The notes beneath the pieces are model-generated. The model saw nothing but the letters and a program-made list of their open reading frames with translations. It was not told the origin of the DNA and did no database searches. 44,199 nucleotides of DNA from a virus. The first letter of the stretch is position 1. The number at the start of each line of letters is the position of its first letter. The stretch is taken from positions 1 through 44,199 of IMG/VR virus record IMGVR_UViG_3300048834_000393. One strand, given 5' to 3'. Shown piece after piece: positions 1 through 44,199 of the stretch. Made by a program: the position numbers and the translations under genes.

Positions 1-127
1 GCGCAACAGAATCTCCTGCTGTGCCTTGATCAGGTCGCTGGCGGAGATGGGTTCGGCCGGGGCGTCGGGGTACTCGGGCAACTCTTGTGCGTGCTTGACC
101 TTCGCCTCCTTGATGGGGTGGAAGGCG
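1..127. repeat. Terminal direct repeat, left copy (circular-contig overlap)
   Basis: Bases 1-127 are identical to bases 44073-44199. The exact length of 127 is a common assembler k-mer size, so I read this as the overlap left when a circular genome was linearised, not as a biological terminal repeat. It lies inside the coding sequence of the SbcC-like ATPase, whose reading frame is continuous across the joint. Confidence 0.93.
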
Positions 128-600
128 CGGCGCTGTGCGGTGAGCGCGGCTTCCTGCTGCTCCAGTTCCGCCAACTTGGGACCGATGCCCAAGAGCGTGA
201 GCAGCATCTGCGCCTTTTCCTTGTCGCTGGCGTTCAGGAACTTCGGCAGGTCGATGGCGAACTGTCCAATAAGGTCGTCGAGCAGGGCCTGACCGTGACG
301 CTTCCCTGTGGGGTCGGTCACGGACAGCGCGCCGTTCTTGCCCTTGCGCTCCACCACGAGGCCGTTGGACAGCGTGGCCTTGAGGCTCGGCGGGTTCATC
401 GCACCGTCGCGGGCGGCCGCGGACGGTTCGTACTTGGCCCCGCCGAACAGCCACGCCAGCCCGTCCAGCACGGACGTTTTGCCTTGCCCGTTGTTGCCGC
501 CGATGATGGTGAGTCCGTTGGGATTCGGCACCACGGAGAAAGCGACGACGCGCTTCACGTTCTCCAGCGCCAGCCCCACAATGTGCGTCTGGTCAGCCAC
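1..600 (-). CDS. SbcC/Rad50-like ATPase, N-terminal part (gene split by contig ends)
   Basis: This is the first 200 codons of a 443-residue protein that continues at 44072-43341 after the circle is closed. The start is a GTG at 600 preceded by AAGGAAG six bases upstream. Residues 34-43 form a Walker A loop (GGNNGQGKTS) after a short beta strand, the arrangement of AAA_23/SbcC N-terminal ATPase lobes. The sequence then enters a helical, Q/E/K/A-rich segment that becomes the coiled coil encoded at the other end of the contig. Such phage ATPases are thought to act on DNA ends or recombination intermediates; the exact role here is inferred. It begins just after a small membrane-protein gene and overlaps an alternative reading frame of that gene by eight bases. 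Family assignment is fairly sure; partner nuclease unknown. Confidence 0.85.
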   Translation of the reverse strand, partial: MADQTHIVGLALENVKRVVAFSVVPNPNGLTIIGGNNGQGKTSVLDGLAWLFGGAKYEPSAAARDGAMNPPSLKATLSNGLVVERKGKNGALSVTDPTGKRHGQALLDDLIGQFAIDLPKFLNASDKEKAQMLLTLLGIGPKLAELEQQEAALTAQRRAFHPIKEAKVKHAQELPEYPDAPAEPISASDLIKAQQEILLR

Positions 601-627
601 GGGATTCTTCCTTCTTGTTGGCCCCGG

Positions 628-849
628 TCATCGACTGGAGCGCCCTGGTTGCGTTCTCAAACTCGTATTCGCAGATGGCCCGCTTCTCCAGCAGTAGGCC
701 ACGCGCAGTTGCCAAATGCGGTTGATGCGGCGCAGCCGCGATGCGTTCTCGCGACGCAGGCGCGCCATGCGCAGGCAGTGGTAGGGCAGCACGGCCAGAC
801 TCCCGGCGATGAAGCCGCTGGCCGCGACACCCAAGAACAGAAAACTCAT
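628..849 (-). CDS. Small N-terminally anchored membrane protein (73 aa), possibly frameshifted
   Basis: The ATG at 849 is preceded by a good ribosome site (GAGGAG, about 13 bases upstream, with a second AGGA nearer). The first 25 residues are a single hydrophobic segment (FLFLGVAASGFIAGSLAVL), so the protein should be a membrane-anchored peptide. An Arg-rich helix (MARLRRENASRLRRINRIW) follows. After about residue 45 the sequence in this frame turns into S/R/P-rich text. The -1 frame instead continues as a natural-looking helix (LLLEKRAICEYEFENATRAL) ending at 593 and overlapping the next gene's GTG start, which is how other genes in this operon are packed. A one-base slip or error near 690-700 would join the two. 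Function unknown. Confidence 0.55.
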   Translation of the reverse strand: MSFLFLGVAASGFIAGSLAVLPYHCLRMARLRRENASRLRRINRIWQLRVAYCWRSGPSANTSLRTQPGRSSR

Positions 850-1139
850 GGTGCGATCCTCTCCTCGTTCGCCGGGCGACGGTCGCCATGACCGCCGCCC
901 GGCTGGATGGGCCGCGTTGACTACTGGCCTCGGCGGCGTGCAGGGCACCTGGCAGTGACGCCTGCAAAAGGTTGCCCCGTGGCCGGTCGCTAATCCGGCT
1001 AGACAGTGTGTCTTCCGTCCCCCTTCCTTGATGATCGCGTCATCTGCCGGAGGCCCCTGTCTTGGGATGTGCCAATGCGTGTCTCCGATTCTCCACGCCG
1101 CACGAGGCAAAACTCGATTCAACTGTGCGGGCAAGCGCC
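850..1139. other. 290-bp gap without a convincing gene
   Basis: Between the genes ending at 1140 and starting at 849 (both leftward) I see no reading frame with a plausible start and natural composition. The open frames here are arginine/proline-rich and lack ribosome sites. A short inverted repeat (GATGA-N5-TCATC, 1030-1044) is present but has no T-tract, so I do not call it a terminator. This is the loosest spacing in the operon. Confidence 0.5.
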
Positions 1140-1436
1140 CTAGAAAGCGGTGTTGCGACCGTCGATCTCGTTGAGCACGGGTGTCTCCGCAGCCCTGATA
1201 TCCCTGGGCATCTCAAGGGAACCCGCTTCGTCCCGGAGCACCAGCCCTTCACTCCCGCGGGTCCACGACTTCGGATCGCGCAGGTAGTCCGCGATTTGCG
1301 GGATCAGCTTCTCAACATCCGTTGCCACCACTGTCTGACAGCCGACGCGCACGATGAACCCGCCGTTCGTCGGCTCGACAATGAGCGGGTGTTGATGTCC
1401 CTTGGGCCTTGGGAAATGCCACCTGAGTTTCTCCAC
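1140..1436 (-). CDS. Hypothetical early protein, 98 aa
   Basis: The start is a GTG at 1436 with AAGGAGA six bases upstream. The longer frame that reaches 1532 runs through arginine-rich text overlapping the neighbour and is not supported. The protein starts VEKLRWHFPRPKGHQHPL. Residues of the middle section (PTNGGFIVRVGCQTVVATDVEKLIPQIADYL) alternate beta strands with an amphipathic helix, suggesting a compact alpha/beta fold. The C terminus is polar. No catalytic motif or membrane segment is visible and I do not recognise the family. It lies in the leftward early operon between two other small unknown genes, 32 bases after the upstream one. Confidence 0.65.
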   Translation of the reverse strand: MEKLRWHFPRPKGHQHPLIVEPTNGGFIVRVGCQTVVATDVEKLIPQIADYLRDPKSWTRGSEGLVLRDEAGSLEMPRDIRAAETPVLNEIDGRNTAF

Positions 1437-1468
1437 GATCTGTCTCCTTGGGCCTGCGCCCGTGTTGC

Positions 1469-1711
1469 TCAGTCCGTCTCGGCGGAGGCGGACCCGTTCA
1501 GAAGTGCCGCGAGTTCGTCGGGCGTCCGCCATGTGCAGAACACCTCGCCTGACTTGGTGCGGATGCGCGAGAAGAACTTGCCCTGTATCGACTCATGCCC
1601 GAACCTGCTGATCTTGTCGCTCGCAATGGACACGACATTCTCAGGCGCAAGCGCCACGGCCCTCAGCGTCGCGTCGTTCGGGTCGAAGCACTCGGGAATG
1701 CTTACCAGCAT
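1469..1711 (-). CDS. Hypothetical early protein, 80 aa
   Basis: The ATG at 1711 follows AAGGGAG eight bases upstream. The product is acidic to neutral and looks natural throughout: an N-terminal stretch with FDPNDATLRAVALAPENVVSIASDKI, a beta-rich centre (GKFFSRIRTKSGEVFCTWRT), and a short C-terminal helix (PDELAALLNG). The strand pattern resembles small SH3-like or beta-barrel phage proteins, but I cannot name a family. The gene stands 26 bases from the gene upstream and 32 bases before the one downstream, all on the same strand, so it should be co-transcribed from the leftward promoter at 2811-2839. Confidence 0.7.
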   Translation of the reverse strand: MLVSIPECFDPNDATLRAVALAPENVVSIASDKISRFGHESIQGKFFSRIRTKSGEVFCTWRTPDELAALLNGSASAETD

Positions 1712-1737
1712 GCGATGCTCCCTTCTTGTTCTTGGGC

Positions 1738-2247
1738 CTATCGGCCCTTCTTCGGTCCCTGCTGCTGCTGCGGCCGGGGCGGGTTCGCCGCGGCCGCCTT
1801 GCGCGCTTCCTCGGCCTCCAAGTCCTCGATGCGCAACTGCCCCGGGTGATCGGTCAGCGGCGGCTGCTCGTTGCGGTCCACCCGGTCGATGCCGACATTC
1901 GGCTCGGGCGGCATCGGCGACACGGCGCCGCCGCCGGCCATCACGTTGAGCGCGTGCTGCATCTGGTACAGCGCGCCCAGCACCATCTGGAACTCCTCCT
2001 GCGAGACGAGACCGGGCGGCACGGGCGGCGCGGTCAGGCGGGCCAGCGCGGCCCGCTCCCGACGGATCATCTCGGCCTCGTCCACGCCCAGGGCCTCGCG
2101 CACCACCTCGCGAAGCACGCGCAGCCCCATGCCGACGGCCGGGGCGGGGGCCGCCGGCGGCTCCGGCGCGATGTAGTCGTCGGGATTGGGCCACTCCGGG
2201 AATGCGCCGGGGGCCTGCGGCGGGATGCCTCGAATCTCACGTGCCAC
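1738..2247 (-). CDS. Hypothetical early protein, 169 aa, proline/alanine-rich
   Basis: The GTG at 2247 lies inside the end of the upstream HTH gene (11-bp overlap), consistent with translational coupling. The N-terminal 35 residues are rich in proline (QAPGAFPEWPNPDDYIAPEPPAAPAPA). A helical domain follows (GLRVLREVVREALGVDEAEMIRRERAALARL, then SQEEFQMVLGALYQMQHALNVMAGG), and the tail is disordered, ending PRPQQQQGPKKGR. The disordered ends around a helical core suggest a scaffold or partner-binding protein, but that is only inference. No enzyme motif is visible. Confidence 0.65.
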   Translation of the reverse strand: MAREIRGIPPQAPGAFPEWPNPDDYIAPEPPAAPAPAVGMGLRVLREVVREALGVDEAEMIRRERAALARLTAPPVPPGLVSQEEFQMVLGALYQMQHALNVMAGGGAVSPMPPEPNVGIDRVDRNEQPPLTDHPGQLRIEDLEAEEARKAAAANPPRPQQQQGPKKGR

Positions 2248-2440
2248 GGTTCACCTTCCTTTCTCGCCGGATGGTCCGGCGGTTGAGCATTTCGTCGATG
2301 TCGGTCTCGCGGTAGCGCACGACCCGGCCAAGCCGAATCTTCGGCACCCGCTCGGACGCCAGAATCTGGTAGAGGGTCGAACGCGAGACTTGCAGGCGCT
2401 CCATGAGGTCCTCGGGGGTGAGCAGATTGAGGTTGCTCAT
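2237..2440 (-). CDS. HTH_17 / excisionase-like DNA-binding protein, 67 aa
   Basis: This is a compact winged-helix protein of the excisionase/MerR-like HTH_17 type. The segment LTPEDLMERLQVSRSTLYQILASERVPKIRLGRVVRYRETDIDEML matches the family pattern: helix, turn, recognition helix (SRSTLYQIL), then a wing with the R-x-x-R-Y/F-R motif and a final helix. Length is normal for the family. The ATG at 2440 overlaps the stop of the upstream XRE gene by four bases (ATGA). As the second gene of the leftward early operon of a phage with a tyrosine integrase, it could be the recombination directionality factor or a transcriptional regulator; sequence alone does not separate these. Confidence 0.85.
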   Translation of the reverse strand: MSNLNLLTPEDLMERLQVSRSTLYQILASERVPKIRLGRVVRYRETDIDEMLNRRTIRRERKVNRGT

Positions 2441-2754
2441 TTCGGCGGTGCCTTCCTCGGGCGCCCCGTCTTCTCGCCCGGCAGCACGCGGCGGCCGGGG
2501 TCGAGGAGTTTCTTGTCCTGCGCCAGCCGCACCGCGGTCATGGAGACCTTGGGCGTGCGGTAGAAGAAGTCGTCCTGCGTCCCGAAGAATCGGGCGAGGG
2601 CGAGGCACGACTCGTAGGACAGATTCGCCGTCGCCCGTTCGTAGCGGCACAGCCGGGAGGCGTTCACCCCGGTGGCGCGCTCGACGTCCTTCAGCGACAT
2701 TCCCTGCCGGTATCGCAGGCGCTGCAACTGGATCCTCGGGTTGGGTGGGGCCAC
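2437..2754 (-). CDS. XRE-family regulator, Cro/CI-type, 105 aa
   Basis: This is the first gene downstream of the leftward promoter. The start is a GTG at 2754 with GGAGGA seven bases upstream. Residues about 8-62 form a lambda-repressor-like helix-turn-helix: LQRLRYRQGMSLKDVERATGVNASRLCRYERATANLSYESCLALARFFG, with LKDVERATG and ASRLCRYER as the two HTH helices. The remainder is basic (K/R/P-rich) with no oligomerisation or peptidase domain. Its position opposite the other XRE gene, across a promoter region filled with paired half-sites, makes it the likely Cro-like partner of a bistable switch. Which of the two regulators maintains lysogeny cannot be told from sequence. Confidence 0.85.
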   Translation of the reverse strand: MAPPNPRIQLQRLRYRQGMSLKDVERATGVNASRLCRYERATANLSYESCLALARFFGTQDDFFYRTPKVSMTAVRLAQDKKLLDPGRRVLPGEKTGRPRKAPPK

Positions 2755-2786
2755 GGTGCGTCCTCCGTCGTTTCCGCTGTGTTGCC

Positions 2787-2804
2787 GTGCTTGTTGCCAA
2801 GCAC
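2787..2804. promoter_or_regulatory. Operator-like inverted repeat at the leftward start site
   Basis: A perfect inverted repeat, GTGCTTG-N4-CAAGCAC, sits where transcription from the leftward promoter (-10 at 2811-2816) should begin. It uses the AAGCAC half-site found at other promoters of this genome. It is a plausible repressor-binding site. Confidence 0.6.
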
Positions 2805-2810
2805 AGCCTT

Positions 2811-2839
2811 AAGGTAGCACAACTCTGTGCTTCCGTCAA
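2811..2839 (-). promoter_or_regulatory. Leftward early promoter
   Basis: On the minus strand, a TTGACG -35 box (2839-2834) is followed by a 17-bp spacer and a TACCTT -10 box (2816-2811). This is a good sigma-70-type promoter placed 57 bp before the first gene of the long leftward operon. An operator-like inverted repeat (2816-2831) fills the spacer. Confidence 0.75.
2816..2831. promoter_or_regulatory. Operator-like inverted repeat in the leftward promoter spacer
   Basis: AGCACA-N4-TGTGCT, a perfect 6+4+6 inverted repeat, lies between the -35 and -10 boxes of the leftward promoter. A protein bound here would block RNA polymerase directly. The half-sites match those near the other promoters. 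Confidence 0.65.
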
Positions 2840-2878
2840 GCACTTTTTGTGTTTTGTGTGCTACGTCGGTGTATCCAC

Positions 2879-2907
2879 TTGCAAACTTGTGCTTTGGGTG
2901 GTACAGT
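2879..2907 (+). promoter_or_regulatory. Rightward promoter for the XRE-zinc-ribbon regulator
   Basis: TTGCAA (2879-2884), 17 bp, then TACAGT (2902-2907). It lies 37 bp upstream of the GTG start at 2945. A TGTGCTT half-site (2889-2895) is in the spacer, so this promoter is probably controlled by the same factor as the leftward one. Confidence 0.7.
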
Positions 2908-2944
2908 GTTGCCGAAAAGCAACGGGGGAGACGGAGGACATACC

Positions 2945-3421
2945 GTGGAAACTCATGTCTTGAATCGGTGGAAGGAGTGGCGCAACGCGGGCGGCATCAG
3001 TCAGGCGGACGCCGCAATGCGTGTCGGTGCCTCGCGCTCGGTCATCGCCAATTGGGAGTCGGGGCGCACCCGCCCGCGGCCCGAGGTCATGGAGCGCATC
3101 TGCGCTCTGCTGGAGATCGAAGTCCCGGTGAACCAGCCCCGGCGCATCACCTGCGACATCGAGTGCCCCGAGTGCCGGCGGCTCACCCCCAGCATCGACG
3201 GCCACGCACGCCACTGTCTGTGGTGCGGTGCCCGCCTCGTCCGTACCTGCGGCCGCTGCCAGCACGTCATGCACGACCCGGACGACGCCTTCTGCTCGCG
3301 CTGCGGATACCCGCTATCCGCTGAACAGGAGGAATTCGAGGGGCCACCCGCCACGAATGACCGGATTCAGCCGGACCCAGCCGGAGCGCCGACGACGCTG
3401 CAACCTGCTGTCGCTGCATAG
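2945..3421 (+). CDS. XRE helix-turn-helix fused to a double zinc ribbon (158 aa), candidate phage repressor
   Basis: The chosen start is the GTG at 2945 with GGAGG eight bases upstream; a longer frame from 2849 would begin upstream of the promoter and is rejected. Residues about 6-60 are an XRE domain (WKEWRNAGGISQADAAMRVGASRSVIANWESGRTRPRPEVMERICALL; recognition helix SRSVIANWE). From about residue 75 there are four CxxC pairs: CPEC, CLWC, CGRC and CSRC, the spacing of a double zinc ribbon. The last 35 residues are P/T-rich and disordered. A CI-like repressor would normally carry an oligomerisation or LexA-type domain here, so the zinc ribbon is unusual and could mediate oligomerisation or partner binding (inference). 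It diverges from the Cro-like gene across the operator cluster, and its 3' end overlaps the phased repeats of attP. Confidence 0.85.
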   Translation: METHVLNRWKEWRNAGGISQADAAMRVGASRSVIANWESGRTRPRPEVMERICALLEIEVPVNQPRRITCDIECPECRRLTPSIDGHARHCLWCGARLVRTCGRCQHVMHDPDDAFCSRCGYPLSAEQEEFEGPPATNDRIQPDPAGAPTTLQPAVAA

Positions 3422-3458
3422 GTTCGGACTGATTCGGAATCAGCCGGAAATAGCCGGA
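3361..3458. repeat. Helically phased YCGGA repeats, attP left arm
   Basis: CCGGA occurs at 3361, 3371 and 3381, then TCGGA at 3424 and 3434 and CCGGA at 3444 and 3454. Within each group the spacing is exactly 10 bp. One more TCGGA at 3470 enters the tRNA-like core, and CGGA also occurs at 3553 and 3563 on the other side. One-turn phasing next to a core site suggests arm-type binding sites for the integrase or an accessory factor. The first group is inside the 3' end of the upstream gene. Confidence 0.5.
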
Positions 3459-3470
3459 CTTCTCGCTGCT

Positions 3471-3531
3471 CGGATTCAAAATCCGCCGTGGTTTACCCCA
3501 CGTGAGGGTTCGATCCCCTCTCCCGGCACCA
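3471..3531 (+). other. attP core: 3' half of a tRNA-Leu(CAA) gene
   Basis: The sequence reads as the 3' half of a class II tRNA. It has an anticodon loop TTCAAAA (anticodon CAA) with a matching 3' stem and a long variable arm (CGTGG...CCACG). A T arm follows (GAGGG-TTCGATC-CCCTC), then the acceptor strand TCCCGGC, discriminator A and an encoded CCA (3529-3531). No 5' half precedes it, so it is not a functional tRNA gene. A tRNA 3' end next to a tyrosine integrase is the classic attP arrangement: integration into the host tRNA-Leu gene would leave that gene intact. The core is 180 bp from the integrase stop codon. Confidence 0.85.
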
Positions 3532-3660
3532 CCTTAACTTGAATGGCGACACCGGATTGCGGCGGAATACCGTGCGGGATTATCCGCAGAGCGCGAAGTC
3601 AAGCAAGTGGTAAAACGAGGGGTAGGCGTTTCGGCTGCGACCCCTTGTGCCTAAACGGAA

Positions 3661-3694
3661 GCGGCCCGGCTATCCTCGCGGACGGCCGGGCCGC
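3661..3694 (-). terminator. Probable terminator after the integrase gene
   Basis: A perfect 10-bp inverted repeat (GCGGCCCGGC / GCCGGGCCGC, 14-base loop) stands 14 bases beyond the integrase stop. On the minus strand it is followed by TTCCGTTT, a weak T-tract. It should end the leftward integrase operon before attP. Confidence 0.65.
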
Positions 3695-3707
3695 AGTCTG
3701 TCTCAGC

Positions 3708-4817
3708 CTACTTTCCGAGACCCTCGGTGAGGCCGCGGCCGGGCTGGTGGTGGGCGTAGATCTGCGTCGTGCTCTGGCTCTGGTGCCCGAGCAGCGACTG
3801 CACGGCGAACATGGTGGCGCCGCCCTGCAACAGGTGGCTGGCGAAGGTGTGCCGCAGGTCGTGGATGTGCAGCCGGTTCCCATCGCTCCGCTTGAGCCCC
3901 AGGGCATCCACTATGCGATACCACGGCCACCGCAGGTCTGCCCGGTACTGCCGGCCGGGCTTGGGTAGGGCACCCGGCGCCACGAGGTAGGCCCCAGGAT
4001 GGCCCCTGCGTGGCCGCAGTTCGTCTTCCAAGGCCGAACACAGGTCTACCCACCGTTCGGCCCCCTGCTTGCCCCACAGGCGCACGAGGCCGGCGCCGTC
4101 GGGGCCAGAGAAGCGGACGTCCTCCCACCGAACGTGGAGAATCTCGGAGTGACGCGCTCCGAGGTAGTAGCCGAGGTAGACCGCCAGCAGCATGTCGTCG
4201 CCCTCGTCACGGGCGGCCTCCATCAGCCGTTGCAGTTCGTCTCGGGTGAGGAACCGGTGCCCAGGGCGACCGGCCTGCTTGCGGGCGTAGCCCTCCACTT
4301 CCAGCCATGGGTCGTGGGCGCGCTCGATCAGCGGCTCGCCGTCGGCCCGCAGTCTCTGCATCCGGCGCCACACGGATCGCAGTTTCCGCTGGCGGGAGTT
4401 CCACCCGCGGCGCGCGCGCTCCAGCGCAGGCTGGTCCACGCTGCCGGCGGCCGGCACACACGCGGCTTGGTAGCGGTAGACCGCATCGACGGTTACGCCG
4501 GACACGGTGGTCACGCCGGCGCGATCCAGCCATGCGGCGAAGTGGCGCCACGCGCCGGCGTTGGCGGCGAGCGTCTTGGGGTCGCGTTGGCCCTCGGCCC
4601 ACCTGGCGTAATGCCGCCAGCAGTCGGCCAGCGGGCGGTCGGTGGCCTCGGGCTGCATGCCCAGGGCGCGCAACCGCAGTTTGTCCTCCAGATCGGCGAG
4701 CACCCGCTCGGCCTCCCGGCGGATGGTCGTGCCAGTGGACCGGGCGCGGCAACGCCGGCCCTCGTTCCACCGCACGATCCACCGGCCGGACTTCGGGTCT
4801 TGGTCAAGCCATGCCAT
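3708..4817 (-). CDS. int: Tyrosine recombinase (phage integrase), 369 aa
   Basis: This enzyme catalyses site-specific recombination between attP and the host attB. An N-terminal arm-binding-like domain (residues about 1-55, [19 protein letters not shown]...) is followed by a helical SAM-like core-binding domain (about 60-170) and the catalytic domain. All active-site residues are visible: R222 in GARHSEI, the probable lysine K250, H319 and R322 in HDLRHTF, H345 in LLGHQS and the nucleophile Y354 in TQIYAHH. Length is normal. The ATG at 4817 follows the stop of the upstream gene by only two bases, so it is the last gene of the leftward operon driven from 7088-7116. Its 3' end faces attP, with a terminator between. 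Confidence 0.97.
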
Positions 4818-4819
4818 GG

Positions 4820-5131
4820 CTAGTAGTCCTCCCCTCGCTTGGTGCTGATGAACCCGCTACCCTTGGACGTGCAGACCGTCGCGGCGTACTCGCGAATCTC
4901 CCGCTTCATCGCATCGGCCAAATACTCGCCAAGCGCCTGCGCGTGGCGGTCATCTCGATTGTGTATGATGGTGTAGTCAGAAAGGTTGGCGACGGCGGCA
5001 AAGCGCAACTCAATCGTGACGCTCTTTCCTCCGAATTCGTAGTCCCTGAAATGAACCTTCACCTCGGGGGACAGATTCGCCACGGCCACCTGCGCCACCT
5101 TCGCGGCGAATTCATCGATGATGTGCTGCAT
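4820..5131 (-). CDS. Hypothetical protein, 103 aa
   Basis: The ATG at 5131 is preceded by a GGGAGG site and follows the upstream stop by two bases. The protein begins [20 protein letters not shown], an amphipathic helix. A beta-rich middle follows ([35 protein letters not shown]), then a helix ([24 protein letters not shown]). It contains no membrane segment or metal-binding motif. I do not recognise the family. Placed directly before the integrase in the same operon, it may be expressed with it, but nothing in the sequence links it to recombination. Confidence 0.75.
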
Positions 5132-5133
5132 GG

Positions 5134-5529
5134 CTAGCCCTCCCCCTTGGCCTTGGCGATGGCGGCACGGGCGCTGGCCTGGATAGGAAGGAACAGATCG
5201 ATCAGTTCCGCCAGATTGTACGGCGCTCCGTTGTCCGCCGAGTTGATGATGTCGCAGAGCGCCGATTCTGCGGCCTCCAGATCGGCCAGCAGGTCAGGCG
5301 CGGCGGCCACCAGGCGCGCGTTCGGCCAGCAGTTCTCCCCGCTCACCGTGGCGATATGCTGCACCCGCCTGGCGCGCTTGCCCTCCGGCATCTGGTGGTC
5401 ATCGAGGACCACCGCCGTCTGTTCCCATTCATCAAAACGGCTCGCCTTCCACGGCCCCGGCGTGTGTTGGGTGCGGCGCGGCGCGGGGTCTGGGGTGGTG
5501 CGGGCGGGGGTGGTGTTGGCTGGTGTCAT
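5134..5529 (-). CDS. Conserved phage hypothetical protein (HTPGPW...ANARLVAAAPDLL family), 131 aa
   Basis: The ATG at 5529 carries the leader AGGAGGATCGAAGC that recurs before several genes in this operon. After a disordered T/P/A-rich N terminus the sequence shows the hallmarks of a widespread but uncharacterised phage protein: HTPGPWKASRF, a short beta region ending in IATVSG, and ANARLVAAAPDLLADLEAAESAL (here PNARLV...), closing with an A/K-rich helix (ASARAAIAKAKGEG). The family is common in accessory regions of siphoviruses, podoviruses and prophages, and no function is established. The next gene follows with a two-base gap. Confidence 0.85.
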   Translation of the reverse strand: MTPANTTPARTTPDPAPRRTQHTPGPWKASRFDEWEQTAVVLDDHQMPEGKRARRVQHIATVSGENCWPNARLVAAAPDLLADLEAAESALCDIINSADNGAPYNLAELIDLFLPIQASARAAIAKAKGEG

Positions 5530-5586
5530 GCTTCGATCCTCCTGGGTTCGGCGGTTTCGCCGTCTGTCTCCGTGGTCGGCGCCCGG

Positions 5587-5787
5587 CTACAGCGCCGGGT
5601 GCTGGGGGGTCGTGTGCGCCTCGGCATACGCCTGGATCGCGTCCTCCACGATATCGCGGCGGCTGCGGCCGGTCATGGACGCATGGTAGGCCACCCAAGC
5701 GGCAAGCGATCGCGGCACGCTCAAGGCTTGAAGCCGGGCCATGGGCGCCGGCGGGGTGGGGGTGGGGGTGGGGGTCTGGTCTGGCAT
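5587..5787 (-). CDS. Small ribbon-helix-helix-like protein, 66 aa
   Basis: The start is the ATG at 5787 (AAGGAGA nine bases upstream); the longer frame beginning near 6111 is serine/arginine-rich and overlaps two better genes. After a T/P repeat tail (PTPTPTPTPP) the rest reads MARLQALSVPRSLAAWVAYHASMTGRSRRDIVEDAIQAYAEAH. That is a beta strand, helix, GRSRRD turn and second helix, the pattern of CopG/Arc-type ribbon-helix-helix DNA-binding proteins. A role as a small transcriptional regulator or antitoxin-like protein is possible. Only this short domain supports the call, so confidence in the fold is moderate. Confidence 0.7.
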   Translation of the reverse strand: MPDQTPTPTPTPPAPMARLQALSVPRSLAAWVAYHASMTGRSRRDIVEDAIQAYAEAHTTPQHPAL

Positions 5788-5818
5788 GGGTCGTGTCTCC
5801 TTGCCCCTCGCGGGGCGG

Positions 5819-6007
5819 TTAGGTGGTGGGGGTGAAAGCGGCCAGGTCGGCCACGGTGATCGCGCGCTCGCGCAAGCGGGTGAAGCCGTTTGCCTCTGCC
5901 CATGCGCGGGCGTTCGCCAAGTGCGCGGGGTCAGTGGTGGAGGTGATGACCTGCTCTTGCCAGTCAGCATCACCGATCCGCGTGCCCCAAAGCGTGATCT
6001 CTTGCAT
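5819..6007 (-). CDS. Hypothetical protein, 62 aa
   Basis: The ATG at 6007 follows TAGGAGAAACGGACG, a good ribosome site. The sequence (MQEITLWGTRIGDADWQEQVI, then a helix TDPAHLANARAWAEANGFTRLRERAI) looks like a small alpha/beta protein. It is reminiscent of short phage proteins that describe a value to be modified on one strand and an A/R-rich helix on the next. No family recognised. It lies in the middle of the small-gene operon, 12 bases after the upstream stop. Confidence 0.7.
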   Translation of the reverse strand: MQEITLWGTRIGDADWQEQVITSTTDPAHLANARAWAEANGFTRLRERAITVADLAAFTPTT

Positions 6008-6019
6008 CGTCCGTTTCTC

Positions 6020-6226
6020 CTACGCCTTGACGCCGCAATTGATGCCAGCGGAATTGATCGTGTGAATGGCCTTGTCCAAGTGCCACACGGGCACACTACA
6101 CACGGGCACATCGCCGCGATACTCTACCGCCTTGCCAAGCGCCTTTGCCGCCGTGATAGCAGCATCCCCGCGAACCTCATACCAGATGCCCGACGGGTTG
6201 TTGAGCCGTTCAAAGATAACGTCCAC
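6020..6226 (-). CDS. Hypothetical protein, 68 aa
   Basis: The start is a GTG at 6226 with GAGGAGGATCGGACA immediately upstream, one of the repeated leaders of this region. The sequence (VDVIFERLNNPSGIWYEVRGDAAITAAKALGKAVEYRGDVPVCSVPVWHLDKAIHTINSAGINCGVKA) has a beta-alpha-beta-alpha pattern and no catalytic signature. I do not recognise it. Its ending is 12 bases before the next gene on the same strand. Confidence 0.7.
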   Translation of the reverse strand: MDVIFERLNNPSGIWYEVRGDAAITAAKALGKAVEYRGDVPVCSVPVWHLDKAIHTINSAGINCGVKA

Positions 6227-6308
6227 TGTCCGATCCTCCTCGGTTGTCGGCCACCCAGTGCGGCCACGAATGCCCCCGGCGGTGAAACCAGGGGCGAACG
6301 TGGAAGCG

Positions 6309-6509
6309 CTAGACGTCCGGCTCCAACTCGTACTTGATCCCCACGCGGATCTGATCCGCCGTGCGCTGGTCCCCCAAGTTGTAGGAATCGCACAGGGCGC
6401 GCGCCTCCTCGCGAGACAGGTCACGCTTGATCATGGTCTTCTTGGCGTTCGGGTGCGGGGTCTCGCCGTCCGGCTTGTACCATGCGCGTTTGAACACTCG
6501 ATAGCGCAT
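6309..6509 (-). CDS. Conserved phage hypothetical protein (YRVFKRxWY...EEARALCDxYN), 66 aa
   Basis: The ATG at 6509 has the leader CGGAGGATCGGACA. The protein begins MRYRVFKRAWYKPDG and continues with KKTMIKRDLSREEARALCDSYN and a C-terminal VGIKYELEPDV. This combination, a basic aromatic N terminus, an EEAR..C..YN helix and a K-Y/F-E strand, is one I recognise from many small phage proteins of unknown function. Basic charge at the start may hint at nucleic acid or ribosome contact, but that is conjecture. Confidence 0.8.
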   Translation of the reverse strand: MRYRVFKRAWYKPDGETPHPNAKKTMIKRDLSREEARALCDSYNLGDQRTADQIRVGIKYELEPDV

Positions 6510-6535
6510 TGTCCGATCCTCCGTTGTCGTTGTGG

Positions 6536-6877
6536 TTAGTCGTTCGGCTCGATCTCAAAGTCCGGCCCCATCAAGGCGCAGAACCGCTCATTCTGGCGGA
6601 GCACGGCCGCGATCTGGCGCTTGTTCGTCAAGCCGATATCCTCAAAATCGGCCGCGTCCTGGTAGCTGGCATCGGAACAGAGCGTGTCAAAGACCTCCGT
6701 TGCCGTGGGCGGCTCTCCGTGGTGGCCGCTACCCTTGGAATAGGTGAGGGTCATATTCCGGCCCTCATAGAGGCAGGTCACGCGCCAATGATCCATGCTG
6801 GCATCCGGCATGTACGGGTTGCGGTCAGTCCGCGCATAGGTCACGCGGAAGCCCTCGGGCATCTTGAATTCGCTCAT
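6536..6877 (-). CDS. Conserved phage hypothetical protein (TLTYSKGSGH...SDAS family), 113 aa
   Basis: The ATG at 6877 follows AGGAGGATCGAGACC. Key segments are a central MTLTYSKGSGHHGEPPTATEVFDTLCSDASYQDAADFEDIG, then LTNKRQIAAVLRQNERFCALMG. Proteins with the same order (F/Y-Y-S-K-G-S-G-H, P-T, DVL..L.SDA, FE-W/D, a helix with K-Y-x-Q/N-x-E-R/K-L) are widespread in phages and have no assigned function. It resembles its neighbours in size, leader sequence and context and probably belongs to an accessory early gene set. Confidence 0.8.
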   Translation of the reverse strand: MSEFKMPEGFRVTYARTDRNPYMPDASMDHWRVTCLYEGRNMTLTYSKGSGHHGEPPTATEVFDTLCSDASYQDAADFEDIGLTNKRQIAAVLRQNERFCALMGPDFEIEPND

Positions 6878-6900
6878 GGTCTCGATCCTCCTGGTGTGGG

Positions 6901-7035
6901 TTAGTCGATGTGCACGCCGGCGCGGCGCAACTCATTGACAAGTTTCTGTGCCCAAAAAGACGCATCGTCCAGCTTGCCACAGCGAACGTAGGCGATGGCC
7001 TTAGCCCAAGAGCGGGCCAGATCCGACAGTTCCAT
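6901..7035 (-). CDS. Small hypothetical protein, 44 aa
   Basis: The start is the ATG at 7035, directly after GAAGGAGGATCGAAGC; the longer frame to 7137 would begin upstream of the promoter -10 box. The product (MELSDLARSWAKAIAYVRCGKLDDASFWAQKLVNELRRAGVHID) is predicted to be almost wholly helical, two helices joined by a short turn. It is the first gene of the leftward operon that ends in the integrase. No family recognised. Confidence 0.7.
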   Translation of the reverse strand: MELSDLARSWAKAIAYVRCGKLDDASFWAQKLVNELRRAGVHID

Positions 7036-7087
7036 GCTTCGATCCTCCTTCGGCGCTTGCCACCACGGCGGCGCCTCATCTACCCAA

Positions 7088-7116
7088 AGCGTACCACAAA
7101 GAACGCGGCGTGTCAA
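7088..7116 (-). promoter_or_regulatory. Leftward promoter of the small-gene/integrase operon
   Basis: On the minus strand, TTGACA (7116-7111), a 17-bp spacer and TACGCT (7093-7088), 53 bp before the first gene. The -35 is a perfect consensus. No AAGCACA half-site overlaps it, unlike the other promoters. Confidence 0.8.
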
Positions 7117-7169
7117 GTACTTTTTTCGCACAGACAACGCGGCATGTTAAGTCGTTGCGGCGCGCACAC

Positions 7170-7198
7170 TTGACCACGGCGCGCGGAGCGGGTAGGCT
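7170..7198 (+). promoter_or_regulatory. Rightward promoter upstream of the 7255 gene
   Basis: TTGACC (7170-7175), 17 bp of GC-rich spacer, TAGGCT (7193-7198). It is followed at once by an inverted repeat of the recurring half-site and by a gene start at 7255. Confidence 0.6.
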
Positions 7199-7214
7199 GT
7201 GCTCTGAAAGCACA
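7198..7214. promoter_or_regulatory. Operator-like inverted repeat after the 7193 -10 box
   Basis: TGTGCT-N5-AGCACA, overlapping the last base of the -10 box and covering the probable start site. It is the same half-site pair seen at the main switch, arranged head to head. Confidence 0.65.
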
Positions 7215-7254
7215 ACCGGCCGGCTGGTCGGCAACAAAACGAGGAGAGCCCGGC

Positions 7255-7761
7255 ATGGCGAAACCACGGAAGAGGAAAGCGGGCGCGTCCAGCCGACGGC
7301 CGGCCGGGGATGTCCTGGCGGAACTCATGGCGGCCGCCGACCAGGAAGACGGGGACGGGGCGCCGGACGCCGGGGCCGGGGAACCATGGGACGGCGAAGA
7401 CGGCGACCAGGGCGAGACAGAGACGGGCGAAACGCCGGCCGAACGGCGCCGGCGGTACCTCGAAGACGCGGGCGCCGGGGCGGAGTTCGAGCAAGATGTT
7501 TCGTGTGCGAACGAAACTGTTAGTGGGCTAACTGTCCTGGACCGAACAATCGACGCGGCCGCGCGTCTCGCCCGGACGGCCAAATCGGAGGCGGTTCGCC
7601 TCCGGGCACTGACGGTCTGCTACGACCTGCAAATGCAGGCCCAAGCGGCGAAGGCGCAAACCGACGTAAACATCGAATTAAAGATGTTTCTGGCGCGCTT
7701 GAAGGAGTCAAAGCCCCTCGTCGGCGCGCCGGCCGATGCTGCAAGGCAAGGCGGCTCCTAG
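7255..7761 (+). CDS. Hypothetical acidic/helical protein, 168 aa (small-terminase candidate)
   Basis: The ATG at 7255 has GAGGAG ten bases upstream. The first 20 residues are basic (MAKPRKRKAGASSRRP). Residues about 25-65 are strongly acidic and disordered (EDGDGAPDAGAGEPWDGEDGDQGETETGE), and the C-terminal half is helical (LDRTIDAAARLARTAKSEAVRLRALTVCYDLQMQAQAAKAQTDVNIELKMFLARLKE). The helical end resembles the oligomerisation part of some phage small terminases, and the gene opens the rightward region that leads to the large terminase. There is no recognisable HTH, so small terminase is only a possibility. Confidence 0.7.
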   Translation: MAKPRKRKAGASSRRPAGDVLAELMAAADQEDGDGAPDAGAGEPWDGEDGDQGETETGETPAERRRRYLEDAGAGAEFEQDVSCANETVSGLTVLDRTIDAAARLARTAKSEAVRLRALTVCYDLQMQAQAAKAQTDVNIELKMFLARLKESKPLVGAPADAARQGGS

Positions 7762-7959
7762 TCTTCCGGGAATCCCTCGGCGGATACCCTATCCGCTGCG
7801 GTGCCGACCGGCGACCAGGTGAGTAGGCCGACAGACGCCCGCTGAGCCGATGCAAACCGATGCAAGCCCGGATTCCGGCCGACCCCGGCACCCCACCCCG
7901 GCCACCCCCGGCTGGACGTTCGACCCTCTATCGGTCCCCCCCCTATGCAGATCTGGGGC

Positions 7960-7988
7960 TTGACACCCGGTAAACTGTGCTTTATATT
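7960..7988 (+). promoter_or_regulatory. Rightward promoter within the non-coding region
   Basis: TTGACA (7960-7965), 17 bp, TATATT (7983-7988): the best sigma-70 match in the window. A TGTGCTT half-site (7976-7982) abuts the -10 box, and two further GAGCACA half-sites lie at about 8007 and 8016. Only a 31-codon frame (ATG at 7994) follows directly, so the transcript may be non-coding or may run on to the resolvase gene at 8522. Confidence 0.75.
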
Positions 7989-8237
7989 TGAACCATGCCT
8001 GACCGTGAGCACATCGAGCACAGCGTTCCCTGGGTGGTCGTTTTCGGGGTCCACCGTGGCCGCTTCGAGGGTGGAGTCCGGTGGCCTTAGACGGGTGTCC
8101 TTCGGGGGTGCTTTCGGGGTTGTTGAGCAGCCTGAACATCGGCAACGAATCGGCAACGCCGAAGTGTCGCTCTGTATGGTCGGGTGGATACAAATTAAGT
8201 TGAATCGTGCGAAGGGGTTACGGCGGTTTTAGTGCGC

Positions 8238-8299
8238 CGTTTCATTTTTTCACTTTCAGACTACCCCCCTAAAGGGGGGTAAGGTAGTCGTTTGAAACG
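8238..8299. repeat. Nested inverted repeats (cruciform-like)
   Basis: An outer pair CGTTTCA (8238-8244) / TGAAACG (8293-8299) encloses GACTACC / GGTAGTC (8259-8265 / 8283-8289). Sharing its inner bases is the perfect hairpin TACCCCCC-TAAA-GGGGGGTA (8262-8281). Several alternative stems therefore compete, which is typical of a regulatory RNA or an origin structure, not of a simple terminator. Confidence 0.6.
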
Positions 8300-8359
8300 A
8301 GCGTAGGTCGGGTTTTGTTCTTCGTTGTTGCCCTACGCCAGCGCACGCACCTGAGGTTC

Positions 8360-8385
8360 GTGGAGGGGCCGGGGCCCCCCTCCAC
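8360..8385. repeat. GC-rich hairpin
   Basis: GTGGAGGGG / CCCCTCCAC, a perfect 9-bp stem, with an eight-base loop (CCGGGGCC) that is itself self-complementary. A second hairpin (CCGGC-TTA-GCCGG with GGGT/ACCC flanks) follows at about 8392-8417. Neither has a T-tract. Confidence 0.55.
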
Positions 8386-8521
8386 TTCACGGGTCCCCCC
8401 GGCTTAGCCGGTACCCATGAAGCGAGCTCACCCACGGTGTCGTGCGCGCCTAGGAGTGTTACTCTGCGCCGCGCTGCCTGACACGAGATTTCTGCTCAAA
8501 CTGCGATAAGGGAGATTTTCG

Positions 8522-9028
8522 ATGAAGATGCTAGCCTTGGACCTTGGGACGCTGACGGGGTGGGCCTGCTCGGCGGATGGGGTGGTGACGAGCGGGACGG
8601 TGGACCTGAAGGGGAGTCGGTACGAGGGTGGGGGGATGCGCTACCTGCGGTTCCGAGACTGGCTGACCCGGATGCACGAGCTGGTGCACTTCGAGGTGGT
8701 CCACTACGAGGAAGTCCGTCGGCACCTCGGCGCGGACGCGGCCCACGTGTACGGCGGGCTGCTGGCGCACCTGACCGCGTGGTGCGAGGAACGCAAGGTG
8801 GCGTACCTAGGCATCCCGGTGGGGACCATCAAGAAGCACGCGACCGGCAAGGGGAACGCCGGGAAGGAGCAGATGATTGCGGCTGCGACCGCCCGCGGGT
8901 GGCACCCCGCCGACGACAACGAGGCGGACGCGCTGTGGATTCTGGACCACGGATTGAGCGGGATGGCTGCGTCCGCGAAGCCCGCTGGCCCGAGGGACGA
9001 GATCGGGTGTCTGGATGGTGTGCGATAG
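8522..9028 (+). CDS. RuvC-like Holliday-junction resolvase, 168 aa
   Basis: An RNase H-fold endonuclease that should cut four-way junctions made during phage recombination or before packaging. The first strand carries D7 in MLALDLGTLTGWA. The second acidic residue is E63/E64 in VVHYEEV, and the C-terminal acidic pair is in DDNEADAL (D132, D136). The segment VGTIKKHATGKGNAGKEQMIAAATARGW is characteristic of phage RuvC-like proteins. Length is normal. The ATG at 8522 has AAGGGAG eight bases upstream. The next small gene overlaps its end by 14 bases. Confidence 0.9.
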   Translation: MKMLALDLGTLTGWACSADGVVTSGTVDLKGSRYEGGGMRYLRFRDWLTRMHELVHFEVVHYEEVRRHLGADAAHVYGGLLAHLTAWCEERKVAYLGIPVGTIKKHATGKGNAGKEQMIAAATARGWHPADDNEADALWILDHGLSGMAASAKPAGPRDEIGCLDGVR

Positions 9029-9185
9029 CCCTCAAGGGGAGATCGCGCCTCCTGGGGCATCCTGGGCGGGTTTGCCGCGCTGTGACATTTGCCAATTTGA
9101 GGACGCCGAGGTGGAGTACGAGGATTTGCTGTGGTGCCCGGGGTGTCTGCTGCACCACCTGCGGCTGACCGGAAAGGTGAGGTGA
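9015..9185 (+). CDS. Small zinc-ribbon protein, 56 aa
   Basis: This frame begins at ATG 9015 inside the end of the resolvase gene and ends three bases before the next start. It encodes CDIC near residue 23 and CPGC near residue 43, a CxxC-n-CxxC pair that should bind one zinc ion, set in an acidic linker (QFEDAEVEYEDLLW). Such peptides often act as adaptors or nucleic-acid contacts. It resembles in outline the zinc-ribbon peptides at 34583 and 41441, though it lacks their CLTP-ER ending. Confidence 0.7.
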   Translation: MVCDSPQGEIAPPGASWAGLPRCDICQFEDAEVEYEDLLWCPGCLLHHLRLTGKVR

Positions 9186-9188
9186 CGA

Positions 9189-9731
9189 ATGTTCGACGTC
9201 GAACTAAAAATCCACACGCTGCTCGACCTGGTGCCGGAGGGGGTCATCCGCCGGGCGGACCTGGTGTCGGGGGACGAGACCATCGAGGCGGCGCTGCTGG
9301 CGCTGGCCGTCCACCCAAAGGTGCGGGAGGGGGACCAGATGCCCACCTCGAAGGAAATCTGCAAGGCGCTGGGGTTCAGCCACGTCACCGTGCTCAAGAG
9401 CTTCGGCCGGATGCGCGACATGGGCGTCTACGACATCAGCCCCGGTCGGCCGCCCAGCGTCGCCCTGGGTGGACAGGCCAAGGCCGCGGCCGCGCTCGTG
9501 GGCACCAACGCCCTCCGGGCCGGGCTGGCCCTGCAAGCCCTGCGGGAGGCCGGGGTGGACCCCGCCGACATCCAGTCCTTCGTGGCCCAGGTGACGCACG
9601 ACCGGCTGGGGCCCGGCCACTTCCTCGCCGCGGCGCCAGCACTCGGCCAGCACATTGTGTCGCTTGTGCGCCTGTTGACAAACCGGGTGGACTCTGCTAC
9701 GGTAAGCACAACCACGGCAGAGTCTCTTTAG
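9189..9731 (+). CDS. Winged-helix (GntR-like) DNA-binding protein, 180 aa
   Basis: The ATG at 9189 has GAGGTGA upstream and follows the previous stop by three bases. Residues about 50-90 (DQMPTSKEICKALGFSHVTVLKSFGRMRDMGVYDISPGRPP) are a winged helix: TSKEICKALG then HVTVLKSFGRM as recognition helix and a wing. The rest is helical and A/L-rich (GGQAKAAAALVGTNALRAGLALQALREAG). The protein lies just before the large terminase region, so it may be a regulator of late transcription or a DNA-binding small terminase; neither is proven. Its last 57 bases contain a promoter (9675-9703), and a strong terminator follows. Confidence 0.8.
   Translation: MFDVELKIHTLLDLVPEGVIRRADLVSGDETIEAALLALAVHPKVREGDQMPTSKEICKALGFSHVTVLKSFGRMRDMGVYDISPGRPPSVALGGQAKAAAALVGTNALRAGLALQALREAGVDPADIQSFVAQVTHDRLGPGHFLAAAPALGQHIVSLVRLLTNRVDSATVSTTTAESL
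9675..9703 (+). promoter_or_regulatory. Promoter inside the 3' end of the winged-helix gene
   Basis: TTGACA (9675-9680), 17 bp, TACGGT (9698-9703), followed at once by an AAGCACA half-site (9704-9710). The terminator at 9750-9795 lies only about 85 bases downstream, so a short RNA is expected unless termination is overcome. Confidence 0.65.
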
Positions 9732-9749
9732 AGACACTCCCTTCCGCTA

Positions 9750-9795
9750 GCGCCCGGCGAGGCCGCGATCCTCCCTCGCCGGGCGCGCTCTTTTT
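9750..9795 (+). terminator. Strong Rho-independent terminator
   Basis: A perfect 13-bp stem (GCGCCCGGCGAGG / CCTCGCCGGGCGC) with an 11-base loop is followed by GCTCTTTTT. It separates the 7.2-9.7 kb transcription unit from the late genes. Confidence 0.92.
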
Positions 9796-9805
9796 CCCGC
9801 CGCCC

Positions 9806-9999
9806 AGTGTTACAATTCGCCGCCGCGTAACACTATCGGGCGGTAATGCGCCGCCCGATAGGCCCTTGTTAAATCAACAATCCAGCGGCATGGGGTAACG
9901 ATGGGGTAATCCCCCCTTACCCCATGATTACCCTATCGGTAGGCAATTTTTGCCTACGCCGCATCCTGTAGGAAATTTCTGCCTACACAACAGGTTGTG
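9806..9999. repeat. Run of six inverted repeats upstream of the terminase gene
   Basis: In order: AGTGTTAC / GTAACACT (9806-9834); CTATCGGGCGG-N7-CCGCCCGATAG (9833-9861); ATGGGGTAA-N7-TTACCCCAT (9901-9925); GTAGGCAA-TTT-TTGCCTAC (9939-9957); its imperfect copy GTAGG-N9-GCCTAC region (9968-9986); CACAAC-AG-GTTGTG (9986-9999). There is no gene in 9732-10087. The position directly before the large terminase suggests a packaging site, an origin or an array of operators for the late promoter. Confidence 0.7.
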
Positions 10000-10006
10000 C
10001 TTTTGC

Positions 10007-10035
10007 TTGACACCGGACCCGTCGTGCGTTATCGT
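10007..10035 (+). promoter_or_regulatory. Late promoter before the large terminase
   Basis: TTGACA (10007-10012), 17 bp, TATCGT (10030-10035). It lies 53 bp before the GTG start of the terminase. A TTGTGCTT half-site is upstream (9995-10002) and an inverted repeat covers the start site (10034-10055). Confidence 0.8.
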
Positions 10036-10055
10036 GTGCTTGCGCCAGAGCACAC
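10034..10055. promoter_or_regulatory. Operator-like inverted repeat at the late start site
   Basis: GTGTGCT-N8-AGCACAC, a perfect seven-base inverted repeat overlapping the end of the -10 box. The same half-site is used at the early switch, so the late genes may be under direct repressor control. Confidence 0.65.
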
Positions 10056-10087
10056 TGTGACACCCTCCGGCGCTCGGGGAGTCGTCG

Positions 10088-12124
10088 GTGTCCAAGCGGA
10101 TACAGGAAAGTCGCTGGCTGGTCAAGGAGATCGAGTCGCTCGACGCGGGCGGCTGGGAAGCCCTGTGCCGACACGACAAGGCCATGGCGTTCATGAAGGA
10201 GTACATGGTCGCCAAGTGCGTCCTGGACTTTCCCACCTTCTTCCGCGTGGTCTACCACAACGCCCTGCACCACTACTACTGGCCCCTCCACGGGGAGCAG
10301 GGTCTCACCGGCTACCTCCAGAACTGGACCCGCGAACACCACGGCGACCACCACCCGGTGAACGTCAAGTTCGTCGTGTGGGCGCGTGAGCACTGCAAGA
10401 CGCAGACGGTCATCGCGTGGGATGCCTGGCAGTTCGTGCGGGACGTCAACGCCCGCGGACTGATTCGGGCGTTCAACGACGCCAAGGCCTCCGAAATCCT
10501 GTGCGGCGTGCGGGAACTCATTGAGTCCGACGTCTTCCGCCGCAACTTTCCGTGGGTGAAGCCCAAGACCCGGGGCCGCTCGAAGGCGGCCGTGGCCTGG
10601 GCAAACGACCGATTCCTGCTGGACCGCGGCGACACCGGCGTGCGCGTTATGTCGATGGAGGCGGTGGGGATGAAGGGCGACGTCACGGGCGCCCACTTCA
10701 ACTTCGGGCACTACGACGACTTCGAGGTGCAGGACAACGCCAACAGCGAAGTGCTGCGCACCATGATGTTCGACCGGTGGCGGAACGACTCGAACCTGTT
10801 CATGGCGAACTCCAAGCGCGTGTTCTGCGGGACACCGTGGTCGCGCAAGGGCATCATCTACTCGGTGATGAAGTTCCAGGAGCCGTTCGCCGACCACCCC
10901 TACGACATCTCCGTGCAGCCGGCGACCGTGCGCGTCCACGACGCGGCGTACTCCGGCACCGAGCCGATACTGCTGGGCGACCGCCGGACCATCCGCGACA
11001 CTGTGGCGGCGTTCCCTACCATCGAGTCCGACCTCGTGTTGTGCCAGGCCCGCGTGCGCTTTTTCAGCCAGGCCTTGGGCGACACCGTGGAGGAAACCCG
11101 GGAGGTCATCGCCAACAGCGGGAACACCTTCACGGTGAACCGGCCCTTCCCCGAGATGCTGGGCCAGCCGATCTCGTACATCATCGGCACCGAGAAGCCC
11201 GCGTGCCCGAACCGGTTCACGCTCGACGCGGTGGACCTGCTGCCCGACGATGATGGCACCTCCCATGCGCGCAAGTCGCTCGTGGAGAAGAAGCGCGATC
11301 AGGGACCCATGGTCTACTCGTCGCAGATGGACCTCGACCCGGCCGATCCCGAGGGGCTGATTCTCAATCCCGAGTGGCTCAAGGTCATTCGGCCAGAGGA
11401 CATCCCTGACGGCGACCGCTACTGGTATCGCGCCGTGGACTTCGCGGGCGCCACCGAGACGGCCGCCGCCACGGTGATGACGACCTGCTTCACCCACAAG
11501 TCTGGCCTCTACGTCGCGCACATCGCCCGCGAAAACTCCATGTCCAACCTGGACAAGATTCTCGAACTACTCGTCGGCACCCTGCGCGTGATTCAGCACG
11601 GCGGCCGGCTGGAGTGGACGATGTTCGAGAAGGCGCTCATTGAGGCCACGCTGGCCGGCTTCCTCGTGGAGGCGGAGCGCGACCCCTACGAGTTTTTCCG
11701 CGTGCGCCCCGGCTATGAGAAGTGGGCGGAGGGCGTGTTCAAGGAGAGCGGCCCGGTACACATTGCCAAGAACACCGTGAGCCGCGGCGGCTTCGCATCC
11801 AAGTCTGCGCGCATCGCGTCGCAGCAGCCGCTGTGGGCAACCGGCCAAGTCCATGTCGTCGTCGGCCCCGGCTGGGTCTCCGAGTCTGCACTGGACGTCC
11901 TGACCACCGAGGCGCGCTTCTTCCGCATGGACCGGAACGAGCCCTTCGACGTCCTCGACACCATGGCCGACCTCTGCACAAAGGCGCACATCCCGCGGGA
12001 GGGGAAGGTGTCGATGCGTCGCGATGTGGGCCGCTTCGCGCAAGTCAACCGTCAAGCCGCCCTGCGGAATGCACTGGCACAAAGTGGCCGGTGCGTCGTG
12101 GGCGGGTGGCCCCCGAGGTACTGA
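10088..12124 (+). CDS. terL: Terminase large subunit, 678 aa
   Basis: The motor and nuclease that packages DNA into the prohead. The start is a GTG at 10088 with GGGGAG seven bases upstream. The N-terminal ATPase has a non-canonical P-loop, VVWAREHCKTQT, near residue 100 (the T7-type variant with R..H..KT in place of GxxxxGKS). A Walker-B-like acidic strand is in GHYDDFEVQDN, followed by a long conserved stretch with FCGTPWSRKGIIYSVM. The C-terminal nuclease domain begins near YRAVDFAGATETAAATVM, where the Asp is the probable first metal ligand. Length fits podovirus large terminases. Its stop codon overlaps the portal start (TGATG). Confidence 0.92.
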   Translation: MSKRIQESRWLVKEIESLDAGGWEALCRHDKAMAFMKEYMVAKCVLDFPTFFRVVYHNALHHYYWPLHGEQGLTGYLQNWTREHHGDHHPVNVKFVVWAREHCKTQTVIAWDAWQFVRDVNARGLIRAFNDAKASEILCGVRELIESDVFRRNFPWVKPKTRGRSKAAVAWANDRFLLDRGDTGVRVMSMEAVGMKGDVTGAHFNFGHYDDFEVQDNANSEVLRTMMFDRWRNDSNLFMANSKRVFCGTPWSRKGIIYSVMKFQEPFADHPYDISVQPATVRVHDAAYSGTEPILLGDRRTIRDTVAAFPTIESDLVLCQARVRFFSQALGDTVEETREVIANSGNTFTVNRPFPEMLGQPISYIIGTEKPACPNRFTLDAVDLLPDDDGTSHARKSLVEKKRDQGPMVYSSQMDLDPADPEGLILNPEWLKVIRPEDIPDGDRYWYRAVDFAGATETAAATVMTTCFTHKSGLYVAHIARENSMSNLDKILELLVGTLRVIQHGGRLEWTMFEKALIEATLAGFLVEAERDPYEFFRVRPGYEKWAEGVFKESGPVHIAKNTVSRGGFASKSARIASQQPLWATGQVHVVVGPGWVSESALDVLTTEARFFRMDRNEPFDVLDTMADLCTKAHIPREGKVSMRRDVGRFAQVNRQAALRNALAQSGRCVVGGWPPRY

Positions 12125-14130
12125 TGAAGCCCGAGGCATACAGCGCCATCGTCAACGAGTTCAAGCGGTCCCGCCAGTTGAAGCAGGACTCGCTCCACCT
12201 CATTTGGAAGTCGATCCTCGACGAGTACGGCATCGACAACTTCGGGCGCGTCGTCGATGCGCTGGCGGGCAGCAACATCTCGCTGAACGAGAGTTCGCTC
12301 GACGTCCTCAACGGGCGCGTGGCGTCGCTGAATGTGACGGTTCGCAAGATGGTGACACTCGCCACCATCAAGGAACCCGAGTTCACCATCGACACCGAGA
12401 ACCCGATGAACGAGGCCATCGCCCAGGTGCTGGAGGATGCGTTCCGGCCCGTGCTTCGCAAGGTCCGGTGGCAACCCGAAATGCGCAAGGCCCTGCTCGA
12501 TGCGTGCCTGTTCGGCACCGGGTTTGTGAAGGTGGGCCTCTCGTCGAAGTACGTCTACGGCGAGGGTGCGTGGTCCGACTCCATCCCGCGCAACAGCGAA
12601 GGGCTGACGGACATCGAGTCGGAGATGCCCTACGGACCCACCACCGAGTACATCAAACCTAACATCCAGGACGAGTGGCCGAACATGGTGGCGGTGTCGC
12701 CCTTCGACATCTTCTACAACCCCGGCGTGGTCCGGGACAGCGACATCGCCCGCACCTACCACCGCTACCGCCGCCGGCTACTGGACGTCAAGCGCGACGC
12801 CCGGTACAGCCGGAAGGCGCGGGCCAAGATTCTTGGCACGCTGCCCGACGGGTTCAAGGACGACTGGATCGACTACAACGATGAAGCCCACGCGGACGAT
12901 GTGGCCTACGTCGAACTGGTGGAGGTGTTCGACCACGCCTCGCGGCACTACGCGGTCTTCAACGAGGACCTTGACATCCCGCTGCGCGACTGGACCCCGT
13001 TCACCCTGCCCATCCACTCGCCCTTCGAGCGCATCGTCCCCATCGAACACCCCCGGTTGCTGTGGGGCATCCCCTACGCGCTGCTGCTGCTGCCGCACTC
13101 GCAGGCCATGAACATCCTGCGCTCCGTGCTGATTGACCAGATCAAGCGCGACGGGAAGCGTGTCCACCTGATTGACGACCAGACCCTGTTCGACCACGAG
13201 GACGGCATCACCCGCCTGAACAACGCGGCGCACAACGAGTTCATCGAGGTGCGCAACCTGCAGGCCGCGATGAAGGAAGGCGGCGACATCATCAAGACGG
13301 TGGAGATGGGCGGCGCCTCGCCGGAGGTGCTCCGGCTCATGAGCATCGTCGAGGGGGACCAGGCCATGGTGTCCGGTCTCACCGACGCGGCGCGCAACCA
13401 GCCGTCGCAGGGACAGACCGCCACCGAGGTGTCCTACCGCCAGCAGCAGCAGGGCTTCACCGTCGAGCAATTCCTCCAAATCAACGAGGAGTTCCAGGAG
13501 AACGTCGCCGCGTCGCTGTGCCAGGTGCTGCTCTCCGAATGGGGCGAGGAGCGCATGGTCCGCGTGATGGGCCCGTCGCCGGAACTCTACTTCTGGGTGC
13601 CCATCGAACGGTCCCGCGTGCTTACCAACTTCACCATGCGAATCGTGGTTGGGTCCACCGAGCGCATGGACAAACTCACCCAGCGCCGGCTGTGGATCGA
13701 ACTGCTCCCCCGGCTGGTGGAGGTAGGCCAGCACGCGCAGAACGACATGCAGATGCAGATGCAGGGGATGCCCCCGTCGCCCATCAACTGGAACGAGGTT
13801 CTGCGCATGACGCTGAACCTGTTCGACTCGTCACTGAGCCACAAGGTTCTCCGACAGACCGACATCGCGCAACTGATGATCCGTCTTGCGAACCAGCACA
13901 ACATCTACCCCGTGGGCGCCAGCCCCGCGCTGATTGCCCGCATCCAGTCCATGGTCTCCCGCCGCCAGTCCGAGCAGGTCGGTGGCCTTGAGACCCAAGC
14001 CGACACGATGGCCCCCGGCGTGGGGCTTGCCGCACTGGCCCAGCCGCAAATCACGGGCGGCATGGGGCCGCAGGAACTTCCGGGGAACACAACCGGTCGC
14101 GCCGCGAGCGAGACCATGCAGGTGGCCTGA
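12124..14130 (+). CDS. Portal protein, 668 aa
   Basis: Forms the dodecameric ring through which DNA enters and leaves the head. The ATG at 12124 overlaps the terminase stop; a longer frame from 11722 runs through the terminase gene and is rejected. Typical features are an N-terminal helical part (SAIVNEFKRSRQLKQDSLHLIWKSILDEYG) and a wing/stem region with VAVSPFDIFYNPGVV and YHRYRRRLLDVKRDARY. A conserved HPRLLWGIPYALLLLPHSQAMNILRSVLIDQIKRDG follows, then the central crown helices rich in Q (QTATEVSYRQQQQGFTVEQFLQINEEFQENVAASL). Position between terminase and scaffold/capsid genes confirms the role. The 5' end is coupled to terL and the 3' end to the FmdB gene. Confidence 0.9.
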   Translation: MKPEAYSAIVNEFKRSRQLKQDSLHLIWKSILDEYGIDNFGRVVDALAGSNISLNESSLDVLNGRVASLNVTVRKMVTLATIKEPEFTIDTENPMNEAIAQVLEDAFRPVLRKVRWQPEMRKALLDACLFGTGFVKVGLSSKYVYGEGAWSDSIPRNSEGLTDIESEMPYGPTTEYIKPNIQDEWPNMVAVSPFDIFYNPGVVRDSDIARTYHRYRRRLLDVKRDARYSRKARAKILGTLPDGFKDDWIDYNDEAHADDVAYVELVEVFDHASRHYAVFNEDLDIPLRDWTPFTLPIHSPFERIVPIEHPRLLWGIPYALLLLPHSQAMNILRSVLIDQIKRDGKRVHLIDDQTLFDHEDGITRLNNAAHNEFIEVRNLQAAMKEGGDIIKTVEMGGASPEVLRLMSIVEGDQAMVSGLTDAARNQPSQGQTATEVSYRQQQQGFTVEQFLQINEEFQENVAASLCQVLLSEWGEERMVRVMGPSPELYFWVPIERSRVLTNFTMRIVVGSTERMDKLTQRRLWIELLPRLVEVGQHAQNDMQMQMQGMPPSPINWNEVLRMTLNLFDSSLSHKVLRQTDIAQLMIRLANQHNIYPVGASPALIARIQSMVSRRQSEQVGGLETQADTMAPGVGLAALAQPQITGGMGPQELPGNTTGRAASETMQVA

Positions 14131-14426
14131 TGCCGACATATTCCTTCCGCTGCCGCCGCCATGGCGCTTTCGACGTCGTGCTCTCGATGAAGAACATCGA
14201 GGCCACGCACGAGTGCCCGAAGTGCGGCCGCCCGTGCAAGCGGGAGTACAGCATGCCGCAGGTGGTCCGCGACACCTACAAGCGGCCGCAGCGCATGAGC
14301 GCGTACCCGTCGGTTCGCGAGGGGGCAGGCCCCCGCGAGTTCGACACGATCAACACGCGGACGGAGAAGAAGGCGTGGATCAAGAAGATCAACCAACAGC
14401 GAGGCTGGAAGTTGACCCAGGACTGA
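14130..14426 (+). CDS. FmdB-family zinc-ribbon protein, 98 aa
   Basis: Starts MPTYSFRCRRHGAFDVVLSMKNIEATHECPKCGRPCKREYS, the standard FmdB-type putative regulatory domain: Y-x-F/Y-x-C, an E/D-rich linker and CPKC. One half has only one Cys plus a His (C8, H11) before the CPKCG pair. The C-terminal half is basic and polar. FmdB-like ribbons occur in phages between portal and capsid genes without a known role. The ATG overlaps the portal stop by one base. Confidence 0.88.
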   Translation: MPTYSFRCRRHGAFDVVLSMKNIEATHECPKCGRPCKREYSMPQVVRDTYKRPQRMSAYPSVREGAGPREFDTINTRTEKKAWIKKINQQRGWKLTQD

Positions 14427-14535
14427 CGACTCCCGGCATGGCGCCGGTTGCGTAACGACACTCGATGCCCCGGAGCAGCGGACTCCACGAGGAACACCCG
14501 CGACCGGGGCGGCGAACAAGTCAACGAGGTGAAGC

Positions 14536-15339
14536 ATGAGCGTAGGTTACGAAGACGACAACGACGATTTCGATGGCGCGGAACACGGGAGCGATCCCAC
14601 TCCGCACAACGCCGACGAGCCGGAGTTTGTCTCCCGCCTGCGCGAGCAGGGCGTCGATGACGACCTGCTGGACGAGGTTCGCAAGGGCGTCATGCTCCAG
14701 CGCGACTACACCAAGAAGCGCCAGGAGGAAGCCTCGCGGCTCCAGCGGCTCGAAGCCGCGGTGTCGCAGATGGCCCAGCAGCGTCACCCCGCGCAGGCCC
14801 CGTCCGACCCGGTGGAGGAGTTCTTGGCCCAGCACGATGATGGCACCGAGTCCTCGCAGCAGATCCGGCAGTTACTGCACCGGTTCGCGGCCGCGATGGA
14901 ACAGCGCAATGTTGCGCGTCTCGCCCCCATCCAGACCGCGGTCGGCGTCCGAGTGGCCGACGACCGCATCGACGACTATGCGCGGCAGGAACTCGTCCCG
15001 AAGTATGGAGAGGGCATCAAGGCCCTGCTCGACAAGGCGCGTCCGGTTATCCGGCAGCGCCTGCTGAGCGGGTCCAACGCCGACCCGATGGCGATCATGA
15101 TGGAAGTGGACCCCGACGGGACCACCGACTTCCTGACGCGCCACCGTTCCCGCCAGGCGCGCCGTGCGACCAGCCGGCACATGGACGGGCTGACGGAGGT
15201 CAACCATCGGGAACCCCCGTTCAACGTCCCGAAGGACAACGGCAACAACAACACCCGGGAGCGCGGCCTTCGCGGCTACGCGGCTGTGGACACGGCGAAG
15301 ATCGCCGCATCGTTCGACAACCTGCTCCGCTCCCGCTAA
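14536..15339 (+). CDS. Probable capsid scaffolding protein, 267 aa
   Basis: The ATG at 14536 has GAGGTGAAG seven bases upstream. The protein starts with an acidic disordered stretch (YEDDNDDFDGAEHGSD) and continues with helical, coiled-coil-prone segments (LQRDYTKKRQEEASRLQRLEAAVSQMAQQ; QIRQLLHRFAAAMEQRNVARLAPIQ). It ends in a basic region (RHRSRQARRATSRHMDG) and a short C-terminal helix (AAVDTAKIAASFDNLLRSR). This layout and the position just before the major capsid gene are typical of scaffolds, whose basic C terminus binds coat protein. No protease motif is present. Assignment rests on layout and synteny. Confidence 0.75.
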   Translation: MSVGYEDDNDDFDGAEHGSDPTPHNADEPEFVSRLREQGVDDDLLDEVRKGVMLQRDYTKKRQEEASRLQRLEAAVSQMAQQRHPAQAPSDPVEEFLAQHDDGTESSQQIRQLLHRFAAAMEQRNVARLAPIQTAVGVRVADDRIDDYARQELVPKYGEGIKALLDKARPVIRQRLLSGSNADPMAIMMEVDPDGTTDFLTRHRSRQARRATSRHMDGLTEVNHREPPFNVPKDNGNNNTRERGLRGYAAVDTAKIAASFDNLLRSR

Positions 15340-15357
15340 CAGACAAGGAACTGAACT

Positions 15358-16434
15358 ATGGCCGGATACGCCGCGCCGGTGGCCGAAGATCGTCTCGACG
15401 ACTTCGTGATGCACACGCGCAAGCAGATTGCCAAGACCGTCACCGACATCATCACCCCCGAGCATGTCACCTTCAAGATGCTGGAGAAGCACGGTGGCAT
15501 CGACCGCGAGGAGCCGGGACAGGGGCCGGTGGAAGGTGTGATGTACGCCACGCCCGACCGCAGCATCGAGCTGTCGCGGTCGCAGGACATGGTGGAGCGC
15601 ACCTACACGCCGATTGAGGGTGTGACGGAGGCACAGTACGACTGGATCATGGACATGGACACGCTGACCATCCCGAAGTTCGTGTATCAGAACACGAACT
15701 CCACGGCGGGTCTCGTCTCCTACGTCAAGCGCCAGATGATGCAGATCGACCAGGCCCGCCTGAACCGACTGGTCCAGCGCCTGTGGAACGGGCGCGTGGT
15801 CGGCCAGCACCGCGTATTCGGCATCACCGATGCCGTGCGCTTCAACCCCGACGCCGAGTCCTCCAAGGGCGCGGTGGGGCGGCTCCCGCTTGCCTCGCTT
15901 CCGACCTGGAAGAACAACGTCCGCGACTACAACAAGGCGTTCCAGAGCCGCGACGAGGGTGGCACCTACACCACCATGCTCGACGACACCAACGGCCTGC
16001 TGTCGCTCTACTTCGACTGCACGAACAACGGCGACGGCGAGATGGGCACGCCCAACCTGATGCCCTGCAACGAGGCGTTCTACCGCCAGATGTTCACCCT
16101 CTACCGCGCCGGCCTGGTCCTTCGGGACGAGTCCTCGGAGCAGGAGATGGGGTGCAGCGGCTTCCGCTTCCAGGGCGCGCTGGTCTACCACGACCGCGAC
16201 ATCCCGCAGCCGGCGGAGTACGTCTCGGCCGGGGAGGGCGTGTGCTTCATGCTCAACACGCGCTACATGCGCTGGGTGTGGGCGCGCGGCCTGGAGAAGA
16301 CCTGGGACAAGATGCGCGTGCTGGAGGCCCGCACGGGGTACGCCTGGGACATCACCTCGCAGTACTCCATCACCTGGCGCGACCTTCGCCGCAACGGCAT
16401 CTTCTTCGGCTCGCAGGCGTACACGCCGTCGTAG
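15358..16434 (+). CDS. Major capsid protein, 358 aa
   Basis: The ATG at 15358 has AAGGAAC seven bases upstream. Size and gene order (portal, scaffold, this gene) mark it as the coat protein. The N-terminal arm (DDFVMHTRKQIAKTVTDIITPEHVTFKMLEKHGG) is followed by alternating strands and helices with a long stretch ending in GFRFQGALVYHDRDIPQPAEYVSAGEGVCFMLNTRYMRWVW. That region resembles the A-domain of HK97-fold coat proteins (the 'D-x-D-I/M-P' motif followed by the strand that names the displayed residues). It lacks an N-terminal protease-processed segment. Fold is inferred; function is well supported by context. Confidence 0.88.
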   Translation: MAGYAAPVAEDRLDDFVMHTRKQIAKTVTDIITPEHVTFKMLEKHGGIDREEPGQGPVEGVMYATPDRSIELSRSQDMVERTYTPIEGVTEAQYDWIMDMDTLTIPKFVYQNTNSTAGLVSYVKRQMMQIDQARLNRLVQRLWNGRVVGQHRVFGITDAVRFNPDAESSKGAVGRLPLASLPTWKNNVRDYNKAFQSRDEGGTYTTMLDDTNGLLSLYFDCTNNGDGEMGTPNLMPCNEAFYRQMFTLYRAGLVLRDESSEQEMGCSGFRFQGALVYHDRDIPQPAEYVSAGEGVCFMLNTRYMRWVWARGLEKTWDKMRVLEARTGYAWDITSQYSITWRDLRRNGIFFGSQAYTPS

Positions 16435-16478
16435 GCCGGGGCGCAACCAACAACTGACAACCTGAAAGGAATCCCAAC

Positions 16479-17558
16479 ATGGGCAACCCCAGTGTGCTTG
16501 GGTTCGGCGCGACCAGCAGCCGCACCGTCATCAATACCACGCGGAACATCGAGAACGTGGTCCCGTGGGCCACTTCGCAGAACTTCGGCGACTACGGCTT
16601 CACCGTTCGCCGCGGTTCCCCCGTGGTGTTCTACCCCAACTCCGGGGATGGCGCCAGCGTCATCCCCTGCCTCGACGAGACCATCGCGGCGGAGTTCGCG
16701 GGTGTCTTGCAGGAGGAACTCTCCGCGAACATTCTCGGGGACCAGACCAGCAAGGCCATCTACGAGGGCCCGGTGCGCGTGAACCTCTACGTCCCGACCT
16801 CGGGGCAGGCGTCCCTGCTCAAGGGCGCGAACCTCTACCCGGTTGCGGTCGCCAACTCCAACAGCGAGTTGTGCTTCTGCTTCAGGGTGGTGGCCTACCC
16901 GACGGGCGTGGTTCTCGCCGAGGACCTGACCGCCAGCACCCGCATCACCGAGAACGCCGTCAACCTCGTTGACGACGACAAGGGCGGGCTTGCGATCATC
17001 CGGCCGGGCGGGCTTCGCGGCCTGACCCTGCTGGTGGACCTCGCCGCGGCGACCGGCAACGCGATCAAGACCGCGACCAGCGCGGGCAACGGCGCCGCCA
17101 CCGAGTGGGACGAGGACGATCTCGACGAGAGCCTCCTGACCCACCCGCGCAACGTGACGCTGACGTTCGCGGCAAGCACGGCCGGGCACATCAGCGCGTC
17201 GCCCTGCACCGTCACCGGGTACGACATCTTCGGCAACGCGATCACCGACACGATCACGCCGACGGTGGACACCGAGGGCACCTACGCCGGGACCAAGGCG
17301 TTCGCCCGCGTGACGGGCGTCACCATTCCGCAGCAGGACGGTGCGAGCGTGACGGTGGCGGTCGGCTTCGGCCTGCTGGTGCAGGCCCCCGGCTGCTTCC
17401 CGGCCGCGCCGATCACCCGCATCTACAAGGATGCGACGGCGGAGACGGCGGCGGGCACGTGGGCGGTGGACATCGACGAGCCGTCGAAGAACACCCTCTC
17501 GTTCCCGACGACCCCGAACGGGGCGCTGGACATGCGGGTGGCCTACTCGCACTTCTAG
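16479..17558 (+). CDS. Head-associated (decoration/second capsid) protein, 359 aa
   Basis: The ATG at 16479 has GAAAGGA upstream. The protein is beta-rich and G/A/T-rich throughout, with no enzyme motif. The N terminus holds a jelly-roll-like stretch (RRGSPVVFYPNSGDGASVIPCLDETIAAEFAGVLQEEL) reminiscent of phage head-decoration domains. The C-terminal 180 residues look like an immunoglobulin-like or beta-sandwich repeat (NVTLTFAASTAGHISASPCTVTGYDIFGNAITDTITPTV). Located between the capsid and adaptor genes and closed by a terminator, it is probably a high-copy head component. I cannot name the family. Confidence 0.7.
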   Translation: MGNPSVLGFGATSSRTVINTTRNIENVVPWATSQNFGDYGFTVRRGSPVVFYPNSGDGASVIPCLDETIAAEFAGVLQEELSANILGDQTSKAIYEGPVRVNLYVPTSGQASLLKGANLYPVAVANSNSELCFCFRVVAYPTGVVLAEDLTASTRITENAVNLVDDDKGGLAIIRPGGLRGLTLLVDLAAATGNAIKTATSAGNGAATEWDEDDLDESLLTHPRNVTLTFAASTAGHISASPCTVTGYDIFGNAITDTITPTVDTEGTYAGTKAFARVTGVTIPQQDGASVTVAVGFGLLVQAPGCFPAAPITRIYKDATAETAAGTWAVDIDEPSKNTLSFPTTPNGALDMRVAYSHF

Positions 17559-17577
17559 GCCAAGTGCTGACGACGGA

Positions 17578-17616
17578 GGTGGCGGGGCGTCCTTGACGGG
17601 CGTCCCGCCACCTTTT
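17578..17616 (+). terminator. Terminator after the capsid genes
   Basis: GGTGGCGGG / CCCGCCACC extends to a 15-bp stem with two G-T pairs and a five-base loop, followed by TTTT. It lies inside the late operon, so it probably reduces transcription of downstream tail genes relative to capsid genes. Confidence 0.85.
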
Positions 17617-17629
17617 CGGGGAGACATGG

Positions 17630-18247
17630 ATGGTTGCCAACACGCAGGTCATGATCGACTACCTGACGACGCGCTACGCCGACACCGGCGCTGGCGCGCG
17701 CGCAGACTGCCTTGCGTGGTTGCAGCGCGCCGAAGACCTCGTGTGGTCCCACCACGACTGGTGGTTCAAGCAGCGTTCCGCGACCATCGCGATGACCACG
17801 AGCACGATGGACTACGTTCCCGCCGCGCCGTGCAACAACATCCTTCGCCTCCAGCGCGCCGGCCAGCAGCCGCTGGAGTACATCACCCCCCGGGTGTTCG
17901 ACGAGACCTGCCGTCCCGCGCCGGTGGACGGGGAGCCCCGGCTCTACACGCTGGGGCCGCTGGACGCCACGGTGGGCACACCGGCCCTGTCCGTGTTCCC
18001 CCGGCCCAGCGAGAACATGACCTTCAATATGGTGAAGGAGATCGCCCCGGCGACGCTGGCCGACAGCACCGGGAGCCAGTCGGCGATCCCCGCGCAGTAC
18101 CGCCAGATTCTACTGACCCTGGCGGAGTTCTTCATGCAGAAGAACGAGGGGCAGATTGAGGCCCTCCAGTTGGCGGAGATGGAGAAGAATCCCACCCTGA
18201 TGATGATGCTCGCCGAAGACCGGCGGCGTCCGAAGGTGACACGATGA
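17630..18247 (+). CDS. Head-tail adaptor protein (gp4/DUF6682-like), 205 aa
   Basis: The ATG at 17630 has GGGGAG six bases upstream. The sequence runs MVANTQVMIDYLTTRYADTGAGARADCLAWLQRAEDLVWSHHDWWFKQRSATIAM: two helices followed by a beta strand, the pattern of podovirus adaptors that join the portal to the tail nozzle. The C-terminal part is helical (QYRQILLTLAEFFMQKNEGQIEALQLAEMEKNPTLMMML). It overlaps the next gene, which has a similar helix-W-strand start, by four bases. Both are likely adaptor or nozzle subunits; family naming is tentative. Confidence 0.78.
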   Translation: MVANTQVMIDYLTTRYADTGAGARADCLAWLQRAEDLVWSHHDWWFKQRSATIAMTTSTMDYVPAAPCNNILRLQRAGQQPLEYITPRVFDETCRPAPVDGEPRLYTLGPLDATVGTPALSVFPRPSENMTFNMVKEIAPATLADSTGSQSAIPAQYRQILLTLAEFFMQKNEGQIEALQLAEMEKNPTLMMMLAEDRRRPKVTR

Positions 18248-19062
18248 CCGGGACCGAACTGATTACCAACATCACCCGCGAGATGCCCGACGCGCCGCTG
18301 GGCGACTTCATCGCGCTGGTGAACCGGTCTCTGCGCGAACTGGAGCGCCAGCACCTGTGGAACGAGCACCGGGTGGACGTCCAGTACAGCGCGACCGAGA
18401 CGCTGGCCTGCGCGCTGGTCAACGGGTCCGCGACCCTGACCGCGGCGACGGCCTATTTCACCGACGCGCTGGTTGGACAGAGCGTCGTCGTGACGAGCGG
18501 CGGCGAGGACTACACGCTGGAGGTGGAGGCGGTCCCGACGCCCACCACGCTGACCCTGACGGCCGCGTGGGACGAGACGTCCGACCCGTCGGCCAGTGTG
18601 GTGACGCCCTTCCGCACCGACTGGCGGCTCCCGGCCAACCTGTTTCGCGTGCTGGCCGTACTCTCCGAGGACAACCGGGTGCAGTACCGGGACCCGTTCG
18701 ACTACCGCGTCGGCCCCGTCGAGTCCGGCCGCCGCCACATGATCTGGATCAAGAACCGCCCCGCCGGCCCCATCAACCTGTGGTACTACCGCCACCCCAC
18801 GGACATGGCCGCCATGGGCGACGAGATCGACGTCCCTGTCACGGCGCAGGACTGCCTGCTCTACCTGCTTCTGTGGCGGCTGAGTGTGCGTTCCACGCAG
18901 GCGGGGTCCATGGACGAGGTGAGCCTGCAAGCCCGCGCCATGCAGATGCGCGACTACCAGACCGAGTACTTGCGGGCGCTGCGCCTGGCGAAGTCCGCGA
19001 ACAACCAAGAGCGCGGGATGCTGCGCCGCAACCAGCCCGTGCTGCTGAGAATTGAGCGGTGA
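18244..19062 (+). CDS. Second adaptor/tail-nozzle-associated protein, 272 aa
   Basis: It begins MTGTELITNITREMPDAPLGDFIALVNRSLRELERQHLWNEHRVDVQYSATE, the same helix, helix and Trp-centred strand seen at the start of adaptor proteins. It then has a beta-rich insert (ALVNGSATLTAATAYFTDALVGQSVVVTSGGEDYTLEVEAVPTPTTLTLTAAW), a small Ig-like/SH3-like module. A helical end follows with DCLLYLLLWRLSVRSTQAGSMDEVSLQARAMQMRDYQTEYLRALR. Start and stop overlap both neighbours (ATGA and GTGA). The insert may reach the outside of the tail neck. Function inferred from position and pattern. Confidence 0.75.
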   Translation: MTGTELITNITREMPDAPLGDFIALVNRSLRELERQHLWNEHRVDVQYSATETLACALVNGSATLTAATAYFTDALVGQSVVVTSGGEDYTLEVEAVPTPTTLTLTAAWDETSDPSASVVTPFRTDWRLPANLFRVLAVLSEDNRVQYRDPFDYRVGPVESGRRHMIWIKNRPAGPINLWYYRHPTDMAAMGDEIDVPVTAQDCLLYLLLWRLSVRSTQAGSMDEVSLQARAMQMRDYQTEYLRALRLAKSANNQERGMLRRNQPVLLRIER

Positions 19063-19208
19063 AGAAGCGGTGGGTAAGAAACCAGCACTACGCCCAGACC
19101 GACGAATGGATGCTGGGCGTCGGGAAACTGCACGGCTGCACCGTGCTGGCCGTAGTGGCCGGTGCTGTGGCGTGCGCAATCGGAGGATGCATCGCATGGA
19201 TAAAGTAA
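19059..19208 (+). CDS. Small single-span membrane protein, 49 aa
   Basis: The GTG at 19059 overlaps the previous stop by four bases. The peptide has a basic, polar N terminus (VKKRWVRNQHYAQTDEWML) and one hydrophobic segment (GCTVLAVVAGAVACAIGGCIAWI). It overlaps the next gene, a lipoprotein, by 13 bases. A membrane peptide next to a lipoprotein in tail genes could be a spanin-like or superinfection-exclusion pair; this is conjecture. No homologue recognised. Confidence 0.6.
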   Translation: MKKRWVRNQHYAQTDEWMLGVGKLHGCTVLAVVAGAVACAIGGCIAWIK

Positions 19209-19663
19209 CCGGCTGGCTCGTGAGTGTGATCTGCGGGCTGCTGTTCATCCTCGCCAGCATGGCGGGCCTGTTCGGGTGTGTCACCAAGGCCACGCTCTCG
19301 CTCGATGAGACCATGGCCGACGGCAGCACCTTTGCCTTGCACTACGCGGCCCGTGGTGACGGCATCGTCAACCAGTCTGTCGAGTACAGCGGCGAGGGCG
19401 CAGACCCGTGGCGCTTGGCCGTGAACAGCGACGCGCGGATCGAGTCGCCCGCACAACTGGCCCTGGCCGCCGGCGCGGGGGAACTGCTGGCCGCCCTGCC
19501 CGACATCATTGAGGACTTGCTGCCGGTGCTGGACGTACTCAACGGGAGTGCGGTGGCGGAGACGCCGGGGATGATGCGCGGCATCATCGAGAGCCTGCTG
19601 CGGCCCCGGCTGGAGGGGCTGCTTTCTGGACTGATCGGTGGCGACACCGAGGCGGATGAATGA
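19196..19663 (+). CDS. Predicted lipoprotein, 155 aa
   Basis: The ATG at 19196 follows GGAGGATGCATCGC, a good leader. The N terminus is a signal peptide (MDKVTGWLVSVICGLLFILASMAGLFGC) ending in a lipobox-like L-F-G-C, so Cys 28 should be lipidated. The mature part has a beta-rich stretch (TKATLSLDETMADGSTFALHYAARGDGIVNQSVEYSG) and a helical end with repeated LLPVLDVL and LLRPRLEGLLSGLIGG. Phage lipoproteins are known as superinfection-exclusion factors, spanins or lysogenic conversion factors. It is in the late operon between adaptor and tail genes, coupled to both. Confidence 0.78.
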   Translation: MDKVTGWLVSVICGLLFILASMAGLFGCVTKATLSLDETMADGSTFALHYAARGDGIVNQSVEYSGEGADPWRLAVNSDARIESPAQLALAAGAGELLAALPDIIEDLLPVLDVLNGSAVAETPGMMRGIIESLLRPRLEGLLSGLIGGDTEADE

Positions 19664-22500
19664 ACGACTCGCGGACCCAATACCCCGGCCTGATTGACCG
19701 GTTCGCTGGAGAGAACCGGACGCTCCCGGAGCATGTCCTGCCGCCGAATGTGTCGCCCGAGGCGATCAACATCGACTACCGCGACGGGACGCTCAAGCCC
19801 CGGCCCGGCTACCAGCGGTTCCGGCGGTGGCCCCTGTACACTGGTGGTATCCGCGTGGGCGACCCGCGCAACAGCGTGAACCGCTACGCCTCCATCACCC
19901 ACGGGGGCGCCATGGCCTTCGCTGCGGGCACCTCGTGGAACGTGGCCCTCTACTTCCGCCCCAAGTGGAGCAGTATCGCCAGCGGCACGAACCAAGAGAC
20001 GCTCCTGTTCCGGCAGAGCAACCTGACGTCACAGGGGTCCTACCTCGTCATCCGCGAGAACGGCAGCGGCCAGTACCGGCTGCGCTGGTACATCTTCCAT
20101 AACGGCCCCGGCTTCATCGCGGTGGACTCCACGGTGAACCTCGTGTCCGGCACCGACTACGCGGTGCGGCTTGAGTTCGATGCGGCCAGTGTCCCCAAGC
20201 GTGGGCGCATTCATCTGTGGACCCGCACGGGGGCGGCGCTCCCGTATGCCTTCACCGCGGCCGATTCCACCTCCTTCCCCGGCGCGGAGTCCTACACGGC
20301 GTCCACGGCGGACATCATTCTCGGGTCCAACAGCCTGACCTACTCCGCGACCAGCATGGTCGAGTCGGTGATTGACGAGTTTGGCGTGTTCCGAAACACT
20401 GCTGTGCCACACCTTGGTTTGGAGTACCACCCTCCGTTGCTCGCCACCGGGGGTATCGGCGACATCGTGCTGATTTACTCGTTCAACGACTGGCCGAACG
20501 TCGTCAAGACTTGGGGCTTCGCGACGTCGGCGTTCACGGCGAACAGCACCCGGCCCGGCCCTGGCCTTGTGCCTGGCCGAACCAACGTGACGACGCCCTC
20601 GGCTATCGTGCCCATCAAGACCGCCGACACGCAGGACCATTGCCTCGTGTTTGTGGACAACGACATTCTCAAGATGACCTACGCCGACGGCGCGTTCACC
20701 GAGTTGACGTCCACCCCGAGCAAGACGACCTCGCGCTGGTGCTCCGCCGCGTTCCGGGAGTGGACGCTGCTGTCGAACGGCGAGGAGGAAAACTTCAAGT
20801 ACCACCCGAGCAGCGGTATCCGCCAGTTGTCCTACCGCGCCCCGAGCGGCACCGTACCCAACATCACGGCTGCGGCTGGCACCTCGTCGTTCGGTGCCAC
20901 CGGGAGTTATTCCTACCTGTTCACCTTCGTGGACTCCACGACCGGGCAGGAAAGCCAGTCCGGCCTGCTGGTGTCGCAGAACATCGCGGGCACCACCGAG
21001 GAAATCCGCATCGGCACCACGGGCGTCCAGTTGCCGTTCACCCGGCAGGTGGGTGTGGACACGGTGCGCATCTACCGCCGCGACCCGAGCACGACAACCT
21101 TCTTCGCGCTCAAGGATCTGGCAATCGGCACGGCGTCCTACACCGATACCAACACGGGCACGGCGGGCGACGGCACGCTGGATACCCTGCGCCCGCTGGA
21201 CGACGCACAGCGCGGCTACGCGGAGCCCTCGGTGGTGACGTTCGAGCACAACGGCAGCATCTTCTGCTGCAACCAGTCCGGCAACCGCCAACGGATTCGC
21301 TTCTCGGTGCCGGGGTCGCTTGGCGACTTTCCCAGCGACTACTTCATCTACGCCGGGCGTGGCGACGGCGACCCCATCACGGGCGGCGTCGTGTTCAACG
21401 GCGTCCCCGTGGTGTTCAAGCGCAACTCCATCTGGTTCATCACAGGCACCGGCCCCAGCACCTACCGGGCTGTTCGCATGGCTGGCTACGGGGTGGGCGC
21501 CGTCCACGCGGCGGCGATTACCGAGACGCCCGCCGGGGTACTGTTCATGTCCAGCGGCGGCGTCTACGCGCTGACCTCGCTGGAGTCCGTGCCGCAGGAC
21601 ATCACCGCGAACAGTCAGCGGCCCATCTTCGAGGAAATGACAGAGGACACCCGGCGCGGCACCAGCTCGGCCTACGACGCCACGACCGACCGCTACTACC
21701 TTTCGTTCGACTACAACTTCACTGAGCGGCAGACGCTGGTGCTGGACTTCAAGACGCAGGCGTGGATGCTGTGGGACCTGCCCGCCACCTGCTGGGCCGT
21801 GGCGTTCCCTGACGGGGCGGAAAGCAAGGTGCTGGCGGGGGTGCCCGGCTATGTGGTTTGGCACCACGAGCAGTTCAAGAACGATGGTGCCGACTGGCTC
21901 AACTCCGGCGTGACGCACACGCTGGAATGGCCACTCTTTGAGAGTACCATCGAATCTTCCGCCGCCGCCCTGCGGACGGTGTTTGTACAGACCACGACCA
22001 GCGGCGAGGCGGCGGCTCTGTCCGCCCGCTATCTGCTGGTGCCATTCCTTGTCTACCGGCCCAGCACCGGGGAGTACGTCAAGCACTCGCTGATTTGGTT
22101 CGACGAGGGCATGATCTCGGCCCCCGGCGTGGCGCGCATCCCGTTCTACGAATCCGAGCACAACTGGACCCAGGCCAGCGGGGATGTGGTCATCATCGGT
22201 GGCATCGCCTGCTACTGGCGCACTCCGCTGTTCGCCATCGACGGGAACCCGCATGAGCCCAAGGCGTACAACCGCCTGCGCATGCTGTTCGAGTCGGGCA
22301 ACTCCGACCGGGTGCGGGCGACCCTGAGCGGCGAGTCAGAGACCGCGTTCACCCTCGCGGCCACCACGCGCAGCCACGACCGGGTGGTCAAGACACGGGG
22401 TGCGGAGGTCTCGCTGGAACTGGCGCATGTGTCCGCGTCGCAGGACTTCGCGCTGGCGGCATTCTCCGTGGGCGGGCAGGACCGGGGGACGCGCTCATGA
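19660..22500 (+). CDS. Large tail protein with LamG-like domain (tail-nozzle/stabilisation type), 946 aa
   Basis: Starts by overlapping the lipoprotein stop. The opening (PPNVSPEAINIDYRDGTLKPRPGYQRFRRW) is typical of podovirus tail-nozzle and stabilisation-like proteins. Residues about 70-265 form a ConA/LamG-type beta sandwich (TSWNVALYFRPKWSS... YLVIRENGSGQYRLRWYI... DIILGSN). A long beta-propeller-like region follows, with YLFTFVDSTTGQESQSG, VTFEHNGSIFCCNQSGNRQRIRFSVPGS and GVLFMSSGGVYALTS motifs. The last quarter is strand-rich (DRVRATLSGESETAFTLAATTRSHDR). No separate tail-fibre or tailspike gene was found, so the LamG domain may be a receptor-contact element. The exact family name is uncertain. 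Confidence 0.82.
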   Translation: MNDSRTQYPGLIDRFAGENRTLPEHVLPPNVSPEAINIDYRDGTLKPRPGYQRFRRWPLYTGGIRVGDPRNSVNRYASITHGGAMAFAAGTSWNVALYFRPKWSSIASGTNQETLLFRQSNLTSQGSYLVIRENGSGQYRLRWYIFHNGPGFIAVDSTVNLVSGTDYAVRLEFDAASVPKRGRIHLWTRTGAALPYAFTAADSTSFPGAESYTASTADIILGSNSLTYSATSMVESVIDEFGVFRNTAVPHLGLEYHPPLLATGGIGDIVLIYSFNDWPNVVKTWGFATSAFTANSTRPGPGLVPGRTNVTTPSAIVPIKTADTQDHCLVFVDNDILKMTYADGAFTELTSTPSKTTSRWCSAAFREWTLLSNGEEENFKYHPSSGIRQLSYRAPSGTVPNITAAAGTSSFGATGSYSYLFTFVDSTTGQESQSGLLVSQNIAGTTEEIRIGTTGVQLPFTRQVGVDTVRIYRRDPSTTTFFALKDLAIGTASYTDTNTGTAGDGTLDTLRPLDDAQRGYAEPSVVTFEHNGSIFCCNQSGNRQRIRFSVPGSLGDFPSDYFIYAGRGDGDPITGGVVFNGVPVVFKRNSIWFITGTGPSTYRAVRMAGYGVGAVHAAAITETPAGVLFMSSGGVYALTSLESVPQDITANSQRPIFEEMTEDTRRGTSSAYDATTDRYYLSFDYNFTERQTLVLDFKTQAWMLWDLPATCWAVAFPDGAESKVLAGVPGYVVWHHEQFKNDGADWLNSGVTHTLEWPLFESTIESSAAALRTVFVQTTTSGEAAALSARYLLVPFLVYRPSTGEYVKHSLIWFDEGMISAPGVARIPFYESEHNWTQASGDVVIIGGIACYWRTPLFAIDGNPHEPKAYNRLRMLFESGNSDRVRATLSGESETAFTLAATTRSHDRVVKTRGAEVSLELAHVSASQDFALAAFSVGGQDRGTRS

Positions 22501-22820
22501 GCATTGAGGACTTCAACCTGACGCCGCCTCACTTCGCGCACACGCCCGAGGTGGTCCGGCTGTACGAGCTGGAGCAGCATCTCTCCGGGGAGTACATCGA
22601 GATTGCAGACACCGGGACGGCGGGCGACTTGCACGAGTTGGCCCACGGGCTGGACCGTGTGCCCACCGGCATCATCCTCGTGCAGGTCGTGGCCCCCGCC
22701 GCGTTCTCGCCAAGCGCCGCCGGGTGGTATCGACTTGAGACCGACGACCCATGGACGCGGGAGTCCATTTCACTCCGATTCAGCGCGGACAACCTGCGCG
22801 TACTCTTGAGGGTAATCTGA
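22497..22820 (+). CDS. Small tail-associated hypothetical protein, 107 aa
   Basis: Overlaps both neighbours by a few bases. The sequence has an N-terminal acidic part (MSIEDFNLTPPHFAHTPEVVRLYELEQHLSGEYIEI) and a beta-rich end (GIILVQVVAPAAFSPSAAGWYRLETDDPWTRESISLRFSADNLRVLLRVI). The latter resembles a small single-domain beta protein found with phage tail proteins. I recognise no family. The downstream start (22820) shares a base with its stop, so it is co-translated with the next large protein. Confidence 0.65.
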   Translation: MSIEDFNLTPPHFAHTPEVVRLYELEQHLSGEYIEIADTGTAGDLHELAHGLDRVPTGIILVQVVAPAAFSPSAAGWYRLETDDPWTRESISLRFSADNLRVLLRVI

Positions 22821-25150
22821 TGGCAGCAGGCATCCCCGGATTTGATCAGGCCGAACAAGGCCAGCGCGGCATCGGTAATCTGGCTCCCATCCTCGATCTC
22901 ATCGGGCAGGTGATGGGGCGCATTCGTTCGCAGAACGACCCCAACACCATCGCGTCACAGAACGCGCTGAACCAGTTCGCCCAGCAGCAGGTCAGTGGGC
23001 AGTACCGGCCCACACAATACGCGCAGCAGGCGGCCCGTGGCGTGGTGGACTACGCAGGCGGCGCGCTCAACTCGCTGGGCGCGTCCTACGGCGGGCTGGG
23101 CACCTCGTTCCAGCCACCGGCGCAGCCGCAGGGCTTCCGGCTGGCCCCGGAGTCCAGCATCCCAGCGCCGCAGATCGGCAACTTCAACCGGGAGACCGGC
23201 CAGTACGACCAGCCCTTCGAGTTGCGTCCGCAGCAGCAGGGGTTCATCGGCCGCGTGCTGACCGAGCAGCCGGTGCGGAACTGGCTCCGTAGCCTGCTTG
23301 ACGGGAAGGAAGACAAGGGCAAGCAGATCCCCGGCATCCCGTCCTACGCGGTCGGCACGACCAGCGTGCCGCAGACCGGATTGGCGCAGGTGCACCAGGG
23401 TGAGGCCATCGTGCCCCGTGAGCAGAACCCCATGGCGCAGCCGCCGGGACAGCCGGGCGCGCCGATGAAGCCCCTGCCCGCCCCGCAGAAGGGCGGGTTC
23501 CTGCCCGCCCCCACCCCGCCGCCCCAGCAGCAGGCGGGGTTCGGATTGACCCGCAGCGATGGCACGCAGGCGGGAAGCGCAACCCCCTTGAATGCAGCAC
23601 AGGCAGGCCGAACGCCGCCCCAGCAGCAGGCGGGGTTCGGGCAAAGCGCGCAGGCCCCCATGATGGCGCCGGACGCTGCATGGCTTCAGAGTGCACAGAA
23701 CGGCGGGCAACTCGAAGCCAACATGGCTTCGTGGCAGGCAACGCTATCGAATCCGAATGCCCCCCCTATGCTAAAGCAACAGGCTCAGATGAGCCTGCAA
23801 GCCGCACAGCAATTTCAGGGGCAGCAGCCCCAGCAGCAGGCGGGCGGCGGTGGTCCCATGGTCAACGTCAACCAGTCGCCGCTCCAGCAGCAGCAGGCGC
23901 CGCAGGCGGGGCTGAACCCGGCGGCGCAGCAGGCCATCATGGCCCAGCAGAGCGATCTAATTGCCCAGCAGCAGTTGGGGGCGCAGCGCCAACTGCGCGA
24001 GCAGATGGGCGCCGGGATGGACTCCGGGCTGGCCCAGCGGCTCCAGTTCGAGAACATGCTGAACGCCGGGAACACCCGGACGCAGGCCCAGCGCGACCTG
24101 TCCATCGCGGCGGAGGACCGTCGGTTCAACGACCAGATGGCCGCCGCCAACTTCGGGCTGAACCAGCAACTGGGGCTGGGCGGACTGCAACTGAACAGGG
24201 ACAATTCCCTGTTCGAGCAGCAGATGGGCGCGGCCGGTCTCCGGCAGCAGGGGCAGGCCCTGGCTCTGCAAGGCGAACTCGGCCGCGGGAATCTTGGCGT
24301 GGCCCAGGGGCAACTGAACCTCGCGGATCGCGCACAGCAGCAGGGCTACGGGCTGGCGCTCAATGACCAGATGTTCGGACAGGGCATGCAGCGGGACATC
24401 TTCGGTCTCCAGCAGCGCGACCAGGCCCTGCAAGAGCAGCTGGGCATGCGCGGGATGAACCTGTCCGAGTTGCAGAACGCACAGCAGTACGGGCTGAACA
24501 CCCGTGGGATGGGTCTCCAGGAGGCGCTCGGCCAGTCGCAGATGGGCAACACTGCGTGGCAGCAGCAGTTCGCCAACATGCAGAACCAGCAGCAGTTCGG
24601 CCTCCAGCAGCAGCAGCAGCAGTTGGCGCAGATGCTCGGCATGGGACAACTCGGCCTCCAGCAGCGGGACTTGGACTTCCAGCAGAACCAAGGGTTCAAC
24701 GAGACCCAGCGGCAGTTCAACCTACAGCAGCAGTTGGCGCAGACCCTCGGGCTTGGCCAACTCGGGCTGGCACAGCGCGACCAGAACTTCCAGCAGGGGC
24801 AGGCATTCAACGAGACCCAGCGCCAGTTCAACGTGCAGCAGGACCTCGCCCGTCAGTTGGGGCTGGGGCAGTTGGGGCTGGGCCAGCGGCAGCAGGACTT
24901 CGCGGAGGGCGCGCAATTCGACCTCCAGCGGGAACTGGCGACCCGCGGGCTGAACCTTGAGGAAGAACTCGGCCGCGGCCGGCTGGGGCTGGACACGACC
25001 AACTCCTACTACGGGCAGATGAACAACCTGCTGGGGACCATCCTCGGCGGTGGTCAGCAGGACGCCGCGGCGGGCCAGCAGGGGCTGGAGAACCTTCTGG
25101 CGGCACTGGGGCTGTCCGCCGGTAACGCCATGCAGGGAGCCACCGCATGA
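22820..25150 (+). CDS. Q/L-rich repetitive virion protein (internal/tail, ejection-type), 776 aa
   Basis: The ATG at 22820 overlaps the previous stop. After residue about 180, motifs of tail-length/virion proteins appear (AVGTTSVPQTGLAQVHQGEAIVPREQNP). The rest is glutamine-rich, with long helical repeats: 37-residue units of the type LGxGQLGLxQRxxxFxxxxxFNETQRQFNxQQ, two nearly exact copies coded at 24635-24745 and 24746-24856 and a third degenerate one after 24857. The 111-bp DNA repeats match. Podovirus internal (ejection) proteins often have such helical repeats. A tape-measure-like role is also possible. No enzyme motif. Confidence 0.78.
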   Translation: MAAGIPGFDQAEQGQRGIGNLAPILDLIGQVMGRIRSQNDPNTIASQNALNQFAQQQVSGQYRPTQYAQQAARGVVDYAGGALNSLGASYGGLGTSFQPPAQPQGFRLAPESSIPAPQIGNFNRETGQYDQPFELRPQQQGFIGRVLTEQPVRNWLRSLLDGKEDKGKQIPGIPSYAVGTTSVPQTGLAQVHQGEAIVPREQNPMAQPPGQPGAPMKPLPAPQKGGFLPAPTPPPQQQAGFGLTRSDGTQAGSATPLNAAQAGRTPPQQQAGFGQSAQAPMMAPDAAWLQSAQNGGQLEANMASWQATLSNPNAPPMLKQQAQMSLQAAQQFQGQQPQQQAGGGGPMVNVNQSPLQQQQAPQAGLNPAAQQAIMAQQSDLIAQQQLGAQRQLREQMGAGMDSGLAQRLQFENMLNAGNTRTQAQRDLSIAAEDRRFNDQMAAANFGLNQQLGLGGLQLNRDNSLFEQQMGAAGLRQQGQALALQGELGRGNLGVAQGQLNLADRAQQQGYGLALNDQMFGQGMQRDIFGLQQRDQALQEQLGMRGMNLSELQNAQQYGLNTRGMGLQEALGQSQMGNTAWQQQFANMQNQQQFGLQQQQQQLAQMLGMGQLGLQQRDLDFQQNQGFNETQRQFNLQQQLAQTLGLGQLGLAQRDQNFQQGQAFNETQRQFNVQQDLARQLGLGQLGLGQRQQDFAEGAQFDLQRELATRGLNLEEELGRGRLGLDTTNSYYGQMNNLLGTILGGGQQDAAAGQQGLENLLAALGLSAGNAMQGATA
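24635..24856 (+). repeat. 111-bp tandem coding repeat
   Basis: Two tandem 111-bp units (24635-24745 and 24746-24856) each encode LG[ML]GQLGL[QA]QRD..FQQ.Q.FNETQRQFN.QQ (37 residues). A third, divergent unit follows. They are likely to vary in copy number by recombination. Confidence 0.75.
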
Positions 25151-26355
25151 GCAACTCGATGAACTTCTACGACATCCTGGCCTACTACCAGCGAGCCAGC
25201 GGGGGCGACCCCTACACCGACCCGGAGAAGTCCGGACAGTTGCTGGCGAACCCGCCGTCGAACTTCGGCGGTGGCCCCCAGCAGCATCGCCCCTACCCGT
25301 GGGGCTACTTCCCCCCGGAGTATTCAGGCATCGAGCGGGCCGCGCTGCACGGCGGCGCCCAGCACCAGCGGGGCGGGGGGTCGCCCCCGGGGGCCGGGAA
25401 CGCGGAGACGCTGGCGCTGCTGGGGGCGCTGGCCCCGATTGCGGCGGCCGCCGCAGGCCCCACACTGGGGCGCGCCGGTGGTGGCGGTGCCAAGGACGCC
25501 AGCCAGCAGTACGCCTCCACCGTCAACCAGGCCGCGGTGCAGAACGGCGTCGAGCCGTGGATGCTCAACGCGCTGATTCAGGCGGAGTCCTCGTGGAACC
25601 CGAACGCCAAGTCCCCGGCGGGCGCGGTGGGGCTTGGGCAGTTGATGCCAGGCACGGCCAAGGAACTCGGGGTGAGCAACCCCCGCGACCCCGAGCAGAA
25701 CATCTACGGGAGCGCGGCCTACCTCGGCCGGATGCTGGACCAGTTCAAGGACCCCTCGTTGGCGCTGGCCGCCTACAACGCGGGGCCGGGTGCCGTCAAG
25801 AAGCACGGGGGCATTCCCCCTTACAAGGAGACGCAGAACTACGTCCAGAAGGTCATGGGCGCCGCCCCCGCCGCGGGGGCGATGCTGGGGGTGATGGGGG
25901 CCACAGGGGCTGCACGGCCGCAGATTGCCGCCGCCACCCCGCCGATGGACGGGCAGTTCCAGGGCACCACCCCGGCGGGCATCACGCAGATGGCCGACGG
26001 CGGCCGCCGCTATACCCCGGCCGCGGCGCTGCCCACCGACGAGTGGGGTGCGATGAAGGCGGACAGTTACGCGGCGATGGGTTCCCAGCCCGCCGCGGGC
26101 AGCGGTCAGCCCATGGCCGTGGGGGCCGACATCGCCCCGATGATTCCGATGATGGCCGCGTCGATGGGCTTGCAGGCGGTGGGCATGGGCGTGAGCGCGG
26201 CAGGAGCGGCCAAGAGTGGCCGGGACCAGAAGAAGGCGATGCAGGATCAGAAGAAGGAGGTGGAGAAGGACCGGGTGCAGGCGCTGGCCGACCGGCTGCG
26301 GGAGCGGGCGCAGGAACGGCGAAACTTCTACATGGCGCTGGCGCTGAAAGGGTAG
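25147..26355 (+). CDS. Lytic transglycosylase (SLT) virion protein, 402 aa
   Basis: Cuts peptidoglycan to let the genome enter. The SLT domain spans residues about 118-235 with the expected motifs: catalytic E147 in ALIQAESSWNP, GLGQLMP, then SAAYLGRML and LALAAYNAGPGAV. Flanking regions are low-complexity (G/P-rich before; A-rich and K/E-rich after, AGAAKSGRDQKKAMQDQKKEVEKDRVQALADRLRER). These flanks fit an internal virion protein that is ejected. Start overlaps the Q-rich gene stop by four bases. No signal peptide, so it is delivered with the virion and not secreted. Confidence 0.93.
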   Translation: MSNSMNFYDILAYYQRASGGDPYTDPEKSGQLLANPPSNFGGGPQQHRPYPWGYFPPEYSGIERAALHGGAQHQRGGGSPPGAGNAETLALLGALAPIAAAAAGPTLGRAGGGGAKDASQQYASTVNQAAVQNGVEPWMLNALIQAESSWNPNAKSPAGAVGLGQLMPGTAKELGVSNPRDPEQNIYGSAAYLGRMLDQFKDPSLALAAYNAGPGAVKKHGGIPPYKETQNYVQKVMGAAPAAGAMLGVMGATGAARPQIAAATPPMDGQFQGTTPAGITQMADGGRRYTPAAALPTDEWGAMKADSYAAMGSQPAAGSGQPMAVGADIAPMIPMMAASMGLQAVGMGVSAAGAAKSGRDQKKAMQDQKKEVEKDRVQALADRLRERAQERRNFYMALALKG

Positions 26356-26359
26356 GACC

Positions 26360-27619
26360 ATGAGCGGTGCAGCATTGAGCGCGTTGGGCGGCGGCTTGCA
26401 GTCGCTGGGGCAGAGTGTTCTGTCGAATGCGATGGCCCTCCGCCAGATGGAGGACGAGCGGCGCTGGCGCGACTGGCACCAGCGGATGCAGGAGAAGCAG
26501 TACACCCTGCGGGAGCAGGAGATGGCTGCGGAGGCGGAGGCTCGCAAGGAACAGATGATGCTGATGAAGAACGCGGACCAGCGGGCCGGGCAGGCGATGT
26601 CGATGGAGCAGGCGCGGGAGCAGCGCGAGGCCGACCAGTGGGAACTCGCCCAGGCCCAGCAGGCCGCGCTCGACGATTGGGCCAAGGCCAAGGGGGCACC
26701 GTCGTTCGCCGCGTGGAAGGCCAACCACGAGGGCGAGAAACTGTCCAAGGAAATGACGGTGCTGGAGTTGTCACTGGAAAGCACGAAGGCCCAAGCTGCG
26801 GAGGCCAACCTGCGCCAGCAGGTGCTCAAGGGGCAGATGACCCAGCAGGAGGCCGACCGTCGGCTTGCCCTGCTGGAGGCGGCTGGGTCGCTGGACGTTC
26901 CCATCGAGACCATGCAGCGGTTCTCGCGGGGGGACCAGTCACCGGAGGTGATGGCGGAGATCAGCAGCGGCATGCAGCGCGCCCGGGTGGAACCCGTGAT
27001 GAAGACGCTGGCGTCGAACCCCGCGACTGCGCCGCTGGCAATTCGTGCCCGGCAAGACCCGTCCTACCTGTCCAGCCCGGAGTTCCAGAAGGACATCAAC
27101 GCCATCCAAGACCGCCTGAGTCCCGCCGACTACATGGCGATTGCTTCGGGCGTGAACGATTTGACCACGAACAATTTCACAGGCGACCGTGTTCCGCTTG
27201 ATCCCGTGGTCGCCCCGTTGGTGAAGAAGTCGCTGGAGGGTGCGGGGCTTGATGTGGCCCCGCTGGACGCTGCCGCCCCCGCGCAGGTGGCACCCCCGCA
27301 GGTCTACGAGGGGCGCGAGGCTGAGCGTGCCCGCGTCTCTGCGGAGCGGGCCGCGACCGCGCCGACGCCCTACCGGATGAACGGTCTCGTTGCGCTCGCC
27401 CCACGGAAGGACATCCCGCAGGGGGCGGAGTTGCTCGATGGGGACTACGGTCAGTTCGCACTGAACCGCCTTCAGTCGATTGGCAAGGATCGCTCGGCGC
27501 GAGAGGATGCTATTCGCAAAGAGTACGAGCAGCAGATGGCTGCGATGAACTCCGCATGGGGTGGAAGCCAGTCTCCGATGTTCCCTGTACTGCGCGATCT
27601 CTTTGGGCTGAATAAATGA
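26360..27619 (+). CDS. Coiled-coil internal virion protein, 419 aa
   Basis: The ATG at 26360 follows AAAGGGTAGG and a four-base gap after the previous gene. The first 180 residues are strongly helical, charged and Q/E/R/A-rich (MEDERRWRDWHQRMQEKQYTLREQEMAAEAEARKEQMMLMKNADQRAG...), as in coiled coils. The middle is a helix-loop region (RQDPSYLSSPEFQKDINAIQDRLSPADYMAIASGVNDL). The end is P/A-rich, then EDAIRKEYEQQMAAMNSAWGG. Located between a lytic transglycosylase and a very large LPD38-type protein, it fits the second member of an ejection-protein trio. No enzyme motif. Confidence 0.72.
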   Translation: MSGAALSALGGGLQSLGQSVLSNAMALRQMEDERRWRDWHQRMQEKQYTLREQEMAAEAEARKEQMMLMKNADQRAGQAMSMEQAREQREADQWELAQAQQAALDDWAKAKGAPSFAAWKANHEGEKLSKEMTVLELSLESTKAQAAEANLRQQVLKGQMTQQEADRRLALLEAAGSLDVPIETMQRFSRGDQSPEVMAEISSGMQRARVEPVMKTLASNPATAPLAIRARQDPSYLSSPEFQKDINAIQDRLSPADYMAIASGVNDLTTNNFTGDRVPLDPVVAPLVKKSLEGAGLDVAPLDAAAPAQVAPPQVYEGREAERARVSAERAATAPTPYRMNGLVALAPRKDIPQGAELLDGDYGQFALNRLQSIGKDRSAREDAIRKEYEQQMAAMNSAWGGSQSPMFPVLRDLFGLNK

Positions 27620-30600
27620 TCGACCTCAACGCCATAGGCCGCGTCGGCGCGCAGCAGGTGCCGCAGGACACCGGCGACGAGTCGTTCTGGTGGACCGCGC
27701 TGGACTACGCCGGGCGGCCGTTCTCGGCCATCAAGGGCGCGCAGGTCGGCGCGGTGGACCCGAACCTCGGCATCGGCGAGGGGTTCATGCAGGGCCTCAC
27801 CGGGGAACGCTACTTCTCGAACCAAGACCTGCTGGAACAGATCGGCTTTGACCCGGAGGGCGCGGTCGCCAAGTGGGGCGGGCTGGCCCTCGACATCATT
27901 GACCCCACCGACCCCCTGTCGTACCTCGGCGCGGGCTTTGTGAAGCAGGCCAAGGTCGCCCGCAAACTGCAAGCCGTGACGTCGAAGGTGAAGAACCTCG
28001 ATGACGTCGCGAGCCGCGCCTCGGCCGCCCGCGCGGGGATGTGGTCCCCGGTGAAGGTCGCCGGGCAGGCGGTGCTCCCGCGCTCGCTGGGCGTGCTGGT
28101 CGCTCCAGGAGTGGACAAGATCGCGGACAAGGCGCACTCGTTCTGGCTGAACAACCGGGTGGCAAAACTGTTCGGCGGCGTGGAGAAGTGGGCGGCGGCG
28201 CACCCGGAGATGTTCAAGGCCCTGCGCGCCGGGACGCACACTGTGTTTGAGAGTGAGCAGGCATTCTCCAAGGCGATGCTGGGGCTGGCGGAGGACATCT
28301 CGCAGAAGACGAACCCCGACGAGGCCATGCGCATCATGTCGAAGGTCTCGGCGCTGCTGGAGGAGCCGTCCTCACTCATTGGCCGACTGGAAGGCGAACT
28401 GGCCGACATCGACGCGGGCAACTACAAACTGCCTGTTCAGTTCATCCGGTCGAACATGGACATCACGCAGTCCAAGCAGTACGCCGACATGACGGCGCAG
28501 GAGATGCTCAAACGGCGGGGCCAGATTTTGGAGCAGTTGACCCGGATGCGCGAGGGCGTCAACCTCAAGGCGCCCCGGCCGGACGACATTACCCTGGCGC
28601 GCCTCAAGGACGCCGGACTTTCCCGTGGCGAGGCGTACACCGGGGCGCAGATGTGGACCATGGCGGCGCAGAAGTACGCCCGCCTGGAGGGGCGCGACGC
28701 CACGGACATCCTGGCCGACCGGCTGGGTATCCGCGTGTTCGACCCCAACCCCATCGAGCCGAAGCCGCCGCGGCAGACGGTCATCACCAGCACCGACGAG
28801 GCACTTGCCGCGTGGCGCAGGGAAGTCCGCAGCAGCGGTGTGCGTCCCCCGAAGAAGAAGTACGGGGAGGGCGTGACGCTGGCCGACTTCGGCGGCCGGC
28901 TTCCTCCGGGGTACTTGAAGAAGGACGCCCGGTGGGGCTGGGACCAGTGGCTTGAGCAAGCGCAGGAGTACGGCCTCGACGTCGGGAACAAGGACCCGTC
29001 GGACTTCCGTCGGTTGCTCACCGGCTCGTCGAAGTACAAGACGGTCTACGACGACGCCGCGAACACCGACCGCGTTATCGGCGATCTCATGCGCTCGGAG
29101 CCCGGCGAGTTTTTCAGCGGCGACCTGTCCAGCGGCGACTTGGTTATCGACGCCACCGGCCAGTGGCGCCGGGTCGAAAGCACGGGCGACGGTTTCCGGC
29201 TGCTGGACTCGTCTGGCGTGCAGGTGGACACCGTCGGCGACTTCGAGCGGTTCAATGCCAAGGGTGTGTTTCACCGCCGGGAGGCCATGCACTACCACGC
29301 GCTGGCCCGGTGGGCGGAGGACGAGGGCAAGAGCATCGGCGAGGTGCTCGGTGGCGGCGTGCGCCCGGACTCGCTGGTGGACTTCGAGAAGGCTGGCCGC
29401 AGCGTTATCAATCTGGTGAAGGGGGAGACGGACTTCCGCAGGGCGGTCAAGGGACTCACCATGGCGGTGCGCCCGATGCTGTCGCCGGACGACATGACGA
29501 CGGTGGAGAAGTGGCTCAAGATTAAGCCGGGCCAGTGGGACCTCGCCGCGCAGGAGCGGTTCGCGGACGGCTTCCTCTCGTTCCTGCGGAACGCCAAGGG
29601 CGAGCCTTTCCTCGGCCCCAAGGGCGATAGCATCCGCGCCGTGCGCAAGCCTGCCCGTGTCGTCGAAGTGTTCCGGCGCGCCAAGTTGTTCGCCGCGCAG
29701 AGTATCGGCGCTGGCGCGGAGCAGGTCGGGTGGTCGGAGATCAGCCCGGCCATGCGCGGCTTGTACAGTTCGCTGATGGTGGACTCCGACGTCATCCGCG
29801 ACATGGCGACGCTGCGCAACGAGGCCCACGTGCTGGGCGTCGTGACGGGGCACCTGACCGGCGACCGGCCGGCCCCGGAGTTTGCGCTGCGCCGCCGCGA
29901 GGAGGTGGTGAAGAAGCTCGACGACCTGCGCGAACTGCACGGCACGGCGACGGTGGACGAGGTGAACGCGGCCAACATGCTCAAGCCCTACCTCGACGAG
30001 ATTCAGGAGGGCTGGCAGAAACTGTTTGGCCAGTACGACGAGAACTTCGCCTTCCCCATCCAGCACTACCTCAAGCACATGTTCCCCCGGGAACTCTCCC
30101 GCGTCCACGCCAAGCACTTCGCCGACCGGGTGAAGTTGGCCCCGGAACTGCGCGCCCGTGCGGAGGCAAAGGTGGCGGAACTCACCGCCAAGGGCTACGA
30201 CGATGCGACCATCGAGCGCATGCTGGCCCGCGACCTTGGGGCCGACATGGAGGTGCTCGCGACGTCGGACTCCACCCTGTCCAGGGCGGAGATGACCGGG
30301 CGCATCGATGCCTTCCGCACCCGCAAGTACAAGCAAAGTATCCGTGACATCAACAAGGCTTACGAGGTCCGCTCCAGCGGGCTTGGCGAACGCTACGACT
30401 TCATGATGGGCGCGGCCAAGGACGCGCTGGAAGCGGGGAAGATCACGAAGCGCGAGTTCGCCGCCATCCGCAAGAACGCCCGCAAGGCACTCAAGGAATA
30501 CGACATCCCAGTGTTCTTCGAGGACAACGCCGTGGTCATCGCGGACGCCATGAACCGCGACCTGCGCCGCACGACGTTTGCCCACGACATCCACAAGTTC

Positions 30601-32397
30601 ATGTTGGATAAAGGTTACTCGATTTCGTCGGACGACTTGGGCCAACTGTCGCGGGCGGAGCAGGCCAACTACGTCAAACTCGACTTCCACATGCCCTTCG
30701 TGGACCCGAAGAAGAACCCGTACCGCGACCGCTGGGTGGACAAGGACACTTACGAGATCGTGCAGCGGCAACTGAACGCGGTGAACGAGTTCTCCGGCCA
30801 CGACGGCTACGCCGGGATTGCCAAGGTGCTGCACGGCATCCGGCGCGTCTACTCCGCGTGGACGCTGGGGCCCTTCCCGGCCTACCACGTTCGCAACTTC
30901 GGCTCGGACATGGTGCTGGCGCACCTCGCCGGGTTGAGCGCGCCCAAGGACCTGCTGCGGGCCGCAGAGGGTCGCTCGGCCTTCGTGACGGCGGGGGAAA
31001 TGGCGCACTACTCGCGCCGGCTGCCGCAGGCCAAGGGCGCCGCGCCGAACACGCCGGGGCACCTCGAACGACTGGTGCAGGACGTCCAGGCGGCGTTCCC
31101 CGACCGCACGGACTTCACCGCCGACTCGCTGATTAACTGGATGCGCATGGAGAAACTGCTCGGCTCGTCGAGCATCCGCGACATCGACATGAACATCATC
31201 GTCAAGGACGACGCTATCGCGGATATGGTGCAGAAAGCGCGGGACCGCCAGTCGAAGGGGGAGAAGACGAAGGCCACGCTGCGCTCGCTGGCGTCCATCG
31301 ACCCCGACCGGAACCCCATCACGCGCACCGGCTTCAAGGTGGGCAACGTGGTGCAGGACTTCACCCGGTCGGCCCTGTTCGTCCACTCGCTGCGCGAGGC
31401 GATGGACATGGGGGTGGAGACGCTGGACGACGCGCTCATGCACGCCACTTCGCAGGTCCGCAAGTACCTGTTCGACTACCAAGACCTGACGTCCTTCGAG
31501 CGCGACGTCATGAAACTGGTGGCGCCCTTCTACACCTTCACGGCCAAGAACATCCCCCTGCAACTTAACACTCTGGCGACGGACACCGGGCGGCATGCGT
31601 GGGCAAACCGCGTGTTCCAGGGCGTGTGGGGCCAGCCGCAGGCCGAAGGGCTGGAGTACGAGGACCTGCCCAAGTGGATGTCCGAGGCGGTTGGCCTGCC
31701 GCTGCGCAAGACGGTGGACGCCGATGGGCAGGAGACCTACTCGGTGTTCACCCTGCGCGGCTGGCTCCCGCAGACGGAACTGAACGAGATCGCGGAGATG
31801 GTTCGCGGCGAGGAGTTCCTGCGCGGGGCCGCGGCCCGGATGAACCCGGTGTTCAAGGAGTTTTGGGAACAGGCGCTCAACTACGACGCCTACACCGGCC
31901 GGGCCATCGCGGACGGGCAGACGGTGGAGATGTTCGGCCTGAAACTCCCGGAGCCCATTGAGGACCCATGGGGACCGCGCATCCGGCACCTACTTCGGAA
32001 CGTCCGGCTGATCGACACCATTGACAAACTCGACCCAGGCGGCATGTTTACCCGGCTGTGGGAGGCATCCGGGCACACGACGGAACCCGGCACCGGGCGG
32101 CCGCACCGCTCTGCGCCGCCGGGCGCAGAGCGCGCCTGGGACTTCTTCACTGGGATGAAGGTTTACCAGGCGACCCCGGAGCGGGAAATGCAGCGTCGTG
32201 CGCTGGAGGCCCAGCGGGACGCCGCCAAGGCGAAAGGCCAGGCCCGCATTGCGCTCCGCATGGGGCAGCAGACCGAGTATCTGTCGCGCATGCAGCAGGC
32301 GCAGGAGGAAGTGCAGAACGCACGCCTGTCCCTGTCACGGCTCAACGAGATTCGCAGGCTTAAGGCCATGGACACCGCACGAAAGGAGACCCCCTAA
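27616..32397 (+). CDS. Giant internal virion protein with LPD38-like C-terminal region, 1593 aa
   Basis: The ATG at 27616 overlaps the previous stop. At about 1.6 kilo-residues it is the largest product. Residues about 1078-1318 hold the conserved YSAWTLGPFPAYHVRNFGSD...LAHLAG and FDYQDLTSFERDVMKLVAPFYTFTAKNIPLQLN segments. I recognise these as the 'large polyvalent protein domain 38' type found in podovirus and prophage ejection or polyvalent proteins. Upstream are long helical, charged regions with no catalytic motif that I can identify. Its position after the other ejection proteins and before lysis genes suggests an injected protein that may form the translocation channel or act on the host. 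Confidence 0.82.
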   Translation: MIDLNAIGRVGAQQVPQDTGDESFWWTALDYAGRPFSAIKGAQVGAVDPNLGIGEGFMQGLTGERYFSNQDLLEQIGFDPEGAVAKWGGLALDIIDPTDPLSYLGAGFVKQAKVARKLQAVTSKVKNLDDVASRASAARAGMWSPVKVAGQAVLPRSLGVLVAPGVDKIADKAHSFWLNNRVAKLFGGVEKWAAAHPEMFKALRAGTHTVFESEQAFSKAMLGLAEDISQKTNPDEAMRIMSKVSALLEEPSSLIGRLEGELADIDAGNYKLPVQFIRSNMDITQSKQYADMTAQEMLKRRGQILEQLTRMREGVNLKAPRPDDITLARLKDAGLSRGEAYTGAQMWTMAAQKYARLEGRDATDILADRLGIRVFDPNPIEPKPPRQTVITSTDEALAAWRREVRSSGVRPPKKKYGEGVTLADFGGRLPPGYLKKDARWGWDQWLEQAQEYGLDVGNKDPSDFRRLLTGSSKYKTVYDDAANTDRVIGDLMRSEPGEFFSGDLSSGDLVIDATGQWRRVESTGDGFRLLDSSGVQVDTVGDFERFNAKGVFHRREAMHYHALARWAEDEGKSIGEVLGGGVRPDSLVDFEKAGRSVINLVKGETDFRRAVKGLTMAVRPMLSPDDMTTVEKWLKIKPGQWDLAAQERFADGFLSFLRNAKGEPFLGPKGDSIRAVRKPARVVEVFRRAKLFAAQSIGAGAEQVGWSEISPAMRGLYSSLMVDSDVIRDMATLRNEAHVLGVVTGHLTGDRPAPEFALRRREEVVKKLDDLRELHGTATVDEVNAANMLKPYLDEIQEGWQKLFGQYDENFAFPIQHYLKHMFPRELSRVHAKHFADRVKLAPELRARAEAKVAELTAKGYDDATIERMLARDLGADMEVLATSDSTLSRAEMTGRIDAFRTRKYKQSIRDINKAYEVRSSGLGERYDFMMGAAKDALEAGKITKREFAAIRKNARKALKEYDIPVFFEDNAVVIADAMNRDLRRTTFAHDIHKFMLDKGYSISSDDLGQLSRAEQANYVKLDFHMPFVDPKKNPYRDRWVDKDTYEIVQRQLNAVNEFSGHDGYAGIAKVLHGIRRVYSAWTLGPFPAYHVRNFGSDMVLAHLAGLSAPKDLLRAAEGRSAFVTAGEMAHYSRRLPQAKGAAPNTPGHLERLVQDVQAAFPDRTDFTADSLINWMRMEKLLGSSSIRDIDMNIIVKDDAIADMVQKARDRQSKGEKTKATLRSLASIDPDRNPITRTGFKVGNVVQDFTRSALFVHSLREAMDMGVETLDDALMHATSQVRKYLFDYQDLTSFERDVMKLVAPFYTFTAKNIPLQLNTLATDTGRHAWANRVFQGVWGQPQAEGLEYEDLPKWMSEAVGLPLRKTVDADGQETYSVFTLRGWLPQTELNEIAEMVRGEEFLRGAAARMNPVFKEFWEQALNYDAYTGRAIADGQTVEMFGLKLPEPIEDPWGPRIRHLLRNVRLIDTIDKLDPGGMFTRLWEASGHTTEPGTGRPHRSAPPGAERAWDFFTGMKVYQATPEREMQRRALEAQRDAAKAKGQARIALRMGQQTEYLSRMQQAQEEVQNARLSLSRLNEIRRLKAMDTARKETP

Positions 32398-32975
32398 TGC
32401 TGTACAGTACCGACCGCCTCACCTACCCGCCGGCCTTCGAGTGGGCCGTCCGGCATACGCTGGAGGCCGAGGGCGTGTTCTCGAACAACCGCCTCGACCG
32501 TGGCGGGAAAACGAAGTACGGCATCACCGAGGGCCTTTGGAAGAAGGTAGGCAACCCGGCTGTCCGCATCGAGGACATCACCGTGGAGCAGGCCAAGGAC
32601 GTCTACTACCGGGTGTTCTGGAAGGAGCCGGGGCTGGACCGGCTGCAAGACCAGTACATCGCGGCGGAGGTGTTCGACACCGCCGTCAACTGCGGGGTGG
32701 AGCGTGCGGTGAAGATGGCGCAGGCCGCCTACAACACCGTGCGCCGCGCCGACTGGGACGCGCCGCTCAAGGAGGACGGCAAACTGGGCCCCGTCTCGCT
32801 GGCGGCCCTGCACGGGGCGCTTGTCGCCGGGCACCGCCCGGCGCTGCTGTACGCCATGAACGGCGAGCAGTACATCCACTACAAGAGCCAGTCCACGGCA
32901 CAGCGGAACGAGTTCGGCCGGGGCTGGATGATGCGGCTGCTGGTCCACCCGGACGCCGTGCGGAGGGTGCTGTGA
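32397..32975 (+). CDS. Endolysin, glycoside hydrolase family 108 type, 192 aa
   Basis: A muramidase that degrades host peptidoglycan. The N-terminal part is the GH108 signature: FEWAVRHTLEAEGVFSNNRLDRGGKTKYGIT with catalytic E25 in the E-A-E-G motif and the N-x-x-x-D-R-G-G-x-T-K-Y-G-I-T block. A C-terminal peptidoglycan-binding-like region follows (AVNCGVERAVKMAQAAYNTV...DGKLGPVSLAALHG). No signal peptide is present, so it should depend on a holin. The ATG overlaps the previous stop by one base and the next start overlaps its own stop. Confidence 0.93.
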   Translation: MLYSTDRLTYPPAFEWAVRHTLEAEGVFSNNRLDRGGKTKYGITEGLWKKVGNPAVRIEDITVEQAKDVYYRVFWKEPGLDRLQDQYIAAEVFDTAVNCGVERAVKMAQAAYNTVRRADWDAPLKEDGKLGPVSLAALHGALVAGHRPALLYAMNGEQYIHYKSQSTAQRNEFGRGWMMRLLVHPDAVRRVL

Positions 32976-33274
32976 TGCCGCCGGACTACATCTCCGCCTT
33001 CGAGAAGTTCGGCGTGGTGGGCCTCACGCTGGGCATGGTGCTCTACTTCGGCGCGAAGTATTTCAACGCACAGCAGGCACGGGAGGAAAAGCGGGAGGCG
33101 CGGCTGGAGAAGGTGGAGGAGTGGGTGCGCACCGAGTTGCTCACCGGGCTGGGGGCCAACACGGACGCAATGAACAAGAACGCGGCCTGCACCCAGCAGT
33201 TGGAGCAGACGCTCAGCGAGTGGGCGCGGTCCCGGCCCTGCCTGCTGGACCGCAGGGACATGGGTAGGGAGTAG
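32975..33274 (+). CDS. Holin/spanin-like membrane protein, 99 aa
   Basis: The ATG at 32975 overlaps the endolysin stop (TGATG). One hydrophobic segment (FGVVGLTLGMVLYFGAKYF, residues about 12-30) is followed by a charged helical region predicted to form a coiled coil (QQAREEKREARLEKVEEWVRTELL), then a Cys-containing end. This N-terminal anchor plus periplasmic or cytoplasmic coil resembles BhlA-type holins and inner-membrane spanins; I cannot decide between them. It is the last gene of the late operon, next to the endolysin. Confidence 0.72.
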   Translation: MPPDYISAFEKFGVVGLTLGMVLYFGAKYFNAQQAREEKREARLEKVEEWVRTELLTGLGANTDAMNKNAACTQQLEQTLSEWARSRPCLLDRRDMGRE

Positions 33275-33296
33275 ACTATTCGGGTTCTACGCGTTT

Positions 33297-33340
33297 GAAC
33301 TCGACCACCCACACCCACGGGTGCTGTGCGGGTCCAGTTC
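33297..33340. repeat. Imperfect hairpin between convergent operons
   Basis: GAACTCGACC / GGTCCAGTTC (one mismatch) encloses a smaller repeat around ACCCACACC. It stands between the stop of the last late gene and the stop of the last leftward gene. No T-tract is seen, so its role as a bidirectional terminator is uncertain. Confidence 0.35.
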
Positions 33341-33746
33341 ACGGGAGCGGCATCCACTCGGGGTAGTCGGCCAGCCGAAGCACCGTCGGTGCGTCGAACC
33401 AGTAGGTCTCGTTGAGGCTTTCGAGGCATGCGAGCCGATGCTCGGCCAACCCGTTGACCACACGGCGAATCGCAACCTCCTCGCCCTGGCTCGGCAGTTC
33501 GTCCGCCACGTTGCGCCACGGGTTGCGCAGCGCGGCCAACTCTGTCCGCAGCCGATCACACTCCGCCTTGAACGCATCAAGTTGCTTCTCGCGGATCGCC
33601 CACTCGTCGGCCATCGCTTCGACGTGCGGAATAAGGTTCAGATCTACGAACGCCATCTGGCGGTCGGGAAGAAGCGGCAACTTCTCCCAGCAGGACTGGA
33701 TGATTGTTGCCAGTCGGATCGCATGATCTGCGTCAAGCCTTGCCAT
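33339..33746 (-). CDS. DUF551-type protein, 135 aa
   Basis: Last gene of the leftward operon. The ATG at 33746 lies within the end of the upstream gene (14-bp overlap). The C-terminal part has the DUF551 hallmarks: NPWRNVADELPSQGEEVAIRRVVNG, a middle segment with YWFDAPTVLRL and the final DYPEWMPLP (the W-x-P-L-P terminal motif). The N-terminal 80 residues are helical (HAIRLATIIQSCWEKLPLL... FKAECDRLRTELAALR). DUF551 proteins are common small phage proteins without an assigned function. Confidence 0.82.
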   Translation of the reverse strand: MARLDADHAIRLATIIQSCWEKLPLLPDRQMAFVDLNLIPHVEAMADEWAIREKQLDAFKAECDRLRTELAALRNPWRNVADELPSQGEEVAIRRVVNGLAEHRLACLESLNETYWFDAPTVLRLADYPEWMPLP

Positions 33747-34050
33747 GATTCATCTCCTTCATCTTTCTCCCCGTAGGCAAGCCAGACATGGGGCCTAATG
33801 GACCATCCTCGGGACGCAGCGCGTCGATGCGCCGCTCGTATTCCTCAAGGATTTCTAAGCCGCGCTGTTGCATGGTGTTCAACTCCGCCCTGAGCGCCCA
33901 CACCTCAGTGAGAAGCGCGGGGATGTCGGCCAGCGTCGCCGCCATCGTTCGCTTATCGAAACTGCGCGCCAACAGGAATCCATCAGGCATTGCCGCCGCG
34001 TGCCGCGCCTCGATGGCGGCGATCTGTTCGTCGGTCAGTCGGTCAGGCAT
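33733..34050 (-). CDS. Hypothetical phage protein, 105 aa
   Basis: The ATG at 34050 overlaps the previous gene by eight bases. It starts MPDRLTDEQIAAIEARHAAAMPDGFLL, which I recognise as a recurring opening of small phage proteins. A helical section follows (ATLADIPALLTEVWALRAELNTMQQRGLEILEEYERRIDAL), and the protein ends in a G/P-rich stretch and a basic tail. It has no motif for a specific function. It lies among accessory genes at the distal end of the early operon. Confidence 0.75.
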   Translation of the reverse strand: MPDRLTDEQIAAIEARHAAAMPDGFLLARSFDKRTMAATLADIPALLTEVWALRAELNTMQQRGLEILEEYERRIDALRPEDGPLGPMSGLPTGRKMKEMNHGKA

Positions 34051-34324
34051 TGCCCCATCCTCCGAACAGGTAGTCGGCCAGCGCGTGCGGGTCGTTGCTC
34101 ATGATCGGCGTCCCGCGATAGTAGGCGCCCGGCTCGAACCAGTCGTCGTGGTCGAACACATCGTGCCCCCAGCACTCCGTGTGGTATCGATCCACGCAAA
34201 TACGGCCGTCCATCGCGTAGGCGTACCGCAGGCTCCGCGAACCCCGGGTGATAGGCTCGCCGCACCAGATGCATGAGTGGTCCTTGCCTGCGGTTACGGT
34301 GGACTTGCAGATGGTTTCAGGCAT
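34043..34324 (-). CDS. Small zinc-binding protein, 93 aa
   Basis: The start is the ATG at 34324; the longer frame to 34375 begins in Cys/Arg-rich text of another gene. Sequence shows HSCIWCGEPITRGSRSLRYAYAMDGRICVDRYHTECW: a C-x-x-C pair, then H and C (YHTEC) about 25 residues later, a zinc-finger-like arrangement. The remainder is acidic and aromatic (DVFDHDDWFEPGAYYRG). It overlaps the preceding gene by eight bases. Function unknown; may act as an adaptor or nucleic-acid contact. Confidence 0.75.
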   Translation of the reverse strand: MPETICKSTVTAGKDHSCIWCGEPITRGSRSLRYAYAMDGRICVDRYHTECWGHDVFDHDDWFEPGAYYRGTPIMSNDPHALADYLFGGWGNA

Positions 34325-34586
34325 GGTTCCACTCCTGCATCGCGAACACGGGCACGATCCGCATGAAGTCGGCATCGGTCACGCGGTCCTCCCAAATGGC
34401 CCGGTCGTAGTGCTTCGTGCGCCGGATGGCCCGCTGCGCGTCGGCACGGGTCGGGAACAGGATCGGGTGATCGCCGTTGCCCGTCAGGCAGTTCGGCGGC
34501 GCGCCGGGGCTGTCGTTCAACCCCTGCACAAACTCCATCCCGTCGCAGACCCACACGACGATGTGTCCGATTGGCTTGCGGTTCAT
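34317..34586 (-). CDS. Hypothetical protein, 89 aa
   Basis: The start is the ATG at 34586 with GGAGGGGAAGCC upstream; a longer frame to 34715 runs through the neighbouring zinc-ribbon gene. It reads MNRKPIGHIVVWVCDGMEFVQGLND... and ends with ADAQRAIRRTKHYDRAIWEDRVTDADFMRIVPVFAMQEWNHA. The N-terminal strand and the ADAQRAIRRT helix suggest a small alpha/beta domain. No family recognised. Overlaps the upstream gene by four bases and the downstream gene by eight. Confidence 0.7.
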   Translation of the reverse strand: MNRKPIGHIVVWVCDGMEFVQGLNDSPGAPPNCLTGNGDHPILFPTRADAQRAIRRTKHYDRAIWEDRVTDADFMRIVPVFAMQEWNHA

Positions 34587-34738
34587 GGCTTCCCCTCCAT
34601 CCGGGCCATCGCCCGGTCGTTGTCGATTCCCCGGCGCTCCTGCGGGGTCAGGCACGCCGCACAGGTCTGTACCACGGCCCCGTCGTCGGCGACCACCTCG
34701 TAGACCGCCTCCCACTTACGGCAGCGCGGGCACCTCAT
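34583..34738 (-). CDS. Small zinc-ribbon protein, 51 aa (paralogue of 41441-41623)
   Basis: The ATG at 34738 begins a 51-residue frame ending four bases inside the next start. It has CPRC near the N terminus and CAAC about 25 residues later, followed by LTPQERRGID. The peptide at 41441-41623 has the same CxxC...CxxCLTPxERxxI layout, so the two look like duplicates. The two pairs should bind one zinc ion. Small ribbon peptides of this kind may act in protein contacts; nothing more can be said from sequence. Confidence 0.75.
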   Translation of the reverse strand: MRCPRCRKWEAVYEVVADDGAVVQTCAACLTPQERRGIDNDRAMARMEGKP

Positions 34739-34741
34739 TGG

Positions 34742-35878
34742 TCAGCCTCCGATTCCAAGCCGCGCCGCAAGGAGAACAAATGCGCGTGCCGCCACGACCG
34801 GAACGACTGCATTCCCAAGGCACCGCAATCGGTCCACCCGCGCGGAAACCCCATTAGCCACTCCACAAACAGCGGGTTCAAGCGTCGGGTCTGCGGCGAG
34901 CACTTCGGCCCAATCGTCGTGTGCGCTTGGGCCTGGTGGGAAAGGTCGGCAAGGGCCCGCTTCCCCGCCGAGGGCTTCACCCCGTCCATCGCCATCGGGG
35001 TGGCCCAGTTGCCCAGCCGGGCTTGCTGGCCCAGTCCCATCTCGCCCTTGCGGTCCCCGCCCCGACTCCGGAACGAATCCGCCCCCGGCGTCTGCCAGTT
35101 GGCCGCCGTCGAGTTGAGATCGATCGTGAAGCCGCGCGCCTGCTTCCTCTGATAGTTTCCGGAGTCCGGGCTGTCCGGGTTCTTCACACCCCTCGCTTGC
35201 GGCGTCGGCCAGTTCTTCGCCTGGTCCGGCAGCAGCGCCTCCCGCTCCGCCGCCCCAACCTGCCGCCGCGACGGCATCATCGAGCCCGTGGGGGTCTGCC
35301 ACTTCTGCTCCGCCGCCTCGTCCAATTGCCCCCGCCGCTGTCCCAATTTCGCAGTCCCCTTCCCGTCGTTCGCCCCGGCGGTGGGCCAGGATGAACAACC
35401 GCTTCCGCCCATGCGGCGCGCCCACTTCCTCCGCTGTAAACAGTCCCTCGACAACGCGATAGCCCGCTCCTTCAAGGTCGGCTCTGACTCGGTCGTATCC
35501 CATTGAAAGGTGAGCTGCGACGTTCTCGAAGAAACAGATTCCCGGCTGTACCTCTCGCACAATACGGAATACGTCGGGCCACAGGTGGCGCGGATCGCGT
35601 TCACCAAGTCGCTTTCCAGCGAGGGAAAACGGCTGGCACGGGTAGCCACCAGTGACGATATCCACGAGGCCGCGCCACGGTCGGCCATCGAAGGTCTTGA
35701 GATCGTCCCAGACAGGCGCGCAATCCAGGGCCGCGTCCTCCATCCGCGCCACGAGAGCGGCCGCGGCGTAGGCGTCCCGCTCGACGTGACAAATAGCTCG
35801 GTAGGTGCCTCCGAGGGCGAGGTGCAATCCGAGGTCGATTCCGGCAATCCCGGAACATAGAGCCAGGCCATTGATCAT
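34742..35878 (-). CDS. C5-cytosine DNA methyltransferase, 378 aa
   Basis: Transfers a methyl group to cytosine in DNA, either to modify phage DNA against host restriction or to affect expression. The ATG at 35878 overlaps the primase gene stop. Motif I is LALCSGIAGIDLGL (residues 5-18), motif IV GGYPCQPFS with nucleophile C81, motif VI FENV (E118) and motif VIII GAPHGRKRLFILA. Motifs IX-X near the C terminus include VDRLRCLGNAVVP. The target-recognition part between contains repeated VADP/LADA/LADAG segments seen in long-TRD family members. A second frame on the same strand (34735-35871) is open over the whole gene and carries W-P-T-P-type repeats; see findings. No partner restriction enzyme is present. 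Confidence 0.88.
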   Translation of the reverse strand: MINGLALCSGIAGIDLGLHLALGGTYRAICHVERDAYAAAALVARMEDAALDCAPVWDDLKTFDGRPWRGLVDIVTGGYPCQPFSLAGKRLGERDPRHLWPDVFRIVREVQPGICFFENVAAHLSMGYDRVRADLEGAGYRVVEGLFTAEEVGAPHGRKRLFILAHRRGERREGDCEIGTAAGAIGRGGGAEVADPHGLDDAVAAAGWGGGAGGAAAGPGEELADAASEGCEEPGQPGLRKLSEEAGARLHDRSQLDGGQLADAGGGFVPESGRGPQGRDGTGPASPAGQLGHPDGDGRGEALGGEAGPCRPFPPGPSAHDDWAEVLAADPTLEPAVCGVANGVSARVDRLRCLGNAVVPVVAARAFVLLAARLGIGG

Positions 35879-38307
35879 GCTTCCTCCGCCTTGTTGACAA
35901 CTGCCCCGCCCTTTACCTCGTAGCGACCATCCTTGAGCAGACGGCGGCGCAGGCTGGACTCGCTTACCTCGATGTGCGCGGCGAGCGCGGATAGCAGCAC
36001 GGTGCCGCTCAGGTCGCGCACGGACGCCATGGCGCTGTCCAGCGTGTGCTGCGCATGCGCTTCCCTGGTCCGAACCACGCCGTCGTCGTCCACCACGATC
36101 TCGCGGCACTTCGACGCAATCCGGCGCTTAAGCGTGGCGGCGGTCATGCCCATGGACTCGGCCAGGTCGCCGACGAGCACCGGTCCCTCGTCGAAGGTTG
36201 CGGCACTCTGGAAGGCGGACAGGATGGCCTCCCGCTGATTCTGGCGCTCGCTCTGGCTCTTGGCCTTCTTCTCCCGCTGCGCGGCCACCCAAGGCGCTTC
36301 CTCGCCGTCGGCCTTGGCGCTCGCAAGGATGCCGTCGGTGTCGTCAACGTGGACCGGGTAGACGAACATCATGTGGCGCGGTGGCGGGGTGGCGAACTCA
36401 CGCAGGGTTGCCTCCACGCGCCACGCGCTCACGCTGGCCGCCCGCGCACGGGCCTGCTCCACGAGATGGTCCAGCCCGGCACGCTCGTTGGGGGTCAACA
36501 GGCTGGCCGCCTCGGCGTAGAGATGCTTCGCCACGATGGCGGCGTCCTGCCCGATGCTCTCCCGCCACTGCGGGCGGCAGGCATCGAGGAACCGATGGAC
36601 CTCCGGGCAGACGATCCGGTTCTCGATGACGTCGCGGGCGCCCTGTTCGAGGTTCAACTCGATGATGTCGAGGATGGCGTCCGGGTCGCGGGCGAACACG
36701 CCGGACCCGCTGGAGCGGTCGCGGCTGGACTTCTGGCCCTGCGCGCCCTTCGAGTGGTGGTGGCAGTAGATGACGGCCGCGCCCAACTCGGAGCACACCC
36801 GGTCGAACTGGTTGCAGAAGAACGCCATCTTGTCGGCGGCGTTCTCGTCGCCCGTGATGACCTTGTAGATGGGGTCGATGATGATGGCCTTGTAGTGCTT
36901 CGTCGCCGCACGCCGAATGAGTTTCGGCGCGAGAACGTCCATGGGCACGGCCTTCCCGCGCAGGTTCCAGATGTCGATGTTGGCGAGGTGTCCCGGCGCT
37001 TGGCCACGGGCCTCGTAGAGCACCTTCAACCGCTGGAGGCACGATGGCCTGTCAAGTTCAAGGTTGACATAGAGCACGCGCCCCTGCGTGCAGCGCCAGC
37101 CCATCCAGTCCCAGCCCTCGGCGATGGCGATGGCGAGTTGCAGCAGCAGGTAGGACTTGCCCGCCTTTGACGGGCCGGACAACAGCAACTTGTGTCCCTC
37201 GCGCAGGACGCTGCCAATGAGTGGTGGGGCCAGCGGCGGGAGGTTGGCCCACACGGAGTCGAGCGGCTCGAAGTCCGGCAGGTTGTCGTTGAGTTCCTCG
37301 ATCCAGTCGCGCCACTCGGCCCACGATTCCTTGCCCTGGCTCAAGCCAACAAGGTACTGCGGCTTCCCGTTCCGCGTGACGCCGGGCATCCGGGACAGGC
37401 GCGACACGTTCTTGTTCTGCGTGTCGATTTCCAGCCCGTTCTTCCTGCACACCTTGTGAAGGAAGTTCACCCGCTCGCGGTACTCCTCCTTCGAGGTGGC
37501 CTCGATGCGGACGATGGCATGCAGGCTCTTGCCACCGCTGTGGACCAGCGCGGCGATGGGCAGTTCCAGTTCAGCGTAGATGGCGGCCTGCCGCTCGATG
37601 GACACGGTGTCGCTCTCAATCAGCGCATAGCGGCAGGCGACCACGTTGTCGTCGCGGACGCCCTGTCCATCCAGCGGGTTGAACCGAATCCACGCGCCCG
37701 CGTCGGGGTGCCAGTCGCCCAGAGCGCCACCGATGTCCTTGTACTTGGACAGTTCCGAGATCAACTCTCCAGCGGTGCGGTGGTAGGTTCCCTTCTTCGG
37801 GAGCCACTTTGTCGTGCCATCAGGCTGGAATGCCTCGCAGACGTAGCCGACGTATTCCTCGGCGGAGAACAGGGCGGTCAGGTACTTGATCAGGTCGGCC
37901 ACACCGTCCCACTGGTCGGCGGTGGGGGCCTCAATCTCGGCAGGCTCCACCCATGACGGGTCAATAATCTGGAGGGACTTGTCGGCGCTGGCGCCCCCGC
38001 CGATAACGTCGTCCCAGTCCAGCGCCCGCCCTGTGGACTGGCGCTTGGGCGGGGTCCAGCCGCTGCGCTTCGCCAGTTCCATGAGCGTGCCCATGGTTAC
38101 GGGTGTGCCGTTGCCCCGGAACCCGGCCCACTTCCTGGCGCACTCGCCGGGGCGGAATCGTTCGGTGTCCTGCGCGGACCACTGTTCCCAGTCGATGATG
38201 CTTCCGCGCTCGTGCTGGATAGCCATCCCAACGGACAGCCAGTCTTGGTAGTCCAGCCCACGCGGGTCGATGTGCCGGAGCACTTCTTCGAGGGATACAT
38301 CCGCCAT
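35875..38307 (-). CDS. Primase-helicase with PriCT_2, AEP-like and RecA-type ATPase domains, 810 aa
   Basis: Domain order: residues about 8-90 are PriCT_2-like (LRHIDPRGLDYQDWLSVGMAIQHE...W..WSAQD..RFRPGECARKWAGF...TMGTLMELAKRSGW). Residues about 195-310 carry AEP-like primase features (CRYALIESDTVSIERQAAIYAELELPIAALVHSGGKSLHAIVRIEA...NVSRLSRMPGV). Residues about 365-560 are a RecA/AAA_25 ATPase with Walker A G378-S385 (GPSKAGKS), Walker B AIIIDPI (D478) and VIYCHHHSKG. The C-terminal 200 residues hold two winged-helix-like modules. It should prime replication and unwind DNA. The gene overlaps both neighbours by ATGA-type joints. Confidence 0.9.
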   Translation of the reverse strand: MADVSLEEVLRHIDPRGLDYQDWLSVGMAIQHERGSIIDWEQWSAQDTERFRPGECARKWAGFRGNGTPVTMGTLMELAKRSGWTPPKRQSTGRALDWDDVIGGGASADKSLQIIDPSWVEPAEIEAPTADQWDGVADLIKYLTALFSAEEYVGYVCEAFQPDGTTKWLPKKGTYHRTAGELISELSKYKDIGGALGDWHPDAGAWIRFNPLDGQGVRDDNVVACRYALIESDTVSIERQAAIYAELELPIAALVHSGGKSLHAIVRIEATSKEEYRERVNFLHKVCRKNGLEIDTQNKNVSRLSRMPGVTRNGKPQYLVGLSQGKESWAEWRDWIEELNDNLPDFEPLDSVWANLPPLAPPLIGSVLREGHKLLLSGPSKAGKSYLLLQLAIAIAEGWDWMGWRCTQGRVLYVNLELDRPSCLQRLKVLYEARGQAPGHLANIDIWNLRGKAVPMDVLAPKLIRRAATKHYKAIIIDPIYKVITGDENAADKMAFFCNQFDRVCSELGAAVIYCHHHSKGAQGQKSSRDRSSGSGVFARDPDAILDIIELNLEQGARDVIENRIVCPEVHRFLDACRPQWRESIGQDAAIVAKHLYAEAASLLTPNERAGLDHLVEQARARAASVSAWRVEATLREFATPPPRHMMFVYPVHVDDTDGILASAKADGEEAPWVAAQREKKAKSQSERQNQREAILSAFQSAATFDEGPVLVGDLAESMGMTAATLKRRIASKCREIVVDDDGVVRTREAHAQHTLDSAMASVRDLSGTVLLSALAAHIEVSESSLRRRLLKDGRYEVKGGAVVNKAEEA

Positions 38308-39953
38308 CAGAACAACTCGTCGTAGCCGACGACGGCCGGCTGGTGCTGGGGCTCGGGGGCCTGCTGCTGGGCGGCGGCAGGGCGGTACTTCTCCGGGTCA
38401 ATCTCGCCGGGCACCCGCCACCCGTTGGCCGCCACGCGGTCGATGACGCGGCGGGCGTCGTCGAATCCCCATGTGCCGACCTGCTGGAAGCCCTTGGACT
38501 CCAGGAAGCGGATCTGCTTCGGGGTGGCGAGACCGGCGCGCCGGCGCTCGGCGATGGACTGCAACAGCCGCTCGGCCTCGCCAGCGGTCTGGATCTCGTC
38601 GGGGAAGATTCCGTTGGTCTCCAGCCGCTTCTTCTGGTCCGGGGTCGGGGGGCCGGCCTCCCAGCCGAAGGACGGCTCGTAGGCGGCGAGGCCTTCGTCG
38701 TGGACGGAGTAGATGTACTGCACCGGGTCCACCAGTTTCCGCTTGCGGTTGCGCATGGCGGCAAGGCTACGGGCGAGCGCGGCCTCCCGCTCGGAGACCA
38801 CCTCGGACTCCGCCGACTTCTCCGCCTCGCCGATGTCCACGGGGCACCCGGCGGCGTTAATGGCCTCGGTCATCTTGTCGGCGACCATCTTATCGTGGGC
38901 AATGAGGCTGGCCGGGCGGCAGAGGTCGTGGCGCTCGGACATCCAGAGGAAGTCCAGCAGCAGCAGGTTCTTCTTCCCGGGGTGGATGCGGGTGCCCCTG
39001 CCGACAATCTGGCAGTAGAGGGACCGCACCTTCGTGGGGCGCAGGCAGACGACGCAATCGACGGGCGGGCAGTCCCAGCCCTCGGTGAGCAGCATGGAGT
39101 TGCACAGGACGTCGTAGCGGCCCTCGGCGAAGTCGGCGAGGATCTGCGCCCGGTCGGTGGACTGGCCGTTGACCTCGGCTGCGCGGAAGCCGCGCTCGGC
39201 CAGCAGCCCGCGGAACTTCTGCGACGTCGCGATCAGGGGCAGGAACACCACTGTGCGGCGGTCGCGGCAGTGCTGCGCCATCTCGTCGGCGATCTGTCCG
39301 AGGTACGGGTCGAGGGCGGAGCCCACCTCGTCAGCCTGGAAGTCGCCGCCGCGCACGCCCACCTGCGACAGGTCAATCTTGATGGGGATGGTCAGGGCCT
39401 GGATGGGGCACAGGTATCCGTCCTTGATGGCCTGCGGAAGGGTGTACTCATAGGCCAGCGAGTCGAAGTATTTGCCCAAGTCCTTCATGTCGCCGCGGTC
39501 GGGGGTGGCGGTGACGCCCAGCACGCGGGCCTCGGAGAAGTAGGCCAGCACCCGCTGGTACGAGTCGGCCAGCGCGTGGTGGGCCTCGTCCACAACGATG
39601 ACGTCGAAGTGGTCAGGCTTGAACCGGGCCAGCCGCTTCTCGCGCATAAGTGTCTGGACGCTGCCGACGACTACGCGGAAGAACTCGCCGACGCTGGTGT
39701 CCTCGCCCTTCTCACGAGCGCACCCAAGCCCGGTCGCTGCGGCGATCTTGTCGGCGGCCTGCGAGAGGAGTACCTCCCGGTGGGCGAGTATGAGGCAGCG
39801 GGCGCCCTGCGCCACCGCGTTGCAGACGACCTTGGCGAACAGGATGGTTTTGCCTGTGCCGGTGGGCATCACCACAAGGGTGCGCTGGCGGCCACTGTTC
39901 CACTCGCTTTCGACGGCGCTGGCCGCACTGAGTTGGTAGGGGCGCAGGTTCAT
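38307..39953 (-). CDS. Superfamily 2 DEAD/DEAH helicase, 548 aa
   Basis: ATP-dependent helicase for replication or recombination. The start is the ATG at 39953, overlapping the Dam gene stop; a longer frame to 40328 covers the Dam gene and is rejected. Motifs: Q/I region RPYQLSA, Walker A PTGTGKT (30-36), DEAH box 122-125 (VVDEAHH), TATPDR (148-153), and motif VI QIVGRGTRIHPGK. The C-terminal third is phage-specific, with a helix bundle ending ATPKQIRFLESKGF and a disordered Q/P-rich tail. It belongs to the group of small phage SF2 helicases (UvsW-like in overall motif order), though similarity in detail is not established. Confidence 0.92.
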   Translation of the reverse strand: MNLRPYQLSAASAVESEWNSGRQRTLVVMPTGTGKTILFAKVVCNAVAQGARCLILAHREVLLSQAADKIAAATGLGCAREKGEDTSVGEFFRVVVGSVQTLMREKRLARFKPDHFDVIVVDEAHHALADSYQRVLAYFSEARVLGVTATPDRGDMKDLGKYFDSLAYEYTLPQAIKDGYLCPIQALTIPIKIDLSQVGVRGGDFQADEVGSALDPYLGQIADEMAQHCRDRRTVVFLPLIATSQKFRGLLAERGFRAAEVNGQSTDRAQILADFAEGRYDVLCNSMLLTEGWDCPPVDCVVCLRPTKVRSLYCQIVGRGTRIHPGKKNLLLLDFLWMSERHDLCRPASLIAHDKMVADKMTEAINAAGCPVDIGEAEKSAESEVVSEREAALARSLAAMRNRKRKLVDPVQYIYSVHDEGLAAYEPSFGWEAGPPTPDQKKRLETNGIFPDEIQTAGEAERLLQSIAERRRAGLATPKQIRFLESKGFQQVGTWGFDDARRVIDRVAANGWRVPGEIDPEKYRPAAAQQQAPEPQHQPAVVGYDELF

Positions 39954-40489
39954 CGCATGGCCTCCTGTTGTTCTGGCTGCTTCCAATCCCACGTCCATAT
40001 GTGCGCGTGGGGTTGGTGCGGGTTGCGGCGGTAAACGTAGAGCCACGAGTCCCGCGTGTTCGTGAACCGCTTGCAACCCTCGGGCACGTCGAACTGCACG
40101 CGGGGGGACATGATCCGAATCTCGCTTGCGTGGCGAAACGCGAACTTCGCCCACTCCTGCGAACCGCCCGGAAGCCCAAGCACCGCGACTACCGCGTTGG
40201 GGTGGCTCTGCGCCTCGGCGTGGGCCTTGACGTGCCAGGGCAGCGCGTCGCGGAAGGGCGGGTTGCAGTAGGCGGGGCAGCCAAGATCCATCCAGCACCG
40301 ATCTGGGTCGAGCGCGTTTCGCCTGCACAGTACCTCGTGGTCAGGCCCAAGGTAATCTGGAACTTTGCGCGTTTGCTGCGTCGCGCACACGTCGATCTGG
40401 AAGCAAAACTCGGCGTCCAGCACGCGCCACAGGTCGGCGGGCGTGGCGAGATTCTGCTTTTCCTCGGGGGTCATCGGGCGGAGGGTCAT
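39950..40489 (-). CDS. Phage N6-adenine DNA methyltransferase (Dam type), 179 aa
   Basis: Methylates adenine in DNA. The sequence is that of the phage DNA N-6-adenine-methyltransferase family: TPADLWRVLDAEFCFQIDVCATQQTRKVPDYLGPDHEVL, then the catalytic NPPF (residues 76-79 in CPAYCNPPF), AWLKAHAEA-like helix (PWHVKAHAEAQ), GLPGGSQEWAKFAFRHASEIRIMSPRVQFD and a C-terminal basic end. ATG 40489 overlaps the HAD gene stop and its own stop overlaps the helicase start. It may protect phage DNA from restriction or alter host regulation. Confidence 0.93.
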   Translation of the reverse strand: MTLRPMTPEEKQNLATPADLWRVLDAEFCFQIDVCATQQTRKVPDYLGPDHEVLCRRNALDPDRCWMDLGCPAYCNPPFRDALPWHVKAHAEAQSHPNAVVAVLGLPGGSQEWAKFAFRHASEIRIMSPRVQFDVPEGCKRFTNTRDSWLYVYRRNPHQPHAHIWTWDWKQPEQQEAMR

Positions 40490-40872
40490 GACTGGCCCTC
40501 CGGTTTGTACGCCGCCGCGCTTCCGAACCTGCCGTGGCCCTTGAGTACCTCGATGTCCGGCCAGTAGCCCTCGAATCGGTAGGCGTTGTCGTCGATGATG
40601 ATGCCGGGGTGCTTCTCGGCGGTGACGTGTGGGTGCCATCCGTCGAAATGCTCACTGCACCAGTCCTCGATGGCCATGCGAATGCGGCCCTCGTTGTACG
40701 CGCTTCCGGGTTCCGACAACCGCGCCGTGAACACGATCACCTCAAACCCTGCGGCGAGCGCGTCGTTGATGAACTGCACCGCTTCCGGTGTCGGCTTGCC
40801 GTTGCACTCGAAACGGCTGGTGTAGGGTCCGGGGCACAGGGTGCCGTCGAAGTCTACTAGGATGCGGCTCAC
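40486..40872 (-). CDS. HAD-superfamily phosphatase/5'-nucleotidase-like protein, 128 aa
   Basis: Start is GTG 40872 (overlap with the previous stop, GTGA); a longer frame to 40989 is arginine-rich. Motif I is ILVDFDGTLC (both aspartates present), motif II VFTAR, the lysine-bearing motif is TAEKHPG and motif III is IIIDDNA. Overall length is that of small phage HAD phosphatases. These act on nucleotides or DNA ends; substrate here is unknown. It lies between an unknown gene and the Dam gene in the replication operon. Confidence 0.9.
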   Translation of the reverse strand: MSRILVDFDGTLCPGPYTSRFECNGKPTPEAVQFINDALAAGFEVIVFTARLSEPGSAYNEGRIRMAIEDWCSEHFDGWHPHVTAEKHPGIIIDDNAYRFEGYWPDIEVLKGHGRFGSAAAYKPEGQS

Positions 40873-41444
40873 TGGTTGGCCTCCGGGTTGGGGACGATGG
40901 TCCAGCCGTGCAGGCGACAATGCCGTGCAAGTCGCCGTTCTCGACGCAAATTCGCCATGTCTACGCGCATTCGGTTCATGGCAACCCATTGCTGTTTATG
41001 AGACTGTTTCCGAAGCCAGGCCAACACTTTTGGTTGATGGCTCTGGACCCCCGCGCGCAAAAAGTCTTTTGCGGTCTGGTCGGGACTGCGCTCATGCTTC
41101 CAGCCACGAGACCACCGCATGAAGTCCAGCGGTGCGCCGTCATGTCCGAACAAGATGTGCAGTGAGCCTTGGTCGAGGTGACCCGGACTGTCGAAGATCC
41201 CGTACACATAGCCCAGCCCAATCTCTATCCGCCAGGCGATTAGGTGCGGGCACCTCAAGTCCACGCGGGCCATCGGAATGGTCTTTCCGGGCTCCGGGAT
41301 TTTGTGCTCCCAATCGCCGGGGCCGAGAGCGTAGATTCCTTTGCATACGCTCCCAATCGTCTCCTTGGGCTCGTAGTCGCCCAACTCACACAGCCCCTGG
41401 GCGATTCTATCCAGTATGGAGGAAGCATCTGATGCCTCGCTCAC
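40869..41444 (-). CDS. Hypothetical protein, 191 aa
   Basis: The GTG at 41444 overlaps the preceding stop (GTGA). The first 50 residues are helical and acidic (SEASDASSILDRIAQGLCELGDYEPKETIGSVCKGIYALG). The middle has conserved-looking strands (PHLIAWRIEIGLGYVYGIFDSPGHLDQGSLHILFGHDGAPLDFMRW). The C-terminal 60 residues are basic and helical (KQSHKQQWVAMNRMRVDMANLRRERRLARHCRLHGWTIV). No recognised family. Basic helices suggest nucleic-acid contact, as expected in a replication operon. Confidence 0.7.
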   Translation of the reverse strand: MSEASDASSILDRIAQGLCELGDYEPKETIGSVCKGIYALGPGDWEHKIPEPGKTIPMARVDLRCPHLIAWRIEIGLGYVYGIFDSPGHLDQGSLHILFGHDGAPLDFMRWSRGWKHERSPDQTAKDFLRAGVQSHQPKVLAWLRKQSHKQQWVAMNRMRVDMANLRRERRLARHCRLHGWTIVPNPEANQ

Positions 41445-41623
41445 TGGTCCACCTCCGCCGCCACGCTGGCCTCTACCGCTGAGAACGCCGCCTCGATGTC
41501 CTCGCGCTCCTCCGGCGTGAGGCACCCCTTGCAGCACCGCTCCCAGCCGGGAGGCGTCGCAATGTGGAATAGAGTCTCGGCCTCGTTGCATCGCTGGCAA
41601 AGACCGCTGTCGCGTGTGCCCAT
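41441..41623 (-). CDS. Small zinc-ribbon protein, 60 aa (paralogue of 34583-34738)
   Basis: ATG 41623 has a GAGGAAAGGGAG site upstream. Pairs CQRC (near residue 9) and CKGC (near residue 31) are followed by LTPEEREDIEAAF, the same layout as the 51-aa peptide at 34583-34738. It overlaps, in another frame, the last 150 bases of the gene starting at 41844. Probably a metal-binding adaptor; function not known. Confidence 0.75.
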   Translation of the reverse strand: MGTRDSGLCQRCNEAETLFHIATPPGWERCCKGCLTPEEREDIEAAFSAVEASVAAEVDQ

Positions 41624-41844
41624 GCTCGCTCCCTTTCCTCTTGGCTGTTCACCAGTTGCCAGACCCTGCGCAGGTCCGACTGCAATGCTCCGAACTGACA
41701 CCTGCGGCGGGCCTGCGCATCGGCCTGTATCCCCCGCAGGAACAACTCCCGGTTGGTGACGTAGACGCCTGGGTGCAGGGTGAACGGTGCTTCGGGCAGG
41801 TCGGTTTGCCGAAGTCCCTGCACCCAGGCGAAAAGGTCTACCAT
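41473..41844 (-). CDS. Hypothetical protein, 123 aa, with overlapping 3' end
   Basis: The ATG at 41844 overlaps the DUF669 gene stop (ATGGTAG). The first 80 residues look natural (MVDLFAWVQGLRQTDLPEAPFTLHPGVYVTNRELFLRGIQADAQARRRCQFGALQSDLRRVWQLV). The last 45 are arginine/serine-rich because they overlap the zinc-ribbon gene at 41441-41623 in a different frame. Either both genes are translated from the overlap or the true end has been lost by a frameshift. Function unknown. Confidence 0.6.
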   Translation of the reverse strand: MVDLFAWVQGLRQTDLPEAPFTLHPGVYVTNRELFLRGIQADAQARRRCQFGALQSDLRRVWQLVNSQEERERAWAHATAVFASDATRPRLYSTLRRLPAGSGAARGASRRRSARTSRRRSQR

Positions 41845-42374
41845 CCGGTCGCCGGCAGGGCCTGCTGCTGGCCGGTGCCCCAGTTGAAGCCCTGCTGGTC
41901 GGTGGCGGCCGGCGCGCTGGCGGGCGGCGGCATCGCCGGGGCAAGGTGCGGCTCAAGGTAGCGGTCCACCTCGTTGAACACCTTGCCCTTGTGCGTGCCC
42001 TCGGTGACTTCGCGATGCTTCAACTGCACCTCGCCGGTCTTACCCTTGATCGCCATCCAGTTCATCGCCAGCGGCTGGCCGGATTTGCGGTCGCCGATGG
42101 CCGTGAAGAACTGGCAGAGTTTCCACTCAAAGTTCGAGTGCAGGATCAGATCGTCCTTGATGTCCACGATCTGACCGTCCGGCGAGCGCACCTCCATGTG
42201 GATGATGGCCTTCTTGCACGGCGGGGTCTTCGTGGACCCGGCGAACTGGCCGCGCTCGAAGTCCTTGACCCGGAACGGGTACTTGCCGGGGGGCAGCAGG
42301 ATGAACCCGCCACCTTCGTTGGGGTTGGGGATCGGCGCTTCGTCCCATCCGTAGGCGCGACCTTCACTCGACAT
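41838..42374 (-). CDS. DUF669-type protein (ssDNA-binding-like), 178 aa
   Basis: Start is ATG 42374 with AAGGAG eight bases upstream; a slightly longer frame begins at 42395. The sequence (GGGFILLPPGKYPFRVKDFERGQF...CKKAIIHMEVRSPDGQIVDIKDDLILHSNFEWKLCQFFTAIG) resembles the beta-barrel-like DUF669 proteins found beside phage AAA ATPases and proposed to act in recombination or as single-strand DNA-binding proteins. A disordered, Q/P/A-rich tail (PAATDQQGFNWGTGQQQALPATGW) follows, as in SSB-type proteins. It overlaps the ATPase gene stop by eleven bases. Confidence 0.82.
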   Translation of the reverse strand: MSSEGRAYGWDEAPIPNPNEGGGFILLPPGKYPFRVKDFERGQFAGSTKTPPCKKAIIHMEVRSPDGQIVDIKDDLILHSNFEWKLCQFFTAIGDRKSGQPLAMNWMAIKGKTGEVQLKHREVTEGTHKGKVFNEVDRYLEPHLAPAMPPPASAPAATDQQGFNWGTGQQQALPATGW

Positions 42375-43341
42375 GGTTGGACTCCTTGATTGCATTCTTG
42401 ACCTGCTCCCAGTGCGGCAGCAGCATCTTGTTGATGAAGTCGGCAGGCAGGTTGTCCACCTGCATCGTGGCTGGGAAGTAGCCGCGGGTGGCGATGACCG
42501 CGATCAGATCGGGGTCGCTCACGCCCGCCTGCTCCATGAGCCCCCGCAGTTGCACCAACTCGGGGCGCGTCGGTGCGGTGGCCGGTGCGGGCGACGTGGC
42601 TACGGGTGCCGCAGGCGCGGGGGCCTGCACCTGCGGCACGGGGAAGCAGTGCGCGATGGACGCGTAGTCCAGAGGTAGAGGCGAGGCGAGTTCGTGCCGG
42701 TTCTTGGCGTCCCAGCACGGGTGGTGCTGGGTGTGCATCACCCGCTTGCCACCGTCGGCCTTGTGCCGCTTGGTCTTTTCGTCGGTCTCCACGAAGATCT
42801 GGTAGTTGCAGAACAACACCATGTCGGCCCACTCCTTGACCATGGGCGCGGTCTTCTTCGCGAGTTTCAACTCCCAGCGGTCGTAGGCGCCGGTTTCCTC
42901 GGGGAGTTCAAACTTCCGGGTCTGCGCGTGCGCGGTGAGCACAACGTGCATGGGCACCTGGTTGAGCGCGTCGAGCAGGCGGCCGAAGTCCTCGGCGAGG
43001 TAGACGTATCCCTTGCCGTAGCCCATGCCCTCGATGCCGTCGCAGTTGTGCTTGGCGCACAGGTGGGCAATCGCCATGCGCTCGGCCCAGTCGGCCGTAT
43101 CGATCACCAGCGTGTGGAACCCCTGCGGGTTGCGCTGGATCTCGGAGACCATCTGGAGCAGCATGGTCCACGAGGTCGGCGTTGGGGTGCGGGCGACGTC
43201 CATGTGCGTCGTGCTGCCCTCGGTGTCGATGAACAGCGGGTTGGGGAACTGGGCGGCGAGGCTGGTCTTGCCGATGCCCTCCGGCCCGTAGATAACCACG
43301 CGCTGCGGCGCGGCCACCTTCCCCCGTGTGATGGACAGCAT
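42364..43341 (-). CDS. RecA-like AAA ATPase (phage nucleotide-binding protein, AAA_24 type), 325 aa
   Basis: Walker A is GPEGIGKTS (residues 19-27) right after VVIY, and Walker B is LVIDTADW near residue 80. Later HVVLTAHAQTRK and a basic end follow. This is the AAA_24 family, phage single-subunit ATPases usually next to DUF669 proteins and thought to help recombination or annealing. The C-terminal third contains a P/A-rich linker (PVPQVQAPAPAAPVATSPAPATAPTRPE) and a helical tail. It overlaps the SbcC-like gene by a TGATG junction and is followed by the DUF669 gene. Confidence 0.88.
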   Translation of the reverse strand: MLSITRGKVAAPQRVVIYGPEGIGKTSLAAQFPNPLFIDTEGSTTHMDVARTPTPTSWTMLLQMVSEIQRNPQGFHTLVIDTADWAERMAIAHLCAKHNCDGIEGMGYGKGYVYLAEDFGRLLDALNQVPMHVVLTAHAQTRKFELPEETGAYDRWELKLAKKTAPMVKEWADMVLFCNYQIFVETDEKTKRHKADGGKRVMHTQHHPCWDAKNRHELASPLPLDYASIAHCFPVPQVQAPAPAAPVATSPAPATAPTRPELVQLRGLMEQAGVSDPDLIAVIATRGYFPATMQVDNLPADFINKMLLPHWEQVKNAIKESNHVE

Positions 43342-44199
43342 CAGAACGTCTCCTTTCCGGCCCAGGCGTTCGCGGGCATGGGTGTCACGGTTTCAATGTA
43401 GGTCTTGCCAGCGGGCAGACCGTCCTCGATGATGATGGTGCACTCGTCCCCGGTGGAGACGCGGGTGGCGATGGCCTGCAACCCCTCGGCGTGCAGCCAC
43501 TGGTTGAACTGCTCGATGGTCGCGAGGTCGAACTGCTCCAGCTTATCGAGCAGCACGAAGCCGCACTTCGGGTTGAGACCGCGGACGATGGCGACACCCA
43601 CCCGCAACTGCTCGGACCCGGACATGCAGTCCCATGCCTTGCCGTTGTAGAGCAGCACGCCGTTCTCCACGGTGAGGCCGGGCAGCGGGAGGGCGGCACC
43701 TTCGAGCAGGGCCATGCGCTCGACGCGCACCGCGTCCACCTGCTCGTTCAGCGACTGGTACTGCGCACTGTGCTGCGCGGCCTCGTCGAGCGCCCGGGCC
43801 TTGGCCTGGTTGGCGGCGACCTGCTGGTTGATGGCCTCGATGTTCTCAAGGCTGGCCCGGATCTCCGCGTCGCTCTCGTCCTGCAATGCGTCGGCGGTCT
43901 TCTGCGCGGTGAGCAGGTCGTTGGTGAGTGCGGTCTCGTCGGCGCGCACACGGAGCAGGTCGGCCTGCATGCGGGTAATCTCCGCCTCCAGCGCGTCGCC
44001 CTTCTGCTTGGCGGCTACGAGGGCGCGCTGAATCTCGGAGACCTGCGACCGCAACTTCTGGTTCTCGGCGTTGCGCAACAGAATCTCCTGCTGTGCCTTG
44101 ATCAGGTCGCTGGCGGAGATGGGTTCGGCCGGGGCGTCGGGGTACTCGGGCAACTCTTGTGCGTGCTTGACCTTCGCCTCCTTGATGGGGTGGAAGGCG
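43341..44199 (-). CDS. SbcC/Rad50-like ATPase, C-terminal part (gene split by contig ends)
   Basis: Joined to 600-1 across the circle this gives a 443-residue protein. This part holds the coiled coil (AQQEILLRNAENQKLRSQVSEIQRALVAAKQKGDALEAEITRM... DEAAQHSAQYQSLNEQVD). The C-terminal ATPase lobe follows: SGSEQLRVGVAIVRGLN (signature motif) and CGFVLLDKLEQFD (Walker B and D-loop, with Lys-Leu where many family members have acidic residues). The protein is much shorter than bacterial SbcC, so the coil is reduced. No SbcD-like nuclease gene is nearby. It starts the core recombination cluster of the leftward operon. Confidence 0.88.
   Translation of the reverse strand, partial: AFHPIKEAKVKHAQELPEYPDAPAEPISASDLIKAQQEILLRNAENQKLRSQVSEIQRALVAAKQKGDALEAEITRMQADLLRVRADETALTNDLLTAQKTADALQDESDAEIRASLENIEAINQQVAANQAKARALDEAAQHSAQYQSLNEQVDAVRVERMALLEGAALPLPGLTVENGVLLYNGKAWDCMSGSEQLRVGVAIVRGLNPKCGFVLLDKLEQFDLATIEQFNQWLHAEGLQAIATRVSTGDECTIIIEDGLPAGKTYIETVTPMPANAWAGKETF
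44073..44199. repeat. Terminal direct repeat, right copy
   Basis: Identical to bases 1-127, within the same ATPase gene. See the left copy: assembly overlap of a circular genome. Confidence 0.93.

Follow-up and report, generated by a model that had tools for sequence, protein, structure and literature searches.

A phage locus with two overprinted reading frames as a probable two-subunit DNA cytosine-5 methyltransferase

In 1995, Lee et al. reportedly found the gene for the small subunit of the M.EcoHK31I methyltransferase nested in that for the large subunit, in another reading frame. M.EcoHK31I (YGGCCR) is a C5 methyltransferase made of two polypeptides: the large one carries motifs I–VIII and X, the small one supplies motif IX, and the target-recognition region (TRD) is predicted to lie in the large subunit (PMC3404938). 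M.AquI, also a C5 methyltransferase of two polypeptides, has motifs I–VIII in one chain and the distal variable region together with motifs IX and X in the small subunit (PMC3404938). One engineering idea is to split off the small domain but leave the motif X helix attached to the large one (PMC5944983), and the locus described here would be a natural version of that design.

The window, an IMG/VR virus record of 44.2 kb (44,199 nucleotides), has genes for phage replication, head, and lysis, and in it two 378-codon ORFs, A and B, overlap almost completely on the minus strand between a primase gene and a 51-amino-acid Cys-rich ORF (Table 1). Frame B is +1 relative to A on the same strand, its ATG (35871) lying 7 nt downstream of that of A (35878) and its stop at 34735, and its product, beta, extends 7 nt beyond the end of alpha, the product of A. 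The primase TGA overlaps the ATG of A (ATGA); primase shares the frame of B, and its stop falls one codon ahead of the B ATG. We read the locus, with a probability of about 0.85, as encoding a two-subunit DNA cytosine-5 methyltransferase of which alpha and beta would be the two halves, judging from sequence comparison and structure prediction. The first-pass annotation of this DNA had placed a methyltransferase frame at 35878–34742 and a second frame at 35871–34735, and both are there at those positions with 378 residues each; the motifs I, IV, VI, VIII, and X that it listed for A are likewise present, and motif IX, which it did not mention, lies in B.

As in M.EcoHK31I, the large chain has motifs I–VIII and X and the small one has motif IX, and the beta gene lies inside the alpha gene in another frame, here +1 on the same strand. 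The locus differs in that beta overlaps all of alpha and has a conserved N-terminus of its own and a dual-coded island, and in that the TRD would lie in beta, where coding is in frame B and alpha is predicted to be disordered, whereas in M.EcoHK31I it is predicted in the large subunit, a difference that counts against our reading. Relatives of the locus fall into a full class, in which B opens near the start of A and closes near its end, and a short class, in which B opens later, commonly about 140–160 nt into A; the short class is the closer of the two to M.EcoHK31I in layout. With M.AquI the locus shares one chain holding the catalytic motifs I–VIII and another holding the distal variable region and motif IX, but motif X is in alpha here, so the small subunit does not carry IX and X together. 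An M.AquI-like layout is found in Gordonia phage Upyo, with motifs I–VIII in gp54 and the repeats, IX, and X in gp53. Two single-chain actinophage methyltransferases, the Mycobacterium phage proteins prophiGD91-2 gp27 and IrishSherpFalk gp71, have the same motifs, with LLPTP repeats, a motif IX of the form FxEWMMGWP, and motif X, but everything is in one reading frame. A C-terminal profile of the prophiGD91-2, IrishSherpFalk, and Upyo enzymes aligns to beta from the repeats through motif IX (probability 97.8) and to alpha at motif X only (probability 95.3). PHROG_1008 and the 'internal' genes of Paenibacillus larvae phages are beta-frame proteins, and the Tadhana and Redbud records annotate both frames, with beta nested in alpha; the P. 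larvae phage genes differ from the window in being of the short class, with beta starting about 200 nt into alpha. Where prophiGD91-2 gp27 (L126; L numbers are our labels for loci) encodes the motif VIII region, its +1 frame has a further LLPTP repeat (LLPTPRATDGTKGGPNQRGSSGDLMLPSAV) and then a stop, as though an overlapping beta frame had left a remnant there.

Table 1. Features of the A/B locus in the window
Feature	Coordinates	Strand	Evidence
Frame A (alpha): ORF of 378 aa for a C5 cytosine methyltransferase	34742..35878	-	PF00145 at residues 5–171, 1.7e-28
Frame B (beta): ORF of 378 aa in +1, with WPTP repeats plus motif IX	34735..35871	-	PHROG_1008 at residues 73–349, 1.1e-24; conserved in well over 100 loci
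Candidate ribosome site (GGAGG), upstream of A ATG by 4 nt and of B ATG by 11 nt	35883..35887	-	From sequence; putative function
Primase gene, upstream	35875..38307	-	PHROG_2597
Cys-rich ORF, 51 aa, downstream; ATG overlaps B stop (ATGA)	34583..34738	-	ORF reading
Alpha motifs I–VIII, residues 1–173, coded in frame A	35360..35878	-	A position-3 changes dominate; AF2 pLDDT mostly 87–98, one block 66; M.HhaI match
Alpha filler, residues 179–306, LADA-type repeats; open, not conserved as protein	34961..35344	-	A position-1 changes dominate in relatives; AF2 pLDDT about 35
Alpha segment ahead of motif X, residues 307–334, invariant Trp323	34877..34960	-	A-coded in L083–L095 clade; pLDDT 75–86
Motif X in alpha (RVDRLRCLGNAVVP...)	34751..34843	-	pos3/pos1 1.87 and 2.18; pLDDT about 97; aligns to motif X of single-chain enzymes
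Beta start, conserved N-terminus MAWLYVP	35851..35871	-	Kept in full class, including where displaced relative to A
Dual-coded island, B residues 30–74 over A residues 34–74	35650..35784	-	Low third-base entropy; synonymous difference 0.248 (full class)
Apparent beta TRD, WPTP/WQTP/WATP repeats, B residues about 160–325, coded in frame B	34897..35394	-	Substitution pattern; alignment with the LLPTP repeats of phage methyltransferases of the single-chain type
Motif IX in beta (LNPLFVEWLMGFPRGWT)	34831..34881	-	pos3/pos1 0.40 and 0.50; nearly invariant in 56 beta sequences

Complementary segments under protein-level selection in the two frames

In a +1 overlap, the first position of an A codon is the third position of a B codon. 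Between close pairs, differences fall at A position 3 over motifs I–VIII and at A position 1 over the repeat region, and the parsimony steps in a nine-sequence clade fall mostly at position 3 for A codons 16–195, at position 1 for 196–330, at position 3 for 331–345, at position 1 for 346–360 (motif IX), and at position 3 for 361–393 (motif X); codons 46–90 are low in changes at all positions, which fits a dual-coded island. In 30 disjoint pairs of the full class, the ratio of position 3 to position 1 differences is 1.99 for residues 1–33, 1.64 for 34–75, and 2.30 for 75–160, then 0.82 over the TRD, 0.40 over motif IX, and 1.87 over motif X, and in a second data set it is 2.62 before the start of B, 1.55 in the B-motif overlap, 0.76 over the TRD, 0.50 over motif IX, and 2.18 over motif X. 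This switching of the changes between frames means that the LADA-type repeats of A are a shadow of the WPTP repeats of B, with A real on both sides of them. It had been remarked at first pass that the repeats of one frame become those of the other; the correspondence holds, with WPTP as its conserved side. Flanking genes were dropped as a neutral control, the automatic choice having often taken shadow ORFs, and the contrasts are thus limited to those within the gene and within the family.

Both frames also stay open, much more often than would be expected from codon usage. The sole +1 stop of the A ORF is the TGA at its start codon, where synonymous codon shuffles give an expectation of 4.5 (fraction as low, 0.003), and the stretch under A residues 77–160, read in +1, has 3 stops in 80 non-redundant relatives, where 61 would be expected. 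Openness of A in this first set is conditioned on a long A ORF; in the second set, which is independent of A length, A is open over the TRD at 73 of 76 loci (8 expected) and B over the N-terminal part at 72 of 76 (12 expected). Since stops would build up in an untranslated frame, the fact that both stay open argues that both are read through. Counting against the two-subunit reading are stops in the alpha filler of L097, L194, and L208 and a shifted frame in L048, L201, and the L190 group.

The first-pass annotation had posed a choice between real overprinting and one frame being a conserved shadow that misleads annotation. The shadow explanation makes frame B no more than a conserved by-product of the methyltransferase frame in DNA that is rich in GC. 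The window has a GC content of 66% and shadow ORFs are common in it, the N-terminal half of B is largely unconstrained, and frame +2 is likewise above its synonymous shuffles; however, changes pile up at the third position of B over the TRD and motif IX, the openness of B greatly exceeds expectation, at GC 0.45–0.55 as well, and the start of B, MAWLYVP, is conserved, leaving the shadow explanation barely credible. The overprinting is real, the two frames being under selection as protein in segments that complement each other, and shadow applies in part, to the filler, namely to A over the repeats and to B over much of motifs IV–VIII. Normal synonymous variation under A, with stops in B in relatives, had been named as the refuting outcome, and the relatives have the opposite, in support of overprinting. 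The form that it takes was not foreseen at first pass: each half uses the filler stretch of the other.

Although much of the N-terminal half of B is an unconstrained shadow, the island within it is not. In the full class, several codons of A residues 34–72 have a frozen third base (Pro55, for example, is CCT in 52 of 59), and the synonymous difference is 0.248 at the island versus 0.366 elsewhere in the conserved N-terminal part of A. In the short class, where the island region is mostly uncovered by beta, it is 0.549, and suppression comes later, at A residues 106–150 (0.23–0.33, in six pairs only). The suppression moves with beta coverage across the classes and thus follows beta. A leave-one-out HMM test, in which B is scored against synonymous shuffles, was set aside for the N-terminal part of B, as the control frame +2 also exceeds its shuffles, because third positions are constrained in any overlap.

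Predicted roles of alpha and beta

The PF00145 match in alpha is confined to residues 5–171, and motif X stands at the C-terminal end; motif IX is absent. Alpha has the motifs I, IV (PCQ), VI (ENV), VIII, and X by which a C5 methyltransferase (PF00145) is recognized, and its motif columns are invariant, but the usual single-chain form, with TRD and motif IX in the same chain, is not what is found, both being in frame B. AlphaFold2 (AF2), run for alpha on a 62-sequence alignment, gives mostly high confidence at residues 1–173, a pLDDT of ~35 at 179–306, moderate values at 310–334, low values at 335–351, which lie under motif IX, and high values at 352–376. The model matches M.HhaI with a Z score of 23.0 and an rmsd of 2.1 over 196 aligned residues, in a range reaching residue 378, which fits a packing of motif X on the large domain. 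Alpha is predicted to be an M.HhaI-like large domain followed by a disordered filler of ~130 residues and motif X.

In the case of beta, profile searches matched no Pfam or NCBIfam family, and our searches found no known homologue of beta N-terminal parts; PHROG_1008, which B matches, carries the label 'DNA methyltransferase'. A beta profile gave just two weak, chance-like matches in the PDB, and a search of plasmids with a short-class beta found no relative. AF2 of beta alone is poor (pTM 0.23), with the exception of motif IX and a few helices, which counts against the two-subunit reading, and a fold search with this model was dropped, the model being too uncertain. From the coding pattern and the alignments, the TRD apparently sits in beta. 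The N-terminus M(A/S)WLYVP is retained in L014, L016, L027, L105, L107, and L088, though there it is upstream over other A codons, and its being kept over differing A codons argues for independent initiation and against a frameshift.

A programmed frameshift after motif VIII, fusing the catalytic part of A to the TRD and motif IX of B in one chain, would find parallels in the known single-chain homologues and in the natural in-frame fusions of the A N-terminal part to the B C-terminal part in L190, L192, and L201, but it is improbable: the fusion product would be without motif X, yet X is conserved in A after IX; both frames are open on both sides, whereas a frameshift would require neither to be open past the shift site; and the downstream frame, which would then have no start, shows in B a conserved N-terminus of its own. 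Inspection by eye of the window around motif VIII also turned up no obvious slippery heptamer. We regard as improbable the possibility that both frames are translated but that beta works apart from the methyltransferase, say as a regulator or in counter-defence. The missing Pfam and NCBIfam matches of beta and the lack of a known homologue for its N-terminal parts in these searches would suit a separate protein, but alpha is without motif IX and a conserved TRD and beta has both, the C-terminal part of beta has its homologue in the corresponding part of single-chain enzymes, and natural A–B fusions exist. The two-subunit reading draws on the recurrence of the pair, the frame-switching substitutions, the openness of both frames, the beta N-terminus, and the island that tracks beta, as well as on the AF2 model of alpha, the single-chain profile alignments, and the M.EcoHK31I precedent.

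In a two-subunit enzyme of this kind, alpha, translated from the ATG at 35878, would provide the catalytic large domain with motifs I–VIII, a filler of ~130 residues, and motif X packing back on the large domain, and beta, translated from its own ATG, would provide a short conserved N-terminal part, a filler, and then the W-P-T-P target-recognition region and motif IX. Going by general knowledge of C5 methyltransferases, alpha would bind AdoMet and supply the catalytic Cys of the PCQ motif, and beta would read the DNA sequence. The two chains would assemble into an enzyme active on a putative target sequence, and it would modify the phage DNA, plausibly against host restriction.

Recurrence, annotation, and variant loci

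The nested +1 pair is present at well over 100 IMG/VR loci. The 80 loci retrieved with B carry A and the 24 retrieved with A carry B (incomplete contigs excepted), and B is +1 of A throughout with one exception, L048, which has an apparent one-base shift. A short-class profile retrieved another 80 matches, including some contigs already in the earlier sets, and 71 of these are nested +1 with A continuing beyond motif IX, at GC down to 0.45. It is an even bet that these cytosine methyltransferases form a phage family that is widespread, reciprocally overprinted, and obligately two-subunit: the filler of each gene would carry the essential domain of the other, specificity would lie in a small subunit without a Pfam or NCBIfam model, and dual-coded parts, three-piece versions, and frame switching driven by repeats would have evolved in addition.

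Gene finders usually annotate one frame of the pair, and the earlier suspicion that annotation is misled here is borne out by related phages, which annotate A, B, or both. The locus is annotated in frame B as 'hypothetical protein' in Synechococcus phage Ssp-JY39 and in frame A as 'cytosine-specific DNA methyltransferase' in Yong-M2-251, the 'cytosine-specific methyltransferase' of Acidovorax phage Alfacinha3 is frame B, and frame B alone is listed for a Sphingomonas paeninsulae plasmid, the gene table of which is incomplete. Some P. larvae phage records annotate both frames, one with the note 'g50 internal gene', so the overlap had already been seen by annotators. If the two-subunit reading is true, many phage and prophage records hold half a methyltransferase, and specificity prediction from the annotated methyltransferase frame reads filler. 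We found no paper describing such an overlap in phages in the open-licence literature, an absence that proves little; relative to the literature covered, the full-length overlap with the beta start and island, the evidence for a TRD in beta, the reciprocal filler, and the breadth are new, and a two-subunit split of the M.EcoHK31I kind is already known. Long same-strand overlaps with selection shown on both frames are uncommon, and recurrence in well over a hundred contigs makes this one a test bed for overprinting.

Several loci depart from the common arrangement. In L048 (2900–4500), a one-base shift ahead of the TRD, either a mutation or a sequencing error, exchanges the two frames in comparison with L028, a relative. 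L029 (about 3738–4180) has, inserted between motifs IX and X, an additional ORF whose residues are Cys/His-rich and HNH-like, with A open through to X, and in L100 (886–2716) ~1.8 kb between motifs VIII and X, perhaps an insertion element, splits both frames, with the same match positions in L119. Alpha has stops after motif VIII in L194 (1620–3160), L208 (1700–2900), and L097 (585–2010), with motif X conserved in the frame of A, and in L194 and L208 the motif X segment could restart at a Met just ahead of YWPPGP; these are possibly three-piece methyltransferases. Finally, L190 (2274–3200), L192 (498–1400), and L205 (2274–3190) have a run encoding RERERE..., with the N-terminal part of A in frame with the B TRD and motif IX in L190 and L192 and the N-terminal part of B in frame with A motif X in L205, which looks like a phase-variable frame switch.
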